Shown: piece after piece, positions 1 through 64,000 of the stretch | How the letters are laid out: every line of letters begins with the position of its first letter | How positions within the stretch are numbered: position 1 is the stretch's first letter | From: Saprospiraceae bacterium | GTDB taxonomy: Bacteria > Bacteroidota > Bacteroidia > Chitinophagales > Saprospiraceae | Length of the DNA stretch: 64,000 nt | Direction: 5' to 3' | NCBI GenBank assembly: GCA_021604865.1 | Contig: BQJU01000010.1 | Span: forward strand, 1-64,000 | Translations under genes and position numbers: made by a program | The notes under the pieces: generated by a model | The model's database searches: none | Seen by the model: only the letters and a program-made list of their open reading frames with translations | Told to the model about the DNA's origin: nothing

Positions 1-188
1 AGAGCTTGTTTGGAGGTCGGCTTTGGAGGCGAAAAGCGTCATTTTTTTGATGACTGGGTTGGCTTGATGCCAAAGCATCAAAAAGCATTTGAAGTTCATA
101 CCCTGAGGTACGGACGAAAAAAGTAACGAAGTATCATCATAAAAGTGATCCTTTGCAGCCCAAAGATTGGCCTCCAAACATGCTCTGA
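1..188. repeat. REP/MITE-like intergenic repeat, copy 1 with inverted ends
   Basis: No gene is visible in this stretch. Its ends are near-perfect inverted repeats: AGAGCTTGTTTGGAGG at 1-16 matches the reverse complement of 171-186 at 15 of 16 bases. Inside the left arm is a second core, TTTGGAGGCGAAAAGC (23-38), which recurs exactly at about 49419-49434. The core TTTGGAGGC is shared with other intergenic sites in the window (835-868, 40755-40784, 43486-43539, 49415-49437). Size and structure suit a nonautonomous palindromic element. The left end may lie outside the window. Confidence 0.6.
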
Positions 189-212
189 GCCATTTCTTCC
201 ACTCAAATTTTC

Positions 213-665
213 CTAGGAATTAAACATTTCATCCATGTCCTTTTCCAGATTGGTTAAGGATTGGCGTACATTGGTTTTGAATTCCCCCCAATCATCACCC
301 AAATCGTCGTTCATTTTTTCCATTTCTTGACTCAAATCTTTACTCCATTTTTCCATTGTCATGATCTTTTCGTCCAGCGCCTTTTTGGCCTCTCCAGTAG
401 CATTTTCATTTTTGACCCGTAATTCGGCCAGTTTTTTATTGACTTTTTCACGAGCTTTTATCAGGTCGTGTTTTAGTTCCTCACTTTCGCTGCTAAAGGT
501 TTTAGCTACCTCTTCTCCGGCCTCTTCTATTTTTTGGCCAGCTTCTTCCATTTTTTCTTGTGCTGCTTCCATTTTTTCTTCGGCAGTATTGTCAGAATCA
601 CAGGCAGTAATTGCAAATAAGCTAATCGAAAAAATTGCGAGGAAAATCAGATTGTACTTTTTCAT
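213..665 (-). CDS. Coiled-coil lipoprotein of unknown function
   Basis: This 150-residue protein starts with a lipoprotein signal peptide: charged MKKYN, a hydrophobic stretch, then the lipobox ITAC with Cys near residue 22. It should be lipidated and anchored to the periplasmic side of a membrane. The mature part is almost wholly charged heptad-like sequence rich in Glu, Lys and Ala (roughly residues 28-145), so a long alpha-helical coiled coil is expected. No catalytic motif is visible. About 275 bases upstream on the same strand lies an ACCGAACA-N15-CGTTTGAT promoter (939-969) like those before neighbouring stress genes, with a repeat copy between them. I infer that it belongs to the envelope-stress set, perhaps as an Lpp- or YtxH-like helical spacer. 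The specific function is unknown. Confidence 0.8.
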   Translation of the reverse strand: MKKYNLIFLAIFSISLFAITACDSDNTAEEKMEAAQEKMEEAGQKIEEAGEEVAKTFSSESEELKHDLIKAREKVNKKLAELRVKNENATGEAKKALDEKIMTMEKWSKDLSQEMEKMNDDLGDDWGEFKTNVRQSLTNLEKDMDEMFNS

Positions 666-834
666 GACTCTTTAATTTTGGTTATTATTTTATTTTGTAT
701 GAATTCTAAAAGTGTTAATATTAATCAAAAGAAGACCTTGTGTCGCAACCTGTTTTGTCATTACTATTAATTTAAGTGAAATAATAGTAAGCGTTGACAA
801 TGGGAAAATTCCTTTGTCAAATAACTGGTGAATT

Positions 835-868
835 AGAGCTTCATGTTTGGAGGCCAGCTCTTGGACTA
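835..868. repeat. REP-like repeat, copy 2
   Basis: The stretch AGAGCTTCATGTTTGGAGG followed by CCAGCTCTTGG shares its ATGTTTGGAGGCC core with copies at 1-188, 40755-40784 and 49415-49437, and GGAGGCCAGCT with the copy at 43486-43539. It lies between a candidate stress promoter (939-969) and the lipoprotein gene ending upstream at 665. It is probably a half-element or degenerate copy. Confidence 0.5.
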
Positions 869-875
869 CAAACAA

Positions 876-1220
876 GCTCGCAAGCTTGAGAATTGGATAT
901 AAGGTTGTTTAACTAAATACTAGCGGCTCCTTCTATTAATCAAACGATTGACCCACTTTGGTGTTCGGTAGAGAAAAAAAATCGTTCTTTGACGATGAGA
1001 TTTGTCAATGAACCAATAAATCAAAATAAAAAAACGGCAGTTTACATCAGAATGTAAGACTGTTGCCAAAGAATCTCAGATCCGCTAATAACGAACCCGT
1101 AACAAAATTAGTGCTCTTTTATAAGTAAGTATAGGCTGGTCCGAATGGAATAATAAATAGCCCAAATGGAAGCATTTATGAGGAAGTAGAGGATTTAAAA
1201 ATTTGATTTCCAAGCTAGTT
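876..1220. other. 345-base intergenic region without a gene
   Basis: No convincing coding sequence was found on either strand. The only structure I can support is the minus-strand ECF-type promoter at 939-969, annotated separately. The remainder is AT-rich and lies downstream of the thioredoxin-like gene, with no clear rho-independent terminator. Confidence 0.5.
939..969 (-). promoter_or_regulatory. Candidate ECF-sigma promoter P1
   Basis: Read on the minus strand this is ACCGAACA (969-962), 15 bases, then CGTTTGAT (946-939). The first box is identical to that of four other promoters in this region and the spacing is the same. The nearest downstream gene on this strand is the coiled-coil lipoprotein at 213-665, which would have a leader of about 270 bases containing a repeat copy. 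A short untranslated RNA is an alternative product. Confidence 0.6.
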
Positions 1221-1559
1221 CTACAACAAAGCAGAAGCTAATTTTTCACGTATTTTTCTTTTTGACAAGACTCCCGAAAAATATTGAACAATATGGCCCT
1301 TATGAAAAATTACAGTGGTTGGCAACTGCCGGATTCCAATTTCAAGGGATATTTTATTGTCTTGCTCTATATCCTGTCGATAAAAACACAACTTTTCTTC
1401 ATATTCCATAGCGAAGTCGTCCATAAATGTATCCATGATATGGGCAGACCCAAGCCAATCGGCTGTGAACACCAAGACTATCGGTATTCTGTTGCTTTCT
1501 AAAATCAGGTCATTCAAATCCTTACCTCCAAGGTCATTATATTGAGCTCGTTGGTTCAA
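1221..1559 (-). CDS. Thioredoxin-fold protein lacking the CxxC active site
   Basis: This protein of 112 residues has a thioredoxin layout: VLVFTADW strand near residue 28, the helix where the redox site should be, and the cis-proline loop QLPTTVIF near residues 80-87. The usual WCGPC motif reads WLGSA, so both active-site cysteines are missing and it cannot act as a classical disulfide reductase. Such degenerate thioredoxins (HyaE-like or chaperone-type) usually bind clients or partners without redox chemistry; that role is inference. No ATG fits the fold. The start appears to be TTG at 1559, only a few bases after the transcription start expected from the ECF-type promoter at 1573-1603. It lies 57 bases downstream of the sigma-54 activator gene but probably has its own promoter. 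Confidence 0.75.
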   Translation of the reverse strand: MNQRAQYNDLGGKDLNDLILESNRIPIVLVFTADWLGSAHIMDTFMDDFAMEYEEKLCFYRQDIEQDNKISLEIGIRQLPTTVIFHKGHIVQYFSGVLSKRKIREKLASALL

Positions 1560-1572
1560 AATCAGCTTTTTT

Positions 1573-1603
1573 TAATAACGGGGCTAATAATAATTTGTTC
1601 GGT
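1573..1603 (-). promoter_or_regulatory. Candidate ECF-sigma promoter P2, thioredoxin-like gene
   Basis: On the minus strand ACCGAACA (1603-1596) is followed after 15 bases by CGTTATTA (1580-1573). The start codon of the thioredoxin-fold gene is at 1559, so transcription would begin almost at the start codon and the message would be nearly leaderless. Confidence 0.65.
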
Positions 1604-1616
1604 GTTCATTTTTTAT

Positions 1617-4136
1617 TTAAGAAAATTTCAAAAAGTCTTCACGACGAATGTTCAATTTGCGCATTCGTGAAGCTAATGTTTTTCCATTTATTTCCAATAA
1701 CTCTGAAGCGCTTTGCCGACCTGTAACTTTCCAGTTAGTTCGATTGAGTGCTTCTATAATATGCTGTCGCTCCAGTTCTTCCAAAGGAGGGAATTGTTGT
1801 TGATTAAGATTTTTGTTTTTCTGTAACTGAGGAAAAACGGAATCGAGATTCAGCGTATTCTCGTTACTGAGAATGACTGCTCTCTCAATCAGGTTTTCGA
1901 GCTCACGGATATTTCCCGGGAATTCATACTTGGTTAAACGATCAACAGCACTTTGGGGGATATTTGTAATTTTTCGACCAGTTATGTCATTATACTTTCG
2001 TAGGAAATGTTGGATTAAGGGAGGAATATCTTCTTTACGTTCTCGAAGGGGAATATTATAAATTGGAAATACATTTAACCGATAATACAAATCTTCCCTG
2101 AATTTACCCTCTTTCACCTGTTTTTCCAAATTTCTATTGGTGGCCGCTACAACTCTAACATCTACTTTTAAGGTTTTATTGCCACCCAGTTGTTCAAATT
2201 CACCTTCTTGAAGCACCCGCAGCAATTTGGATTGAAGTTCAAGCGGGAGTTCACCAATTTCATCCAGAAAAATAGTCGACCCATCAGCCAATTCAAATCG
2301 CCCAATTTTTTGTTGATAAGCCCCGGTAAAAGCACCTTTCACATGACCAAACAATTCACTTTCGATCAGGTTTTCTGGAAGCGCAGCACAGTTGACCTTT
2401 ACCATAGCTCTGTCAGACCTTGGACTGAGATTGTGGATGGCCCGGGCCAATAATTCTTTTCCCGTCCCAGTTTCTCCCAGTAGAAGCACTGTTGAACTGG
2501 TATCTGCCACCTTGGCCATTTGGCTTAAAATTTTTTTGTAGCGTGGACTCTTTGTGATAATGGTGTTGAAGTTATGGTTATAGGAGACTTCTTCCTGGAG
2601 GTAGGTCCTTTCTTCTTTCAGTTTGGCAGACAGGGATTTAATCTTTTCGAAGGCTTTATTGAGTTCCTTTTCTTTTTGATTTTTGTGTGTAATATCTCTA
2701 AAAACAACGCAAGCACATTCTTTCTCATTAAAAGTATGAAAAGTGGTCGTGTTTTCAACTAATGCTTTCCGTTCCCCACCAGTAGGAATCCAAAATTCAT
2801 TGATAAGCACCTTAGCTTCCTTCAGCTTTTGCCAATATTCATCAAAATCTTGTTGATCCAATTGGGGGGATATATCCGAGAGCGTATACTGACCCAGGTT
2901 TTTTGTATCCCAGTCCATAATGGTAGAGCAGATCTCATTAGCATATAAAAAATAACCCTCATTATTGATCCACATGATCATATCACTGGTCTGGTTCAAC
3001 ATGATTTGCGATAACTGAATTAATTCATCTCTGATCTTTTTATTCTCGATATTGCGAACAAAGGCGCAAATATATTCTTCATCCTGATATTGGATATAGT
3101 TGAGGCTGGCTGCTACAGGAATAATTTTGCCCGTTTTACTCAATAGGTGTGTTTCCCTTTCCACGGACTGGAGTTGCCGGGCATATTGCCACCTGGTCTC
3201 CAGTTTTTCAGGCACCATTTTGGGCGCGATGTCAAAAACTTTAAGTTTCATCAATTCAGACTTACTGTATCCGAGGTTTTTGCATACTGCTTGATTGATG
3301 AATGAAAAACTGGCATCGCTTTTTATCCAGAAGATCATTTCCAGCGCATTATCCAAAGTAAATTGCGCCATGTACATATCCTCGCTTCGAGCGGAAATGG
3401 TGGAAATATCCTGGACAATACCATATAGTTTGGAGGCTGTATTTTCGCTAAACTGGACGACCGCTACAATATTAAAATGTTTCTTTTGCCCGTTAAATAA
3501 GCGCAGACTGAATTCAGCTTCGAATTCGGCGCCTTTATCTATTGCACTACGGGTCAATTGGATCAAATTTTGAAATTCATCTTTGGGAACAGATTCTTTT
3601 AACCACTTAAATAGGTCCCTTGAAGAATAATGAACCCCCATCTCTTGAATATCAAGTATTTTAAGGGCACTTTCTGTTAAAATCACCTGGTTGGCGAGCA
3701 AATCAATTTCCCAGCTTCCAATCCGGCTGATTTCGGAAGTGATAGACAACAGATCCCTATAGCGGTTGGTCTCAAGTAAATTTTCAATAAAGCAACAGCA
3801 GATCTTTTCTTCCCCGATTTCAGCCAGCTTTGCAATGGTTCGAACGGGAAAAACGACATTATTTTGAGCAATCAGTTCTGTTTCTTCTTCAATTTGTTTT
3901 TGTTCTAATAATCTTTTCCACATTCGCCGCCAGGAAATCAGGCTATAGAAAGGGTTGACTTCAAAAATTGTCAATTTTTCAATCTCATCTGGGGAATAAC
4001 CTAACTCTTTTGCAGCAATCTTGTTGGCACCTTTGATTTTGCCAGATTGATCAATTAATAATATCCCTTGTGGGTTCATATCCAGAATTTCTAGATATGT
4101 GCGAAGTGATTGCTGACTGGTGATGGGTTGAGTCAT
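1617..4136 (-). CDS. PAS-domain sigma-54-dependent transcriptional activator
   Basis: This 839-residue enhancer-binding protein activates transcription by RNA polymerase carrying sigma-54. About four PAS sensory domains fill residues 10-490 (each with the form of an ILLIDQSG or WINNEG strand followed by a GYS-type loop), then a coiled coil near 495-530. The AAA+ domain follows with Walker A GETGTGKE at 554-561, the sigma-54 contact loop GAFTGA at 601-606 and a Walker B FLDEIGEL. The C-terminus (about 800-835) is a Fis-type helix-turn-helix. There is no receiver domain, so control is probably through PAS ligands or protein partners rather than phosphorylation. It is divergent from an ECF sigma gene that has a sigma-54 promoter, its likely target. 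A TAACTTTG box lies 37 bases upstream. Confidence 0.93.
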   Translation of the reverse strand: MTQPITSQQSLRTYLEILDMNPQGILLIDQSGKIKGANKIAAKELGYSPDEIEKLTIFEVNPFYSLISWRRMWKRLLEQKQIEEETELIAQNNVVFPVRTIAKLAEIGEEKICCCFIENLLETNRYRDLLSITSEISRIGSWEIDLLANQVILTESALKILDIQEMGVHYSSRDLFKWLKESVPKDEFQNLIQLTRSAIDKGAEFEAEFSLRLFNGQKKHFNIVAVVQFSENTASKLYGIVQDISTISARSEDMYMAQFTLDNALEMIFWIKSDASFSFINQAVCKNLGYSKSELMKLKVFDIAPKMVPEKLETRWQYARQLQSVERETHLLSKTGKIIPVAASLNYIQYQDEEYICAFVRNIENKKIRDELIQLSQIMLNQTSDMIMWINNEGYFLYANEICSTIMDWDTKNLGQYTLSDISPQLDQQDFDEYWQKLKEAKVLINEFWIPTGGERKALVENTTTFHTFNEKECACVVFRDITHKNQKEKELNKAFEKIKSLSAKLKEERTYLQEEVSYNHNFNTIITKSPRYKKILSQMAKVADTSSTVLLLGETGTGKELLARAIHNLSPRSDRAMVKVNCAALPENLIESELFGHVKGAFTGAYQQKIGRFELADGSTIFLDEIGELPLELQSKLLRVLQEGEFEQLGGNKTLKVDVRVVAATNRNLEKQVKEGKFREDLYYRLNVFPIYNIPLRERKEDIPPLIQHFLRKYNDITGRKITNIPQSAVDRLTKYEFPGNIRELENLIERAVILSNENTLNLDSVFPQLQKNKNLNQQQFPPLEELERQHIIEALNRTNWKVTGRQSASELLEINGKTLASRMRKLNIRREDFLKFS

Positions 4137-4173
4137 TAAAAGTTCAACTAATTAATTATTGTTGAGGCCTGTT

Positions 4174-4181
4174 CAAAGTTA
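4174..4181 (-). promoter_or_regulatory. Bacteroidota-type -7 box for the sigma-54 activator gene
   Basis: The minus strand reads TAACTTTG, an exact match to the TAnnTTTG box used by the primary sigma factor of Bacteroidota. It is 37 bases upstream of the ATG at 4136. A TTG lies about 21 bases further upstream as a weak -33 box. The activator gene therefore looks constitutively transcribed. Confidence 0.5.
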
Positions 4182-4268
4182 CGGGTTTTGTATCCAACCC
4201 GGCAACTATTGTTGGGCAATGTCAGCCTTTTATTTTTTTGATGAATTCAATTTCTGCTTGATTTTTTT

Positions 4269-4302
4269 TGATTTTATTTAATCTAATTGATTTTATTTAA
4301 TC
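4269..4302. promoter_or_regulatory. Direct repeats, candidate enhancer for the sigma-54 activator
   Basis: TGATTTTATTTAATC occurs twice, at 4269-4283 and 4288-4302, as a perfect 15-base direct repeat with a 19-base period. A 13-base palindrome, ATTGATTATCAAT, follows at 4333-4345. These lie about 15-90 bases upstream of the sigma-54 -24 box at 4358, where an activator could bind. Binding is inference; the repeats are visible. Confidence 0.45.
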
Positions 4303-4357
4303 AGTTGTGGTTTGAGGGTGTTGATTTAAAATATTGATTATCAATCAATTATGTCTT

Positions 4358-4373
4358 TGGTATGGCGTTTGCT
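4358..4373 (+). promoter_or_regulatory. Sigma-54 (-24/-12) promoter for the ECF sigma gene
   Basis: TGGTATGGCGTTTGCT matches the consensus TGGCACG-N4-TTGCW with the invariant GG and GC correctly spaced. It points toward the ECF gene at 4572, giving a leader of about 187 bases. The divergent neighbour encodes a sigma-54 activator, which makes a functional promoter much more likely than a chance match. Confidence 0.7.
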
Positions 4374-4387
4374 ATATAAGAAGGTAT

Positions 4388-4471
4388 ATGAAGGTAATAA
4401 AGTTCTCCACAAATTTTAAACACGCGAAAAAATCAAACATGAAAAAACCTTTAAGCATTCTTTTCACTTAG
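4388..4471 (+). CDS. Possible 27-codon leader peptide in the ECF sigma transcript
   Basis: An ATG at 4388 lies about four bases after the start expected from the sigma-54 promoter and opens 27 codons ending in TAG at 4471. A second in-frame ATG is at 4439. The predicted peptide is short and basic (nine Lys/Arg/His-class residues) with no recognised motif. It might be translated as a leaderless upstream reading frame that modulates the sigma gene 100 bases downstream, or it may be chance. Only position supports it. Confidence 0.2.
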   Translation: MKVIKFSTNFKHAKKSNMKKPLSILFT

Positions 4472-4492
4472 TAAGTAACTCCGAGATATTAA

Positions 4493-4504
4493 GTGTCCGG
4501 ACAC
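4493..4504. promoter_or_regulatory. 12-base perfect palindrome upstream of the ECF sigma gene
   Basis: GTGTCCGGACAC is a perfect palindrome in the leader, 68 bases before the ATG at 4572. It stands out as GC-rich in AT-rich surroundings. It could be a dimeric repressor site or an RNA hairpin. No binding protein can be named from the sequence. Confidence 0.3.
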
Positions 4505-4571
4505 ATTTACCGACCCAAAATCCAAATGAACACTGTATTCCAACCCATTTAAAAATTAAAATCAGAGAATT

Positions 4572-5093
4572 ATGCTTAACAATGTTGAATTTCAGCAGAA
4601 ATATAGTGAATACCACGATCTTCTTTTTGGCTTTGCCATGAAGCTTACCCGAAATCTGGATAATGCACATGATCTGATGCAAGAAACTGCTTGCCGAGCA
4701 TATAAACATCGTGCCAAGTTTATGATGGGTACCAACTTTAAAGCCTGGATGACCACCATTATGCGCAATACTTTTATTAATGGTTATCGTAAGAGGCGGA
4801 CAAGAAATAAAGTTGAAGCACCTATCGAAGATTTTTTGTTTGCCATTGAAAATAAAACGATTAATGGTACGGCCGAATCCAGAGTGATGATGGGTGAATT
4901 GAAAGAAATCCTGAATAGGTTATCAACGACTTATCGGGTACCATTTGTCATGTTTGTTAAAGGGTACCAGTATCAGGAGATTGCTGAACAATTGGATATA
5001 CCTATCGGAACTGTAAAAAGCCGTATATACTCTGCACGTCAAAATATGCAGCAAATGATCAAAGAAAATTATGGAAGTAGCCTGCATGTATAA
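4572..5093 (+). CDS. ECF-family RNA polymerase sigma factor
   Basis: This protein of 173 residues has the two-domain layout of extracytoplasmic-function sigma factors. Region 2 is at about residues 10-80, with the DxMQETACRAY helix and FKAWMTTIMRNTFINGYRKR at the end. Region 4 is at about 110-165, with VPFVMFVKGYQYQEIAEQLDIPIGTVKSRI including the helix-turn-helix. It redirects RNA polymerase to a dedicated promoter class. No anti-sigma gene is adjacent, which is unusual for this family, and a sigma-54 promoter (4358-4373) precedes it, so activity may be set by transcription. Promoters of the form ACCGAACA-N15-CGTTTTAT cluster around it and are its probable targets. A two-part hairpin region follows the gene. 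Confidence 0.92.
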   Translation: MLNNVEFQQKYSEYHDLLFGFAMKLTRNLDNAHDLMQETACRAYKHRAKFMMGTNFKAWMTTIMRNTFINGYRKRRTRNKVEAPIEDFLFAIENKTINGTAESRVMMGELKEILNRLSTTYRVPFVMFVKGYQYQEIAEQLDIPIGTVKSRIYSARQNMQQMIKENYGSSLHV

Positions 5094-5098
5094 TTTTT

Positions 5099-5126
5099 CG
5101 ATCCATTAATACCAAATAATGGATCG
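5099..5126. terminator. Stem-loop downstream of the ECF sigma gene
   Basis: CGATCCATTA (5099-5108) and TAATGGATCG (5117-5126) form a perfect 10-base stem with an 8-base loop just after the sigma gene stop. It lacks a following T tract, so it may stabilise the transcript end rather than terminate it. Confidence 0.4.
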
Positions 5127-5157
5127 TTAGAAAGCGGCTAAAATTGCCAATAATGGA

Positions 5158-5189
5158 AAACCGGTATCAAAGCAATTTGATACCGGTTT
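5158..5189. terminator. Bidirectional terminator between convergent genes
   Basis: AAACCGGTATCAAA (5158-5171) pairs perfectly with TTTGATACCGGTTT (5176-5189) across a four-base loop. It lies between the converging ECF sigma gene and the exported protein gene at 5201-5704, with A-rich and T-rich flanks that would serve both directions. Confidence 0.7.
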
Positions 5190-5200
5190 CCTATTTAATC

Positions 5201-5704
5201 TTATACCGATACTGATAAATTAACTGACTTCCTCAATTGTTCCAGCAATTCGGGGGTGTTTGCAGGAACACTGATGTTAATAGTGACATAGGCATTATCC
5301 AACAAATAAGTTTGGAAAAACTCCAGGCGATTGCCTGACTTCAAAGTAACTTCCGAAAAGGTATCATCAAATAAACTGGTGACGACCTGTGTATTTAAAT
5401 CTCCCCGAATGTCCTGATCAAAAGTATGGTAATAAATATCTTTAATAGACCAGTCCATTACGTTATAGGAGCCTGTCACTTGCAGATCAATTGCTTCATC
5501 AGGCGTTTTTAGCGTAATACCATCACCATTGTCGGATTTTTCCATTTTAAGGAAATAGTCAGAAGGATATTGCAGGCAATAATTGAATCTTTTGTTACAA
5601 TATTCTTCAGTGGCATTGTCATGTGTTAGGGAAGGTAATTCGGTAGCTGCCGGAGCAAAAGCCATTAGCATCATTACTGCCATAATATTCAGGAAGGTTT
5701 TCAT
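5201..5704 (-). CDS. Small exported protein of unknown function
   Basis: This 167-residue protein has an N-terminal signal peptide (MKTFLNIMAVMMLMAFAPAA, cleavage near residue 20), so the mature protein of about 145 residues is periplasmic or outer-surface. Two cysteines early in the mature part (YCNKRFNYC) could form a disulfide. The rest alternates strands and short helices, loosely recalling small PsbP-like or lipid-binding folds, but I do not recognise a family. An ACCGAACA-N16-CGTTTTAT promoter sits 45-76 bases upstream, so it is a strong candidate member of the ECF regulon. It converges on the ECF gene across a strong terminator. Confidence 0.75.
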   Translation of the reverse strand: MKTFLNIMAVMMLMAFAPAATELPSLTHDNATEEYCNKRFNYCLQYPSDYFLKMEKSDNGDGITLKTPDEAIDLQVTGSYNVMDWSIKDIYYHTFDQDIRGDLNTQVVTSLFDDTFSEVTLKSGNRLEFFQTYLLDNAYVTINISVPANTPELLEQLRKSVNLSVSV

Positions 5705-5748
5705 GTCGTCTCTGTTTAGTGAATAAATAAAGTGTTAAGAACTTTATA

Positions 5749-5780
5749 ATAAAACGGACGACTGAAGGGTAGTGTTCGGT
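5749..5780 (-). promoter_or_regulatory. Candidate ECF-sigma promoter P3, exported protein gene
   Basis: On the minus strand ACCGAACA (5780-5773) is followed after 16 bases by CGTTTTAT (5756-5749). The gene begins at 5704. Both boxes equal those of P4 before the MscS operon, with spacing one base longer. Confidence 0.7.
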
Positions 5781-5902
5781 AAATGCTTAATAACCAGAGT
5801 GTTGTTCTTTTGCCCTACTGTTTGTTATGTTGAGTGATCTTCCGGCCCTATCATAACTTCTGCTGTAATCGGGGTGATAGCTTTGATCCTACTCATGATA
5901 AT

Positions 5903-6328
5903 TTAAGCGCTTGTTTTGTGAGGAATGTTATTTTGTTTGGAGGACTTATTTTGGCCAGAAGAAGCCTCGTTTTCAGATTGCTGGTCTTTGGCGATCACTA
6001 CAGTCTGGATAAAAGTAAGCAGGGAAGGTAAGTAGCGGAAAAACAATTTTTTCCAAGGGATACTGCTTGTATTTTCCTCAGTGTCTTCCTGGTTGCCAGT
6101 TGGTTCTTGTTGATGAGCGGAGGACTCTGCCATTTTTTTAATTCCCATAGAAGCTAACCCAATAACACCGGCAGGGATCGCAACTTTAAATAGCAAAAAA
6201 TTCTTGAGGTGTTTACTCATCAAATCCATACTATTTGTCATTTCGCTCTTGGCAATTTTTGAACGAAGTTTGAGTCTTTCCTTCTCTTGTTGCAGGTCTT
6301 CCAGTGAATTTATTTTATGTACACTCAT
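5903..6328 (-). CDS. Small membrane protein, last gene of the MscS operon
   Basis: The 141-residue product starts with a charged helical segment (residues 5-45), then a hydrophobic helix near 46-65 (FLLFKVAIPAGVIGLASMG), a polar linker rich in Gln, Glu and Asn, a second moderately hydrophobic stretch near 90-112 and a hydrophilic tail. I do not recognise a named family. It starts 11 bases after the holin-like gene, so the two are translated from one message. In E. coli a similar trio (yqjD, yqjE, yqjK) pairs a holin-superfamily protein with helical membrane proteins, and this gene may be the third partner; that comparison is by context only. Confidence 0.75.
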   Translation of the reverse strand: MSVHKINSLEDLQQEKERLKLRSKIAKSEMTNSMDLMSKHLKNFLLFKVAIPAGVIGLASMGIKKMAESSAHQQEPTGNQEDTEENTSSIPWKKLFFRYLPSLLTFIQTVVIAKDQQSENEASSGQNKSSKQNNIPHKTSA

Positions 6329-6339
6329 GGTTTTAGTTA

Positions 6340-6690
6340 TTAATCAAACAGTTGTCGGATTACAACGGTGAGAATAGGTTCAGTAAGCAGGCTCTTCTTA
6401 AAAATATTAAGGAGGATGCCCATTATGAGATAGACAGCTGCCACAAGGGCAAAACCAGCGGCATTAGAATCAAGCCAGGTACCAATAATCAGGGCAAGAC
6501 TCACCGTAAGAAAAAAAACAACGATCATACCTATAAAAATAATAGCCAGTGATGTTGCCAAGGAAGCAATTAGTTTAGAAGTGTTTTCTGCCAGTTCCAG
6601 CTTCAGTAATTTTAATTGATCATTGGTGTATTGACGAGCAAATTCAACAACTTCGCCAGCAGATTGGAGTATTTCTTCTTCCTGCTTCAT
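6340..6690 (-). CDS. Holin-superfamily (YqjE/holin-X-like) membrane protein
   Basis: This 116-residue protein has an amphipathic N-terminal helix (residues 1-38) followed by two strongly hydrophobic segments at about 42-68 and 75-97, the layout of the phage-holin 3_6 (YqjE) superfamily. These chromosomal proteins are not lysis holins; they occur in stress and envelope operons beside YtxH or DUF883 proteins, as here. It probably acts in the inner membrane as a structural partner of the neighbouring helical proteins. There is a 247-base gap upstream to the YtxH-like gene, so it may also have its own promoter, although I saw no clear box. Confidence 0.75.
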   Translation of the reverse strand: MKQEEEILQSAGEVVEFARQYTNDQLKLLKLELAENTSKLIASLATSLAIIFIGMIVVFFLTVSLALIIGTWLDSNAAGFALVAAVYLIMGILLNIFKKSLLTEPILTVVIRQLFD

Positions 6691-6937
6691 TTTTCGTTAA
6701 GTTTTTGCAACAAGTCTAATAAGAATCATCCCGAAACTTGCTGATGTAAGGGTTGTAATCCTTTTCAGGCAAGAATCGAGATGATTATTTCGAAATTAAA
6801 TTATAAAAAATAACTCCGACAGGGATGACTGAACAATCCTGTAGGCGAATGACTTGCAGACATTCGAGGGAAGGATCGCATCAGTGATGCATGGCCATTC
6901 GTTTTAACCCTTTGATGGATCTTGCGAAAGAACATTA
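6691..6937. other. 247-base spacer inside the stress operon
   Basis: No gene is seen here. It contains the odd palindrome GCATCAGTGATGC near 6880-6893. The CGTTTTAA at about 6909 is on the wrong strand and lacks a -35 partner for the ECF promoter class. The gap is long for an operon whose other spacers are 10-30 bases, so a second promoter or a processed RNA is possible. Confidence 0.35.
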
Positions 6938-7324
6938 TTAGTTTTTAAGTGCATTGTTTGCTTGTGTTGCCTTTTTGTTGAGTTTGGCTTTGGCTTTTTG
7001 TGCACCTTTTTCAAAGGAGGTTTCAGCATCATCCACTTTATCCTTGGCGGTATGCCTGAATTCGTCAATTTTTCCTTTTACATTTTGGCTCAATTCATCT
7101 ATGTACTCCCGACTTTTATCGATCGTCGTTTCCAAAGAAGATTGGGCTTTTTCCAATTGTATTCTTGCCTGCTCATTGAGCTGAGTTCCGGTTTCACTGA
7201 GGGCTTCTGACGTGTTTTTACGCCATTGACGTCCCTTAGTAGAGTTGAGCCACCAACCAGCGGCTGCGCCAGTTGCAAGACCAAGAATTAATTTCCAGTT
7301 TGAATTACCTTTGTTGTTATCCAT
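6938..7324 (-). CDS. YtxH-like helical stress protein
   Basis: This 128-residue protein opens with a short hydrophobic segment containing small residues (LILGLATGAAAGWWLNSTKG, residues 12-31), typical of YtxH-domain proteins, followed by nearly 100 residues of Lys/Glu/Ala-rich amphipathic helix resembling LEA and apolipoprotein-like repeats. It should be anchored in the inner membrane with the helix lying along the surface or in the cytoplasm. Family members are induced by general stress. It sits between a coiled-coil gene (26 bases upstream) and the holin-like gene. Confidence 0.8.
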   Translation of the reverse strand: MDNNKGNSNWKLILGLATGAAAGWWLNSTKGRQWRKNTSEALSETGTQLNEQARIQLEKAQSSLETTIDKSREYIDELSQNVKGKIDEFRHTAKDKVDDAETSFEKGAQKAKAKLNKKATQANNALKN

Positions 7325-7350
7325 TGTTTTAAGATTTTATGATTTACAAT

Positions 7351-7689
7351 TTATTTTCTTGAGGGATGAGGGTCTCCAAGTAGCGTTTGTGCCTCTCTGA
7401 CAACCGTTTGTGCTTCATCACGAAAGTCTAACCATTCTTGGTTAATCGTATCGACCAGTTTGTCGTGTATACTTTTTATTTTGGTACGATGCAATTTTAG
7501 CCTGTTCAGACTTTCAATTTGACCATTATTAGGTTTTCCACCTTGTAATGCTCTGTTTTTAGCGGAGCGTTCCTCTATACGAGTTTCAAATTTCTCATAC
7601 AAAGAACCCAACTCCTCTAACATATTGGCTTTGGAGTCCATTGTCGGACTTGAGGCTTCAGCCGTTTTATTGTATTTAAACTTTTCCAT
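7351..7689 (-). CDS. Cytoplasmic coiled-coil protein of unknown function
   Basis: The product has 112 residues, no signal peptide and no membrane segment. Residues 22-105 are mostly charged heptads predicted to form one or two long helices (a KLHRTKIKSIHDKL pattern). I do not recognise a family. It begins 11 bases after the MscS gene stop and ends 26 bases before the YtxH-like gene, so it is firmly within the operon. A role alongside the channel or the helical membrane proteins is inferred only from position. Confidence 0.7.
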   Translation of the reverse strand: MEKFKYNKTAEASSPTMDSKANMLEELGSLYEKFETRIEERSAKNRALQGGKPNNGQIESLNRLKLHRTKIKSIHDKLVDTINQEWLDFRDEAQTVVREAQTLLGDPHPSRK

Positions 7690-7700
7690 TGCACTATTTT

Positions 7701-8645
7701 TTAATTTTCCTTTGCCGGTCCCTTATCAAGACTATTAGACTTAGTAGAGGTCACTTTTTTCAGCGGATATAATTCATCCAATCGTTCACCACCTACAATG
7801 CCAAAGTCGAGTGTACGGATGGGGAAAGGAATCGTAATATTATGTTCATCAAACGCTTTTTTGATAGCGATAATGGCATCATCTGTAGCAGCTAAGTATT
7901 CAGCTTGAGAGCTAATATTTCGCCAAAACCTAAGGACAAAATTGATAGAACTACTACCAAATTCTTTAAAGAAAATTTCAAGAGGTAGTTGCTCATTGTG
8001 GTCTACCTGATTCTGAATAGTTTTTCTGACCAATGCCTTAACCATTTCCAGATCATCGCCATAGGAAACGCCACATTCAAGGTCAATCCTTCGGCGACCA
8101 CTGTGTGAGTAATTGACCAATGGATTCTGAAGAACATCTTTATTGGGAATGATAACGACCTGTCCACTGGGTTGTTGAAGAATGGTTGATCGAAGGGTCA
8201 CTTTGGTGATTTTTCCAAAATACCCATTTGTTTCAATCAAATCTCCTTCTTTGTAATACTCCCTTATCGATATCATTACTCCTGAAAAAAGATTAACTAT
8301 AGGGTCTTGTAACGCCAATCCAACAGCCAATCCAATAACACCCGCACCAGCCAACAGAGAAGTCAATGCCTTATCCAGATTGAGAATGCCCAACACCACA
8401 AAAAGCATGAGGATCAAAAACGATGCAGTTACTACATTTGCAGCAACACTTATTAAGGTGTTGTCTCTCGTCGTTTTTGAGATAATTTTTTTGGTGTATT
8501 TTTTAACATATTTTGATAAAAAATAAGCGATCGTCATCACCAAAATGGCGATAATAAGATTTGGTAGATTTAAAACTACGGCATCTAACCATCCAAATAA
8601 TTTTTCTGAAAGTTTGGTCCACGCTTCCTGTAATTGACTCCACAT
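7701..8645 (-). CDS. MscS-family small mechanosensitive channel
   Basis: This is a channel of about 314 residues that opens under membrane tension to release solutes during osmotic downshock. Three membrane helices lie at about residues 20-45, 65-90 and 95-125; the third has the Gly/Ala-rich pore pattern of MscS (LLAGAGVIGLAVGLALQDPI). The beta domain with VIIPNKDVLQNPLVNYS and the alpha-beta cage domain follow. I favour the ATG at 8645; a GTG two codons upstream at 8651 is possible. It heads a five-gene minus-strand operon preceded by the ECF-type promoter P4, suggesting induction by envelope or osmotic stress. The length is standard for the short MscS class. Confidence 0.93.
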   Translation of the reverse strand: MWSQLQEAWTKLSEKLFGWLDAVVLNLPNLIIAILVMTIAYFLSKYVKKYTKKIISKTTRDNTLISVAANVVTASFLILMLFVVLGILNLDKALTSLLAGAGVIGLAVGLALQDPIVNLFSGVMISIREYYKEGDLIETNGYFGKITKVTLRSTILQQPSGQVVIIPNKDVLQNPLVNYSHSGRRRIDLECGVSYGDDLEMVKALVRKTIQNQVDHNEQLPLEIFFKEFGSSSINFVLRFWRNISSQAEYLAATDDAIIAIKKAFDEHNITIPFPIRTLDFGIVGGERLDELYPLKKVTSTKSNSLDKGPAKEN

Positions 8646-8681
8646 ATTCACTTGACTCTTTTTGAAATTTCGTTACTATAA

Positions 8682-8712
8682 ATAAAACGAAATGTGGATG
8701 CTTATGTTCGGT
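8682..8712 (-). promoter_or_regulatory. Candidate ECF-sigma promoter P4, MscS operon
   Basis: On the minus strand ACCGAACA (8712-8705), 15 bases, CGTTTTAT (8689-8682). The channel gene starts 37 bases further on. This is the cleanest member of the promoter set. Confidence 0.72.
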
Positions 8713-8812
8713 GTCAAATTCATATAAAATTGCACAAAACTCAAAACAGTCTCTTAAAAAATGGCTTGACTGACTTGATATTGTTAAGGTTTGGTTAATG
8801 CAATACATACCT

Positions 8813-8843
8813 ATCAAACCAGAATCGGGTTTTGACGTTTTAT
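8813..8843 (+). promoter_or_regulatory. Weaker ECF-type promoter P6 before htrA
   Basis: CGTTTTAT at 8836-8843 is an exact copy of the -10 box of P3 and P4. Fifteen bases upstream is ATCAAACC (8813-8820), matching ACCGAACA at five of eight bases. Transcription would start near 8850, after the ATG at 8842, which supports the start codon at 8881 for htrA. Confidence 0.45.
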
Positions 8844-8880
8844 GGGAAAGTTACTTAACCAATTAAACAGTTTTGAAACG

Positions 8881-10395
8881 ATGAAAAAAAATATTTTTAT
8901 CTCAGCCCTTGTCGCTTTAATGGTCAGTGTTTTGACTATCGGAGGCTTTTCCTGGCTGAATAAGAGTCAGCAAAAAGCTTTGAAAATTGAACATATAGAT
9001 GCTACACCGTCCAGCAGTGTATTGTATACCAAGGATGAAGTTGGTGATTATGTACCCCTTGACTTTACACGAACTGCCGGGCAGGTAATGGATGCAGTTG
9101 TGCACATCAAATCGACCCAAACACATCCGGTTGTTTCCAATCGTCGCAACGGCCAAATGCCTGACATTTTCGGAGATGATTTTTTTAAACGATTTTTTGG
9201 ACCTGAGTCTGAAGGCCGGCAAGGAGAAAGACGCAATATGACACCTCAACCAATAGTAGGGACCGGTTCTGGTGTAATCATCAATTCAGAAGGTTATATA
9301 GTGACCAATAATCATGTCATTGCCGATGCCGACGATATCGAAGTTACGCTGCATGATAACCGTAACTACAAAGCTTCTGTAATTGGGGTAGACCCAAATA
9401 CGGACCTGGCATTGTTGCGCATTCAGGAAAAGAATCTACCTACTTTGAAAATGGGTGATTCTGAAGCACTGAAAGTAGGGGAGTGGGTCTTGGCAGTAGG
9501 CAACCCTTTTAACCTGAATTCAACAGTAACGGCTGGAATTGTAAGTGCCAAGGGTAGAAGTATTAATATTCTGCGCGAACAATATGCGATTGAAAGCTTT
9601 ATACAAACAGACGCAGCTATTAACCCCGGAAACAGTGGGGGCGCGTTGGTAAATCTCAACGGAGATTTAATTGGAATCAATACCGCTATCGCTAGCCCTA
9701 CAGGAGCGTATTCCGGTTATGGTTTTGCTGTTCCGGTTAGTATTGTAAGCAAAGTAATTGAAGATTTATTGGCTTATGGCATTGTTCAAAGAGGTTATCT
9801 TGGTGCAATGATCAGAACCGTTGATGGCAACTTCGCCAAGGAGAAAGGCCTGGATGTTAATTCAGGAGTATATGTGGATAGCCTGGTAGAGAATAGTGCA
9901 GCCAAGGTTGCCGGCATTAAACCTGGAGACGTAATTACGACTGTCTCTGGAACAAATATCAGAACCAATGCCGATTTATTGGGAGAAATAGCCCGATATC
10001 GTCCCGGTGATGAAATTACCATGACTATTAACAGAAATGGAAAAGAAAAGGAAATAAAAGTGATGCTAAGCAATCGTGAAGGAACAACTGAATTAGTTGA
10101 AAAGAAGGCGGTAGCTTTATTCGAAACATTAGGCGCAGAACTCGAACCACTCAGTAAAAAAGATGCCCAAAAGATGAATATCGCCGGGGGCGTTAAAATT
10201 GATAAATTGATTCCAGGTAAACTGCGACAACAAACAGACATTCAGCCAGGTTTTATCATCACTAAAGTGGATGGAAAAGCGGTAAAGGATGTGGATGATC
10301 TGGAAAAAGCATTAAAAGGAAAATCCGGTGGCGTAATGTTGGAAGGATTCTATGAAGGAAGTTCTGACACCAGGTTCTACGCCTTTGGGTTATAA
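8881..10395 (+). CDS. HtrA/DegP-family periplasmic serine protease
   Basis: This 504-residue quality-control protease degrades misfolded proteins in the periplasm. An uncleaved or cleavable hydrophobic N-terminus (residues 4-24) exports it. The trypsin-like domain carries His145 (TNNHVIA), Asp175 (NTDLALL) and Ser252 (NPGNSGGAL), a complete triad. Two PDZ domains follow at about 310-395 and 415-500; the first has RGYLGAMI and the second is shorter. The ATG at 8881 (MKKNIF) is chosen over the one at 8842 because it gives a proper signal sequence and because a -10-like box overlaps 8842. It is divergent from the MscS operon and ends in a clear terminator, fitting an envelope-stress role. Confidence 0.95.
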   Translation: MKKNIFISALVALMVSVLTIGGFSWLNKSQQKALKIEHIDATPSSSVLYTKDEVGDYVPLDFTRTAGQVMDAVVHIKSTQTHPVVSNRRNGQMPDIFGDDFFKRFFGPESEGRQGERRNMTPQPIVGTGSGVIINSEGYIVTNNHVIADADDIEVTLHDNRNYKASVIGVDPNTDLALLRIQEKNLPTLKMGDSEALKVGEWVLAVGNPFNLNSTVTAGIVSAKGRSINILREQYAIESFIQTDAAINPGNSGGALVNLNGDLIGINTAIASPTGAYSGYGFAVPVSIVSKVIEDLLAYGIVQRGYLGAMIRTVDGNFAKEKGLDVNSGVYVDSLVENSAAKVAGIKPGDVITTVSGTNIRTNADLLGEIARYRPGDEITMTINRNGKEKEIKVMLSNREGTTELVEKKAVALFETLGAELEPLSKKDAQKMNIAGGVKIDKLIPGKLRQQTDIQPGFIITKVDGKAVKDVDDLEKALKGKSGGVMLEGFYEGSSDTRFYAFGL

Positions 10396-10422
10396 GATTT
10401 TATATGGGTTTTAGGTGTTTTG

Positions 10423-10459
10423 GAGCTGGTCTTCATTTTATGAAGACTGGCTCTTTTTT
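10423..10459 (+). terminator. Rho-independent terminator of htrA
   Basis: GAGCTGGTCTTCAT pairs with ATGAAGACTGGCTC, with G-U pairs at two positions, and is followed by six T residues. It lies 28 bases after the htrA stop and before the converging gene at 10467. Confidence 0.75.
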
Positions 10460-10466
10460 ATTGCAC

Positions 10467-10805
10467 CTATCGACCACCATTATTATGGTTTTGCGGATCT
10501 ATTATTTTCACTTTATCCATAAACACAGACAGCTTCATATCTGCATAAGGACCATAAGTAGAAACGATAGTTCCCTTGTTTCCATCCTTACAATAAATAG
10601 CATAAATTACCGACAAATCAGATGGATTAGAATTCCCTTCAAAACGGTGGTATTCAACAATTCTCATCTCCTCTGCCTGATATGTTTTATCAGTCTCAAT
10701 AGATTTCATTTGTCCAGAATCCATCAATAGAAAACTATGGACAAATCCACGGGTTTTCAATTTTCGTTCTGCTTCAAGTAGTGTGGAATATCTGTTAAAG
10801 TTCAT
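10467..10805 (-). CDS. Small conserved-looking cytoplasmic protein, unknown function
   Basis: The product has 112 residues from the ATG at 10805; an earlier in-frame start at 10835 would overlap the upstream gene and is less likely. There is no signal peptide or membrane helix. The pattern of an N-terminal helix (STLLEAERKLKTRGF), then alternating strands with YRIV/EYHRFEG and VIYAIYCKDGNKGTIV, resembles a short family common in Bacteroidota that is often mislabelled phosphoribosylpyrophosphate synthetase; I see no such active site here. It follows the universal stress protein gene by 19 bases and probably shares its ECF-type promoter. Confidence 0.7.
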   Translation of the reverse strand: MNFNRYSTLLEAERKLKTRGFVHSFLLMDSGQMKSIETDKTYQAEEMRIVEYHRFEGNSNPSDLSVIYAIYCKDGNKGTIVSTYGPYADMKLSVFMDKVKIIDPQNHNNGGR

Positions 10806-10824
10806 GTCTGGATATATTTTAATC

Positions 10825-11667
10825 CTAAAATACAAATACGGGAAAATCCGATTGCAGGATCATCTTTTTGAATTGATTATTGGAAAATAATTGTTCCAAA
10901 AAATGGCTGTCTTTCTTCTGGAAAGCCAACCAGTTGGCCTGACTCATTTTCATAAATTTCTCAGCTGTTTCATCCAACCGGTCATAGTTGCTCAAATGAG
11001 AGGTTATATCATCGTTTTGAGCTACTTGTTTCAAATCGTGCATCTTTTGTTCAAATGCGTTATTTTTCTCCTCATCAATATCATCACTAATGGCTAAAAT
11101 CTCTATCGAGGCGCCAAGTCTTTTTGCTACCTTGCTCAGTATCAGTATTCTATCAAGGTTGTCTTCTTCTAAATCCATGATGTAGAAAATATGTTTGATT
11201 GGTGTCCAAGAAATGTCTTCTGGCAATACCAGTACGGGACAATCGGCGTGTTCGGCTACCCTGGTTTCGAATGTCCCAAACCATTTGTTGATAAAGTTGA
11301 GTTCAGACGTTTGACCGATGACTAGAAGTATGGTCTCTTGTTCCTGGGCCTTTTCCAGAAGTTGAGCTTCCGGGAATCCAATACCGACTTCGTAATTGGT
11401 ACGGGCGTAGATTTTTTGAGCCATTTTCTGCATAGCTTCCAGCCGGGAGTCCGCTTGGGCACGCACATCCTCTATATTCATTTGTGCTGGACTTGTTAGA
11501 ACGGCACCCATGTCTGCACCCGGAACCATGATTATTGGAACATTCTCAAAATCAATCAAAAGGGCGGGGACGTTCAAATTCTTGGCAAGCAGTACACCAT
11601 AGTCTGCCACGGGATTGATGATCAATAAATCGGTGGGATAAATCAATATTTTTTTTGTGGTATTCAT
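10825..11667 (-). CDS. Universal stress protein, tandem UspA-type domains
   Basis: This 280-residue cytoplasmic protein contains two UspA-like halves. The first (about 1-145) runs from KKILIYPTDL to VLVLPED; the second (about 150-280) begins with HIFYIMDLEEDNLDRIL and ends in DFPVFVF. The usual ATP-binding motif G-2x-G-9x-G-S/T is poorly kept (in the first half the segment reads GQTSELNFINKWFGTFETRV), so nucleotide binding may be weak. Universal stress proteins aid survival in stress and stasis. The ECF-type promoter P5 ends 18 bases upstream of the ATG, tying it to the local regulon, and a small protein gene follows in the same unit. Confidence 0.88.
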   Translation of the reverse strand: MNTTKKILIYPTDLLIINPVADYGVLLAKNLNVPALLIDFENVPIIMVPGADMGAVLTSPAQMNIEDVRAQADSRLEAMQKMAQKIYARTNYEVGIGFPEAQLLEKAQEQETILLVIGQTSELNFINKWFGTFETRVAEHADCPVLVLPEDISWTPIKHIFYIMDLEEDNLDRILILSKVAKRLGASIEILAISDDIDEEKNNAFEQKMHDLKQVAQNDDITSHLSNYDRLDETAEKFMKMSQANWLAFQKKDSHFLEQLFSNNQFKKMILQSDFPVFVF

Positions 11668-11684
11668 TTCAGATTAGTTTCTAT

Positions 11685-11715
11685 CTAAAACGAATACCTG
11701 TTGATGGTGTTCGGT
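11685..11715 (-). promoter_or_regulatory. Candidate ECF-sigma promoter P5, universal stress gene
   Basis: On the minus strand ACCGAACA (11715-11708), 15 bases, CGTTTTAG (11692-11685). The start codon is at 11667, leaving a leader of roughly a dozen bases. Confidence 0.7.
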
Positions 11716-11760
11716 ACAATAAAACCGGCTGATTAGGACAGAAATTTGGGAGCAGTGCAC

Positions 11761-12996
11761 TCAATCGTGAGTTCTTCCTTTGTTTTCCCCTTGTTGAAAC
11801 TGTTTTTCAAGTTCCTGTTGTTCTTCGAACTCACCGCGGGAAAAGGCTCTTTGCTGTAGGTTATTCATATCGGGCTGTCCGGCGTCCACCCAGGCTGTAT
11901 ACCACGAAGAGCCCACCGCCAGGATGGATTGTTGCATTCTTTTTTCTACCATGCCAGCCATTCGTTCCTGGAAAGCGGCAGCATAGGCTGTACATTGAGT
12001 TCTGATGGTATTATCGAGCCGTTCCTCAAAACAATATTGCTGGTCTGAAGGAAATGTGAGACTCAATTCCCGTTCTATCAGCAGAACACTATCCACTAAC
12101 TGGTGGCTATCCAATACTACATTCCAGAAATAACTCGCTGGGTCGTCAAGGTATTCTGCATGACCAACAAAAAAGTCATAGGTATCATCAGCAAAAAGCT
12201 CTGGAATTCGACTTTCCCAAAAGCCGTGGATACCTACCTGGTTGGTCAGCTGACCATTGTAGTTTTCTGTAGTATGCAGCGGAACGTGAGCGTCTCCGAT
12301 ATAGTGGCCCATTTCCGCACTTAATCGTAGAATGCTATTGACATTCCGACGCCTGAACGCCTCAGTGAGCCTGTGTTGCATCTGCAGCAAATGGTAGGGA
12401 AGGATACCATATTCTGAAAAGTGATCCTTGGCAAATGCCGATTGACAGTCCAGTTGACCAAAAACCTTTTGTAAACTATCACAATCGACAATCCAATCGT
12501 CCTCATAATAGTTTGCTAAAATATTGGTTCTATAAAAATTTCGATACTGTGCACTATCTATCAGCCAACTCTTGCTCACCAACGAGTCTCGGAAAGAAAG
12601 AAAGTTATCCTGGGCCTCCACCTCCGGCCGGGTATCCCGTTCCAGCCGGAGCGTATCTCCCTGGGCATTGATTGCATAGATAGTCGTGTATTTAACCAAT
12701 ACACTGAGCCAATCCCGCGGCACCTCAGGAAAAGGATATTTTCCCCAATGGTCGATATCAATGTAATGCCTTACCGCTTCGTGTTTGGTGGCATAACGGC
12801 GTTTGTCAGGATCAACGGCATGTTCAGTGATGTACTCAATATTGTATTTGTAAAAACGGACCATCTCCTGTGGTAAGGTAAAAACAGCTAACCGGTTGAT
12901 TCGTCGATGGCCAAAAAATCCCCAGGGCAAAAATGCCGAACTGAATAAAACTAGACAAATGAATAAGATCATCAGTAAAAGGGGACTCGTTTTCAT
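11761..12996 (-). CDS. S1/P1-type zinc-dependent nuclease-like exported protein
   Basis: This 411-residue exported protein (signal peptide about residues 1-23) belongs to the S1/P1 nuclease and phospholipase C fold, which uses three zinc ions to cleave phosphodiesters. The mature N-terminus WGFFGHRRIN supplies the Trp and His zinc ligands; DIDHWGKY, the central HYIGDAHVPLHTTENYNGQ block and the later GIHGFWESRIPELF match family zinc motifs. It is longer than fungal S1 (about 270 residues) by inserted loops and a Gln/Glu-rich tail. It is probably periplasmic or secreted and could scavenge nucleotides or phosphate. It follows the DUF4340 gene on the same strand with a 25-base gap, but its function does not clearly link to gliding. 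Confidence 0.82.
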   Translation of the reverse strand: MKTSPLLLMILFICLVLFSSAFLPWGFFGHRRINRLAVFTLPQEMVRFYKYNIEYITEHAVDPDKRRYATKHEAVRHYIDIDHWGKYPFPEVPRDWLSVLVKYTTIYAINAQGDTLRLERDTRPEVEAQDNFLSFRDSLVSKSWLIDSAQYRNFYRTNILANYYEDDWIVDCDSLQKVFGQLDCQSAFAKDHFSEYGILPYHLLQMQHRLTEAFRRRNVNSILRLSAEMGHYIGDAHVPLHTTENYNGQLTNQVGIHGFWESRIPELFADDTYDFFVGHAEYLDDPASYFWNVVLDSHQLVDSVLLIERELSLTFPSDQQYCFEERLDNTIRTQCTAYAAAFQERMAGMVEKRMQQSILAVGSSWYTAWVDAGQPDMNNLQQRAFSRGEFEEQQELEKQFQQGENKGRTHD

Positions 12997-13021
12997 GGAT
13001 TTTGTATTATTATTTTGGAGT

Positions 13022-14029
13022 TTATTTAAAGAAAAATTCGTAACCCCACAGCACCTTATTGATTATCCTTGACTGTATCGTTAACAAATCCCCATCCTGT
13101 GTTTCCACATAATAATTGAGCACATTAGCCTCGGCCAATACTTCGCCTGTTTTGGGATCGAGTTCTTCTTTGCTATATATAGGAAACAACCGATACACCT
13201 TTTCTTCTCCTTTTACATTGGTAAGCGCAAGGGTACAAAACGGAAGCTTGTCTAATACGCCTCCCTTTTTCTCATAATCATTATGAAAACCTGTAGCTAC
13301 TATTCGGCCAAAATTGCTCAGGTAAGCCTCGATTTGAGCAGGATTGACGGTTTTATTAGCAACAGGAGTGATATCGTAAAAGGGCGATAACTCAAAATCA
13401 TTGTTTTTACGGTCAAGCTTGAAGGATTTATTGCGTTGTTTTGGGTATTCCAAATAAACAGACTGAATATCTTCTACCTCGATCTCAAAAAGAGTTCTGT
13501 CCCGCCAGTCATCACCATTTAAATTGAAACGGAACCGGAGGTTACCTTCCCAGCCTGGCAGATGGCCAACATAGGGTTGTTCGGCATCACTCATCATAAT
13601 GTAGGTACCCCTTTCATCAGATGTTCCTCCCCCAATATAATAAGATTTTAGCAGTTGGTTCTCCTTAGAATAAATCTCCACCTTCAGGCCCTCAGTGGCA
13701 AGGCTTTTCACCATGTTGTTAACAGCTGCCATTGGTGGCTTGTATTTCATTTCTATTCTGGTGATGGCATCCAATAAATTTTCAATGGCATTTTTCCTAA
13801 CTTTTTGCTGGCCATTAAAAACCCAGTAATCTGCTTTTCGTTCCAAGGTGGTTGTTTGCCCGTTACGATCAGCAATAAAAATTTTATAAATCTCGGTCGG
13901 ATCCTTTATGGCAAAATTACGGTCGCCACTGACTACAGAAGTTTTTGGATCCTCTTTCGACCAGACAAGCCAGGTAGCGGCGCCACCTAGCAAAATAAAA
14001 ACGGCTAGTAATATTAATGTTTTATTCAT
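13022..14029 (-). CDS. DUF4340-domain protein of the gliding ABC operon
   Basis: The 335-residue protein has an N-terminal membrane anchor (LILLAVFILLGGAATWLVW, residues 4-22) and a periplasmic beta-rich body of repeated units (DPTEIYKIFIADRNG..., DIQSVYLEYPKQ...) typical of DUF4340. Members occur downstream of GldG/ABC-2 auxiliary transport genes in many phyla and may assist the transporter in the periplasm; the biochemical role is unknown. It follows gldG by about 45 bases and is the last clear member of the gldA-X-gldF-gldG unit. Confidence 0.82.
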   Translation of the reverse strand: MNKTLILLAVFILLGGAATWLVWSKEDPKTSVVSGDRNFAIKDPTEIYKIFIADRNGQTTTLERKADYWVFNGQQKVRKNAIENLLDAITRIEMKYKPPMAAVNNMVKSLATEGLKVEIYSKENQLLKSYYIGGGTSDERGTYIMMSDAEQPYVGHLPGWEGNLRFRFNLNGDDWRDRTLFEIEVEDIQSVYLEYPKQRNKSFKLDRKNNDFELSPFYDITPVANKTVNPAQIEAYLSNFGRIVATGFHNDYEKKGGVLDKLPFCTLALTNVKGEEKVYRLFPIYSKEELDPKTGEVLAEANVLNYYVETQDGDLLTIQSRIINKVLWGYEFFFK

Positions 14030-14074
14030 AACTTTATAAATCTACAATGTTTTAAAACCAATGGCAAATTTTCA

Positions 14075-15799
14075 TCATTTCGCATACTTTCGCTTGCGCA
14101 GGAAGTTATAGAAAAATCCAAAAAGTATTAGAAAGCCCAAAGGCAAAACGATATTGATCAACTGCCATTTAACTTCCTCAGTTTCCGCTTTAACGGTATC
14201 TAAAAGGCGTAATTTTACTTCTTTTCCACGGGCTTCGATCACTCCTTTTTCGTCCATCAAATATTCAATGGTATTGATGAGGAATTCTTTATTGGCAAAC
14301 TGAAATTTTTCAAATTCATTAAAACCCAGCGGGCTAACAGCCTGCGTGTGTGCATTGAAACGGTTTTTGGCTATATCGCCATCCGCTACTACGATCATAC
14401 GGGAGGACGCACTTTTAGTTTGGAAGGGAGTTCCCAATTCTTCCAAAGTATTGATCATACTACCTTCTACCCGGTTTTCGTATAGAGAGGGAAAAATGCC
14501 CTCTAATAACAATGCTGTTGTTTGTGGCCCTTTGTCAAACTTGCTGGCATCCAGGTCATAACGCAAAAACTCAAAATCCATACCAATTGGAATGCGCTGA
14601 AACCTCGAATTAGGGGAGGAAGTCAGCAGCACCGTTTTATTTACCGGCGTTTTGGTTTGTATGGTGTCAATATTATTGGGATAGAGCAAATTGACCGGGC
14701 CGATACTTTTTACGATGGGATGATTACTCCTTGGAGTGGCCACTATGTGATAAGGGTAACGAAAGTAGTCGAGTTGGGGCTTGTTGCCCACAACACCTGT
14801 TGCCAAAGGGATTCGCGTACATTGCATATCAAGGACTAACACTGGATTGATCCGGGCACCATAGCGAAATAGCAGGTCATCCAATCCCAAATCATATTCC
14901 GAAGGATAATACTCCTTTCGCATCTGTAAACTGTCCAGATCGACCCTGACTTTGTCAAGCAGCCATAGTACTTTACCGCCATTCATGATGTATTGATCGA
15001 TCTTAAATTTGTCTTTCTCAGAAAAAGCCTGCGTTGGTTTGGCAATAACAAAAACACTGGCATCCTGTTTGAGGGTAGGCACACTATCCAGATCGATTCG
15101 ACCAGTATCATAAAATTGGCGCAGCGTTTTTTCCAGATCAGCAGTTTCATAAGGAGCCAGTTCTCCATGTCCCGAACTGAAGACCACGACCGGCCTGGTA
15201 GGGTACTGAAGTTTTTGTATGGCATTGGCAAATTTGTATTCCAGCAACCCAATCGAATTGTTGAGGATTACCTCCGGAGGAACTCCAGGGACTTCATTCT
15301 CCAGGAGATTCACGGCCAGGTTTCGCCCCTTGTAATAAAAAATGGCATAGGGATAAATCTGCTTTTCTGAGGTTCCCTCTTTACTTTTTACCCGGAGATT
15401 AATTGGATTGATATTGTCCTTGGAAAGGTTTGTCCGGAATTCATTAATCTGTTCCACTGTGCCTTCGTTGGGATCCTGAAATCCGTATTCCATATAGCCC
15501 GATTGAGTACGGAAATCATCAAGCATGTCCCGTGTTGCCGATTGTAGTCGTTTAAAACCAGCAGGAAATTCTCCCTCCAATAACACACTGACATAAACCA
15601 CTTCATCCAGGTCCGTTAGCAGCTTTTTTGTCCCTTTGGTAAGCGTAAATCGCTTTTCCTCAGTCATATCGAGGAAAGTATACCAGCCACTTCCTCCAAT
15701 ACGGGCATTGGCAAGGATATTCAATAAAATGACAATCCCCACAAACAGAGCCAACTGTAGCAGCGATTGTATCTTCTTATTATTTTTGTTTTTTACCAT
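14075..15799 (-). CDS. gldG: Gliding motility ABC auxiliary protein GldG
   Basis: This 574-residue protein (ATG at 15799; a TTG three codons earlier is less likely) has an N-terminal membrane helix (about residues 10-35), a long periplasmic domain of the ABC-type uncharacterised transport family, with VVFSSGHGE and VLWLLDKV strands, and a C-terminal membrane helix (about 545-565) followed by the basic tail FLRKRKYAK. That topology is characteristic of GldG, the partner of permease GldF and ATPase GldA in the gliding-associated ABC transporter of Bacteroidota. The transported substrate is not known. It lies 151 bases downstream of gldF. Confidence 0.9.
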   Translation of the reverse strand: MVKNKNNKKIQSLLQLALFVGIVILLNILANARIGGSGWYTFLDMTEEKRFTLTKGTKKLLTDLDEVVYVSVLLEGEFPAGFKRLQSATRDMLDDFRTQSGYMEYGFQDPNEGTVEQINEFRTNLSKDNINPINLRVKSKEGTSEKQIYPYAIFYYKGRNLAVNLLENEVPGVPPEVILNNSIGLLEYKFANAIQKLQYPTRPVVVFSSGHGELAPYETADLEKTLRQFYDTGRIDLDSVPTLKQDASVFVIAKPTQAFSEKDKFKIDQYIMNGGKVLWLLDKVRVDLDSLQMRKEYYPSEYDLGLDDLLFRYGARINPVLVLDMQCTRIPLATGVVGNKPQLDYFRYPYHIVATPRSNHPIVKSIGPVNLLYPNNIDTIQTKTPVNKTVLLTSSPNSRFQRIPIGMDFEFLRYDLDASKFDKGPQTTALLLEGIFPSLYENRVEGSMINTLEELGTPFQTKSASSRMIVVADGDIAKNRFNAHTQAVSPLGFNEFEKFQFANKEFLINTIEYLMDEKGVIEARGKEVKLRLLDTVKAETEEVKWQLINIVLPLGFLILFGFFYNFLRKRKYAK

Positions 15800-15950
15800 G
15801 TGTAACAATCATCAATAATACTCAAAATTCAAAATTTTAACCTTTGGATTGGTGTTCAAAATATTCGCTCTCTTATTATTCATGTCGGGAGCATATTTGG
15901 GGGCATCCTGGGGGTATATCGGGTAACCACAAGGGGTTGCCCCTGCTAGG

Positions 15951-16682
15951 TCACCATTTCCGCCGTTCTAAAGAAACGACCGTCATCATAATAAACAATG
16001 AGGTTACCGTGATAAAATAAATCAGATCACGGCTATCAATTATTCCTCTGCTGATGGAATCATAATGGTAATCAATGCCAATCATTTGCACCACATCGTC
16101 AACTTTTCCAAAAAACACCGGTAGTTTACTAAGGTAAAAAAAGCCCCAATAGAAGAAAAAGCACAAAAAAGCAGCCAGGATAAAGGCTACAATTTGGTTA
16201 TTGGTTATTGATGAGGCAAAAATACCGATAGAAACAAAGGTTCCAGCCAAAAACATCAGGCCAATGTAAGAACCAATAATAGCCCCTGAATCCAGGTTGC
16301 CTTTGGGGTCACCCAGCTGATAAACGGTATAATAATAGAGTAGGGTGGGCAGCAATGCAAAAACGACCAATGCCAATGCAGCCAGGTATTTACCCAGGAT
16401 GATTTCCAGATCGAACAGTGGCCGGGTTGCCAAAAGTTCTATGGTTCCGCTTTGATTTTCTTCAGCAAAAGTGCGCATCGTAATGGCCGGTATCAGGAAC
16501 AAAAAAATCTGAGGGGCCATTTCGAAAAGCTGTTCCATCGTAGCAAATTTGTATTCCAAAATGCTGGTATCAGGAAATACAAACATAACCAGACCCATTA
16601 TTGTCAGAAATACGCCGATGACAATATATCCAATGAGTGAACTAAAAAAAGTGTTGATTTCTTTTCTGAAAATACTAAGCAT
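15951..16682 (-). CDS. gldF: Gliding motility ABC transporter permease GldF
   Basis: This is a 243-residue ABC-2 type permease with six membrane helices. The N-terminus IFRKEINTFFSSLIGYIVIGVFL and the cytoplasmic segment MRTFAEENQSGTIELLATRPL are hallmarks of the NosY/GldF group; the latter couples to the ATPase. Length matches the family (about 240). With GldA and GldG it forms the transporter needed for gliding or for surface protein function in related bacteria. It starts eight bases after an exported-protein gene, so the four genes gldA, X, gldF and gldG read as one operon. Confidence 0.92.
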   Translation of the reverse strand: MLSIFRKEINTFFSSLIGYIVIGVFLTIMGLVMFVFPDTSILEYKFATMEQLFEMAPQIFLFLIPAITMRTFAEENQSGTIELLATRPLFDLEIILGKYLAALALVVFALLPTLLYYYTVYQLGDPKGNLDSGAIIGSYIGLMFLAGTFVSIGIFASSITNNQIVAFILAAFLCFFFYWGFFYLSKLPVFFGKVDDVVQMIGIDYHYDSISRGIIDSRDLIYFITVTSLFIMMTVVSLERRKW

Positions 16683-16690
16683 CCGTTCCT

Positions 16691-17368
16691 TTATTGTGTT
16701 TTATCTGTCAGTACGTAAACAGGATTTCGGTCGACGTAAATCAATAAGCTTTTAAATAACTTTTCCTGCGCTTCTTCTTCAGACAGATCTCTGACTGAAG
16801 CTGATAGTTTGGGGTCGTCTTTAATCAAATCCAGAAAATTTGTCGGATTAAAGTCTACAATGGTGCCTTGTTCAAAATCTATCATTTTTTCCTGATGGTG
16901 GTACACTTTATTGCTAACCTTTCCACTGCGGAATGGCCTGCCAGTCAATGGGTTATAAGCAGATATGACGACCTGTTCAATAGCCTCTTCTTCATAAGAA
17001 AAGTAGCAAAGCTTGCCCCGTACCCTCAAGGCTGCAAACAAAACATAATCTGGGTATTGAACGGGCGTTTTGATAAAAGGAATACCCCCAATGCAAACGC
17101 CCCAAACTTTTGGAAAAGGAAGGTGTCGTTTGGTCTCGCCGTTAGTAACCCTCAACCACTCGATTTTGCTCACGTAGGTATCTGCATTTGTCACCATACG
17201 TCCTTCTGCCTCGTCCCAGCTATAATCTGGTTGATTCTTTTGGAAGGCTGCAAAACTCAGATATACCCCATCCTGGAATTTGAAATTTTTGGTAATGAGC
17301 ACGCTATCCGACTGCCCCCAAAGGGCAAGACTAAATAGCGAAAATAATATTAGTAAGTATTTTTTCAA
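16691..17368 (-). CDS. Exported protein of unknown function between gldA and gldF
   Basis: The 225-residue product has a signal peptide (KKYLLILFSLFSLALWG, cleavage near residue 19) and a mature domain rich in strands and aromatic residues. I do not recognise a family. No ATG suits the frame; TTG at 17368 immediately precedes the Lys-Lys start of the signal peptide and is the likely start. It lies 56 bases after gldA and eight bases before gldF, a tight position suggesting that it works with the gliding ABC transporter, perhaps as a periplasmic accessory. That link is inference from gene order. Confidence 0.75.
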   Translation of the reverse strand: MKKYLLILFSLFSLALWGQSDSVLITKNFKFQDGVYLSFAAFQKNQPDYSWDEAEGRMVTNADTYVSKIEWLRVTNGETKRHLPFPKVWGVCIGGIPFIKTPVQYPDYVLFAALRVRGKLCYFSYEEEAIEQVVISAYNPLTGRPFRSGKVSNKVYHHQEKMIDFEQGTIVDFNPTNFLDLIKDDPKLSASVRDLSEEEAQEKLFKSLLIYVDRNPVYVLTDKTQ

Positions 17369-17424
17369 GAGAATTTTATCGTTTTTCGGTTATGCTATGC
17401 AATGAGTTATCTGATTTCTGTTGA

Positions 17425-18330
17425 TTACTTAGTCAATTGGCGGAATACATCTTCCACGCTCAGTTCTTCCTTGTGCATTTCCAGCAAAGTTAGCTGGTTG
17501 TTTACGGCAAATTTGAAGACAGACTCCCGTACATCCTGGTTAAGAGGGGTGGACAGTTGCCAGCGTTTTTCAGTGATTGCTTTAGCCTGGTTTACGCCGG
17601 GTAGTGCTTTGAGTTGTTCTTCTTTTACCTTTTGTTTGAATTCTATCGTCAATAAGGTTTCTCCTTTGAACCTGTTTTGAAGTTGTTCAATGGGATCGTT
17701 GGCCACTAATTTTCCTTTATTAATAATGAGTACCCGGTTGCAAATGGCCTGAACTTCCTGCATAATATGGGTGGAAAAAAGGACCGTTTTTTCCTCGCCG
17801 AGTTTTTTTATCAAAGTCCTGATTTCAGCAAGTTGGTTGGGGTCAAGTCCTGAAGTGGGCTCATCCAGGATCAATACCTGAGGGTCATGGATCATGGCTT
17901 GTGCTAGTCCCACCCTTTGCCGATAACCTTTAGATAAGGTACCGATCAGTTTGTGTTGCTCGCGTTGCAGCCCCGTTAATTCTATCATTTCATTCACCCG
18001 TTTCTTGATATCCTTCATCTTGTGGAGCCTAGCGACGAATTGCAGGTATTCTTTCACATACATATCCTTATACAAAGGATTGTGCTCGGGTAAATAGCCG
18101 ATTTGTTTCCTGACTTCCAGCGGGTTTTGTTCTACATCAAAACCACAAACCTCTGCCTTTCCGGCCGATTGGGGAACGAAGCAGGTAAGGATTTTCATCG
18201 TGGTAGTTTTGCCAGCTCCATTTGGACCTAAAAAACCAAGGACTTCTCCCTTTTTGGCTTCAAAACTGATATCATCAACTGCTTTCTGTTCGCCGTATAT
18301 TTTACTGAGTTGCTGAACTTTAACTGACAT
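17425..18330 (-). CDS. gldA: Gliding motility ABC transporter ATPase GldA
   Basis: This 301-residue ABC ATPase carries Walker A GPNGAGKT (residues 35-42), the signature LSKGYRQRVGLAQA, Walker B VLILDEPTSGLDP and the H-loop STHIMQEV. The C-terminal 80 residues form the extra domain found in GldA and other ABC-2 drivers. MSVKVQQLSKIYG from the ATG at 18330 aligns well with the expected start; six extra codons upstream are not needed. It drives the GldF/GldG transporter encoded downstream. In Flavobacterium gldA is remote from gldFG, whereas here all three are together. Confidence 0.92.
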   Translation of the reverse strand: MSVKVQQLSKIYGEQKAVDDISFEAKKGEVLGFLGPNGAGKTTTMKILTCFVPQSAGKAEVCGFDVEQNPLEVRKQIGYLPEHNPLYKDMYVKEYLQFVARLHKMKDIKKRVNEMIELTGLQREQHKLIGTLSKGYRQRVGLAQAMIHDPQVLILDEPTSGLDPNQLAEIRTLIKKLGEEKTVLFSTHIMQEVQAICNRVLIINKGKLVANDPIEQLQNRFKGETLLTIEFKQKVKEEQLKALPGVNQAKAITEKRWQLSTPLNQDVRESVFKFAVNNQLTLLEMHKEELSVEDVFRQLTK

Positions 18331-18595
18331 ATTTGAATTTTTGCCCAATATTTGGTCTTTATAAGACCTGAAAAATGGACCTCAGGTTGGCAGCCTGTCG
18401 GTAAATTTTGACCGGTAAAACTACTAAATTTCCAACCTTATCCCAAGTTTACGTCCCCAATGGATGTGCTGAAATGGTGCCTGTGTGACACTTATTGCCC
18501 GAACATCTTTATTCACCAACGAAAGGAATCGGTTTACACACTCACCTGTCGCATTTAAAGTTTTGTTAAAAAACCGGAACTCGACGATATCTGAT

Positions 18596-19180
18596 TTAAT
18601 GTAGAGCTGGTCGAATCACCAAACTGTCCAATACTTCCCCTTCCTGTTGTACCCACCAGGCTAGCCGGTCATAGACTTTTTCTTCTGGGAAATAGTTCAG
18701 CGCCATTTTGACATAGAGGTGGCCGTGTTTGGCTTCTGACACCCAGAGCATTTTGTAGAATCGTTTTAATTCGGGATCTTCAAGGGCTTCTTCCACCAGT
18801 CGGAAGCGTTCAACACCACGGGTTTCAACCACAGATCCAAGCAACAAGCGATCGAGAAAACGTTCCTTAATGCCCGAATGAATGCGTTTGATGAGTGATT
18901 TGATATAGGGATCTTCCGGGATGGAATGCAGTAGCTGGACCCCTCGTTTGGCCATAATGGCATATACTTGCTGAAAGTGTTCCAATTCCTCCACTGCCGT
19001 GTCTATCAAGTCGGGAATTATTTCTATACGATTGGGGTATTTGGCTACCAGGCTCATGGCTGTAGCGGAGGCTTTACGTTCACAATCTGCGTGATCTTGT
19101 AAAAATGCGTTAAAGTCTCCCATGACCGCTTCAATCCACTCGGGCTTGCTGGGAAAGGCAATATCCAGATTTAATTTCAT
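18596..19180 (-). CDS. miaE: tRNA 2-methylthio-N6-isopentenyladenosine hydroxylase MiaE
   Basis: MiaE is a nonheme di-iron monooxygenase that hydroxylates the isopentenyl group of ms2i6A37 in tRNA. At 194 residues it matches the family, and the ferritin-like ligands are visible: Glu in DCERKAS (near 35), the EELEHFQQV pair (near 67-70), ETRGVERF (near 118) and EAKHGHLY (near 149-152). It is soluble and cytoplasmic. It lies 20 bases downstream of the ARPP-1 lipoprotein gene on the same strand, but no functional link between them is apparent. Confidence 0.92.
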   Translation of the reverse strand: MKLNLDIAFPSKPEWIEAVMGDFNAFLQDHADCERKASATAMSLVAKYPNRIEIIPDLIDTAVEELEHFQQVYAIMAKRGVQLLHSIPEDPYIKSLIKRIHSGIKERFLDRLLLGSVVETRGVERFRLVEEALEDPELKRFYKMLWVSEAKHGHLYVKMALNYFPEEKVYDRLAWWVQQEGEVLDSLVIRPALH

Positions 19181-19199
19181 TCTTGCAGAGAGCTATTAA

Positions 19200-20192
19200 T
19201 TATAAATTAGTAAAATGCACCAATTTCCCGTGATAAGTAAAATGGTCATCACCATTACCCTGATTAAAATGGGTCAACATATTTTGTATGTAACGATCCA
19301 GGTCGGAAGCTTCGACATTGACTTCCTTGCCATTGGAAAGGGCATCTGTGATGTAGCTATGTAATAAAGATTCATATTGTTTTTGAAATAAATTCGGATG
19401 GCCAAAAACATCAGCCCCCAAAATTTTATTGCCACTCACGGCTAAAAGTCCTACTACGCCTTTTTTGTCAGCAAAACGCCCTTTGAAATAATCCAGATAA
19501 GCGTCCCGTTTGCTAGTGAATGCTTCAGATTGTTCCAGAGCTGCATAGGCCTGGGTATTTGATTGGGCATTGTGAACGGAGGTCAGTTCATCCACTTTAT
19601 TCCAAACGGCCTGCTGGTCACCGGTTTCCTTAACCGTTTTACGCAAGTCGTTGGAGGCAATGTGATAGTAGCCTGTAAAGGCAAAGATTTTGCGGTTTCG
19701 TTCTTCTTCGGCATTCATGCCTTCCTCAGGCTCCTGGTAGGTCCAACGACCATGTTCTACACAAAACACAGGAATGTCAGTAATCGTTCTGGGAGGCACG
19801 ACCATATCCATAGCCATCATGCGGTCCTGATTGCCGCCGCGTACCACATCACCAGTCATCAGAAAAACCGTATCCTGAGATTTATTTTGAATGGTCAGTG
19901 AATTGACAGCACCACGATCATCACTTCTACCATAGGGTTTTTTTTCGGTAATCCGGAAACGGGAATTCTCCATCGCCCCGGAAAGATTAATATACTTACC
20001 AACACCTTCATTGTCCGCAATAAAATCCTGATCTGCAACGATTGGGTACAGCCTTAGGTTCTCGTATTCCACTTGGTAATCGGCAGTTGTTAGTACCTGC
20101 AACGGTGAGGATTCGTTTTGGCTAACTTGATTTTCCTGCTGACAGGCAACAGCAAGCAAGGAGAGCGCAGCAATAAATAGTAAGTTTTTCAT
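19200..20192 (-). CDS. ARPP-1 domain lipoprotein
   Basis: From the ATG at 20192 the product has 330 residues and a clear lipoprotein signal (MKNLLFIAALSLLAVAC, lipid on Cys17); the longer upstream extension is discarded because it would bury this signal. The body carries the ARPP-1 pattern: NLRLYPIV, then SLTIQNKSQDTVFLMTGDVV, RGGNQDRMM and the block PVFCVEHGRW. ARPP-1 was named from association with ADP-ribosylglycohydrolase and phosphatase genes, and its biochemical role is unknown. The protein is probably outer-membrane anchored. It is followed by miaE and is divergent from the membrane protein at 20387. Confidence 0.8.
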   Translation of the reverse strand: MKNLLFIAALSLLAVACQQENQVSQNESSPLQVLTTADYQVEYENLRLYPIVADQDFIADNEGVGKYINLSGAMENSRFRITEKKPYGRSDDRGAVNSLTIQNKSQDTVFLMTGDVVRGGNQDRMMAMDMVVPPRTITDIPVFCVEHGRWTYQEPEEGMNAEEERNRKIFAFTGYYHIASNDLRKTVKETGDQQAVWNKVDELTSVHNAQSNTQAYAALEQSEAFTSKRDAYLDYFKGRFADKKGVVGLLAVSGNKILGADVFGHPNLFQKQYESLLHSYITDALSNGKEVNVEASDLDRYIQNMLTHFNQGNGDDHFTYHGKLVHFTNL

Positions 20193-20339
20193 GCTTTGGC
20201 TTTTTATTTTGACAAAGATAAGGATTATCAGCACATCTCGCTGGAGAGATATTTGGGTAACCCTCTTGGACCTAATGACCAATTCTCTATGGGTTAATCC
20301 TGAATTTGAATTGAATAGCCAAACTTATGTTTGAACTGC

Positions 20340-20347
20340 TATCTTTG
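20340..20347 (+). promoter_or_regulatory. -7 box upstream of the membrane glycosyltransferase-like gene
   Basis: TATCTTTG fits TAnnTTTG exactly and lies 40 bases before the ATG at 20387. It falls inside the longer reading frame opening at 20327, which argues that translation begins at 20387. Confidence 0.45.
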
Positions 20348-20386
20348 CGCCGGATAATACTTTTTCATTCGCATTTTAGAAAAAAA

Positions 20387-21874
20387 ATGAAGCAATCCCG
20401 AAACTTCTACCTGTTTTTTACAGTCTCTATCTTCTTATTGGCCCTAGTCCTGTTGGTTATGAACGATGTGATGAGTATTTGGGATGGCGCGGAAGCCAAT
20501 AACATTAATGACGCCAATAGTGGAATTTATACCTCAATACCTGCTCTGGTTTTAGGTTGGATGTCGGACTCAGATTTCCCATTTTTTCAAAGATTACCTG
20601 GAATATTGGTTATCCTGGGAGGGCTTGCAGGCTTTTATGGCATTGGTTGGCGCATTTTTGGCAAAGAAACTACCTTGTTAACTATTCTATTCATTGCTGC
20701 TACTTTCCTGGTGCCTACCCTTGGCAAATTGGCGACGTTGGACAGTTGGGTTTTTGTCGCTCAGTTGCTGGCTATTGTTAGTTTACTTCGGTTTATGAAG
20801 GAGCCGATATTTCTGTGGCAGCTGGTTTGTTACCTCTTTTTACTTTTCGCCTTATGGCTGGAGCCTTTGGGCACACTCATCCTTAGCCTTAGCTTTTCTA
20901 TAGGGTTGTTGATTAAACATCCACAAGGTCGAAATCTGCTGAAATTACAGCCCTGGCTAGTGCTTTTATCAGGATTGGCCATAGGTTATATTCTTAATCT
21001 GCTGACCTGGCAACAACCCGGTTTATTGATTGGGTTTTTTCAATTGTCTTATGCAAAATATTTCCTCATTTCACTGCTGGCCTTATTCCCCATTATCGGA
21101 TTTTGCCTGGGAGGTATTCGTGATCTGTTTTTAAAGCTAGGTAGAGGAGAAGAATTGTCTATCGTTTTGATAAGCTGGATTTTAGGAGCAATCCTTGCCG
21201 AATCAACCATTTTACAAGTAGGATTTTGTTTGTTGGCGGTCAAACAGTTGCAAGCCTGGTCTAATCCCAAATATCCCTTTCGGAATTGGGTGAAAACCGG
21301 AGCCATTTTACACATGCTTCTCGTCTTTGGATTTGGCTTTTACCTGATGACGAAAGGCTTTATCGAATTTGGTCCAGCGGGTTATCGGGCAGGATTGGTG
21401 GTAACGCTTGCCTATTGGACGGTGAGTCTGGTAGGCGTGATCGGGCTATATTCCGGACGACGCCCCTTGCTGATTATCGGCCATGTTTTGAGTGGACTGA
21501 TTCCAGCGCTTATTTTTTGGCTGTCAGTATATCCTCTTGTTGAATCAAAACGCCTGCCCGTTAAGGTCCTGTCCACGATAGAAAAAATGGATATACAACA
21601 GCAAAAAGCAATGTATTTCATTTCGGAAGAAAAGGGTCCTCCGCTTAGCTTGAAATTTAAAGCGGAGGAGGAAAACCGTTCCTTCTACTGGTTAAGGAGC
21701 CAGGCAGCTTTGAAAATGTTAGAAAATGAAACTACTCCTGCCGGCATCTATGTATTTTCGGCAGCCAATAAAAATCAATTTTTTAATCAAACCTCTGATA
21801 GCACCAGAACGATCAAAATCTGGACAGATAAGTTAATGACAGAGGATTGGATAATTGTTGATCATACCCCATAA
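20387..21874 (+). CDS. Multi-pass membrane protein, GT-C glycosyltransferase-like
   Basis: This 495-residue protein has about 10-11 hydrophobic segments between residues 8 and 390 and a soluble C-terminal domain of about 100 residues. The first luminal loop contains WDGAEANNIND, reminiscent of the acidic catalytic loop of PMT/ArnT (GT39/GT83) glycosyltransferases, which move sugars from polyprenyl phosphate carriers onto lipids or proteins. That assignment rests on topology and this loop only. It is transcribed alone, convergent with a tiny gene at 21885-22016. Confidence 0.6.
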   Translation: MKQSRNFYLFFTVSIFLLALVLLVMNDVMSIWDGAEANNINDANSGIYTSIPALVLGWMSDSDFPFFQRLPGILVILGGLAGFYGIGWRIFGKETTLLTILFIAATFLVPTLGKLATLDSWVFVAQLLAIVSLLRFMKEPIFLWQLVCYLFLLFALWLEPLGTLILSLSFSIGLLIKHPQGRNLLKLQPWLVLLSGLAIGYILNLLTWQQPGLLIGFFQLSYAKYFLISLLALFPIIGFCLGGIRDLFLKLGRGEELSIVLISWILGAILAESTILQVGFCLLAVKQLQAWSNPKYPFRNWVKTGAILHMLLVFGFGFYLMTKGFIEFGPAGYRAGLVVTLAYWTVSLVGVIGLYSGRRPLLIIGHVLSGLIPALIFWLSVYPLVESKRLPVKVLSTIEKMDIQQQKAMYFISEEKGPPLSLKFKAEEENRSFYWLRSQAALKMLENETTPAGIYVFSAANKNQFFNQTSDSTRTIKIWTDKLMTEDWIIVDHTP

Positions 21875-21884
21875 TATCCTGGAT

Positions 21885-22016
21885 TTAAGCCCTGGAGTAA
21901 ATGAAGTAGAGCAAGACCAATAGGACCAGAGTGGCCACCAATACAACAGTCATAAATTTACGGGCATCTTTTTTAGAACGAGCCACTTGTTTCCTTTTTC
22001 TCTTGGATACTGACAT
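21885..22016 (-). CDS. 43-residue single-span membrane peptide
   Basis: An ATG at 22016 opens 43 codons ending in TAA at 21885. The first 20 residues are strongly basic (MSVSKRKRKQVARSKKDARK), followed by an unbroken hydrophobic stretch of about 18 residues (MTVVLVATLVLLVLLYFIY) and a short SRA end. This is a classic small membrane protein with a positive-inside N-terminus. Two genes converge around it, only 10 bases separate it from the glycosyltransferase-like stop, and codon use is protein-like. The function is unknown. Confidence 0.65.
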   Translation of the reverse strand: MSVSKRKRKQVARSKKDARKFMTVVLVATLVLLVLLYFIYSRA

Positions 22017-22184
22017 AATAAAAACGGGTTTTACGAAGTTTCAGAAAATTTTATTCCTTGCATACGAGTAATACTACAAATAAAATTACTTTATCTCTTT
22101 TTCCAAAACACTGACCCTAGTTTTTATGGTTCTTTGATAAAACTCATGATTTTAGCTTGAATACGAGCTTTATCAAAGAAGCAC

Positions 22185-23480
22185 TTAGAAGTTCTGCTCA
22201 TAAAATTCGACAATCCTTTCATCGGTCATTACATCCTGGGGACGGAGTGGTTGTTTCAAAACAATACCTTCCAGGGTCCGACACCGACTTAAGGCTACAT
22301 AAGTTTGCCCATTTTCAAAGGCACCTTTACCCAGATCAATGATCACTTTGTCAAAGGTTTTACCTTGAGATTTGTGAATAGTGATCGCCCAGGCGAGTTT
22401 TAGGGGAAATTGAGTGAAAGTACCCATAGTTTCCGCTTCTATCTCATTGGGCTTTGTTGGATTGTAGTTGTAGCGCATGATTTCCCAATCCATTGGTTCC
22501 ACTTCGATGTATTGCCGATTACCTTGTTCTTCCACCATGACGGTGATTTTTTCCTCTTCCATTTTTACTACCTGGCCAATGGTTCCATTTACAAAACGCT
22601 TTTGAGGGTCATTTTTAATAAACATGACCTGAGCACTTAGCTTGAGTTTGAGGGCTGCCTCAGTAGGGTAGAGATTGCCAGGGAAATTGCCGGTGATTTT
22701 TGCCAGAGAAATTTGTTCTGGCATTGGGATACTAGCTATCTTCTTTTGATTGATTGCATCCACTCTGGCATTACGAGCCGATAGGGTGATGAAAAAATCC
22801 TTACTTTCAAAATCCGGCAGATAACGTTCATTCAGATCTGACAGGTCATCATAATCGACCTGATTGACCCGAATGGCGTCAAGTAATCTCAAGAAATATC
22901 TATTTTCCTGACGGTATACTTTGCGCAATTCCAGCTTATTCATCACAAACCCATCGTCAAATACCTTGGCAGAAAAGAAATAGGGCGATTCGTAATACAT
23001 GGTAAACAGCACCGATTCTGCCTCGCTGGATACTACTGGAGGAAGCTGAAACAAATCCCCGAAAAAGACAACCTGTATTCCACCAAAGGGCAGATTTTTT
23101 TCACAGTTGACACGTAAAAAATAGTCAATATTGTCTAGCAGGTCGGCTCTGACCATAGATATTTCGTCGATAATTAGTACCTCAATTTTTTTGTACAATT
23201 TATGATTCCGACGTTTCTTGATGTCTTTATTTGTCAAAGGTTTAGGAGGAAACCCAAAGAAGGAATGGATCGTTTGTCCCCGTACATTTAGCGCGGCAAT
23301 ACCGGTAGGGGCCAATACCACCGTTTTTTTGCGCGTTGTATTTCTAAACAATTGCAAAAGCGTCGACTTACCTGTTCCGGCCCGACCGGTAACAAATAAG
23401 TTTTGCCCCTCCTTTTCCATCAAGTCGAGGGCATACTGAAAGTCGCTATTGAGTTCTAAAGGAGATTGATCAATACTCAC
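22185..23480 (-). CDS. PIF1/RecD-like superfamily 1B DNA helicase
   Basis: This 431-residue ATPase has SF1B helicase motifs: Walker A GRAGTGKS (residues 32-39), FGFPPKP, Walker B IIDEISM, the GDLFQLPPV motif III, and motifs V-VI in TIHKSQGKTFDK and YVALSRCR near the C-terminus. Such enzymes unwind DNA 5' to 3' and act in recombination or at G-quadruplexes. It starts with GTG at 23480 that overlaps the TGA of the upstream endonuclease gene (GTGA), so the two are translationally coupled. No extra C-terminal HRDC or WGR domain is present. The cytoplasmic helicase and the exported nuclease would be in different compartments, so the coupling may be historical. Confidence 0.9.
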   Translation of the reverse strand: MSIDQSPLELNSDFQYALDLMEKEGQNLFVTGRAGTGKSTLLQLFRNTTRKKTVVLAPTGIAALNVRGQTIHSFFGFPPKPLTNKDIKKRRNHKLYKKIEVLIIDEISMVRADLLDNIDYFLRVNCEKNLPFGGIQVVFFGDLFQLPPVVSSEAESVLFTMYYESPYFFSAKVFDDGFVMNKLELRKVYRQENRYFLRLLDAIRVNQVDYDDLSDLNERYLPDFESKDFFITLSARNARVDAINQKKIASIPMPEQISLAKITGNFPGNLYPTEAALKLKLSAQVMFIKNDPQKRFVNGTIGQVVKMEEEKITVMVEEQGNRQYIEVEPMDWEIMRYNYNPTKPNEIEAETMGTFTQFPLKLAWAITIHKSQGKTFDKVIIDLGKGAFENGQTYVALSRCRTLEGIVLKQPLRPQDVMTDERIVEFYEQNF

Positions 23481-24526
23481 TCACTTATTTCTTTTATCAC
23501 ATAGATATATACCGGAAAGTGGTCACTATATCCTCCAAGATAGGCATTTCCGCTAAAGGTACGAAATGGATATCCTTTAAAATGGCCGGTTTTTTGTACC
23601 AGATACTTTGGGTTGTGAACCACTGCCTGATAATAGTGATAACCTTCTGCCTGTTTGCTGATTAAGCCATTAGAAACAATGATTTGGTCAAACAAACTCC
23701 AGGCATCCTGATAAGCCAAGGTACCGATACCTTTTTTAAAGTAAGTATAGAGAGGATTATAAAATCCTTTTTTTCTGACTTGTTCTTTTTTGCCTTTGGC
23801 ATCCAGTACACTTTTGACACTAGGGCTCACCGGGTCATCATTTAGGTCGCCCATGATCATGATTTTGGCCAGCGGATCTACATTGAGCAAGGAGTCACAA
23901 ACCTGTTTGCAAACAAAGGCAGCAGCATTGCGTAAAGGCTGGGAGGCTGCCTGCCCCCCTCGACGCGAAGGCCAATGGTTGACAAAAACGTGCATCGGTT
24001 CTCCATTAAACTCACCGGCAACATATAGGATATCGCGGGTATAGATGCGTGAACTGTCCGCTCTATAAAGCATAACGGGCAGGGCTTTGCTCTCAATTAC
24101 CTTGAAATATTTGGGCTGATACAATAGTGCCACATCAATCCCTCTTCGGTCTGGAGAGTCAAAATGTACAATCTGATAGTTCCGGTCAATTATTTTGGGT
24201 TGGATCACAAAATCTTCCAACACTTTTCGGTTTTCAATTTCAGCTACCCCTAAAAGGGCAACTCCATCTGGCGTTTTTTCAGTAGCTAATTCGCTGACAA
24301 CCCTGGCCAGATGACTAAGTTTTTCCTGGTAAATGACATCGGTATATAAATTATCGCCCTGTGGCGTAAAGTCATCATCATTGATAACAGGATCATCTTC
24401 TGTATCAAAAAGATTCTCAAAGTTATAAAAACCAATAGCGCCAATTTGGTATTGTTTCTTTTTCTGAGCAGCGCTTAAAAGAGGCAGAATAAGCAGTAAA
24501 GTCAAGAAAATCAGTTTGTTTCTCAT
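23477..24526 (-). CDS. Exported endonuclease/exonuclease/phosphatase-family protein
   Basis: This 349-residue enzyme has a signal peptide (about residues 1-20, LTLLLILPLLSAAQ) and the DNase I-like fold. Visible motifs are YNFENLFD near the start, the metal-binding Glu in GVAEIENRKVL, HFDSPDRRGIDVALLY, VNHWPSRRGGQ with catalytic His, IMGDLNDDP and the final SDHFPVYIYV. It should hydrolyse phosphodiesters (DNA, or phosphorylated small molecules) in the periplasm or outside the cell. It is divergent from a TonB receptor/DUF5689 pair across a 166-base promoter region, an association that suggests nucleotide or phosphate scavenging. It is coupled to the helicase gene downstream. Confidence 0.9.
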   Translation of the reverse strand: MRNKLIFLTLLLILPLLSAAQKKKQYQIGAIGFYNFENLFDTEDDPVINDDDFTPQGDNLYTDVIYQEKLSHLARVVSELATEKTPDGVALLGVAEIENRKVLEDFVIQPKIIDRNYQIVHFDSPDRRGIDVALLYQPKYFKVIESKALPVMLYRADSSRIYTRDILYVAGEFNGEPMHVFVNHWPSRRGGQAASQPLRNAAAFVCKQVCDSLLNVDPLAKIMIMGDLNDDPVSPSVKSVLDAKGKKEQVRKKGFYNPLYTYFKKGIGTLAYQDAWSLFDQIIVSNGLISKQAEGYHYYQAVVHNPKYLVQKTGHFKGYPFRTFSGNAYLGGYSDHFPVYIYVIKEISE

Positions 24527-24667
24527 ATTGTTGATCTTGTTTTTGGTAGATGAGGGTTAATTTGTTTTTGCAAAGATAGACGCAAAAGAAACGATTTTGT
24601 CCCGGATTCCAATTTTAACATTGTGTTAATTTTTCCCTTTAAAAAAAAATGATCTCCCAGGAAATGT

Positions 24668-24675
24668 TAACTTTG
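24668..24675 (+). promoter_or_regulatory. -7 box of the TonB receptor/DUF5689 operon
   Basis: TAACTTTG matches TAnnTTTG and lies 18 bases before the ATG at 24693. No convincing -33 TTTG is at the usual distance. The same 166-base region must also hold the promoter of the divergent nuclease gene. Confidence 0.5.
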
Positions 24676-24692
24676 CCGCATAAAACTAGTCT

Positions 24693-27509
24693 ATGAAATA
24701 CGTTACTGCTAAATTTTGTATTAACCCCACGGTCAATGCACTCTTTTTTCTACTATTTTCCCTCACACTTTCTGCCCAATCCATTACTGTAACCGGCACC
24801 GTTGTAGATGACAGTAGTTTGAATGGTATTGGAGGAGCAGAAGTAAGAATTGGCTTGCAAGTCACTCAAACTGATGCGAAAGGATCTTTTGAACTTGAGG
24901 TGAATTCCGGCAATAATAAAACCTTTATTGCTGTAAGTAAAGATGGATACATTATTCTAGAAAAAGAAATTAGTGTTGGAGCTGGTGCAACGGTATCCAT
25001 GGGTACCCTGGCGCTAACTCCTGAGGCCAGTGAGGTCATTGCCGAGGACCTTATTCCTACCATTACCCTTGCTGCCGAGGATGTGGATCAGGATGAAGTG
25101 CCTAATATTTCCGGAATATTGACGTCTTCTCGAGATGTTTTTATCAACACGGCAGCCTTTACTTTTGGTAGGGCCCGTTTTAGAATCAGAGGGTATGAAA
25201 ACCTCAATTCCAACCTTTATATGAATGGTATTCCCGTCAATGATTTGGAAAGTGGAGGGGTATATTGGAGTCAATGGGGTGGATTGAATGATGTAACCCG
25301 CAACCGGACCAATAGCGTAGGATTAAGTCCGGTGAGTTTTGGAATTGCCAGTGTTGGCGGAGCTTCTTCGATTGATACACGTGCTTCCTACCAACGCAAG
25401 CAGTTGAGGGTGTCTTATGCGGCAGCTAATACCACCTACCGCAACCGCGTCATGGCTACCTGGTCTACAGGAATGATGCCAAATGGCTGGGCAGTAACGC
25501 TTTCTGGCTCTCATCGCTGGGCAGAGGAAGCCTACATTCCTGGCACCTTTTATGATGCTTACGCTTATTTTTTGTCGGTTGACCGAAAACTGGGCGATAA
25601 ACATCTGCTCAACCTTACTGCTTTTGGCGCACCTATCAAAAGAGGCAAATCAGGCGCTGGTACTCAGGAACTTTTTGACCTTTCTGGTTCTAATTATTAC
25701 AACCCAAACTGGGGATATCAGAATGGTGAAAAACGCAATGCCCGGGTAGCCAATACGCACCAGCCTATGGTTATCTTACGTCACGATTGGACCCCATCTG
25801 ATGATTTTACAATGACCACATCCGCTTCTTATCAGACTGGCCGCAATGGAGGTACTGCTCTGGACTGGTATAATGCCAGGGATCCTCGTCCTGATTATTA
25901 CCGACGCTTGCCAAGTTATATCGATAATGAGCAGGCTGTGTTGGTAGAACAACGCTTGCGTGAAAATCCGGAACGGCTCCAGCTCGATTGGGATAGGATG
26001 TATGCTGTGAACCGTCACAGTTATGGGACTATTGAAAATGCCAATGGCATTGAAGGCAATACGGTAAGTGGCCTTCGTGCCCAATATGTAATAGAAGATC
26101 GCCGCTATGACAGTGACCGGATCAATTTCTCAACGGCTATGCAATACAATGCCAGCGACAAATTGACCCTTAATGGTGGTTTGATTTACCAATACTTTAA
26201 AGGAGATAACTTTAAGGTACTCGAAGATTTGCTCGGTGCCGATTTTTACCTTGATATTGATAAATTCGCAGAATTTGATGCAGCGGGTGACAATGATTTT
26301 ATCCAGAATGACCTGAATAATCCCAACCGCATTCTCAAAGAAGGGGATGTCTTTGGTTATCACTATGAAAACCATCTGAGAAAGGGTAGTGCCTGGGCAC
26401 AGGCGCAGCTTAGTTTACGCAAGCTGGATTTTTTCGTAGGTGGTGATGTGGCAAGCGTGAAATTCTGGCGAAATGGCTTGGTACGCAACGGGAAATTCCC
26501 AAATAATTCATTGGGAGAATCAGAAAAGACGGATTTCTTTGATTACAATGTAAAAGCAGGAGTGACCTATAAAATTGATGGTCGTAATTACCTGATTTTA
26601 AATGGAGCCTATGGCCTTCGCGCTCCTTTTACCCGTGAGGTTTACCTTTCTCCCCGGACCAGAAATTCTGTTTCGCCCTTCCTCGAACAGGAAAAAATTG
26701 TTTCCATAGAAGGTGGTTATCAGCTCAAATCACCCAATGCGAAGGTCAGGTTGATGGGGTATTATACGCGTTTTGAAGATCAGCTTTTCAACCGTAGTTT
26801 CTATCTGGACAATGCCACTCAGGGCGGCACCTCCGGAGGTTTTGTAAACTATTTTATGCACAATATTGATACCCGTCATATGGGTGTCGAAATTGCTGGA
26901 GAAATTGCCGTAACATCAAGCTTGAAAGTGAGTGCTGTCGCAGCGTTAGGACAATACATTTATCTCAACCGACCAAATGTAACGTTCTTTCTGGATAATG
27001 AAACCAGTGAACTTGTGAACTCCAGAAAGGTATACATTAAAAACTTCAACGTACCAGGGACTCCACAAACAGCCTATTCTTTAGGATTGAGTTACCGCTC
27101 GAAAAATTACTGGTTTGCCAATTTGAACTTCAATTACTACGATGACATCTGGATTGATTTTTATCCGGAAAGAAGAACCGATGCAGCCGTTTCTTACGTT
27201 GACGATCCTCAATACATCGATCAAATAGTTACTCCTGAATCTGATTTATGGAATGAAATCCTGGATCAGGAAAAAGCACCGGCTGCTTTCACCATAGACT
27301 TTTTTGGTGGTAAATCATGGAAAATTGATGATTTGTATATCGCCTTAAATGTTGGCATCAGTAATATTTTGGATAAGAAAGATTTTATTACCGGTGGCTA
27401 TGAACAATTTCGCTTTGATTTTGAAGATAAAAATGTCGATCGATTCCCCAACCGGTATTTCAATAGTTTTGGACGAACCTATTATATCAGCTTGGCATTT
27501 AGTTTATAA
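24693..27509 (+). CDS. TonB-dependent outer-membrane receptor with carboxypeptidase-like domain
   Basis: The 938-residue protein has a signal peptide ending near SLTLSAQ (residue 29), a CarboxypepD-regulatory-like beta domain (about 32-105), a plug domain with FRIRGYENLNSNLYMNGIPVND (about 125-230), and a long barrel (about 240-938) ending in the aromatic strand TYYISLAFSL. It would import a ligand across the outer membrane using TonB energy. The downstream DUF5689 lipoprotein, 36 bases away, is likely its surface partner in the manner of SusD, although it is not a SusD homologue by motif. The ligand is unknown; the divergent nuclease suggests nucleic-acid products. Confidence 0.92.
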   Translation: MKYVTAKFCINPTVNALFFLLFSLTLSAQSITVTGTVVDDSSLNGIGGAEVRIGLQVTQTDAKGSFELEVNSGNNKTFIAVSKDGYIILEKEISVGAGATVSMGTLALTPEASEVIAEDLIPTITLAAEDVDQDEVPNISGILTSSRDVFINTAAFTFGRARFRIRGYENLNSNLYMNGIPVNDLESGGVYWSQWGGLNDVTRNRTNSVGLSPVSFGIASVGGASSIDTRASYQRKQLRVSYAAANTTYRNRVMATWSTGMMPNGWAVTLSGSHRWAEEAYIPGTFYDAYAYFLSVDRKLGDKHLLNLTAFGAPIKRGKSGAGTQELFDLSGSNYYNPNWGYQNGEKRNARVANTHQPMVILRHDWTPSDDFTMTTSASYQTGRNGGTALDWYNARDPRPDYYRRLPSYIDNEQAVLVEQRLRENPERLQLDWDRMYAVNRHSYGTIENANGIEGNTVSGLRAQYVIEDRRYDSDRINFSTAMQYNASDKLTLNGGLIYQYFKGDNFKVLEDLLGADFYLDIDKFAEFDAAGDNDFIQNDLNNPNRILKEGDVFGYHYENHLRKGSAWAQAQLSLRKLDFFVGGDVASVKFWRNGLVRNGKFPNNSLGESEKTDFFDYNVKAGVTYKIDGRNYLILNGAYGLRAPFTREVYLSPRTRNSVSPFLEQEKIVSIEGGYQLKSPNAKVRLMGYYTRFEDQLFNRSFYLDNATQGGTSGGFVNYFMHNIDTRHMGVEIAGEIAVTSSLKVSAVAALGQYIYLNRPNVTFFLDNETSELVNSRKVYIKNFNVPGTPQTAYSLGLSYRSKNYWFANLNFNYYDDIWIDFYPERRTDAAVSYVDDPQYIDQIVTPESDLWNEILDQEKAPAAFTIDFFGGKSWKIDDLYIALNVGISNILDKKDFITGGYEQFRFDFEDKNVDRFPNRYFNSFGRTYYISLAFSL

Positions 27510-27545
27510 CCCTAACCTTTTTACAACATTAAAAACAACAAACGA

Positions 27546-29564
27546 ATGATAATGCGCATTAATCAATGGATTTTACCTTTTTTCTGCCTGCTGATACTGG
27601 GCGTAAGCAGTTGTGTGGATCTGGAGTTTGACGAACCACCAGTAGGTGACCTTCCAAAATTGGAAGCCAATGCCACGATTGCTGAAATTAAAACTTTCCA
27701 CACCATTGGTAATGATGCTTCCCGGATTGAGGAAGACCTGGTTATCGCTGGTATCGTCATCGCTGATGATGAATCGGGCAACTTTTACCAGAATATCGTT
27801 ATTCAGGATGCCACAGGAGGTATTGCTGTAAGAATGAGAACTAATGGTCTCTTTGGTGACTTTCCAATTGGTCGGGAGGTATATGTAAAAGTTCAGGGAC
27901 TATTTATTGGAGACTATAACGGTCTGTACCAATTGAATGGTAGTGCAGAAAATGCAATTGAAGAAGTATTGATCCCCGATCACGTGATTGGTGGTGCTTA
28001 TGATAAAGAGGTGACTCCCCGGTTGATTACCTTAGACGAATTGAATAATAGTAGCTTGATAGACGAGCTCCAAAATACCCTGATTAAACTGGAAGATGTG
28101 CAATTTACTTTGCAGTCGTCGGGAACGACTTATGCGGATGCGGTGACACAATTTTCTGTCAATCACCTAATCGAAGATTGTGATGAGCAGACCATTATTC
28201 TACGCAATAGCGGTTTTGCCGATTTTGCGAGTGATCCAACGCCTAATGGAAATGGAAGCCTGACTGCGGTATTTAGCGTTTTTCGCAATGATTTGCAGTT
28301 GTTTATCCGCAATATTGCCGATGTACAAATGAATAACACGCGTTGTGGTGCAGGCAGTGGTAATGAATCACAAATCTCCATAGAGGAAGTCCGCAACCTA
28401 TACACAGGAGGCGCAACCCAAGGGCCTGATGAGCGGAAAATTAAGGGAGTGGTCATCTCAGATATTGGCAGTAATAGCATTACCGGCAGAAATGTCGTGA
28501 TCCAGGATGGCGAATATGGTATTGTGGTTCGTTTTACTACCTTCCATAACTTTGCCTTGGGCGATGAGATTGAGGTAATTATTTCCGGTATGGAATTGTC
28601 GGAATTTAATGGTTTGATGCAGGTGAATGATGTACCCAATGGTCTTGCCTCAAAAGTTGGCGACGGTACATTGCCAACACCTCGTGAAGCTACAATCGGC
28701 CAGGTTTTGGCCAATATGGATAATTGGGAATCTACCTTGATCCAACTTAAAGATGTAACCCTTAGTGGTGGCGGCACCTATTCCGGTAATGTGACGGTAT
28801 CTGATGGTAGTGATGAGATTACGCTTTATACGCCAGCTACGGCAACATTTTCCGGTAATCCATTGCCAGCCGGTAATGCAGAAATAGTTGCGATTGTTTC
28901 CGAGTTTAATATCCCTCAATTGATTATTCGTAATTTGAACGATGTCACAGCTGAGGGGGGAACCGGAGGCGATCCCGAAGAAATATCACTTGCTGACCTA
29001 CGTGATTTATTTGAAGGAGGGGCTGGTGCTGCACCAGCTAATAAATTCCTAAAAGGTGTGGTTATTTCGGATGGTGCCAGCGGCAATATGACCGGACGTA
29101 ATCTTGTCATACAGGATGCTAGTGGCGGGATTGTTGTTCGTTTTGCTGATAACCATAACTTTGCCTTGGGTGAAGAATTGGAAATCACTATTTCAGGCAT
29201 GGAGCTGTCGGAATACAACGGTTTATTGCAGCTCAATAATATCCCCAATGCTAACGCAACTTCAGGAGGGATTGGTACCCTGCCCACTCCACGAGAGGCT
29301 ACCTTACAGGAGGTAATCAACAATCTGGAAGAATGGGAATCTACTCTGGTGAAAATTTCCGGAGTTACGATACCGGAAGGTGGCACTTATTCAGGATCTA
29401 AGACACTAACGGATAGCTCTGGAAGTGTCGTTATGTTTACCCGGACACAAGCAGATTTTGCATCGGATAATGTGCCTGCAGGTGAATTTACCGTAACCGG
29501 TATGATATCAGATTTTAATGAAGCTCAGATTATTATCCGCAACCTGGATGATATTGTAGAATAG
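27546..29564 (+). CDS. Surface lipoprotein with three tandem DUF5689 domains
   Basis: This 672-residue protein (ATG 27546, or a second ATG two codons later) has a lipoprotein signal ending in GVSSC near residue 23. Three homologous OB-like DUF5689 units follow at about residues 45-265, 278-468 and 475-672. Each contains a KGVVISD or AGIVIADD strand, a VIQD turn, an IVVRF strand and an ELSEFNGL loop. Repeats two and three are especially alike (GMELSE-NGL and LPTPREAT occur in both), showing recent duplication. These domains are found on outer-membrane proteins, often joined to nucleases. Here the protein probably captures substrate for the TonB receptor encoded just upstream. Confidence 0.88.
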   Translation: MIMRINQWILPFFCLLILGVSSCVDLEFDEPPVGDLPKLEANATIAEIKTFHTIGNDASRIEEDLVIAGIVIADDESGNFYQNIVIQDATGGIAVRMRTNGLFGDFPIGREVYVKVQGLFIGDYNGLYQLNGSAENAIEEVLIPDHVIGGAYDKEVTPRLITLDELNNSSLIDELQNTLIKLEDVQFTLQSSGTTYADAVTQFSVNHLIEDCDEQTIILRNSGFADFASDPTPNGNGSLTAVFSVFRNDLQLFIRNIADVQMNNTRCGAGSGNESQISIEEVRNLYTGGATQGPDERKIKGVVISDIGSNSITGRNVVIQDGEYGIVVRFTTFHNFALGDEIEVIISGMELSEFNGLMQVNDVPNGLASKVGDGTLPTPREATIGQVLANMDNWESTLIQLKDVTLSGGGTYSGNVTVSDGSDEITLYTPATATFSGNPLPAGNAEIVAIVSEFNIPQLIIRNLNDVTAEGGTGGDPEEISLADLRDLFEGGAGAAPANKFLKGVVISDGASGNMTGRNLVIQDASGGIVVRFADNHNFALGEELEITISGMELSEYNGLLQLNNIPNANATSGGIGTLPTPREATLQEVINNLEEWESTLVKISGVTIPEGGTYSGSKTLTDSSGSVVMFTRTQADFASDNVPAGEFTVTGMISDFNEAQIIIRNLDDIVE

Positions 29565-29623
29565 AACAGTTCTCTGGTGATTCTACCGTAACTGAATACT
29601 GGAAACCATCCAGTGCCAATGGG

Positions 29624-29657
29624 GGGAAGGCAACAAATTTGCCTTCCCTTTGTTTTG
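29624..29657 (+). terminator. Terminator of the TonB receptor/DUF5689 operon
   Basis: GGGAAGGCAA (29624-29633) pairs perfectly with TTGCCTTCCC (29639-29648) across five bases, followed by TTTGTTTT. It sits 60 bases after the DUF5689 stop, and it rules out a start codon for the next gene within the stem. Confidence 0.75.
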
Positions 29658-29677
29658 GTAATAGAATTATTAAATTC

Positions 29678-30400
29678 ATGGAATCTAAAGTCTCCAAACC
29701 GTTTTATTTCAAACAATTCACCGTTCAACAAGATCGCTGCCCTATGCAGATTGGTACGGATGGTGTGTTATTGGGTGCCTGGACGGGCGTTGAGAATGCC
29801 AACCGGATACTTGATATCGGTACGGGTACTGGGATTATTGCCATTATCCTGGCGCAGCGCTCGGAAGGACAAATTCATGCCGTGGAGATTCACCCCGAAT
29901 CCTGTCAGCAAGCCGCAGAAAATATGCAAGCTTCCCCCTGGACCGACCGGCTAACAGTTTTTAATGAATCTATTCAGCAATTTTCCCGCGGCAAAAGAGA
30001 GATTTATGACCTTATTGTCAGTAACCCTCCTTTTTTTACTGGGGGTACTTTTTCTAACCAGCAGGACCGCAATAATGTGCGTCATACCACAAAACTTCCT
30101 CATGGGGACCTGCTAACCAGTGCAAGGAACCTGCTCTCTCCCGAAGGGCGCTTTTGCGTTATTTTACCCTTTATTGAAGGCTTGCGTTTTCAGGAACTGG
30201 CTGCAACCTACCATTTATATTGTACCAAAATGACAGAAGTCACGCCTCGCCCTGGCCTGAATGTGAACCGGCTGCTGTTACAGTTTGAAAGAACCGAACG
30301 TCCCCTGGTGCGAGACTTGTTGGCCATCCGCCAAACAGATTCAGAAGATTGGACGGATGAATATATAGCGATGACGGGAGCATTTTATTTGAAGATGTAA
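29678..30400 (+). CDS. tRNA1(Val) adenine-37 N6-methyltransferase (TrmN6-like)
   Basis: This 240-residue SAM-dependent methyltransferase modifies adenine in tRNA. It shows the motif-I strand ILDIGTGTGIIAI (about residues 44-56), the acidic VEIHPES after it, and the catalytic SNPPFF motif (about 113-118) diagnostic of N6-adenine enzymes of the TrmN6/YfiC group. FKQFTVQQDRCPMQIGTDGVLLGAW near the N-terminus is also typical. The ATG at 29678 (MESKVSK) avoids the preceding terminator. It appears to be transcribed alone and ends before a bidirectional hairpin. Confidence 0.92.
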   Translation: MESKVSKPFYFKQFTVQQDRCPMQIGTDGVLLGAWTGVENANRILDIGTGTGIIAIILAQRSEGQIHAVEIHPESCQQAAENMQASPWTDRLTVFNESIQQFSRGKREIYDLIVSNPPFFTGGTFSNQQDRNNVRHTTKLPHGDLLTSARNLLSPEGRFCVILPFIEGLRFQELAATYHLYCTKMTEVTPRPGLNVNRLLLQFERTERPLVRDLLAIRQTDSEDWTDEYIAMTGAFYLKM

Positions 30401-30462
30401 GTCTACACCCTTAGCATAAGCAATCAACAGTGATGTAGTATATTGACAAAGTTTTTACAATT

Positions 30463-30500
30463 AAAAAAGCCAGTAGCATAGATCACTACCGGCTTTTTTA
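30463..30500. terminator. Bidirectional terminator
   Basis: AAAAAAGCCAGTAG and CTACCGGCTTTTTT form a stem with one mismatch around a ten-base loop, flanked by A and T tracts. It separates the convergent tRNA methyltransferase and esterase genes. Confidence 0.7.
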
Positions 30501-30517
30501 TTATGCAATCAGCATGT

Positions 30518-31738
30518 TTATTTTTCCAAAACCACCCTTCTTATAAGTTTGGTTTTGGAGGTTTTATCTTCAAATTCAATAAAATAAATCCCACCATGGA
30601 AGGTTGATAGATCAAGTTGAGTAGGATCATTCCAAGAGCCTAACTTGGATCCAAATACATCCAAAAGTGTCACTTGATAATTAGCCTTCTCCTCGAATTC
30701 AAATTGTATCAATCCATTGGTTGGATTTGGATATAAAACCAGCGAACCAGATTCATTGATCACATCTATATCATTCACAACCTCACCACAGATGATTTCA
30801 TATAAAAAATTGGCACTACGTTGTAAAACGACCTCGGTACTATCTCCAAAATAACTCACATGGCCATTGCTATTTTCAATGGTATATAAGGTGTTGTTAA
30901 TGCCTAAGCTATCTCCGACATGATTCAAGACCTGGCTACCATCAATATAAATAATGGGAAAGCCAAAAATAGTTGCAAAGTCGCCACCATAAGGAACTAC
31001 GTCATCTCCATCATCATGGAAGCTGACAAATGGAGGGTCATTTTCATCCAACCAATGTGCATCGTGTAACCCACCTGAATAATTGACCAGTCCTCTAATC
31101 TCAGAAGAATATTGATGATTGTCGCTGCTATTGCCTTCAAAGCCTCCATTTGCAGCTACAATATCCAATAAATCCTGCGGGATATTGTCGGTTTCATCCA
31201 ATGCAGCGGTATGGCAGGCGGTAATGGATCCGGCAGAGATTCCCCCGGCAAAGATATAGTCAGGATCGATTTTAAATAGGTTATCGGTATCGGCGTCTTC
31301 CCTTAGATAACGGATGGCCGCTTTCATGTCAGAAATCGTTTTTACCACAACATCCTTCATGGCCGCAGCAGAAGGTAAAGGAAGCAAGGGGCCATCATAT
31401 AAACGGTAATCAATGGTCACAGCCACGTACCCCATTCGAGCATAAGCCTCACACATCCACTTCAAATCTTCTCTGGCTCCAAAAATAAAACTGCCGCCAA
31501 ATGCCAAAACAATGGCAGGGCGAGATTCAGCTGCATCATCTGCCGGATAATACACATCTAAAAATAACTCTTGTTGTTCACCATTGTAAGTGGTTCCTGC
31601 ACCATATTTAATGGCCAGTGATGATTCTATTTCGGAAAATACTGCTGATCTGTACCTCAATCCATCACAACTCGGATGGTTTTGAGCAGCCAAATCAGTT
31701 ACTAAAAGTACAAAAAAAATGTAAAGGAAACTTCTCAT
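30518..31738 (-). CDS. T9SS-secreted alpha/beta-hydrolase (esterase-like)
   Basis: This 406-residue protein has a signal peptide (about 1-18), an alpha/beta-hydrolase domain and a C-terminal type IX sorting domain. The nucleophile elbow is GGISAGS (near residue 168), with the acid probably in DDGDDVVP (near 245) and the His in NGHVSYF (near 293). The oxyanion strand reads AFGGSFIFG, with Phe in place of the His of HGG esterases. The tail from LYPNPTNGLIQFEF to the final Lys is a type A sorting signal, so the enzyme is exported to the surface and cleaved. The substrate is probably an ester or carbohydrate ester; it cannot be specified. Confidence 0.85.
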   Translation of the reverse strand: MRSFLYIFFVLLVTDLAAQNHPSCDGLRYRSAVFSEIESSLAIKYGAGTTYNGEQQELFLDVYYPADDAAESRPAIVLAFGGSFIFGAREDLKWMCEAYARMGYVAVTIDYRLYDGPLLPLPSAAAMKDVVVKTISDMKAAIRYLREDADTDNLFKIDPDYIFAGGISAGSITACHTAALDETDNIPQDLLDIVAANGGFEGNSSDNHQYSSEIRGLVNYSGGLHDAHWLDENDPPFVSFHDDGDDVVPYGGDFATIFGFPIIYIDGSQVLNHVGDSLGINNTLYTIENSNGHVSYFGDSTEVVLQRSANFLYEIICGEVVNDIDVINESGSLVLYPNPTNGLIQFEFEEKANYQVTLLDVFGSKLGSWNDPTQLDLSTFHGGIYFIEFEDKTSKTKLIRRVVLEK

Positions 31739-31840
31739 ATTAGCTTATTAGTGAATGGTATATGAATAAATAATTAACTAATGTAAAAAAATATGCAATG
31801 TGTTTTATTTGCTGTATCTCATTTTTTGCACGCAGTCTTC

Positions 31841-32440
31841 TCATGCTGGTTTCTTGGCACCTATTCCCTCCCAATCCTGCAATTTTCGATACACCAAATC
31901 CACCGGCAATCCCATAATATTGGCATAAGTCCCCTCAATCCTGGAGATTTTACAAAGTCCAATCCATTCCTGAATTGCATAAGCACCTGCCTTGTCGAAA
32001 GGCTGGCAGGTATCGACATAATACTCAATTTCCTCCAGACTAAGTCTATCAAAATGCACTTTGGAAATACCTGAAAACACCTCCATTTTCTCTTTGGAAA
32101 GCAGACAGACACCCGTGATCACCTGATGTACCTGTCCGGAAAGCTGGCCAATAATACGAATGGCATCGGCCCGATCCACTGGTTTTTCATAGATAATGCC
32201 ATGCAAAATGACTACGCTATCAGCCGCCAGGATAATTTCTTTATCTACGATAAAAGAACGAGCAGCTTCGGCCTTTTTTTTGGCCAAAAAAGGAGCGACC
32301 TCTTCAACAGGTAGCTCTTCCGGATAAGATTCTTCTACCTCTGGGATTTTTATTTCAAAGGCTATGCCGGCCTGTCTTAACAATTGACTCCTACGCGGTG
32401 ACGCAGATGCCAGGATAATTTTTTTATCAGAGAATATCAT
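31841..32440 (-). CDS. maf: Maf-family nucleotide pyrophosphatase
   Basis: This 199-residue protein hydrolyses noncanonical or canonical nucleoside triphosphates to monophosphates and was named for a septum phenotype. The start LASASPRRSQLLRQAGI is the conserved SPRR active-site loop (residues 10-18), with EESYPEE, the lysines in FLAKKKAEAA, ADSVVIL near residue 72 and the late DKAGAYAIQEW segment all in place. It lies 16 bases downstream of the prenyltransferase gene, in a unit with KdsC-like phosphatase and IscX, a common neighbourhood in Bacteroidota. Confidence 0.93.
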   Translation of the reverse strand: MIFSDKKIILASASPRRSQLLRQAGIAFEIKIPEVEESYPEELPVEEVAPFLAKKKAEAARSFIVDKEIILAADSVVILHGIIYEKPVDRADAIRIIGQLSGQVHQVITGVCLLSKEKMEVFSGISKVHFDRLSLEEIEYYVDTCQPFDKAGAYAIQEWIGLCKISRIEGTYANIMGLPVDLVYRKLQDWEGIGAKKPA

Positions 32441-32456
32441 AATTTACGTTTCAACC

Positions 32457-33374
32457 TCACAAAAATAATAATAGCAGCAGACCACTGAACATGATCCATT
32501 TGACTAGTTGACTTACTTGATGGTAATTTTGTTTGTTTTGTGCTTTATACAATTGAATCATCGCAACAACGAGTGGGACCAAGATCAAAAAGAGAACTGC
32601 CAATGACCAGGGCTGAACCAACTGTTGATAAAATTGGTAAGCAAAAAAGAGGAGCATGATGAACAGGGACAATGCACAACCCAATGCCAGCTTTCGGGTC
32701 ACTTCCATACCCCAAGCAATTGGGGCAGTTTGGTATCCCACCTGGGCATCACCATCAAAATCCTCCATATCTTTGGTAAGCTCGCGAAGCAACGTGGAAA
32801 GAAAGGCAAAAAAGAGGTAAGTGATGAAAATCAACTGGATTTTTTTCCCAACTTCAGGGGCAATCCTTAATAAATCTGCAAACCCCTCCCTTTCGGCAAA
32901 CCAGATTATACCGGCCACCCCTGCACAATAAAATGAAATCAAAAAATTGCCTACTAATGGTCTGCGTTTGAAAATATAGGAGTATAAGAATAAACCTGCA
33001 GTAGCCAAAGGGAATATATTGACCAAAGCGACGTAGTTTACCCGAAATGCCAAGTAAAGGGCAAGAAAAAAGCCCATCAGGTTGGAGCAAAAGTACAGCC
33101 AAACGCCACTCTGGCGGGAAATGGACTTATCAATGATCACCTTTTGGGGTTTGTTAATCAGATCTGCATCGGAATCCAGCAGATCATTTATCACGTAGCC
33201 TCCGGCGGTCAGCAATACGGTTACCAGAATGAAAATGCTAAATAGTTGAGGAGAAAGGCTAGGGTGGATACCAAATTCACGAAAATTGGGTAGCAGCAAA
33301 TGATGATAAAGAATGGCCTGGGTAATGGCTACAATGAGCAAATTGGGAAATCGGATAAGCCTTAGCACTGCCAT
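32457..33374 (-). CDS. UbiA-family prenyltransferase, GGGP synthase-like
   Basis: This 305-residue integral membrane enzyme has eight or nine helices. The first aspartate motif is NDLLDSDADLINKPQK (about residues 62-77); the second is DMEDFDGDAQVGYQTAPI (about 203-220). UbiA enzymes attach prenyl chains to aromatic or glycerol acceptors. In Bacteroidota this subgroup is usually named geranylgeranylglycerol-phosphate geranylgeranyltransferase by similarity to the archaeal lipid enzyme; the real acceptor here is untested. The gene lies between the KdsC-like phosphatase (56 bases upstream) and maf. Confidence 0.85.
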   Translation of the reverse strand: MAVLRLIRFPNLLIVAITQAILYHHLLLPNFREFGIHPSLSPQLFSIFILVTVLLTAGGYVINDLLDSDADLINKPQKVIIDKSISRQSGVWLYFCSNLMGFFLALYLAFRVNYVALVNIFPLATAGLFLYSYIFKRRPLVGNFLISFYCAGVAGIIWFAEREGFADLLRIAPEVGKKIQLIFITYLFFAFLSTLLRELTKDMEDFDGDAQVGYQTAPIAWGMEVTRKLALGCALSLFIMLLFFAYQFYQQLVQPWSLAVLFLILVPLVVAMIQLYKAQNKQNYHQVSQLVKWIMFSGLLLLLFL

Positions 33375-33430
33375 ATTTATATTGCGATTGGATTAGGGCA
33401 ATCGCAAAATTACATAATTGTACCACAAAC

Positions 33431-33934
33431 TTATTCTTCAGACCATTTTTCGTTCAATCTAAGCACTTTTTCTATCACATCACGGGCACAACCGTCCCCT
33501 CCAGTACGTGGAGAGACATACTGAGCTATGCGAAAGAGATCCGGGGCAGCATCTTGTGGAACACAGGCAAGGCCTACTCTTCGTAGTACGGCATAGTCGG
33601 GAAGGTCATCTCCCATGTAGAGGATTTGTCCTTCATCCAGATCGTAGATGTCTACCAGTTCTTCATAGGCCTCTAGTTTATCATCTACTCCTGAATAGAT
33701 ATCAATAACCCCTAATGCCTTTAATCTTTCACGTACGCCTTCTGATTTGCCACCGGTAATTACCGCAACGCGATAACCTTCCTTTATGGCTTTTTTGATA
33801 GCATATCCGTCGCGAATATTCATTTTGCGCAGCAGTTGGCCATTTTCCATAACCAACACCTCGGAATTGGTAAGTACCCCGTCCACATCAAAGATGAAAG
33901 TGCGGATTTCCCGGAATTTTTCGAGTTGGTTCAT
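33431..33934 (-). CDS. KdsC-like HAD phosphatase (KDO-8-phosphate phosphatase)
   Basis: This 167-residue HAD enzyme has the catalytic FDVDGVLT (Asp14 and Asp16 region), motif II in VITGGKSE, and the late GDDLPDYAVLRRVG acidic motif. The lack of a cap domain and the length are typical of KdsC, which removes phosphate from 3-deoxy-manno-octulosonate 8-phosphate for lipopolysaccharide core synthesis. A related sialic-acid phosphatase role is an alternative. It is a cytoplasmic tetramer in the family. It follows iscX by six bases. Confidence 0.88.
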   Translation of the reverse strand: MNQLEKFREIRTFIFDVDGVLTNSEVLVMENGQLLRKMNIRDGYAIKKAIKEGYRVAVITGGKSEGVRERLKALGVIDIYSGVDDKLEAYEELVDIYDLDEGQILYMGDDLPDYAVLRRVGLACVPQDAAPDLFRIAQYVSPRTGGDGCARDVIEKVLRLNEKWSEE

Positions 33935-33940
33935 ACAAAC

Positions 33941-34186
33941 TTATTGATTATCCCGCCATTCATATACCCACTTGGCCTGGATTTGCTCAAGATGTCCTTC
34001 GTTACTCTCCTCCTTTTTACCTTCAAAATGGGGGATTTCAAGAATCCAGGTCAATAGCTCTGTAAATCGAATGCGGTAAATCCTGCTTTCGCTAAAGTCA
34101 TCACCAAAGCGTTCGTAAAGCTTAATAGCAATATCCTCATGATCGCTCCAGGTGATGGGCATATCGTCAAATTCCTCAAACGGCAT
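33941..34186 (-). CDS. iscX: IscX-like iron-sulfur assembly protein
   Basis: This 81-residue acidic protein has the IscX/YfhJ pattern: ITWSDHEDIAIKLYERFGDDF at residues 12-32, RIRFTELLTWILEIPHFEG in the middle and the tail IQAKWVYEWRD. IscX binds iron and the cysteine desulfurase IscS and tunes cluster assembly. It sits 137 bases downstream of a ferredoxin gene on the same strand, mirroring the fdx-iscX order of the E. coli isc operon, though no other isc genes are present. Confidence 0.9.
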   Translation of the reverse strand: MPFEEFDDMPITWSDHEDIAIKLYERFGDDFSESRIYRIRFTELLTWILEIPHFEGKKEESNEGHLEQIQAKWVYEWRDNQ

Positions 34187-34323
34187 ATCCGTAATATTTG
34201 TGATTAAAAATATTTCTTTGATAAACCTTTAAACAACGACCCTTATGTAAATGTGGCTTTAGATTTCCGGGTTTGTCAAAGAAACGTAAAATAATATTAT
34301 TCTGATTTTTTAGAGGCTCCAAA

Positions 34324-34665
34324 TTAATGCTCATGGCCAATAATCCTCTTTTGATCCGGAATTTGGATTTCAATTTCGGCATCTTCCTCAAGGATTACAC
34401 ATTGGCAACCTAGGCGGGATTCAAGCCGGGGATTTATAGCACGGTCAATAAAATCTTCCTCTTTGTCAGAAATTTCTTCGAGATAATCCTCTCCCGATTC
34501 CACATAGACATGGCAGGTGCTACAAGCACAAACCCCGCCACAGTTGTGGCTTAAATGTACATCATTGTCCTCAGCAACCTCCAAAATTGAATATCCTTCT
34601 TCTGCGTTATTGACCGTTTTAGGCTCAATTTTGGGGTCTTCAAAAGTAAATTTTATCCTTGCCAT
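34324..34665 (-). CDS. 2Fe-2S ferredoxin, adrenodoxin type
   Basis: This 113-residue electron carrier has cluster ligands in CGGVCACSTC (about residues 41-50; the C-x5-C-x2-C spacing uses the first, third and fourth Cys) and the fourth in GCQCV (about 88-91). The acidic loop EEDFIDRA between them is typical of adrenodoxin-type ferredoxins used in iron-sulfur assembly and P450 systems. It probably supplies electrons to cluster biogenesis, consistent with IscX downstream. A TACATTTG box lies 27-34 bases upstream. Confidence 0.93.
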   Translation of the reverse strand: MARIKFTFEDPKIEPKTVNNAEEGYSILEVAEDNDVHLSHNCGGVCACSTCHVYVESGEDYLEEISDKEEDFIDRAINPRLESRLGCQCVILEEDAEIEIQIPDQKRIIGHEH

Positions 34666-34691
34666 TTTTTTCAGTGCGTTTTATATCGCTG

Positions 34692-34722
34692 CAAATGTAA
34701 TTTTTATCACTATTGTAAACAA
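34692..34722 (-). promoter_or_regulatory. Primary-sigma promoter of the ferredoxin gene
   Basis: The minus strand has TTG at 34722-34720 followed after 20 bases by TACATTTG (34699-34692), a good -33/-7 pair for Bacteroidota. The start codon is at 34665. Confidence 0.55.
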
Positions 34723-34771
34723 GTTTAGTGAATATAGGTTGTTAAATCTTATTCAGTTTAAGAGCTGCAAA

Positions 34772-37700
34772 TCAGATTTTAAGGATACTTACTTCTTTGG
34801 AATTAGTCAATCCGCCGTACACCAGTAGCTTTAATTCTTTGGCAGTGATATTGGCAGCATTACTATAGGCGGTTCGCAAGTCCATCAATGTTTGTTTGCT
34901 GTCAAAGATGCGAATGACCTGAAACTGATCGGGTTTGCTACTTTTACGTTCTGTGTCTAATCTTACCCTGATAGGGAGCGGATTTTGATGGGCCATATAA
35001 AACAATTGAATGCCACATTCTTCCTTCAACAGTTGAATTGCAGAATACCCTTCTACAATGATCATTTTTTCTTTCTCCTTCACTTCGTGTTGCAAATCCA
35101 GGTCTTGCAAAAGGTCAGTATATTTGCTCAACAAGAAGGCAATTTCCTCATCTCCTATTCCAGTGATGCAAGATTCAAACTGTAGTTTGACCCGGTCGAG
35201 TTTACGGCGAAAAAATCCCTTGCTTTGCAAATCCAGGATGGCGACATCCAGGTAGTTATTAATGAATTCAGTTGAAAGGCTATCAAAAGGGGCTGGAGCA
35301 AACTGATAGGCATTGCTGATTTCTCTTAAGCCTTCCTCCTGGAAAAAGCGGTCGCGGAAACTCTCCTTTAATCCTCTTGACCAGTCTTTACGACTATTGA
35401 AGTCATTGGGTTTAAGCCGGAGGGGTAGGGCAGGCCCTTCAATGTGATAGCGGTCACTGAATCCCAGGATGGTATTTTGAATGTGTTCCTTTAATTCTGC
35501 CAGGCGGTTTTTAAAATGATAATACTGCCAGTTGGCGGTCGCTTCGTCAGTGGCCAGCATTTCACCCGTATCGCCAATTTCGATTGCTGTGATTTGATTT
35601 TCTATATCTTCAATTCGCCGTAACAATTGGCCATAAAACTTTTTGCCACTTTTCAGATCGGGAAGGTTGGGCAAAAAATCCTGAGCACTGGCGGGCGCAA
35701 ACTCCAGATCCGTAATTCTGGGCACCAATTGATTGTCGTGCAAGAGGACATCAAAAATGATTGGATTATTTCCTTTGGTGGCAATTAGCTGCTCAGCAGA
35801 AAGTGTAGTTAAATCCCGCTCTATTTGCCTTTTTAAAGCCCGACCACCCATTTTGGGATCATACCCTCTACGGGCCACCCATTCCAGCGCATCTTGGGTG
35901 ATATTCAAAATGGTAGTTCTTCGTACAAAACCATCCCTGCTAAGCAATTCTTTGATTTGCAGGCGGGCAATACCCAGTATATTTTCAAGCTCAAGTGGCC
36001 GAAAAATGACGATTTGATCAATTCTGTTGATGAATTCGGGTCTAAACTTTTGTTCGATAGCCTTGCGAAAAACGGCATTTCTGTTTTCAGGTGCATTGCC
36101 AATTTGCAGAGAAGTACCCACCTTTTCAGCACCCAGGTTGGAAGTCATAATAATCACCAGATTGGTGAAATCTACGGTTCGCCCCAGACTATCAGTCAGT
36201 CGGCCGTCATCGAGCACCTGCAACAATAAATCGTGAACCTTTGGGTGGGCCTTTTCAATCTCATCAAGCAGCAACACCCCAAATGGTTGGTAGCGCACTT
36301 TACCGGTCAGCTGCCCTTCTGGATTGAAGTAATCGCCGATCAACCGTTGGGTGGCGTTATCATCGATGTATTCGTTCATGTCAAAACGAATTAGCGACTC
36401 TTCCTGACCCATTAAAAAGTTAGACAAAATTTTTGCGGCCTGAGTTTTTCCTACACCTGTGGGGCCAATAAACAAAAATGAACTTACCGGGCGGTTTTTG
36501 TCATTCAATTTTGCTTTGATTAGATGAATGGCATTGGTCAATGCCTCTACCGCCGGTTTTTGTCCCACTAATTGCCTGCCAATCAATTCCCGGACTTCTT
36601 CTTTTTCAAAGATCCGCCTTTCGTCAAAAATGGACTCGCTAAGCCCGCTTGTATGTTTGAATTCTTCCCGAACTTCAGGGGCATCAATCATTCGATACCG
36701 ATATTTGGAAGAAAGGTGTTTAAGTAACCCCAGTATACTGCCAGGTAAGGCTTGTTGACTCAAATAATTGCGCTGAATAGTGAACAACTGGCTGATGGCA
36801 TTGATGGTTATTTCACAACCGTGGTCCATCTCCAGTATTTTTCGCTGCTTGAGTACAATTTTAGTCGCTGTTTCCAGGCTGGGTTGTTGCACCCTGAATA
36901 CCTGAAATAGATCACTGAAACTACGGTTTTTTTCCTGGAGAATTTTCCACTCTTCTGTCGTGGCAATCATGATGAATGACATTTGCCTTTTTTCAAGATA
37001 AGGCCGTAATACATCACTCAAAGTCATGTTGTTATCGGCAGATTTACCGATGCGTAGCAGGGCCACGGGATTGTCAACCAAAAGCAGATCAGACGCCGCT
37101 TCGGGAGATTCCGGAAAACGAATATATTCGAGGATGGTTTCAAAACGCTTTTGCCACATGCCTACAATACTCATACCCGAAATAATACGGGTGGGGTCGA
37201 TATGCCAGATGCGGCGAACTCTTCCCTGAGTTTTCTCATGTTTTTCGGTGAGATATCGCCTGACCGTTTCGTGAACTACACTGTGTTTGCCTACCCCTTT
37301 TGGGCCAACCAACACCACCGGAATATTGCCCTGAAGGAAAAAAGTGGGAAATAACTTTTCCACGAGCGTATCCTGGTAATAGGCCCTTCCCAATTCCACC
37401 GGATATAGACTGGTGATATCATAACCTACCTTCTCAACTTCCAATGCGCCGTTAAATTCCATTTCGCCCTCCTGGCGATTAAATAACCAATTGGGGCCTT
37501 CCTGACCATATTTGGTAGGTCCGTTAGCAACATGTACATTGAGTTTTAAGGAGGTAATAAACTCTTTGTCGCTGGAATAGTAGGCGTCAGGTTTAAATTC
37601 TCCTTCTTGATCCTCTTTCACTCTTTTCAACAAATGGCGAATCACTTTGATTGCCTGCTTTTCTATGTTTAAACTTCCATCTGTCTCCCTGCTAGCAATA

Positions 37701-38059
37701 AAAAGATAATTATTCAATGCAGGCAAAAAAATAAAAGTCATACCTTTCATTTCGAAACTGGCGATCGTGAAAGGGCCATTGATATTATCATTTTTTATCC
37801 GGAAATTTAGATAGACTTGTTGGTACTTTAACTTTGGATGAAATTTGAACCACAGTAAATTATCCAGATTTTTTCTGGTAACGGCGTAACCTTTGAATAC
37901 GTGTTTGATTTCCTTTTTGAGCTGAGCCAGGGCCAGGTCATATCTGCGATGAGTCGCAACGGGATAGGGTATAAATAGCGGTCGTAAATAGTAGTGAGGT
38001 TTATGCTCTACTATGATGTTTTGTACCAGTAAAGGGATATCAAGTTGAACAAAAGCCAT
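34772..38059 (-). CDS. Large ClpB/ClpA-type AAA+ protein with novel terminal domains
   Basis: This 1095-residue protein has two AAA+ modules but not the Clp N-domain. Residues 1-235 are an unfamiliar strand-rich domain. The first AAA+ has Walker A GPKGVGKHS (252-260) and a degenerate Walker B (LLLVDNP). The second is a standard ClpB-like D2 with GPTGVGKT (532-539), VLLLDEIEKAHP, the GRLTD/DGRTVDFT region and sensor TSNLG, followed by the ClpB small domain ending near 780. The final 300 residues form a helical segment and a domain whose pattern (SCITGIGDEE, then EGYSAIQLLKEECGIQ) faintly recalls the PCRF domain of peptide-release factors. It is probably a cytoplasmic unfoldase or remodeller with dedicated clients. 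ClpP-binding loops were not recognised. Confidence 0.85.
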   Translation of the reverse strand: MAFVQLDIPLLVQNIIVEHKPHYYLRPLFIPYPVATHRRYDLALAQLKKEIKHVFKGYAVTRKNLDNLLWFKFHPKLKYQQVYLNFRIKNDNINGPFTIASFEMKGMTFIFLPALNNYLFIASRETDGSLNIEKQAIKVIRHLLKRVKEDQEGEFKPDAYYSSDKEFITSLKLNVHVANGPTKYGQEGPNWLFNRQEGEMEFNGALEVEKVGYDITSLYPVELGRAYYQDTLVEKLFPTFFLQGNIPVVLVGPKGVGKHSVVHETVRRYLTEKHEKTQGRVRRIWHIDPTRIISGMSIVGMWQKRFETILEYIRFPESPEAASDLLLVDNPVALLRIGKSADNNMTLSDVLRPYLEKRQMSFIMIATTEEWKILQEKNRSFSDLFQVFRVQQPSLETATKIVLKQRKILEMDHGCEITINAISQLFTIQRNYLSQQALPGSILGLLKHLSSKYRYRMIDAPEVREEFKHTSGLSESIFDERRIFEKEEVRELIGRQLVGQKPAVEALTNAIHLIKAKLNDKNRPVSSFLFIGPTGVGKTQAAKILSNFLMGQEESLIRFDMNEYIDDNATQRLIGDYFNPEGQLTGKVRYQPFGVLLLDEIEKAHPKVHDLLLQVLDDGRLTDSLGRTVDFTNLVIIMTSNLGAEKVGTSLQIGNAPENRNAVFRKAIEQKFRPEFINRIDQIVIFRPLELENILGIARLQIKELLSRDGFVRRTTILNITQDALEWVARRGYDPKMGGRALKRQIERDLTTLSAEQLIATKGNNPIIFDVLLHDNQLVPRITDLEFAPASAQDFLPNLPDLKSGKKFYGQLLRRIEDIENQITAIEIGDTGEMLATDEATANWQYYHFKNRLAELKEHIQNTILGFSDRYHIEGPALPLRLKPNDFNSRKDWSRGLKESFRDRFFQEEGLREISNAYQFAPAPFDSLSTEFINNYLDVAILDLQSKGFFRRKLDRVKLQFESCITGIGDEEIAFLLSKYTDLLQDLDLQHEVKEKEKMIIVEGYSAIQLLKEECGIQLFYMAHQNPLPIRVRLDTERKSSKPDQFQVIRIFDSKQTLMDLRTAYSNAANITAKELKLLVYGGLTNSKEVSILKI

Positions 38060-38135
38060 CAGCTAACCTATATTCTCTAAAATAATGGCGGAAGATAGTG
38101 ACATTAGTTGACAGCGCAAAATTGAAAAAGATCAA

Positions 38136-38147
38136 GAGGCTAGCCTC
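38136..38147. repeat. Palindrome in the divergent region before the DUF4397 gene
   Basis: GAGGCTAGCCTC is a perfect 12-base palindrome, followed by CAAAT, so GCCTCCAAAT resembles the arm of the dispersed TTTGGAGGC repeat. It may be a collapsed copy of that element, or an operator in the 249-base region between divergent genes. Confidence 0.35.
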
Positions 38148-38308
38148 CAAATACAAGTACGCCCTGCCATGTTTCTCCTTGGCCTTGTGTTATTTGCTTA
38201 AGTTGTGCCTTCATTGCTATTCTTTACCCTGATTTAAGTGGAAATGACTACATGGAGGCCCAATAAGCCCCCCGCACTATGAACAAGCTAAATAATCTAA
38301 ACCTTTAT

Positions 38309-40588
38309 ATGAAAAAGCTCTACCTCATTATTCTCGTCTTTTTTATTTTATCTGGCTTACAAGCTCAGGTAGCATCAGTACAGTTTATTCACAATTCGCC
38401 TACACCTGGTAGTGTTTCGGGGCAACCCATTGATGTTTATTTAAATGGAAATTTATTACCTCAATTAACAGCCCTTGAATTCCGACAGGCAACACCTTAT
38501 CTGCCGATAGCGGCGGACAGTCTTATTTCTTTAGCTATAGCTATAAGCCCAAGTACTTCTATCGCAGACACCTTGGTTTCCTTTGATGTCGGAAGCTTTA
38601 GTGAGGATAATTATTATACCATCATGGCCACTGGAATATTGGGCGATCCTGACCAGCCATTTAATTTATTTATCAATGAAAATGCCCGGATAACGGCAGA
38701 AGACCCCACAACTATTGACGTTTCATTTTTTCATGGTGGTTTGGATATACCGAGCTTTTCGGTCACAGATTATGCTACAACTACTGAATTATTGGCTGAT
38801 TTATCGTATGGATATTTCTCTGATAATATATCGGTTGATCCAACAGCTCATGTCTTTGAAATCCGGCCTGCAAATACAGAAAATCTCACCGGATCATTTT
38901 TTATCAATTTGACCGGTGAGGATAGCCTGGCGGCGGTTGTTTTTGCATCGGGAGCAATAGCTGCCGAACCGACTTTTAATCTATTTGCTGCTTTTCCCGA
39001 TGGCACGGTGTTGCCTTTTGTTCCAGCTGTACAGGCGCAGTTAATCCATAATTCACCGCTTCCAGCTGCCGAGGTCATTGATATATATATGGGGGGGAAC
39101 CTCATTTTAGATGATTTCTCTTTTCGGCAAGCAACACCTTTTGAATTTTTTGCATCAAGAACGCCCATTACATTGGGTGTAGCTCCTGATAATAGCGATG
39201 GCCCTGAGGACGTCTTGTTTAACCTGGGACCAATAACTTTTGAGGATGGGAAATTGTATAGCCTTATTGCTAATGGGATACCTTTTGATCCCAATTTTCC
39301 CTTTGAGTTGGTGGTCAATGAGCAAGCACATGTTTTTTCGGAAGATCCTGCTAAAACAGATGTAACCGTATTTCATGGTGCTCCGGGAACACCGAATATT
39401 GATATTTCTATTCGCGATGAAGGTGGCCTTTTGGTTGATGACCTCGAGTATGGTGTATTTACGGCATATTTGCCATTGGAATCTGAAAATTATTACCTCG
39501 AAATTCACATTCACGATGATTCGGATTTAGTGGGCATATTTAATACAGATATTCAGGGCCTAAATGGCATTGCGGGAACTGTTTTTACTTCTGGTATTTT
39601 GGATGGGCAACCGACTTTTGGGTTGTTTATGGCATTTCCCAATGGACTTGTTGTCCCCCTCAATCCAATTTCACGAGTCCAATTGATTCATAATGCGCCA
39701 GGCCCTACACTAGATATATACATCAATGGAGTTCTAAGTATAGAAGGATTCGATTTTCACGAAGCGCTCCCATTTATAGACTTTCCGGCCAGGGAACCAC
39801 TCGACCTGGCCGTTACTTTAGCCGGTGAGCCTATTGAAAATGCTGTGGAAGTTTTTGAAGATGTCGTCTTTGAAACAGGGGATTCATATATTCTCATGGT
39901 CAGTGGCATTGTAGATGACCCTGAAAACGCCCTGGATTTGGTCGTATATGATCAAGGGCGTGAACGATCAGAAAGCGGTGTAGATCTACTGTTTTATCAA
40001 GGTTCACCTGATGCTCCACTTGTGGATGTAGTGGCAGAAGAAACGAGTACAGTGCTTTTTGATAATATGGCTTTTGGCCAATACAACGGTTATGTCAACC
40101 ATTCTTCGGGCAGTACCCTGCTCAATATTACTCCAGCAGAAAATAACGCCACCATTGTTCGCCAATACGAGGCAGATCTAGCGACTTTTGAGGGAGAAGC
40201 TTTAACCCTTTTTGCTAGTGGTTTTTTACAAGAAGATGAAGTTTTTCCTTTTGAATTGTGGGTGGCTCGTGCGAATGGGGAAAGCTTTCCATTGACGGAG
40301 ATAGTAGGCACGAATGATTTGGGGCATAGATTAAAGTCCTTTCAACTGGGGCCTAATCCTGCTGTTTCACAAGTGCACGCCAATTTTGAACTTACCGAGG
40401 CTGTGGATATGAAATTTCTGATCTATAATTCCTTCGGGCAGCTTCTGTTTATCAAAGATTTAGGCACACTTAGCCAGGGGCACCACCGCGAATCGCTGCC
40501 GGTTGATACTTTTCCCGCAGGAACGTATCAATGCCTGATCCTCAGCTCAATGGGAATGGCAGCCTTTCCGCTCATGATTGCTAATTAA
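38309..40588 (+). CDS. T9SS-secreted protein with tandem DUF4397 domains
   Basis: From the ATG at 38309 this is a 759-residue protein; an in-frame ATG ten codons upstream would dilute the signal peptide. After the signal (KKLYLIILVFFILSGLQA) come three DUF4397 units near residues 21-240, 245-440 and 445-665, each beginning with VQFIHNSP, AQLIHNSP or VQLIHNAP and continuing with DIY(L/M/I)NG. The last 80 residues (FQLGPNPAVSQVHANFEL...) are a type A T9SS sorting domain. DUF4397 domains are beta-sandwich adhesion-like modules of unknown ligand. The protein is divergent from the ClpB-like gene and followed by another AAA+ gene. Confidence 0.87.
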   Translation: MKKLYLIILVFFILSGLQAQVASVQFIHNSPTPGSVSGQPIDVYLNGNLLPQLTALEFRQATPYLPIAADSLISLAIAISPSTSIADTLVSFDVGSFSEDNYYTIMATGILGDPDQPFNLFINENARITAEDPTTIDVSFFHGGLDIPSFSVTDYATTTELLADLSYGYFSDNISVDPTAHVFEIRPANTENLTGSFFINLTGEDSLAAVVFASGAIAAEPTFNLFAAFPDGTVLPFVPAVQAQLIHNSPLPAAEVIDIYMGGNLILDDFSFRQATPFEFFASRTPITLGVAPDNSDGPEDVLFNLGPITFEDGKLYSLIANGIPFDPNFPFELVVNEQAHVFSEDPAKTDVTVFHGAPGTPNIDISIRDEGGLLVDDLEYGVFTAYLPLESENYYLEIHIHDDSDLVGIFNTDIQGLNGIAGTVFTSGILDGQPTFGLFMAFPNGLVVPLNPISRVQLIHNAPGPTLDIYINGVLSIEGFDFHEALPFIDFPAREPLDLAVTLAGEPIENAVEVFEDVVFETGDSYILMVSGIVDDPENALDLVVYDQGRERSESGVDLLFYQGSPDAPLVDVVAEETSTVLFDNMAFGQYNGYVNHSSGSTLLNITPAENNATIVRQYEADLATFEGEALTLFASGFLQEDEVFPFELWVARANGESFPLTEIVGTNDLGHRLKSFQLGPNPAVSQVHANFELTEAVDMKFLIYNSFGQLLFIKDLGTLSQGHHRESLPVDTFPAGTYQCLILSSMGMAAFPLMIAN

Positions 40589-40754
40589 TGAATTTTTATA
40601 ATTAAAAATGTGATTTACAGCTGGGACACCAACAATTGGGGCACATCTTTTTTATGTTAACAAAAATTAAAACCTAGAAACATCTTTCTAACCCTGCAAA
40701 AAATGATTAAATTACATTAAAATAGAATAGAGAACTTTCTTCTTTGGTTTATAA

Positions 40755-40784
40755 GGCAGCCAAAAGGTTGGCCTCCAAACATGA
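40755..40784. repeat. REP-like repeat, copy 3
   Basis: GGCAGCCAAAAGGTTGGCC followed by TCCAAACATGA carries the reverse-complement core GCCTCCAAACAT and shares GCAGnCAAAAGGTTGnCCTC with the right arm of the copy at 43521-43539. It lies in the 239-base gap before the double AAA+ gene. Confidence 0.55.
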
Positions 40785-40827
40785 ACTAAGCACAAATTTT
40801 TACCAAAGAGCCATAATTTTCCAAACA

Positions 40828-43473
40828 ATGGATGAGAAACTCTTAAATCCCGAATTGAAAAAGTATAAATTAAGAGAACTCAAAGTATACGCATCAACGG
40901 AGTGGCTGGCTGATAATAAAAAGAAATATCGCCAGGTATTTGATCGATATGAAACAACCTACATTTATGCTGAACTCTCCTTTTTTAATAAGATGTTTGA
41001 CATTGATGATTGGGAAGTAGAGGTTGTTTTGCGTTGTTTCTCTTTAAAGAAAAACCGGAAAGAGGTTTGCGAATTATCTTTGCGTCGAAAAGTGAGCAAA
41101 TATGATAACGTGGTCTATATCCGAGAAGGATGGGGCAATAAAAATGAAGGCGCTTTCTGGAAGAAAGGCACCTATTTCTGGGAAGCTACTGTAGGAGGTG
41201 AGAAAGTGGCGACCAAATACTTTTATATTGAGGATGCCGGAAAAGAAGCCTTATCTGACGAAAATGCCTATTTGGAAGTACATTCCCTAAAATTGTATGA
41301 GGGTCCCTACGATGATGTTAATGAGGATGATAGAATTTATTATAAGAGATTTTCCAGTGAAGAAGCCCGCTATATTTATTCGGAAATAACCCTGCGTAAT
41401 CTGCATTTTTCCAAATCCTGGCAATGCGAATTGTATATCAAATTTTACAATGATGCCCGTGAGTTGAAAGGGCAGGTAGTTCGTTTACAACGCATTGAAA
41501 AGGAAGATGAATTTATCCGTTTTACAGCAGGGTGGGGGTCTAATGTAAAAGGTTCCTGGCGAAAGGATCGTTATACTGCCGAAATCATTTTCATGGATAA
41601 ATTGTTGGCTGTGATACCTTTCATCGTAGATGATGACTTTGAAGAGGGTATCTCTGGGGTGCTTTTGCCTAACCGCCAAGCACCAGTGGTCCTTAGCTCG
41701 GAAGAAGATACACCGCACACTTTTGAAGAAGTAATGAAGCGGTTGGATTTACTGATTGGCCTCAATGAAATCAAACAAAAAGTTCGTGATCACGCCAAGT
41801 ACATTCAGTTTTTGCAGTTGCGCAAAGAAAAGGGCTTTGTCGAATCAGAGGAAATTGATGTCCACTCCGTATTCATAGGTAATCCGGGTACTGGGAAGAC
41901 AACGGTAGCCGGCATGATGGGGCAACTTTACAAAAAAATGGGTCTGTTATCCAAGGGGCATGTACACGAAGTTGACCGCGTAGATCTTGTTGGTGAATAT
42001 ATTGGTCAAACAGCCCCTAAAGTCAAAGAAGCCATTGAAAAGGCAAGAGGCGGTGTTTTGTTTATTGATGAGGCTTATGCCCTGGCACGCTCCAATGATG
42101 ATACCAAAGATTTTGGCCGGGAGGTCATCGAAATTTTGGTCAAAGAAATGTCGAACGGTTCTGGTGACCTGGCCGTAATTGTTGCTGGTTATCCCAAAGA
42201 GATGAAACACTTTCTGGATTCTAATCCCGGCCTCAAATCCCGTTTTAAGCTTTATTTTGAATTTTCTGATTATTTGCCGCAAGAGCTTTCACGTATAGCC
42301 GACTATGCCTGCATTGAAAAAGGAGTCAAGTTTCTCGAAGACGCAAGGCTGAAAATTGATGATTATATTGTCAATGCCTTCCGTAGTCGTGACCGTACTT
42401 TCGGCAATGCCCGTTTTGTTTTTGATCTTATTGAAAAGGCTAAAATCAACCTGGGATTGCGTGTTATGTCACAAGACAACCCCAGGGCATTAAATAAAGA
42501 GGAATTGGCTATTATCGAATTAGCGGATGTGGCGCGCATTGAACTGCGTGATCGTCCGGAATTGCCATTTATCCCTGTAGATGAAGACTTGTTAGAGCAA
42601 TCGATGAATGAATTGAATCGATTGATCGGTATGGACAAAATCAAAATGCAAATCAACGAGATGGTACGTCTGGTCAAGTACTATCGCGAAATGAGTAAAG
42701 ATGTGCTTAATAGCTTTTACCTACACACTGTATTTGTAGGTAATCCGGGGACCGGTAAAACAACTGTCGCTCGTATTCTCACCAAAATTTATAAAGCTCT
42801 TGGTGTATTGGAACGCGGCCACATGGTGGAAACTGATCGGCAAGGGTTGGTGGCAGGCTATGTTGGACAAACGGCTACTAAGACTGCTGAGAAAATTGAA
42901 GAGGCTATGGGCGGTGTATTGTTTATAGACGAAGCTTATGCCCTGACCCAGTCTTCCGGCAGCCACCGAGGTGATTTTGGTGATGAAGCGGTCCAAACTT
43001 TACTCAAAAGAATGGAAGACAATCGGGGTAGGTTTTTTGTTTTTGTAGCCGGTTATCCCGACAATATGGAATCTTTTCTAAAAGCCAATCCGGGCCTGAA
43101 TTCTCGTTTTGACAAAGTCCTTCGTTTCGATGATTATGAACCGGAAGAGTTGAGCCATATTGCCTTACTTATGTTGTCGGAAGAAGGTTTGACACCAAGC
43201 CCCGAAGCGGAAGAACACATCAAAAAATACCTGGCTTATATCTACGAATTTCGAGACAAATATTTTGGCAATGCCCGTACCGTGCGCAATGCTATCCAAG
43301 AGGCTGTCAAGTCTCATAACCTTCGATTAGCGGCCACGCCTGTTGACCAAAGGGCTGAAATTTATGAAAATCTATTGACCCTTGATGATGTCGCTGCACT
43401 CAAACTTGATAAAAGCGATTTCGTTTTCAATCGGAAGTCTATTGGTTTTCGTAGATCCTCAGGGAGTCGGTAA
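40828..43473 (+). CDS. Double CbbX/SpoVK-type AAA+ protein with duplicated N-domains
   Basis: From the ATG at 40828 this protein has 881 residues. Two homologous beta-rich N-terminal domains (about 12-145 and 150-275) each contain an aromatic YIYAEL or YIYSEI strand and an EGWG or AGWG block. Two AAA+ domains of the CbbX/SpoVK/EccA family follow, with Walker A GNPGTGKT at 351-358 and 638-645, Walker B VLFIDEAYAL in both, and LNSRF/LKSRF arginine motifs. CbbX relatives remodel Rubisco or secretion substrates. The whole gene looks like two successive internal duplications. An earlier TTG in frame at 40744 would add a segment overlapping a repeat and is rejected. The client is unknown. Confidence 0.88.
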   Translation: MDEKLLNPELKKYKLRELKVYASTEWLADNKKKYRQVFDRYETTYIYAELSFFNKMFDIDDWEVEVVLRCFSLKKNRKEVCELSLRRKVSKYDNVVYIREGWGNKNEGAFWKKGTYFWEATVGGEKVATKYFYIEDAGKEALSDENAYLEVHSLKLYEGPYDDVNEDDRIYYKRFSSEEARYIYSEITLRNLHFSKSWQCELYIKFYNDARELKGQVVRLQRIEKEDEFIRFTAGWGSNVKGSWRKDRYTAEIIFMDKLLAVIPFIVDDDFEEGISGVLLPNRQAPVVLSSEEDTPHTFEEVMKRLDLLIGLNEIKQKVRDHAKYIQFLQLRKEKGFVESEEIDVHSVFIGNPGTGKTTVAGMMGQLYKKMGLLSKGHVHEVDRVDLVGEYIGQTAPKVKEAIEKARGGVLFIDEAYALARSNDDTKDFGREVIEILVKEMSNGSGDLAVIVAGYPKEMKHFLDSNPGLKSRFKLYFEFSDYLPQELSRIADYACIEKGVKFLEDARLKIDDYIVNAFRSRDRTFGNARFVFDLIEKAKINLGLRVMSQDNPRALNKEELAIIELADVARIELRDRPELPFIPVDEDLLEQSMNELNRLIGMDKIKMQINEMVRLVKYYREMSKDVLNSFYLHTVFVGNPGTGKTTVARILTKIYKALGVLERGHMVETDRQGLVAGYVGQTATKTAEKIEEAMGGVLFIDEAYALTQSSGSHRGDFGDEAVQTLLKRMEDNRGRFFVFVAGYPDNMESFLKANPGLNSRFDKVLRFDDYEPEELSHIALLMLSEEGLTPSPEAEEHIKKYLAYIYEFRDKYFGNARTVRNAIQEAVKSHNLRLAATPVDQRAEIYENLLTLDDVAALKLDKSDFVFNRKSIGFRRSSGSR

Positions 43474-43485
43474 CCAAGGCTTATC

Positions 43486-43539
43486 TGGAGGCCAGCTTTT
43501 GAAGCAAAAAGTGATGCTTGCAGTCAAAAGGTTGACCTC
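43486..43539. repeat. REP-like repeat, copy 4 with inverted arms
   Basis: The left arm CTGGAGGCCAGCTTTTGAAGC and right arm GCAGTCAAAAGGTTGACCTC are imperfect inverted repeats around an AAAAAGTGATGCTT centre, so the RNA or single strand can fold. The arms match copies 2 and 3. It lies between the AAA+ gene and the decayed peptidase gene. Confidence 0.55.
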
Positions 43540-43569
43540 TTACGGCTAAAGGAGGCGTATGTATCTTCG

Positions 43570-44350
43570 ATGGGTATCTTTTGTGCATTTCTTTTTTCCT
43601 TTTCACCCACACACGGCCAGTATTCCATCAATAATGTCTTCGGCGACTTAACAGAATGTGATACCATGACCCGGGGTATTTATATCGTTTGGTGGGACAA
43701 AGACTTTAATTACGACGCGCAAGTAGATGTACTACTCGACACCATGATGAGGTATCGGGATATCTGCCTGAATAGTATGAGCATGATGGATCCTCCAAAT
43801 CCGGTAGATGGGTTTTATTACAATGTTTATATTCATAATCCAGGCAATGACAATGGCTTTTTCTCTCCGTACGATTGGGGGAATGGCCAGGGGACTGATG
43901 GTAATGGTTATCCTTTTTTAACCCTGCCTAGCGGAGCACTCTCGGATTGGGTAAATAATGCTCATGAAACCTTTCATATATTTCAATACAGCGCCAATGG
44001 TAGTGGTACAAAATAGCCTTACTGGTACTACTTTTCACGACTTAAACATGAACAATGATCGACAAGGATCTCTAAGTTTGACCGTAACACCCGATGATAC
44101 GACACTGTATTTTATTATTGCCTGCATGCCGGAGGTATTTGAAGATAGCAACCCGTCTTTTCAACTATTTCCTTACGAAATGAGGATTAGGCTAGGCAAC
44201 CCCACGGCTGTATTGGAGGTTGACTCCCAAGAGGAGAGGTCAGTAATAGGACGATACAATTTGCTGGGACAAAAAGTAAGCGAAAACAGCGGTGGCTTTC
44301 AACTCATCCTATACGATGATGGAACGACAACAATGATTTATTCAAGGTGA
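43570..44350 (+). pseudogene. Decayed exported metallopeptidase (DUF6055-like) gene
   Basis: The first open segment (43570-44016) encodes a signal peptide (FCAFLFSFSPTHGQ) and a domain ending in NNAHETFHIFQYSA, with the zinc motif HETFH, then stops. A second frame (from about 44010 to 44350) continues with SLSLTVTPDDTTLYFIIAC and a C-terminal YNLLGQKV...YDDGTTTM sorting-like tail. A normal protein would carry several hundred residues between these parts, so an internal deletion with a frame change is the best explanation. An ATG in another frame at 43559 also reads like a signal peptide, suggesting a second lesion at the start. The two parts fit one ancestral secreted gluzincin. Confidence 0.65.
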
Positions 44351-44450
44351 TAATATTGCGTATTTCAATGATTTAATGACATTTTTAAGGCCTATCCTAT
44401 AAAATAATCCCACGGTTTTTTAATCTTCACTTTGGTCGATTTATTGCAGG

Positions 44451-44468
44451 CTACTAAAAAATTAGTAG
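44451..44468. promoter_or_regulatory. BlaI-type operator 1
   Basis: CTACTAAAAAATTAGTAG has half-sites CTACTAA and TTAGTAG separated by four A residues. It is the most symmetric of three such sites in 60 bases upstream of the TonB receptor gene. BlaI/MecI regulators bind dyads of this kind, and a BlaI-family gene is two genes downstream. Confidence 0.7.
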
Positions 44469-44472
44469 ATAG

Positions 44473-44490
44473 TCACTAAAAAATTAGTAA
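44473..44490. promoter_or_regulatory. BlaI-type operator 2
   Basis: TCACTAAAAAATTAGTAA has the same half-site arrangement as operator 1 with one changed base on each outer side. It is 22 bases from operator 1 and covers the expected -33 region of the receptor promoter. Confidence 0.65.
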
Positions 44491-44492
44491 TT

Positions 44493-44515
44493 CTACTAAA
44501 AACATAGTAGGTTTG
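44493..44515. promoter_or_regulatory. BlaI-type operator 3 overlapping the -7 box
   Basis: CTACTAAAAACATAGTAG (44493-44510) is the third dyad. Its right half overlaps TAGGTTTG (44508-44515), an exact TAnnTTTG box 45 bases before the receptor ATG, so a bound repressor would block RNA polymerase directly. The centre-to-centre spacings are 22 and 20 bases, near two helical turns. Confidence 0.7.
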
Positions 44516-44559
44516 TTTTGTCAATAAATGTAATCACCCGACTTTAAATAAATCATATC

Positions 44560-47028
44560 ATGCAAATTTTCCAAAGACAAGTTGGCCTGCACCAGGCTGT
44601 TTTTCTTTTCGTTTTATGCTGTAATGTCTACGGGCTGCAAGCACAATCTACGAATGTGATCACAGGAATAGTGGTCGACGAAGACCACAAAGGATTAGAC
44701 CTGGCATTGGTAGCACTACTAAATACAACAGATTCTACCTTTGTGAAATCAGAATTTACGGACCAGGACGGGAGTTATTTGCTCAATCATATTCCCGCCG
44801 GAAATTACATCCTGCAAGTCAATCTATTGGGGTATGAACAGTACAGGGAGGCCCTCACGGTTGACAGCGTTATCCCGCGGATTGACCTCCCTGCAATTGT
44901 ACTTACCGAATCGATCAATGTATTGGATGAAGTCACCGTCACCGGGAAGACGCCTTATATAGAACGGAAAATCGACCGGACAGTCATCAACGTAGATGCC
45001 CTTAGCACCAATGCCGGTAGCGATGCTTTGGAGGTGTTAGAGAGAGCACCTGGCATCACGGTGGATAACAATGGCGCACTGATTCTAAAAGGCCGCGGTG
45101 GTGTGGCCGTCTTTATTAATGACAAGCCTTCTTACCTTGCAGGTTCGGAATTGGAAAGCTACCTACGTTCTCTTCCGGCCGGATCGGTAAAACAAATAGA
45201 AATCATGACCAATCCACCCGCTAAATACGAGGCGTCTGGCAACTCTGGCGTGATTAATATTATTTTAAAGAAAAATAAATTGCAAGGGTTTAATGGAAAT
45301 GTTTCTTTGAGTTTCCGCCAAGGGAAATACCGGGGGAGCAACAATAGTTTAAATTTAAATTACAATAAAAATGAGATAGGGATTTACGCCAATTGTTATG
45401 GCGGATTCTGGAATTCCTATCAAGATTTATACATCAATCGCTATTACAGAAATGAGGCGAATGAGCGGATTTCTTCATTCTCTCAGAATTCTTTCAATCT
45501 TAGAAATGGTAAATATCTGGTCTCTAAAATTGGGATGGATTATTACTTAAGTGATCAGACCACGTTAGGCCTTTCGTATAAATATAACACCAGTCCATCT
45601 GTTCGAAGTGTAGATAATACTGCTCGTGTTGCTGATGCTATGGATGTATTGACTCAACGCGTAGTAGCCGATAATACAACGGACGGCTCTTTTCATAATA
45701 ATGTGTACAACCTTTATTTAAATCATAAAATCGACACTTTGGGTAGTTCTATTTCGTTAGATGCGGATTATGTGACCTACAAATCCGGTTCTGATCAGCT
45801 CTTTAAGAACTTTCTTTACGATAACGAGGAAAACCTTACTTTTCAGGATCAGATCAATGGTGGACTGCCTTCAACCATTGATATCTATGCAGCAAAGACG
45901 GATTATATTAAGCCCTTTAGTGATGGATCAAAATTTGAAGCCGGCTTGAAGGTCGCCTTTACCAAGACGGATAATGAAGCGATTTATTCTACAACCATCG
46001 GTGGGGTTACAGAGCCTGATTATGATTTAAGCAATAGATTCCTCTATGATGAGTGGATCAATGCCGGTTATGTGAATTATGCCCGATCCTTTGGGCCGAT
46101 AGATATTCAAGTGGGCCTAAGGGTGGAATCTACTAAGCTTACTGGCGACCAGTTGGGCAATATTGAAAAACCAGACACCTCATTTACCAGAGAATATACT
46201 TCGGTATTTCCTACCTTTTATGCCTCCTGGAAGATGGATTCGATTTCCAATAATGTCTTGACCTTTTCCTACGGCAAACGAATAGATCGGCCCTATTTCC
46301 AGGATTTGAACCCATTTGTCAGCCCACTGGACCGATTTACTTTTTACGTTGGAAATCCAGGGTTGCTGCCTACATATTCACATAATTTTTCATTGGCTCA
46401 TACCTATAAAGGACGTTTGACCACTACGTTGAATTATTCAAAAACACTTGACGGCATCAACGAAACCTTGGAAATCAGAGAGGGTATTTATTACAGCCGC
46501 CCCGGCAATATTGCGACCAATCAGACCTATAGTATCTCCGTAGAGGGAAGTATTCCGATTACCAAATGGTACAACCTCAATGGTTATGTGGAGGTTTCCC
46601 ATTTAAAATTTGAAAGCCCGTTATACACAGAACAACTCAATTCTAGTGGGACCTATTATTACCTATCCGCTACCAATAGTTTTCAATTGGGTAAAGGCTG
46701 GAGTGGTGACCTTGTTGGCTTATACCGAAGTGATTTAGTGTATGCTCAATTATTGCTGAAAGCTTATGGACAGGTCAATCTTGGCCTGCAAAAGAAAATC
46801 CTGGATGGTGCAGGAACGGTGAAACTATCCGTCAGTGATATCCTGTTTACCAGAACCGGTAATGGGGTCATCAATAACCTCAGACTGACTGATGCGGATT
46901 GGAATAGTACTTTTGATAGCAGACAGGTGACCCTGGCCTTCTCCTGGAGGTTTGGGAAATCAACTTTGAAAAAACAAAAGTACAATAGTAATGGATCAAG
47001 CGAGGAACAAAACCGAGTAAGAGGATAA
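44560..47028 (+). CDS. TonB-dependent receptor-like barrel under BlaI-type control
   Basis: The 822-residue outer-membrane protein has a signal peptide ending near GLQAQ (residue 29), a carboxypeptidase-regulatory-like domain (about 33-115), a plug (about 120-240, with RAPGITVDNNGALILKGRGGVAVFINDKP) and a barrel ending with VTLAFSWRFGKS and a charged tail. It belongs to the OMP beta-barrel group related to TonB receptors that lack a long TonB box. Three BlaI-type operators cover its promoter. The BlaI- and BlaR1-like genes follow after 16 bases, so the receptor is the first gene of an autoregulated operon. The ligand is unknown. Confidence 0.88.
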   Translation: MQIFQRQVGLHQAVFLFVLCCNVYGLQAQSTNVITGIVVDEDHKGLDLALVALLNTTDSTFVKSEFTDQDGSYLLNHIPAGNYILQVNLLGYEQYREALTVDSVIPRIDLPAIVLTESINVLDEVTVTGKTPYIERKIDRTVINVDALSTNAGSDALEVLERAPGITVDNNGALILKGRGGVAVFINDKPSYLAGSELESYLRSLPAGSVKQIEIMTNPPAKYEASGNSGVINIILKKNKLQGFNGNVSLSFRQGKYRGSNNSLNLNYNKNEIGIYANCYGGFWNSYQDLYINRYYRNEANERISSFSQNSFNLRNGKYLVSKIGMDYYLSDQTTLGLSYKYNTSPSVRSVDNTARVADAMDVLTQRVVADNTTDGSFHNNVYNLYLNHKIDTLGSSISLDADYVTYKSGSDQLFKNFLYDNEENLTFQDQINGGLPSTIDIYAAKTDYIKPFSDGSKFEAGLKVAFTKTDNEAIYSTTIGGVTEPDYDLSNRFLYDEWINAGYVNYARSFGPIDIQVGLRVESTKLTGDQLGNIEKPDTSFTREYTSVFPTFYASWKMDSISNNVLTFSYGKRIDRPYFQDLNPFVSPLDRFTFYVGNPGLLPTYSHNFSLAHTYKGRLTTTLNYSKTLDGINETLEIREGIYYSRPGNIATNQTYSISVEGSIPITKWYNLNGYVEVSHLKFESPLYTEQLNSSGTYYYLSATNSFQLGKGWSGDLVGLYRSDLVYAQLLLKAYGQVNLGLQKKILDGAGTVKLSVSDILFTRTGNGVINNLRLTDADWNSTFDSRQVTLAFSWRFGKSTLKKQKYNSNGSSEEQNRVRG

Positions 47029-47044
47029 TTAAAACTTATTAGTC

Positions 47045-47407
47045 ATGCAACAACTAACAACAAGAGAAGAGCAAATCATGCAAATTGTATGGAAAAAACA
47101 GATGGCTTTTATTCGGGATATTATTGAGGACTTACCCGAACCCAAGCCGCATTATAATACCATTGCCACAATTGTTAAGATCTTGGTGAAAAAAGGATTT
47201 TTAAAATCGGAATTGATTGGTAATGTTCATCAATATAGTCCAGCTGTAGCATTTGAGGATTACCGGGAGGATGATTTGGAGGATATCAAGAAGAAGTACT
47301 TTGGCAATTCCTTAAAAAAGATGTTTGCCCACTTCGCCAAAAAAGAAGATTTCACAGAAGAAGAAAAAGAGGAACTGATCAGAATTATCAAATCTCAAAA
47401 GTCATAG
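47045..47407 (+). CDS. BlaI/MecI-family transcriptional repressor
   Basis: This 120-residue DNA-binding protein has the winged-helix pattern LTTREEQIMQIVWKKQMAFIRDIIEDL at the N-terminus, the recognition helix in PHYNTIATIVKILVKKGFL (about 37-56) and a C-terminal dimerisation helix (LKKMFAHFAKKEDFTEEEKEELIRII). BlaI proteins repress their own operons and are removed by cleavage by a BlaR1-type protease, here the next gene. The three dyads at 44451-44510 are the obvious targets. The stop is two bases from the next start, so the pair is co-translated. Confidence 0.93.
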   Translation: MQQLTTREEQIMQIVWKKQMAFIRDIIEDLPEPKPHYNTIATIVKILVKKGFLKSELIGNVHQYSPAVAFEDYREDDLEDIKKKYFGNSLKKMFAHFAKKEDFTEEEKEELIRIIKSQKS

Positions 47408-47409
47408 CT

Positions 47410-49380
47410 ATGTTACTTTTCCTATTGAAAGCCTCAATTGTAATCATAGTTTTATTAGCATTCTATAAGCTATTCCTGGAAAAAGAGAGCTTTTTTGCAA
47501 CGAATAGAATCTATCTGTTGAGTTGTCTTTTTTTGGCCTTGGCGCTGCCGTTTTTGGTCTTGCCAAAGTTGATCAATGAACAAGGAGTGGTCGATCGATA
47601 TATGGCCCAGCATCTGACACTTAAAGAAAGCAGTACCGTTGAAGTTTCGTCAACTTTGGAGCCATCCGCAACAAATAATTTCGAGCTTGATCTGGCCACC
47701 AATCGCCAACAAGCGGAGTATGGCACCCTAAACTTGAAAAACAAAAATTGGCTCCACTGGTTGATGATCCTCTATTTGTTTGGTGTAGCCATTTTAGGGT
47801 TCAATCTCCTGGCACAAATGACCAATCTCCTGCTAAAAATATGGAGGAATCCCGATAAAATTGTGGATACTACCGGCACGATTGTCAATATGACGGATCA
47901 GACTGAGCCTTGCTCTTTTTTCAACTATATCTTCATTAATCCCGAAAAGTATGACTATGAAACCTACAACCACATTCTTGCCCATGAGCAAATTCACGTA
48001 CAGCAAAGACATACGCTAGACCTGCTATTGTCAGAGCTGGCAGTGGTTTTTCTTTGGTTCAATCCATTTGTCTGGAAATTGCGCAAGGAAGTGGAAAAAA
48101 ATATTGAATACCAAACGGACCATTTGTTGTTGCAGCAAGAAGGTATTGAAGCAGAGCACTACCAAATGAATTTGCTCAAAGTGGCGACCCTAAATAAACC
48201 CCTGACCATTACTACGAATTACAATCAATCTCTACTGAAAAATAGAATTTTGAAAATGACTTCCCAAAAGTCAAATCCGTACAATATTTGGAAATATGCT
48301 TTTGTGGCCCCACTGGTCTTTATGACCTTGTTGCTGATCAATCAGCCGGAGGCAACGGCTACTGCTGCTATTTCTGGTACGCTACCTTCGGATAACATAG
48401 CAGACCCCCCTTCCAACCAGGGTGAAGCTATGAATAATGAGTTATTAGCAGACCTGGAGGCACCCGATGATCCTAGGCCTGCCACACCACCTGAAGAGGA
48501 GCAGCACATGACTTCCACTTCTACTTCCACCACCACGACCTTGACTGAAGACAATATTGACCTCAGAGATACTGCTAAATTGGACGTATTAAAAGACCTG
48601 GCGGCACTCGGCGACGAGGAGGCTCAGGAGATGTTATCAGAATTGAGTGATATTAAATTTTACATCAAATTTGAGAATCTCCCTGATTTGCCAGATAAAA
48701 ATTTCAGGGTTTCTTTTGATGGATTAGACCTGGAAGAAAGACTAGAGGTAATGAAGTGTCTAAATACTTATTACTCGCTGGATCCGGAGAAGCAAGAAGA
48801 GGTCTATCATGTATTCCTAAAATATGATTTAGACAAGCCCGATGTATTGAAAGTATTACAAGGCCGGCTCAGCAGAAAAGATATGAATGGAAAAAGCCAA
48901 TATCCACTCAGAGGTTTCCGCAAACATACGGCTAAAGAATTCAATGAGAATCAAAACAAAACGGGTAGTTTTAAAGGAAATCTTGATCACATGGAGGAGG
49001 TGAAAAGGTGTAAAGCTCTGCTTAAAGCAGCTAATGAAGGAAATATGGGGGAGGCCAGAGCATTGCTTAGCAATACCGACCCCAATTGGGCTTGTGATGA
49101 TAGTAAGTTTGCGATTATAGAGGCCGCCCGTGAGGGCCATCTAGACATGGTAAGGTTGCTACTGGATAATGGAGCAGATGCCAATCTTTATTTAGGAGAA
49201 CTGTATACACCACTCATGGCCGCAGCTAGCGAAGGCCACCTCGAAATCGTAAAATTGTTGATAGAAAGAGGTGCCAGAGCAAAGCTTTCATTACCTAACG
49301 GGACGACAGCTCTGGATGTGGCTACCCAAGGAAAACATAGCGATGTGACAGAGTTTTTGCGTAGACAAATGAGTGAATAA
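47410..49380 (+). CDS. BlaR1-like M56 metallopeptidase with C-terminal ankyrin repeats
   Basis: This 656-residue inner-membrane protease has two N-terminal membrane helices (about 3-22 and 30-50), a third near 115-135, then the zinc motif HEQIH (192-196) with helix LLLSELAVVFLWFNPFVWKLRKEVE after it, and a fourth span near 295-313. This is the BlaR1/MecR1 M56 core that cleaves the BlaI repressor. The sensor is not a penicillin-binding domain: residues 315-410 are low-complexity (Thr/Ser/Pro-rich), 410-520 a helical domain, and about 530-655 are three to four ankyrin repeats (e.g. FAIIEAAREGHLDMVRLLLDNGADAN). By BlaR1 topology the repeats would be periplasmic and may sense a protein partner. 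Confidence 0.9.
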   Translation: MLLFLLKASIVIIVLLAFYKLFLEKESFFATNRIYLLSCLFLALALPFLVLPKLINEQGVVDRYMAQHLTLKESSTVEVSSTLEPSATNNFELDLATNRQQAEYGTLNLKNKNWLHWLMILYLFGVAILGFNLLAQMTNLLLKIWRNPDKIVDTTGTIVNMTDQTEPCSFFNYIFINPEKYDYETYNHILAHEQIHVQQRHTLDLLLSELAVVFLWFNPFVWKLRKEVEKNIEYQTDHLLLQQEGIEAEHYQMNLLKVATLNKPLTITTNYNQSLLKNRILKMTSQKSNPYNIWKYAFVAPLVFMTLLLINQPEATATAAISGTLPSDNIADPPSNQGEAMNNELLADLEAPDDPRPATPPEEEQHMTSTSTSTTTTLTEDNIDLRDTAKLDVLKDLAALGDEEAQEMLSELSDIKFYIKFENLPDLPDKNFRVSFDGLDLEERLEVMKCLNTYYSLDPEKQEEVYHVFLKYDLDKPDVLKVLQGRLSRKDMNGKSQYPLRGFRKHTAKEFNENQNKTGSFKGNLDHMEEVKRCKALLKAANEGNMGEARALLSNTDPNWACDDSKFAIIEAAREGHLDMVRLLLDNGADANLYLGELYTPLMAAASEGHLEIVKLLIERGARAKLSLPNGTTALDVATQGKHSDVTEFLRRQMSE

Positions 49381-49414
49381 TTGAGGTATCATTCTTGCTG
49401 ACCCCTTAGAGATG

Positions 49415-49437
49415 TATGTTTGGAGGCGAAAAGCATG
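49415..49437. repeat. REP-like repeat, copy 5
   Basis: TATGTTTGGAGGCGAAAAGC with a following AT repeats the 16-base string TTTGGAGGCGAAAAGC found at 23-38. It lies in the 60-base gap between the convergent BlaR1-like and methyltransferase genes and looks like a half-element. Confidence 0.55.
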
Positions 49438-49440
49438 AAC

Positions 49441-50277
49441 TTAGCCCCAAAACCCCATCCTCCAGGGTTTATAAAGGTGTCTGACTAGTTTAATATGCTG
49501 TTGATGAAGGGTTTCTTTACGAAAAAAGAGCAGCCCAAAAGAAAAGAGATCGATACTAAGGGTTACTTCAGGTAATGTTTTCATCTCTGCCCAGGCTTCT
49601 TCCATTTCTTTCGACCAATGAATGTCAGCAATAACAAAAACGCTTTGCTCATGAGCAAAAAGCAGGCATTGGCGGATGTATTCCAGACTGGGTGTTTTGC
49701 GATGGTCACCATCCAGGTATAAGAAATCAAGCTTTCCCAGTTTTTGGAGCGCCAAAGGCAGGCTATCTGCAAAAGTGCTTAGTTGCAATGTAATATTGGC
49801 CGCACCCATCTGCCGGAAATTGGCATCGGCAACTCTTGCGGTAGCTGGGCAGCCTTCAACCGTAAGTATACGGGCATGCGGAACCGCTCCTGCCTGGTAA
49901 AGGGTGGAAATCCCCAGTGAGGTGCCCAACTCAAGTAGGGTAGTTGGCTTTAAAAAATTGACGATCCGAAAAAGAAGCCGACCCTCCGCCGGACTCAGAG
50001 CAGAGGATTGAGCAATGCTGCGAATGGTGCGTTCGGCACTTGAATCGACTTTTGATCCTGCACCGTGATCCAGCCTTTTGATGCGTGTTCTGTTGTGCAG
50101 CATTTGCTGCCTGAGCGGTTCAACAATTGAAAAGGTATAAAACCAACGTTGATCTTCAACCACTTCCTCGGTAAAGCGACTCAAATATGGCGAATGCACA
50201 TCATAACAGGTTTTTGCCCCAAAATAATATTTGATCCAACGAATAGCATAATAAAAGTGAAAACGGACTAAATTCAT
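49441..50277 (-). CDS. Class I SAM-dependent O-methyltransferase-like protein
   Basis: This 278-residue protein has a Rossmann-fold methyltransferase core: motif I TTLLELGTSLGISTLYQA (about 113-130), an acidic end of strand two in ILTVEGCPA, and the metal-type motif DFLYLDGDHRKTPSLEYI (about 183-200) of the COMT-like O-methyltransferases. The N-terminal 110 residues, rich in aromatic and basic residues, are specific to this subgroup. It is cytoplasmic with no signal peptide. The substrate is unknown; the gene is single, convergent with the BlaR1-like gene and divergent from the ABC permease. Confidence 0.82.
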   Translation of the reverse strand: MNLVRFHFYYAIRWIKYYFGAKTCYDVHSPYLSRFTEEVVEDQRWFYTFSIVEPLRQQMLHNRTRIKRLDHGAGSKVDSSAERTIRSIAQSSALSPAEGRLLFRIVNFLKPTTLLELGTSLGISTLYQAGAVPHARILTVEGCPATARVADANFRQMGAANITLQLSTFADSLPLALQKLGKLDFLYLDGDHRKTPSLEYIRQCLLFAHEQSVFVIADIHWSKEMEEAWAEMKTLPEVTLSIDLFSFGLLFFRKETLHQQHIKLVRHLYKPWRMGFWG

Positions 50278-50406
50278 TATTTTTAGATCAGGTTAAATTT
50301 TGCGGTCAATCCAAGGTTGGGCACAAAAAGCGGGATAAATATTCAAAAAATGAAATATTTTCAAAAATATGTTCTAATTTCCCGCCTAGTCAAAGGTTAA
50401 CAATCT

Positions 50407-51516
50407 ATGTCATTGTTTAAACTCAGGGGGGATCTGTCCAAGCCTCAATCATTATTACTCGGCCTTGCCGGGTTCTTTTTGTTTATTCTTTTGTGGTGGA
50501 TACTAGCAGAACTATTAGCTGTCAACCGGCCTATTGTGGATTACGATATCCACCTGCCATCCTCTTTGGACTCCACCTCCTCTCAAATCAACCGGGATAG
50601 TCTGGCAAGAGCTGATTCTATTGCTTTTGCCGATGCCACGGAGTTTGAAAAGGTATATCCGATACTTCCTACACCATTAGGTGTTGTCAAATCCTATCCC
50701 TCACTCATTCGTGCTGACGATTTAAGTGGTAATACGCTGCATTCTGTTTGGTTGAATTTGCAGGGATATTTCTGGGCAATCCTACTTTGTATTCCCATTG
50801 GTTTTCTCATTGGCTTGTTTCCTTTATTCCGAGGATTATTTAGTAAACAAGTCGATGCCTTAAGGTACCTGCCATTGACGGCACTCACGGGTTTGTTTAT
50901 CATCTGGTTTGGAATTGAAGACCGTATGAAAGTCGCCTTCCTGGCTTTTGGTATCCTGGTATATCTGCTTCCAGTGGTAGTACAGCGTATTAATGAGGTG
51001 GAAGATGTTTACCTGAAAACCGTTTTTACCCTGGGAGCTAACACTTGGCAAACCATTCGCAAAGTGTACATGCCTTCCGTTTTTTCCAAACTCATTGATG
51101 ATATTCGCGTCCTGACAGCTATTTCCTGGACCTACATTATTATTGCGGAATTGGTCAACCGACAAGGAGGGATTGGTGCTTTGATATTTTTGAAAAGTCG
51201 ACAGGGGGATATGGAAAAAGTTTTTGCAATCCTCATTGTCATTGTATTGATTGGTTTTATTCAAGATCGGCTGTTTATTTACCTGGATCGCAGGCTGTTC
51301 CCACATAAATATTACAAAACAAGTCTTATGGGAATTAAGGAGGTGGAATATGGTATTTTTACCATGTTTGGTGTATTGGTTGCAGCTGTTTTTCTTCCGA
51401 TTGTTTGGTCGGGCTATCCTTTGGCATTGAACAGCCTGGCATTTATAGTTTTAATTGCAGCAGTAATTATTGTGATTTATGGTGAGTTCCGGCTTCGGAA
51501 ATCATTAGTTAATTAG
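50407..51516 (+). CDS. ABC importer permease, nitrate/sulfonate/taurine type
   Basis: This 369-residue inner-membrane permease has an N-terminal membrane helix (about 18-38), an unusual polar insertion of about 75 residues (roughly 40-115), then the standard five-helix BPD domain. The EAA loop reads FTLGANTWQTIRKVYMPSVFSKLIDDIR (about 205-232). Two extra hydrophobic segments at the C-terminus (about 310-365) are not usual for SsuC/TauC. Family members import nitrate, sulfonates, taurine or thiamine precursors. The ATPase gene follows after five bases, but no periplasmic binding protein is encoded nearby. Confidence 0.87.
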   Translation: MSLFKLRGDLSKPQSLLLGLAGFFLFILLWWILAELLAVNRPIVDYDIHLPSSLDSTSSQINRDSLARADSIAFADATEFEKVYPILPTPLGVVKSYPSLIRADDLSGNTLHSVWLNLQGYFWAILLCIPIGFLIGLFPLFRGLFSKQVDALRYLPLTALTGLFIIWFGIEDRMKVAFLAFGILVYLLPVVVQRINEVEDVYLKTVFTLGANTWQTIRKVYMPSVFSKLIDDIRVLTAISWTYIIIAELVNRQGGIGALIFLKSRQGDMEKVFAILIVIVLIGFIQDRLFIYLDRRLFPHKYYKTSLMGIKEVEYGIFTMFGVLVAAVFLPIVWSGYPLALNSLAFIVLIAAVIIVIYGEFRLRKSLVN

Positions 51517-51521
51517 CAAAT

Positions 51522-52325
51522 ATGGCTTTATTTAAAGATACAGAACAGGATAATATCATTGAGCTGAAAAAAATCAGCCAAAGTTATGATGGAGGTGAAT
51601 CTTTCATCATCCAGGATTTGGATTTTTTGGTGGAAGATAAACCTGCCCAAGGGCAATTTGTCGTAATTCTCGGTATGTCAGGGAGTGGTAAATCTACTAT
51701 CCTTCGTTACATTGCCGGCTTACAAAAGCCTACTTCAGGAGAGATTCTGATTCGGAATAAGCCACTGGATAATAACCGAAGAGTAGGTATGGTTTTTCAA
51801 CAATATTCTTCTTTGCCCTGGATGACTGTATTGGAAAATGTAAGCCTGGCCATGGAGTTTCAGAACATCAGTGAGAAGGAACGCCAAGATAAGGCAATGG
51901 AGATGATCGAATTGATTGGTTTGAAAGGGCATGAAAATAAATTTGCCCAATACCCAACGCTGTCTGGAGGTCAATTACAACGGGTAGCTATTGCCAGAAG
52001 CTTATTGGCCGACCCTGAAATTCTGCTGATGGATGAACCTTTTGGTGCTCTGGATATCAATACCCGCTTGCAGATGCAGGATTTATTGGCCGATCTCTGG
52101 CTTAAATTTCATCCTACAGTGGTTTTTGTAACCCACGATATTTCGGAAGCAGTCTACCTGGGTGATGATATCTATATTTTAAAATCGGCACCCTCTCATT
52201 TTGTTGAGCACATCAAGGTGGATCTTCCTTTCCACCGTACCCGCGATATTAAAAGAGATCCACATTTTGTGGAACTAGTACATACGGTTGAAGATAAAAT
52301 GATCGAGGTGGCCAAATTGGGATAG
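51522..52325 (+). CDS. ABC importer ATPase, SsuB/TauB type
   Basis: This 267-residue ATPase pairs with the permease encoded just upstream. Motifs are Walker A GMSGSGKS (about residues 50-57), Q-loop VFQQYSSLPWMTVLENV, signature LSGGQLQRVAIARSL, Walker B ILLMDEPFGALD and H-loop FVTHDISEA. The PWMTV segment after the Q-loop is typical of the nitrate/sulfonate group. It converges on the barrel gene with only seven bases between stops, so the transcripts overlap or share a terminator. Confidence 0.92.
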   Translation: MALFKDTEQDNIIELKKISQSYDGGESFIIQDLDFLVEDKPAQGQFVVILGMSGSGKSTILRYIAGLQKPTSGEILIRNKPLDNNRRVGMVFQQYSSLPWMTVLENVSLAMEFQNISEKERQDKAMEMIELIGLKGHENKFAQYPTLSGGQLQRVAIARSLLADPEILLMDEPFGALDINTRLQMQDLLADLWLKFHPTVVFVTHDISEAVYLGDDIYILKSAPSHFVEHIKVDLPFHRTRDIKRDPHFVELVHTVEDKMIEVAKLG

Positions 52326-52332
52326 AGCTGTA

Positions 52333-53202
52333 TTAATCCGTCTTACAACCTTTTTTGCTTCTACGGATTTTCCTTCTGGAACCAATTAGTCCATTGTCAA
52401 TAAAATTGTAGGAAACGGTCAAACCCATCATAAAATACCAATCCCGGGAATTGTTATCGCCTCTTTGGGTGCCAGTGGGCACAATTAAGGGCTCGGAGCC
52501 TTGAAATTCGCCGGTTCGATTACCCAGAGCCGCTGCCAATTCACCATTGGCTTCCAGTAAATCCGGATAGGTGTAATAGGTACCACTTACATCATCAAGA
52601 TAATCAGTGAAGGCCAGACGTGCACCCAGTTCCAGCCCAATTGTCCATATATCGGTAAGGGCGTATTTTACACCTACACCCATTGGAATGGACAATTGCC
52701 ACAATTTATAAACCTCGGGACGTTCATCCGCTCCCTGGCCTTCTGTACCAAGTGGCTGCAAGGCCACCTTTTCACCCTGGTATTCCGTTTTAGGGTTGTA
52801 ATGGAAAAAAGCAACACCGCCAAAAAGGTAGGGCGAAAAAGGTTGATCGTAGTTATAGGGCTGAAATCCAGGAAGATTGAGCTCTCCAATCAGACCTATT
52901 TCCAGTAGGTTGGTTTTAAAACTTAAATTTCTTGATTTTAGCGCTTCATCATTGGCATTATCATCGGAGCCAGTCAGCTGACCATAATTCGCACCCAAAC
53001 GTAATGCAAAAAGATTATTAAAATTGTACCTGCCAAATAGCCCCCCATAAGCACGTGTAGATTTAAGTACAATACCCTTGGAGTTTTTACTCAAATCTCC
53101 CAAATAGTTGGTCGCTCCGGCTGTTAGGCCCAATTCAAAGTGTTGGGCAGATAATCCCAGCGTTGCCAGGAAAAACGACAGGAATAGACAATACCTTTTC
53201 AT
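52333..53202 (-). CDS. DUF6089/PorG-like outer-membrane beta-barrel protein
   Basis: From the ATG at 53202 this is a 289-residue protein with signal peptide MKRYCLFLSFFLATLGLSAQ and a mature N-terminus HFELGLTAGATNYLGDLS, characteristic of the DUF6089 family to which the T9SS component PorG is related. The body is a small beta-barrel with alternating strands up to WYFMMGLTVSYNF, ending in a basic tail RRKIRRSKKGCK. The longer upstream extension would bury the signal peptide and is rejected. If it is PorG, it would help T9SS at the outer membrane, fitting the several T9SS cargos here. Confidence 0.78.
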   Translation of the reverse strand: MKRYCLFLSFFLATLGLSAQHFELGLTAGATNYLGDLSKNSKGIVLKSTRAYGGLFGRYNFNNLFALRLGANYGQLTGSDDNANDEALKSRNLSFKTNLLEIGLIGELNLPGFQPYNYDQPFSPYLFGGVAFFHYNPKTEYQGEKVALQPLGTEGQGADERPEVYKLWQLSIPMGVGVKYALTDIWTIGLELGARLAFTDYLDDVSGTYYTYPDLLEANGELAAALGNRTGEFQGSEPLIVPTGTQRGDNNSRDWYFMMGLTVSYNFIDNGLIGSRRKIRRSKKGCKTD

Positions 53203-53368
53203 CAAAGCTCGTTTTTGATTGAACAATTTTTTTGTAAAAACGTAGATTATACGGTGCATTGTATTGATTTGCACCTAAATAGTTGAAAACAACTTTTCTC
53301 AAAAATCCGATTTTTATCCTGGATTGAAAAGGTTTTTTTCAAAAAGCTGGAAAAGCAGGTTGTTTTGG

Positions 53369-53376
53369 TAACTTTG
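53369..53376 (+). promoter_or_regulatory. -7 box upstream of the subtilisin gene
   Basis: TAACTTTG matches the TAnnTTTG consensus and lies 90 bases before the ATG at 53466. No strong -33 box is at the right distance. Confidence 0.4.
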
Positions 53377-53465
53377 GCCCCCTATATCTCGCAACATTTG
53401 CCCCTACACCTTTGACCAAAAAAATAGACATTTAGCGCGAATTTTAAATTTATAAAATTGAGAGA

Positions 53466-55139
53466 ATGAAATTAAGATGGATTTTATCCCTGCTGGTATT
53501 GTTTGTGATGGGACAATTGATGGCTCAGGAAACAGCACCACAAAATTGGTTCAATCTGGATCCCAACCAAGATGGTGTACAGGGAATGAGTACAGAAAAA
53601 GCCTATCAGGAATTATTGAAAGGCAAATCAGGTGAAACGGTAGTTGTAGCCGTTTTGGATTCAGGAGTGGATTATGACCACGAAGACCTGAAAGATATTA
53701 TGTGGATAAATAAAGGCGAAATCCCGGGAAATGGTATCGATGATGACAAAAATGGGTATATCGACGATATTCATGGCTGGAATTTCCTTGGCGGAAAAGA
53801 TGGAGAAAATCTAGTGCACGAAAACCTTGAGGTTACCCGGTTGTACGTCAAGTACAAAGCCAAATATGAAGGTAAAGACGTTTCCAAACTTTCTCGTAAG
53901 GAGAAGGCCGAATACAACACTTATAAGGAGTACGAAAAAGTAATCGCTGACAAACAGGAAGAGTTGGCCTCTAATGCCATGTTGTATTCCGGTACTTTTG
54001 AAGCTTTCAAAGCATTAGGAAACGCAATTGGTAAGGATTATGATGAAATTACGGAACAGGATGTTGCCAAATTCAAATCGGATGATGCGATGCTGATGCA
54101 GGTGGCCAATGCCGTCACAGGCATTCTGGCTCAGGGCGAGTCCTTCGGTGCTATTGTTCGTGAATTGAAAGAAATTAGCGAACATTTCAACAACCAGGTT
54201 GAATATCACTACAATCCTGAATTTGATGCCCGACATATCGTTGGCGACGATGTAACAAATCCAAACGACCGTTACTACGGCAATAACAACGTTGAAGGGC
54301 CAGATGCAAGACACGGAACCCACGTAGCAGGTATTATTGGCGCAATTCGCAACAACAATATTGGCATGTCGGGTGTCGCTAACAATATTCGAATTATGTC
54401 GGTCCGGACAGTTCCTGACGGTGATGAGAGAGATAAAGATGTCGCAAATGCTATTCGTTATGCCGTTGACAACGGGGCTTCGGTGATCAACATGAGTTTT
54501 GGAAAAGGAGCTTCTCCTTATAAACAAGCAGTTGATGAAGCTGTGCGATATGCTGCCAAACATGATGTTTTATTGGTGCATGGTTCAGGCAATGACAACG
54601 CGGAAATTTTTACGGATGATAATTTCCCCAATGACAAGTATAAAAAGCGGGGATTATTTGGACCCAAATACGCCGATAACTGGATTGAAGTAGGTGCTAA
54701 TAGCTGGAAAAATGATGCTTCTATCACTGCGGAATTTTCAAACTATAGCTCTACCTATGTCGATGTTTTTGCTCCTGGTGTAGAGATCTATTCTACCACA
54801 CCCGACAATCATTATGAGAATTTGCAAGGCACAAGTATGGCCTCACCTATGGTGGCTGGACTTGCAGGATTGCTCCGTTCTTACTTTCCGGATTTGACGG
54901 CTAAACAAACCAAAGACATTATCATGCAGTCTGTGACGCCACATCAGGGAAAAGTTAACAAACCTGGAACGGAAGAAACGGTCAACTTTAAAGAATTAAG
55001 TGTGACGGGTGGTGTAGTGAATACCTATAAAGCGGTAGAATTGGCTATGAAAACTAAAGGTAAAAAGAAGGGTGGCAAAAATGCTGGTTCAGCAAAAGGG
55101 AAAACTGGCAAAATGACTCCTGGAAAAGACAAGGTCTAA
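53466..55139 (+). CDS. Subtilisin-family (S8) exported serine protease
   Basis: This 557-residue protease has a signal peptide (about 1-20, ending MAQE) and a complete subtilase triad: Asp65 in VAVLDSGVDYDH, His283 in DARHGTHVAGIIG and Ser457 in LQGTSMASPMVAGLAG. An insertion of about 210 residues between Asp and His is much longer than in subtilisin and is mostly charged helix. There is no T9SS sorting tail; the C-terminus is a Lys/Gly-rich segment. It is likely periplasmic or released. It appears to be a single-gene transcript ending in a strong hairpin. Confidence 0.92.
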   Translation: MKLRWILSLLVLFVMGQLMAQETAPQNWFNLDPNQDGVQGMSTEKAYQELLKGKSGETVVVAVLDSGVDYDHEDLKDIMWINKGEIPGNGIDDDKNGYIDDIHGWNFLGGKDGENLVHENLEVTRLYVKYKAKYEGKDVSKLSRKEKAEYNTYKEYEKVIADKQEELASNAMLYSGTFEAFKALGNAIGKDYDEITEQDVAKFKSDDAMLMQVANAVTGILAQGESFGAIVRELKEISEHFNNQVEYHYNPEFDARHIVGDDVTNPNDRYYGNNNVEGPDARHGTHVAGIIGAIRNNNIGMSGVANNIRIMSVRTVPDGDERDKDVANAIRYAVDNGASVINMSFGKGASPYKQAVDEAVRYAAKHDVLLVHGSGNDNAEIFTDDNFPNDKYKKRGLFGPKYADNWIEVGANSWKNDASITAEFSNYSSTYVDVFAPGVEIYSTTPDNHYENLQGTSMASPMVAGLAGLLRSYFPDLTAKQTKDIIMQSVTPHQGKVNKPGTEETVNFKELSVTGGVVNTYKAVELAMKTKGKKKGGKNAGSAKGKTGKMTPGKDKV

Positions 55140-55161
55140 TTTCGAACCTAGTTTAGGTGAC

Positions 55162-55198
55162 GAGCGGGGGAGGGTTTACTGAAAACCTTCCCCCGCTC
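55162..55198. terminator. Strong bidirectional terminator
   Basis: GAGCGGGGGAGGG pairs with CCTTCCCCCGCTC (one G-U pair), with a short loop and T/A tracts. It serves the convergent subtilisin and DciA-like genes. Confidence 0.8.
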
Positions 55199-55204
55199 AT
55201 TTTA

Positions 55205-55492
55205 TTAGCGAATGATCACCTCATCAATACAATGCTCTCCTAGTTCCTCGTTCAGAATCTTCTTAATTTTGTCTTTCCCAAAGGATAATTCCTGTCGTAG
55301 CGGAGCTGCGGTAATGGTGATGTAGAGTTTGTTTTTTCGCAACTTAATTTCTTTGGTGTACTTGGCAATGCTGGTCCCCATGGTGCTAGCCCATGCATTT
55401 TGGATTTTAGTTTGATTGAGTCTGGCATTTAACCGGTAGTATTCTACCATGTTTTTCAGCGCATCTTTTAGGCTTAGTTCGTTAGAGTTCAT
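55205..55492 (-). CDS. DUF721/DciA-like protein
   Basis: The ATG at 55492 gives 95 residues (MNSNELSLKDALKNMVEYYRL); extra codons upstream lack homology signs. The middle reads IQNAWASTMGTSIAKYTKEIKLRKNKLYITITAAPLRQELSF, the typical DUF721 pattern with a W-x5-G-x4-HT-like block and LR-EL. DciA proteins recruit or load the replicative helicase in bacteria lacking DnaC. The gene follows recF on the same strand, a position seen across Bacteroidota. Confidence 0.85.
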   Translation of the reverse strand: MNSNELSLKDALKNMVEYYRLNARLNQTKIQNAWASTMGTSIAKYTKEIKLRKNKLYITITAAPLRQELSFGKDKIKKILNEELGEHCIDEVIIR

Positions 55493-55633
55493 ACCTGTTG
55501 TTTTATAGCTGCTTGTTAAGTCAAATGATAATCTTTGTTTGTATAATCCCGTCGTCGGATTAATGCAAAACATTGGCAAAGAACCAATTTTTTGCTCTAA
55601 AAGTGTGGACTGAAATTTTGCTCAATGGGATAA

Positions 55634-56740
55634 CTACTGTATGGATTGAACAGTACCGGATTCTATAAAAAACTGTTGATTGTCTGCACCGGATTGTGTG
55701 ACTATCTCACTCACTCGGTCTTTGTGGGTATCAGTAATGAATATTTGACCAAAATCCCCTTTTATAAGGAGTTGAATAAGATGTTTTATTCTTTCATTGT
55801 CTAATTTATCAAAAATATCGTCAAGGAGTAGGATTGGAGCCATTTTTTTTTTCATTTTTAACACACTGTACTGGGCTAGCTTCAAAGATAAGATAAATGA
55901 TTTCAATTGTCCCTGGGAAGCAAACCGTTTTAGTGCGCGGCCCTGGATTTGAAAATTAAGGTCATCCCGGTGTGGTCCAATGGTGGTCCGTTGAAGAATG
56001 AGATCCTTTTCTTGAGCTGCCGACAATAAATCTCCAAATTTTTGGTCAGTTAGTGCGGATTGGTATTTGCAGCTTACCTTTTCCTTTTCTCCTGAGATGA
56101 TGAGATAGGTTTTAGCAAGTTCAGGACCAAATTCAGCGATAAAAGCGGCTCGTTTCTGGTGTAGGGTTTCTCCAGGCTCAAGCAATTGATCATTATAAAT
56201 TTTAAGTAAAGCAGGATCTGCTTTCCGGTGTTCTCCAAATTGTTTTAGGGCGGCATTACGCTGTTTAAGGATATGGTTGTATTTAAGGAGTGTTTTGAGG
56301 TATTGCTGGTCAATTTGCGAAAGCGTATTGTCTAAAAAGCGTCTTCTTACTTCACTGCCTTCGGTAGCAATAAGGGTATCATCTGGGACAATGATGACTA
56401 CGGGTAACAAGCCGACATGTTCGGAAATTTTTGCGTAGGGGAGATCATTGCGTTCTAGTACCTTTTTTTTTCTAGGCATTACCTTGACAACAATGCTTTC
56501 TGCTTTTTCAAGACGTTCAAAATGAGCTTCAAGACGAAAAAAATCGGTTTCGTGCCTGACAATATCTCGATCGTTGATGCCAAAATAGCTTTTACCCATG
56601 CAGGCGTAATAGATTGCATCCAGCAAATTGGTTTTACCCATGCCGTTCATACCTACGATACAATTTAATCCGGAATGGAAATTCAATTGTTCAAATTCGT
56701 AATTTTTGAAATTAGTCAGTATGAGTCGGTTCAGCTGCAA
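55634..56740 (-). CDS. recF: DNA replication and repair protein RecF
   Basis: This 368-residue SMC-like ATPase binds gapped DNA and aids RecA loading through RecO and RecR. It has Walker A GMNGMGKT (31-38), the RecF fingerprint GKSYFGINDRDIVRHE, the signature FASQGQLKSFILSLKLAQ and Walker B ILLLDDIFDKLD. The protein begins MQLNRLILTNFKNYEFE from TTG at 56740; no ATG fits, and a TACATTTG promoter box 20 bases upstream gives a leader of about 13 bases, supporting this start. It is followed by the DciA-like gene after 141 bases. Confidence 0.95.
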   Translation of the reverse strand: MQLNRLILTNFKNYEFEQLNFHSGLNCIVGMNGMGKTNLLDAIYYACMGKSYFGINDRDIVRHETDFFRLEAHFERLEKAESIVVKVMPRKKKVLERNDLPYAKISEHVGLLPVVIIVPDDTLIATEGSEVRRRFLDNTLSQIDQQYLKTLLKYNHILKQRNAALKQFGEHRKADPALLKIYNDQLLEPGETLHQKRAAFIAEFGPELAKTYLIISGEKEKVSCKYQSALTDQKFGDLLSAAQEKDLILQRTTIGPHRDDLNFQIQGRALKRFASQGQLKSFILSLKLAQYSVLKMKKKMAPILLLDDIFDKLDNERIKHLIQLLIKGDFGQIFITDTHKDRVSEIVTQSGADNQQFFIESGTVQSIQ

Positions 56741-57053
56741 ATTGGAGTCTGTTTTGTTGCAAATGTATGATTTTGTTATTTAATTCTTATGCTTGCGCCC
56801 GAAGCTACTGCGTAGGTGCATGGCGGCCAGTGGAAAACGAAAAGTATCAAAGAACGTTAATTTTTTTTTGATAAGCCTAAAAAACGTTTTCTTTGCCCTC
56901 TTTCAAACCAGCCCTCGATTAGTTTGTTAATGGGTATAGAGAGGGAACCGGGTATTTATTAGAAGTTCCTTTTAGACTGCCAAAAATTTGCATTATCTTT
57001 AGGGAAACGAGACTCAAATCATTGCGAAAATTCGCTAAAAATTTAAGATTAGC
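56741..57053. other. 313-base divergent region between recF and pdhA
   Basis: There is no gene. A minus-strand TACATTTG box (56767-56760) serves recF. On the plus strand TTTA (56971) followed after 19 bases by TATCTTTA (56994-57001) is a plausible promoter for pdhA 53 bases downstream. GGCGGCCAGTGGAAAACGAAAAG near 56821 faintly recalls the dispersed repeat but is too diverged to call. Confidence 0.5.
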
Positions 57054-58094
57054 ATGGATACAGCTGTAGAAAACAAGAAAAAAGCAACCAGGAAGAAAAC
57101 CAACAAACCAAAGTATAATAAAGAAACCTACCTTAACTGGTACGAATTGATGTTGAGAATTCGCCGGTTCGAGGAACGTGCTTTAATGGCTTACGGACAG
57201 CAAAAAATACGCGGTTTTTGTCATGTGTACATCGGTCAGGAAGCCGTGTCTGCCGGGATTGAATCTGCCCTTAAACCTGGTGATGCTATTGTAACGGCTT
57301 ACCGTCAGCATGGTATTGCTCTTGGAAGAGGTGTTTCGGCCAAGGCGGCTATGGCGGAATTGTACGGTAAAAAAACGGGGATCGTCAAGGGAAAAGGTGG
57401 ATCCATGCACTTTTTCTTTGCAGAGAATAAATATTTTGGCGGAAATGGTATTGTGGGCGCACAAATTCCAATTGGAACAGGTATTGGCTTTGCAGAAAAA
57501 TATAAGGGTACAGATAACCTATGTGTAACGATGTTTGGAGATGGTGCCGCCCGACAGGGTGCTTTGCACGAATCTTTCAACATGGCCATGAGCTGGAAAT
57601 TGCCGGTATTGTATATTTGTGAGAATAACGGTTACGCTATGGGCACTTCTGTTGGACGAACCACAAACGTGGCCGATATCTATAAACTTGGACTGGGATA
57701 TGATATGCCTAGCGAGCAGGTAGATGGCATGTCTCCCGAGTCAGTACATGAAGCTGTGGCTAAAGCTGCAAAACACATCCGTGCGGGTAAAGGGCCTTAC
57801 TTTCTGGAAATTCAAACTTATCGTTATAAGGGCCACTCCGTTTCTGACCCAGCAAAATATCGCACCAAAGAAGAAGTCGAATCCTATAAAGAAAAAGATC
57901 CGATCAAGGTAACGGAGAAAGGCATCATTGCAAATAAGATCGCTACCAGTCAGGAGATTAATAAAATCAAAGAAAAAGTCAAAGCCGAAATTGAGGAAGC
58001 CGTGACCTTTGCGGAAAACTCAGATTTTCCTGATCCTTCTGGACTTTACGAAGATAATTATATGCAAAAGGACTATCCTTTTATCAAGGATTAG
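57054..58094 (+). CDS. pdhA: Pyruvate dehydrogenase E1 component, alpha subunit
   Basis: This 346-residue subunit binds thiamine diphosphate and, with the beta subunit, decarboxylates pyruvate for the lipoate-dependent complex. Motifs are RRFEERALMAYGQQKIRGFCHVYIGQEA near the start, the GKGGSMHFF loop, and the ThDP site from GDGAARQGALHESFNMA to ENNGYAMGTS (about 160-200), then the phosphorylation-loop equivalent YRYKGHSVSDPAKYR. The Lys-rich first 20 residues are a mild extension. The E1-beta and E2/E3 genes are not in the window. A hairpin terminator follows, so it is transcribed alone. Confidence 0.95.
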   Translation: MDTAVENKKKATRKKTNKPKYNKETYLNWYELMLRIRRFEERALMAYGQQKIRGFCHVYIGQEAVSAGIESALKPGDAIVTAYRQHGIALGRGVSAKAAMAELYGKKTGIVKGKGGSMHFFFAENKYFGGNGIVGAQIPIGTGIGFAEKYKGTDNLCVTMFGDGAARQGALHESFNMAMSWKLPVLYICENNGYAMGTSVGRTTNVADIYKLGLGYDMPSEQVDGMSPESVHEAVAKAAKHIRAGKGPYFLEIQTYRYKGHSVSDPAKYRTKEEVESYKEKDPIKVTEKGIIANKIATSQEINKIKEKVKAEIEEAVTFAENSDFPDPSGLYEDNYMQKDYPFIKD

Positions 58095-58115
58095 GCTATA
58101 TCTAAAGATATATTT

Positions 58116-58158
58116 GCCGGTAAGTGGGGGGCTTTACCTCTACTTACCGCTTTTTTTT
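58116..58158 (+). terminator. Terminator of pdhA
   Basis: GCCGGTAAGT and ACTTACCGC pair around a GGGGG/CCTCT-flanked loop, followed by eight T residues. It begins 21 bases after the stop. Confidence 0.7.
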
Positions 58159-58285
58159 GTCGAAAAGGACAATAGAAACAAAACTTTCTTTATTTTTGCG
58201 GGGCCAAAAAGGAACCCTGCCTTAGAAATAGGGAATTTTGACCTTTTGTAAAAGAAATTTTGGAAATAATAACTGCGAAAAGACA

Positions 58286-58981
58286 ATGGCAAGAAGAATA
58301 AAAAAACAGAAGAAGGCGGACGAGACACTGGTTGATATTGTAGAAGTACGGGACCAGGCGCAGGACTTTTTTGAAGACAATCAGAAATTGATCATGGGTG
58401 CTTTGGCAGCCATAGTGATTCTGGTAGGTGGATGGTTTGTGTATAAAAACTTCTATCAAGCACCTAAAGAAAGAGAAGCTATTGAGCAAATGTTTCAAGC
58501 TCAGCTTCAGTTTGAACGGGATTCTTTTGCGTTAGCACTTACCAATCCGGGAGGAGCATACAGCGGGTTTTTAGATATTGCCAGTACCTATGGCGGTACC
58601 ACAGCAGGCAACCTAGCCAATTATTACGCTGGTATTTCCTACCTCAATCTGGGAAAATTTGATGCAGCCATTGAATACCTGAAGGATTATTCTCCAGCAG
58701 GTGAAATCACACCGGTTATGAAAAATGGTGCATTGGGTGATGCCTATTCTGAATCCGGAGACTTTGCCACAGCGCTTAGTTATTATGATAAAGCAGCCAA
58801 CGCTAGCGATAATGAACTGCTTTCTGCCTATTATCTGAAAAAATTGGGCATGCTACATGAAAAGCAGGGTGATTTTAGCAAAGCCAAAGCGGCTTACCAA
58901 AAGGTTAAGGACAATTTTCCTAAATCACCTTATGCTGCAGATATTGAAAAATACCTGATTCGTGTATCACAGAAAGGATAA
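58286..58981 (+). CDS. Membrane-anchored tetratricopeptide-repeat protein
   Basis: From the ATG at 58286 this has 231 residues. A Lys-rich cytoplasmic start (MARRIKKQKKADE) and a single membrane helix (ALAAIVILVGGWFVYK, about 44-60) are followed by periplasmic helical repeats: AGNLANYYAGISYLNLGKFDAAIEYL, GALGDAYSESGDFATALSYYDKA and LKKLGMLHEKQGDFSKAKAAYQKV are TPR motifs. The layout matches YfgM-like proteins that work near the Sec translocon or chaperones. The client is unknown. It is followed by a terminator. Confidence 0.85.
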   Translation: MARRIKKQKKADETLVDIVEVRDQAQDFFEDNQKLIMGALAAIVILVGGWFVYKNFYQAPKEREAIEQMFQAQLQFERDSFALALTNPGGAYSGFLDIASTYGGTTAGNLANYYAGISYLNLGKFDAAIEYLKDYSPAGEITPVMKNGALGDAYSESGDFATALSYYDKAANASDNELLSAYYLKKLGMLHEKQGDFSKAKAAYQKVKDNFPKSPYAADIEKYLIRVSQKG

Positions 58982-59048
58982 GCAAAATATTTTGACAACT
59001 AATCAGCTTTAACAAACTGAAAGATGTCATTGGTAATAACCAAAGAAC

Positions 59049-59085
59049 AAAAAGGTAAGATGACAACCATCTTACCTTTTTTTTT
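59049..59085 (+). terminator. Terminator of the TPR gene
   Basis: AAAAAGGTAAGATG and CATCTTACCTTTTT form a 14-base stem with a five-base loop, ending in a nine-T run. It separates the TPR gene from ribH. Confidence 0.8.
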
Positions 59086-59192
59086 GTAAGTAATAGATAA
59101 TTCAGGTGTTTCTATTTTCCGTCAGGGCATATTTGGACGTCAACTTCCTATGTTCTGAAATCGAAATATAACGCCTACAAAATCATAAATTT

Positions 59193-59708
59193 ATGGCTAG
59201 CGTATTAAAAAACCTTTCCGAATACAAGGAGGAACATATCCCGTCTGCTGAGGAAATGAGATTTGGCATCATCGTTTCAGATTGGAATGCCAATATTACC
59301 CATGCTCTTTACGAAGGTTGTCGGGAGACGCTCATTAAACACGGTGCTAAAGAGGATGCAATTTTCACAGCACAGGTTCCCGGTGCTTTTGAATTGCCAA
59401 CGGCTGCAAAAATTATGGCGGCTTACCACAATCCGGATGCCGTAATTTGTCTGGGATGTGTCATCAAGGGTGAAACGACTCACAACGAATACATCAATCA
59501 TGCAGTAGCTACAGGACTTACTAATCTGGGGATTGCCACCGGTAAACCTTTTATCTATGGTGTGTTGACGCCTAACGACGAAACACAGGCACTGGATCGT
59601 GCTGGTGGAAAACATGGCAATAAGGGCGTAGAAGCAGCGATAACTGCGATACGAATGGCTGCCATGCGTAAAGAATGGAGTAAAAGCAAGTCAAAAATCG
59701 GATTTTAA
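59193..59708 (+). CDS. ribH: 6,7-dimethyl-8-ribityllumazine synthase
   Basis: RibH condenses ribityl-aminouracil with dihydroxybutanone phosphate to make lumazine, the riboflavin precursor. At 171 residues it matches the family, with SDWNANITHALYEGC (about 30-44), VPGAFELPTAAK (substrate pocket), CLGCVIKGETTHNEYI with the catalytic His, and GVLTPNDETQALDRAG. It assembles as a cytoplasmic pentamer or 60-mer. No FMN riboswitch-like structure was evident in the 100 bases before it. It is followed by a hydrolase gene after nine bases. Confidence 0.96.
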   Translation: MASVLKNLSEYKEEHIPSAEEMRFGIIVSDWNANITHALYEGCRETLIKHGAKEDAIFTAQVPGAFELPTAAKIMAAYHNPDAVICLGCVIKGETTHNEYINHAVATGLTNLGIATGKPFIYGVLTPNDETQALDRAGGKHGNKGVEAAITAIRMAAMRKEWSKSKSKIGF

Positions 59709-59717
59709 ATACAATTC

Positions 59718-60566
59718 ATGAAAATTCACATCATTGATACTGGCTTTTTTAAGCTGGACGGCGGAGCCATGTTTGGCGTTGTCCCTAAACAATTATGGTC
59801 AAGGTTAAATTCACCAGACGAAAAAAATATGTGCACCTGGGCCATGCGTTGTATGTTAGTTGAAACTGAGGACCGAAAAATACTCGTTGATACAGGTCTC
59901 GGAGATAAACAGGATGCCAAATTTCGTTCACATTTTGAGCCACATGGAGAAGCAAATTTGTTGAAATCCTTAGCAGTGAAAGGTTTTTTGCCTGAGGATA
60001 TTACCGACGTGTTTTTGACACACCTGCATTTTGATCATGCCGGAGGCGCTGTCAGCTTTAACGAAGACCAGCAATTGGTGCCAACTTTTCCCAATGCGAC
60101 TTACTGGACAAATGAACGCCATTACAATTGGGCCTTTACTCCAAACCCTAGAGAAAAAGCCTCTTTTTTAAAAGAAAATTTTGTGCCACTTAGAGAGGCA
60201 GGAGTGCTCCAAAATATTCCAGTTAGTGAGGCCGATTATCAGTGGTTGCCAGGTATCCGAATACGGTTTGTGTATGGGCATACCGAAGCAATGATGATGC
60301 TTTTACTAGATTTGGGCCAACAAACCTTGGTCTATTGTGCAGATTTGATCCCCTCCTCCTATCACATCGGCCTGCCCTATGTGATGAGTTATGATGTCCA
60401 ACCCTTGCTTACCTTACAAGAAAAGGCCAGGCTGCTAAAAGAAGCCATAGAAAACGATTATTTACTCTTCTTTGAGCATGATCCCAAATTGGCTTGTGCC
60501 AGGGTGACCCGCAATGAAAAGGGTCGTATTATACTCGGCGAGCCGGTAGAAGTGGAAAAATTATAA
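59718..60566 (+). CDS. Metallo-beta-lactamase-fold hydrolase
   Basis: This 282-residue enzyme has the MBL zinc motif THLHFDHAGG (about residues 95-104), ILVDTGLG upstream, GHTEAMMMLLL (second-site His near 195) and CADLIPSSYH near 215. There is no signal peptide, so it is cytoplasmic. The long middle section with WTNERHYNWAF resembles the lactonase/phosphodiesterase-like MBL group; the exact substrate cannot be given. It shares a transcript with ribH but no riboflavin role is known for it. Confidence 0.87.
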   Translation: MKIHIIDTGFFKLDGGAMFGVVPKQLWSRLNSPDEKNMCTWAMRCMLVETEDRKILVDTGLGDKQDAKFRSHFEPHGEANLLKSLAVKGFLPEDITDVFLTHLHFDHAGGAVSFNEDQQLVPTFPNATYWTNERHYNWAFTPNPREKASFLKENFVPLREAGVLQNIPVSEADYQWLPGIRIRFVYGHTEAMMMLLLDLGQQTLVYCADLIPSSYHIGLPYVMSYDVQPLLTLQEKARLLKEAIENDYLLFFEHDPKLACARVTRNEKGRIILGEPVEVEKL

Positions 60567-60593
60567 GAAGATTGCATAATTAGGATGCAGCGT

Positions 60594-60655
60594 TAATAGC
60601 GGAGCAAAGGTATCAGAGAGATCAATTTTTCTCTAACACCTCTGCTTCGTTATAA
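60594..60655. terminator. Imperfect stem-loop between convergent genes
   Basis: TAATAGCGGAGCAAAGGT pairs with ACCTCTGCTTCGTTATAA with a few G-U or mismatched pairs, and an inner AGAG/CTCT stem tops it. It lies between the hydrolase and alpha-2-macroglobulin stops, where a bidirectional terminator would be expected, but T tracts are weak. Confidence 0.45.
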
Positions 60656-60700
60656 TTCCTGTTCCATAATAAGTCAGCAACCATAAAGGTAGCCTCAACA

Positions 60701-63700
60701 TCAAATAGCTGACGGAGGTCCGACCTCCACCCATTGCCCGGCTGTTTGTGCGTTAATGGAATGATCATACATCGCTTCACAGGATACTGCCGGCAAATAG
60801 AAACGACCTTGATAAGCTGCATTCAATTGCACATAATACACCTGTTTTTGATTGGCAAAGATGTCAAAGAAAGTATTGACCCGGTCATCACGGAAGTCAC
60901 GATAGTCCGGTGTATTTTTTTCTTTGAAATAATCTACATTGTCCATACGGGTATTGGCCACTTCCCAGCCTGAAGGGAATATCTGTTGCAGTGCCATTTC
61001 CTTATAAGGTATGGCCCTAATGCCTGGATGAGTGACGGTTACTGCGGCAATAAAATCAGTACCCTGAGGCAGATTTGCCGGATTTAGGGGTTTACCCTCC
61101 AGACTTTGATAGGTAACTGCCATTTTGAGGTTATTTTCTTGTGGCTTCTCTTGTCCCGCCACTGGTTGGCCGCGTAGAATCAATCGGGCAAACAATACCG
61201 AATTATTAGGGTTCTTCACCTTAAATTGCCGGATTCCATCTGTGTCTACTGCTAAGGCGATTTGCATGACAGGATAGGGCGAACCGGCATTAAAGGTCTG
61301 GCCACTGCCCACCTGGTACGCAAATTGCAATTTTTTCGCCGATCCACTTTCGCCAACAAATTTCCCAATAGCAAGCAGAGCATAAGATAACGTTTGTGTG
61401 CTGTGCCACTGCGTATTGCTCAATTGCTCAGAAATGTATTTGACAAGGGTAGCGGCCTCATTCTGTTTTCCTAGTATGATCAATGTCTCTAAAATCATGG
61501 CCCGGTCCCGGAGGTCAGAACCGTAGGTATCCGCCAATTCCTGATAGGCCTCCACTTCCGTACTAAGTTGGTTGATAATCTGCTCGGCAATTTCTTTTTT
61601 CCCGGCAACGGCATAAGCGGCAGCCAATCTCCATTTGCTAGATAATTGCAGATTTTTTCTTTCCCTCAATCGGTTCATCGCCCCCATTTCGGGTTTACCC
61701 GCCAATGCTAGCGTATATAAGCGATAAGCCTGATCCAATTCATAACCACGGCGGGAATAAAAGCCGTAATCCAATTGTTCGCCGGACCACATCTTGGCCA
61801 CTTTCTTTTGGAATTGGATCCACTTTTCCAGCATACCGGGAGGTAACGTATAGCCCAAAGCTTTAGCTTCCAGTAAGAAATGACCGGCATAAGTGGTGGA
61901 CCAATGGTTGATATCCGTATTGCCAGGCCAGTAAGCAAAACCACCAAGGGACGTCTGGAATAACTTCAACCGATTGATCGTTGCTTCAATATTTTTGGGA
62001 ACATTTTCTTTTTGATTTTCATCCAATTCGAGCAGGCGACCAACATAAAGCTGTGGGAACCCACTTGACAACGTTTGCTCCAGGCAGCCATACGGATAGT
62101 TGAGCAGATAGTTTAATCGTTGTCCCAAATTGATGGGCGGAATATTAGAAACCTCTAGAATGCCCTCATTAGTACCTTCCATGCCAAAAGTGGTAAAACT
62201 AGTCGCCCATTCTTCATTTTGTTGAAGCACTTTCTCTTCTACCCTGGTAACCACTGGGTTGGGGTTTCTAATCTGAATTTCGATTTCCTGACTGGCTTTT
62301 TCACCGCTGCCTTCCGCATGAACCACAAAACGGGCAATACCCGCCTTTTCACCAACAGTAAATCTGAAATTGGCGAGTTTATCTCCTGGTTGGGAAAAAT
62401 TGAGCGTTTGAGTGGCATTTCCTTCAAAATGGACCAATCCGCTCTTTTCTTCCACCCGAATGTTTGCCTGTCGCACCTTTTTGTCCATGGCAAACACGTT
62501 GACCGGTAGACTCAAGGTTTCACCTGGACCCAGCACCCGGGGTAGGGTAGCCAAGACCATGAGTGGTTTCTTAACCGGCACGGATTTGTCCCAGGCACCA
62601 TAAGCACCCGTATTATTGTTTGCAACAACCATAGCCCGCACGGCACCCACATAATTGGGTAAGGTAATTTCGTGTTTGGCTTTACCGCCTTTTTTGAGAT
62701 AAAATGGACCAAGGTGCCTGACTACCGGTTTGAATCGGTTGGCTTGGTCTTCCTTCTTAGGGCCAATTAACTCTCCGTCGCCGCCGATACTCAATACGCG
62801 CTCCAATTCAGCACCATAAGCTCCCAACACCTGATCATACATGTCCCAGGTGCGTACACCCAATGCTTCCCGTGCATAGAAGGTATTCCAGGGATTAGGT
62901 GTTTTAAAACGGGTTAACCCAAGCAGCCCCTCATCCACTACGGAAATGGTGTAGGCCATCGGCCTGCCTTCTTTTTCACTTACTTCTAGGGTAAAGGTAG
63001 CTTCGGGAGCCAATTCTTCTGGCATTTTTGCAATTGGTGCCAGGTGAGTGGCGGGATCTTCTACCTCTATTGGGATAACGCCATACATGCGAATGGGTAA
63101 GTCATTCTCTACCTGGGCATGAGGTTGAAGAAAAGACACATGGGCATAAACGGTGGGTTTCATATCAGCCGTTGTGGTAAATTTTACTTTATTTTCACCT
63201 TTTACGGCTTCTGACCAAAAGGATTGGATGACTTTGGTACCGTTTTCAAGAGTGATCAGTGCCCGTCCTTTTTCAGCCGTTGGGATATTTAACTCAACGG
63301 TTTCACCTACGGAATATTTGGTCTTATCAGATGAGAAATTGAGGACAGCCGCAGCTTCCCGGCCTTCGCCATCATCTTCATACCAGGGATAACCTGCATA
63401 GAAATAATCACCAGAACAATGTCCGCTTTGCGCATCACATACCCGAATCAGATAACGACCCCATTCCGTAATTTTTAAGTTCCAACTGGCTTCACCACGG
63501 TTATTTGTGGTGACATTGGTCGTTTCAGTAGCATCGTAATGATTGCTTGAGTTGTATCGGCTAGCTTGATCATAACCCTGATCCCACCACCAGCGCCATT
63601 CCACTTTGTAAAGGCCTATTTTTAGGTTGCGGTTTGCTTGCCCCTGTCCTTTTTCGTCAACAGCGACAAAGGCTATCTTTTCTTCTTTTTCGAGATCCAG

Positions 63701-64000
63701 CCGTTTTTCTCCATAAGGACTTTGAGGGAGGTGCACCCCAGCATATATGGAAAATGGAGAATAGGGCATGGTCACATTATCTGTGCTGAAATCGCCTCCC
63801 TTTTCAAAAACCCGGGTTTTAAAGCTGGCCTGTAGTTTGCCTGGCAAGAGTTTGCTGCTGGTTAAGCTGGCCTTGACATTGGCTACACCCTGTTCATTGA
63901 GTGGGCCATCAAAAATGGTTTTCGGTTCGGAGTCAGCTCTTCTTGCGGGATCATCAAACTCGAAATCTTTGTATTTCTCAAAGGCGGTATTTACGGCCTG
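60701..64000 (-). CDS. Alpha-2-macroglobulin family protein, cut by the window end
   Basis: The frame is open through the right edge of the window, so the N-terminus lies outside; at least 1,099 residues are present. Macroglobulin-like beta domains (e.g. KYSVGETVELNIPTAEKGRALITLE) precede the bait/A2M segment WDMYDQVLGAYGAELERVLSIGGDGE. The thioester motif CLEQ is intact (bases 62086-62075, in YPYGCLEQTLS), followed by an alpha/alpha-toroid thioester domain and a final domain ending GQWVEVGPPSAI. Bacterial members trap attacking proteases in the periplasm. The usual partner gene pbpC is not downstream. Confidence 0.92.
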   Translation of the reverse strand, partial: QAVNTAFEKYKDFEFDDPARRADSEPKTIFDGPLNEQGVANVKASLTSSKLLPGKLQASFKTRVFEKGGDFSTDNVTMPYSPFSIYAGVHLPQSPYGEKRLDLEKEEKIAFVAVDEKGQGQANRNLKIGLYKVEWRWWWDQGYDQASRYNSSNHYDATETTNVTTNNRGEASWNLKITEWGRYLIRVCDAQSGHCSGDYFYAGYPWYEDDGEGREAAAVLNFSSDKTKYSVGETVELNIPTAEKGRALITLENGTKVIQSFWSEAVKGENKVKFTTTADMKPTVYAHVSFLQPHAQVENDLPIRMYGVIPIEVEDPATHLAPIAKMPEELAPEATFTLEVSEKEGRPMAYTISVVDEGLLGLTRFKTPNPWNTFYAREALGVRTWDMYDQVLGAYGAELERVLSIGGDGELIGPKKEDQANRFKPVVRHLGPFYLKKGGKAKHEITLPNYVGAVRAMVVANNNTGAYGAWDKSVPVKKPLMVLATLPRVLGPGETLSLPVNVFAMDKKVRQANIRVEEKSGLVHFEGNATQTLNFSQPGDKLANFRFTVGEKAGIARFVVHAEGSGEKASQEIEIQIRNPNPVVTRVEEKVLQQNEEWATSFTTFGMEGTNEGILEVSNIPPINLGQRLNYLLNYPYGCLEQTLSSGFPQLYVGRLLELDENQKENVPKNIEATINRLKLFQTSLGGFAYWPGNTDINHWSTTYAGHFLLEAKALGYTLPPGMLEKWIQFQKKVAKMWSGEQLDYGFYSRRGYELDQAYRLYTLALAGKPEMGAMNRLRERKNLQLSSKWRLAAAYAVAGKKEIAEQIINQLSTEVEAYQELADTYGSDLRDRAMILETLIILGKQNEAATLVKYISEQLSNTQWHSTQTLSYALLAIGKFVGESGSAKKLQFAYQVGSGQTFNAGSPYPVMQIALAVDTDGIRQFKVKNPNNSVLFARLILRGQPVAGQEKPQENNLKMAVTYQSLEGKPLNPANLPQGTDFIAAVTVTHPGIRAIPYKEMALQQIFPSGWEVANTRMDNVDYFKEKNTPDYRDFRDDRVNTFFDIFANQKQVYYVQLNAAYQGRFYLPAVSCEAMYDHSINAQTAGQWVEVGPPSAI

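Follow-up and report, generated by a model that had tools for sequence, protein, structure and literature searches.

The analysed DNA, referred to as the window, comprises bases 1–64000 of contig 10 of a highly complete 7.97-Mb genome. Three consecutive genes on its forward strand encode an outer-membrane protein of the TonB-dependent-receptor type (44560–47028, 822 aa, recognized by its Pfam domains), a BlaI repressor of the Penicillinase_R family (47045–47407, 120 aa, assigned by Pfam and by alignment with MecI) and an M56 membrane metalloprotease with an ankyrin C-terminus (47410–49380, 656 aa, assigned by Pfam and structure models). Both this gene order and the intact HEQIH motif of the protease agree with the first-pass annotation. 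The intergenic gaps measure just 16 nt between the receptor gene and blaI and 2 nt between blaI and the M56 gene, thus leaving little room for a separate promoter before blaI, and the gene following the M56 gene is convergent. The closest named relatives of the system belong to the Saprospiraceae and Flavobacteriaceae. The earlier statement that no beta-lactamase or PBP gene is near was confirmed for those ORFs of the 64-kb window that were scanned with Pfam, among which there was no serine beta-lactamase or penicillin-binding-protein domain and a single lactamase-like match, a generic metallo-beta-lactamase-fold protein (59718–60566) located 10 kb away. Elsewhere in the window, two overlapping ORFs (43570–44350) look like the parts of a single secreted protein interrupted by a frameshift, with an HETFHIF motif, a sorting-tail-like end and no Pfam match, and an alpha-2-macroglobulin-like protein is encoded at the window end (60701–63847).

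Pattern search and genome comparison identified three dyads on the forward strand of the receptor promoter, each a predicted BlaI operator: dyad 1 (CTACTAAAAAATTAGTAG, 44451–44468), dyad 2 (TCACTAAAAAATTAGTAA, 44473–44490, 22 nt from dyad 1) and dyad 3 (CTACTAAAAACATAGTAG, 44493–44510, 20 nt from dyad 2), at exactly the positions first proposed. A −7 promoter box of the Bacteroidota type TAnnTTTG (TAGGTTTG, 44508–44515, forward strand) overlaps dyad 3, as had also been claimed. The core ACTA-N6-TAGT occurs three times in the window, always in this promoter; in 100 shuffles of the window it had a mean of 0.41 copies and three copies were never reached. The stricter pattern ACTAAAAANNTAGT has six copies in the whole genome, three in the receptor promoter, two directly upstream of blaI in two further BlaI-M56 operons and one inside a coding region. 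Tandem dyads were confined in this genome to the receptor promoter and the blaI operon of contig 77, and the reversed control pattern of the tandem dyad had zero occurrences in it. A chance origin of the dyads was ruled out by the shuffles and the whole-genome counts. Two motif-less blaI genes of the same genome are distant paralogues (22–24% identity).

Dyads were located within 400 bp upstream of 49 of 52 related blaI genes. These upstream regions, 19.9 kb for all 52 genes, contained 121 dyads, and the 485 kb around them contained 3. In a wider set including named genomes, dyads were present at 68 of 71 blaI loci and their spacing was exactly 20 nt in 69 of 88 cases, the blaI-locus counts being slightly inflated by a few loci that represent the same genome taken twice. 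Of 68 related operons, 40 had a TAnnTTTG box 13–16 nt past the point at which the last dyad starts, against a background of 0.6%. Among the 35 tandem dyad sites of 16 genomes, 32 were at a blaI-M56 operon (two of them assigned by M56 position only); no regulon beyond the blaI operons was seen in these genomes, with just three tandem sites off blaI (L279, L282 and L289). The operator core reported for BlaI, MecI and CopY is TACA/TGTA (PMC7253601), and the different core found here counts against the switch proposed below. As the dyads stand at ∼95% of the related blaI operons and are nearly absent elsewhere, this comparison indicates that they are very probably BlaI operators, in line with their original reading.

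Penicillinase_R (PF03965) spans the whole length of BlaI (residues 4–116, E 4e-30). Alignment with MecI (E 8e-11), for which the MecI PDB sequence served as reference, placed H96-F97 opposite N101-F102. N101-F102 is the cleavage site in Staphylococcus aureus BlaI, and the Phe at P1′ is reported as almost invariant (PMC9834060). This Phe was kept in nearly all BlaI proteins compared, preceded mostly by His or Tyr; the aligned P1 residue in the present protein is His and not Asn, which counts against the proposed switch. With the CopY model the repressor scored 51 bits (cut-off 122 bits), and it has no Cys at all and therefore no CxC metal motif.

The protease matched PF05569 with 43 bits, above the cut-off of 31. 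Its HEQIH zinc and catalytic motif (residues 192–196, 47983–47997, forward strand) was evident from the sequence and the alignment, and the latter also identified E233 as the third zinc ligand (48106–48108, forward strand). Residues H192, E193, H196, E233 and D237 were invariant across 40 sequences, and the HExxH motif, with a Glu 41 residues past its first His and an Asp four residues further, has the arrangement of a gluzincin site; the BlaR1 counterparts are H201, E242 and D246 (PMC9834060). A predicted model of residues 1–325 reached a pLDDT of 85 and a pTM of 0.80. When the M56-domain model was compared with solved structures, five BlaR1 cryo-EM structures ranked top (Z 13.7–16.6), led by 8exs (Z 16.6, rmsd 4.9 over 220 residues), and the next fold followed at Z 6.1; the M56 membrane-protease part is thus modelled with the BlaR1 fold. 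The full-length AlphaFold model had a mean pLDDT of 61.5 and was poor outside the protease core and the ankyrin part; the low confidence of residues 313–520 counts against the proposed switch. A plasmid search returned distant M56 matches only.

Past the M56 domain, ankyrin families were the sole Pfam matches (Ank_2, E 8e-20). Pfam and the structure model delimited four repeats (residues 530–656, 48997–49377, forward strand), the upper end of the three to four first suggested, with pLDDT values mostly of 85–95; residues 531–656 of the model fit a four-repeat designed ankyrin, at Z 22–23 against ankyrin and DARPin structures. A penicillin-binding (class-D-lactamase-like) sensor domain was absent from the Pfam scan of the M56 protein, which also remained far below the cut-off of the BlaR1 NCBIfam models. 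The view that ankyrin repeats stand in place of the penicillin-binding sensor is thereby borne out.

M56-ankyrin proteins beside BlaI recurred in Saprospiraceae, Flavobacteriaceae and Roseivirga. By Pfam, a further 13 genomes of the family, and Kordia as well, have M56 proteins with ankyrin arrays. BLAST with the ankyrin part added loci in Winogradskyella, Ulvibacter, Maribacter, Pelagihabitans and Roseivirga, all of which have a close BlaI (60–72%) and dyads; culturable carriers of the pair include Maribacter halichondriae, Winogradskyella flava and Ulvibacter antarcticus. Given this recurrence across three groups, the M56-ankyrin/BlaI pair is, by sequence comparison, a conserved Bacteroidota subfamily and no one-off fusion. 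The initial description of a BlaI/BlaR1-type circuit rewired to a TonB receptor held as to the circuit and its receptor; the system is no singular event, the pair being spread over the Bacteroidota. A literature search yielded no relevant paper on BlaR1 or BlaI with ankyrin or on M56 with TonB in Bacteroidetes, and no report of M56-ankyrin proteins, which is weak evidence as subscription journals were mostly outside its scope.

Other M56 proteins carried different tails. AhpC/TSA (thioredoxin-like) tails were found in genomes G054 and G150, with hits that reached the Pfam cut-off or fell just short of it. The M56 proteins with such tails (L059:1255–3627 and L169:2293–4581) were placed within the ankyrin clade by a quick tree, so that the periplasmic module has apparently been exchanged. 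DUF2807 forms the tail of other sister M56 proteins, and on contig 9 of the genome studied here BlaI adjoins an M56 protein (L020:6104–8113) that has TonB_C in two stretches besides a weak T9SS-type sorting tail, with a dyad upstream. The M56 tail hence looks like an exchangeable extracytoplasmic module. To our knowledge, TonB_C is functional only in the periplasm, and its presence at the end of a sister M56 protein in the same genome supports a periplasmic tail. The last hydrophobic membrane segment of the protein studied here comprises residues 292–310 (48283–48339, forward strand), after which the chain is predicted to be periplasmic. BlaR1 has an N-out/C-out topology and its zinc site is on the cytoplasmic side (PMC9834060), and as the model has the BlaR1 fold, residue 313 onward would be periplasmic too. 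Homology to BlaR1 and the TonB_C and thioredoxin-like tails of the sister proteins by analogy thus support the extracytoplasmic ankyrin region that was first envisaged.

The receptor combines an N-terminal CarboxypepD_reg-like domain, a weak Plug match (E 3e-4, just below its cut-off) and an OMP_b-brl_3 barrel (PF14905, E 1e-102), and with plug and beta-barrel it is of the TonB-dependent type. An STN domain was absent from its Pfam scan, and a sequence search found no relative of solved structure. Among 398 family genomes, ∼20 receptor orthologues (46–66%) were detected, and dyads and BlaI were absent beside all those read in other genomes except that of G071, a member of a second genus. An orthologous receptor and an M56-ankyrin protein occurred together only in the genome studied here and in G071, adjacent in both cases. 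In G071 the dyads are followed first by blaI, then by M56-ankyrin and last by the receptor, opposite to the order in the window; its receptor is 62% identical, and its three dyads are spaced by 22 and 20 nt as they are here. In the genome search proposed at the outset, for M56-ankyrin proteins next to BlaI and TonB receptors, the pairing with BlaI was recurrent and the link to an orthologous receptor rarer, in 2 of 398 genomes. The two linked receptors were not sisters in the receptor tree, which counts against the proposed switch and implies that the link arose twice or was often lost. A receptor in G163, from the same genus as G071, was not counted as linked: its contig begins 145 bp before the receptor and holds no M56 end. 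In another genome, the gene downstream of an orthologous receptor (L107:3584–7395) encodes an ECF sigma factor, a different regulator beside this type of receptor, and one more ORF comes after it.

Taken at its own promoter, the receptor lies inside an operon headed by conserved BlaI-type dyads, and its predicted control by BlaI, as initially claimed, is well supported by this arrangement. Nearly all other M56-ankyrin operons lack a receptor, which also counts against the proposed switch, as does the absence of dyads and BlaI beside orthologous receptors elsewhere. As most M56-ankyrin operons and most orthologous receptors stand unlinked, the receptor looks like an output that was recruited in two lineages.

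We consider it probable that BlaI and the M56 protease form a proteolytic switch that regulates its own operon, within a Bacteroidota subfamily that has an ankyrin array as extracytoplasmic module. BlaI dimers, spaced by about two turns of the helix, would bind side by side on the three ACTA-N6-TAGT dyads, the last of them over the −7 box, and would keep the receptor-blaI-m56 operon off. Ankyrin arrays bind proteins, so the periplasmic partner that triggers the switch is probably a protein or peptide; it would alter the ankyrin domain itself or the way this domain is joined to the last membrane helix. The zinc protease thus activated, facing the cytoplasm, would cut BlaI near H96-F97, and all three proteins of the operon would be made until BlaI builds up again. 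In its own lineage, the receptor would be the first gene under the switch. Operator conservation, operon structure, the residues and fold of the protease, the ankyrin fold and the recurrence of the pair come from sequence comparison; BlaI binding and cleavage, the membrane side of the repeats, the kind of signal and the induction of the receptor are predictions.

Instead, the BlaI-M56 cassette might be an ordinary one that regulates itself and answers to general stress on the cell wall or envelope; the receptor would then have come to lie behind the promoter and ahead of blaI by accident, as a passenger, and the ankyrin array would have no connection with it. We regard this as possible but somewhat unlikely. 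Most M56-ankyrin operons do consist of dyads, blaI and M56 alone, the neighbours of the pair are variable (amidohydrolase, PF00144 beta-lactamase, M20 peptidase), and PF14905-type receptors are numerous, with 38 first-look candidates in this genome; however, an orthologous receptor adjoins the same pair in the second genus in reversed order, no other genome of the 398 holds both partners, and a PF14905-like receptor lies within 3 kb of 8 of 70 M56 loci, on the same strand in all eight. It is quite improbable that the receptor, besides being the output of the circuit, also serves as its input, the ankyrin array reading the occupancy, the misfolding or a periplasmic domain of the receptor. The exclusive adjacency in two genera, the general nature of ankyrin arrays as protein-binding modules and the N-terminal CarboxypepD_reg-like periplasmic domain of the receptor would fit such a role, but M56-ankyrin proteins with ∼50% identical membrane parts occur without an adjacent receptor, and no STN signalling domain was detected in this one. 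With most M56-ankyrin operons devoid of a receptor, the receptor as signal would not be general, and the original suggestion that its occupancy or misfolding is the signal was not upheld, most orthologous receptors also lacking dyads and BlaI. A cytoplasmic ankyrin array docking BlaI or another cytoplasmic protein is very improbable: ankyrin domains are best known from inside cells and the topology rests on prediction, but the predicted membrane part superposes on C-out BlaR1 (Z 16.6; PMC9834060), the hydrophobic segments fit four helices and one re-entrant helix, and sister proteins have TonB_C or thioredoxin-like domains where this one has its repeats.

The proteolytic switch that we favour resembles BlaI/BlaR1 and MecI/MecR1 of Staphylococcus and Bacillus in pairing a Penicillinase_R repressor with an M56 membrane zinc protease, in fold and catalytic residues, in the Phe at the aligned cleavage position and in having multiple promoter operators. 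BlaR1 is the textbook example of a membrane protease cleaving the repressor that partners it, and it is known almost only for penicillin sensing. In contrast, the present system has ankyrin repeats in place of the penicillin-binding sensor, ACTA-N6-TAGT instead of TACA/TGTA operators, His instead of Asn before the aligned cleavage site, and an outer-membrane receptor as output instead of beta-lactamase or PBP2a. It belongs to the Penicillinase_R and M56 families and, with the sensor domain missing and operator and output different, is by architecture no BlaR1-class beta-lactam sensor. Bacteroidota M56 proteins with TonB_C, DUF2807 or AhpC/TSA tails share its membrane-protease part, BlaI partner and ACTA-N6-TAGT dyads but differ in the extracytoplasmic module. 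Cell-surface signalling through TonB receptor, anti-sigma and ECF sigma factors likewise places a TonB-type receptor under a proteolysis-based envelope-to-gene circuit, whereas the operon described here contains no ECF sigma or anti-sigma gene, its receptor has no detected STN domain and the predicted control is by repressor cleavage. The CopY/CopR copper repressors are homologous (CopY model, 51 bits), but the present BlaI is far below the cut-off of 122 bits, is paired with a protease and lacks CxC.

These comparisons suggest a Bacteroidota envelope-sensor family built on the BlaI/M56 switch, that is, a BlaR1-type machine with other periplasmic tails and its own operator; as this operator is distinct and sharply conserved, members and targets should be easy to find and test. 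The state of a periplasmic protein could possibly set the level of an outer-membrane receptor by this route without sigma factors. The broadest extension, which we put forward tentatively and hold to be unlikely as a whole, is a large family of one-step envelope-to-gene switches, each pairing a BlaI repressor and its ACTA-N6-TAGT operators with an M56 protease of exchangeable periplasmic tail (ankyrin, thioredoxin-like, DUF2807 or TonB_C); its ankyrin class would read periplasmic proteins, in the present lineage the controlled receptor itself.

The genes next to BlaI-M56-ankyrin in other genomes were varied. A similar-looking gene lies downstream in two Flavobacteriaceae assemblies (L184:8147–9586 and L186:4261–5673), and the former, the sole one of the pair scanned, encodes a beta-lactamase-family (PF00144) serine hydrolase. 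In marine Flavobacteriaceae, a lipoprotein-like amidohydrolase with TPR repeats follows (L182:9300–11363 and L189:9329–11392), and genes of similar length follow in L192 and L199. In a different blaI operon, that of L277:2421–4266 in Maribacter halichondriae, a tandem dyad precedes a gene for a 425-aa lipoprotein-like protein without a Pfam match, blaI and M56, so that this gene sits between operator and blaI, the same kind of insertion as that of the receptor.
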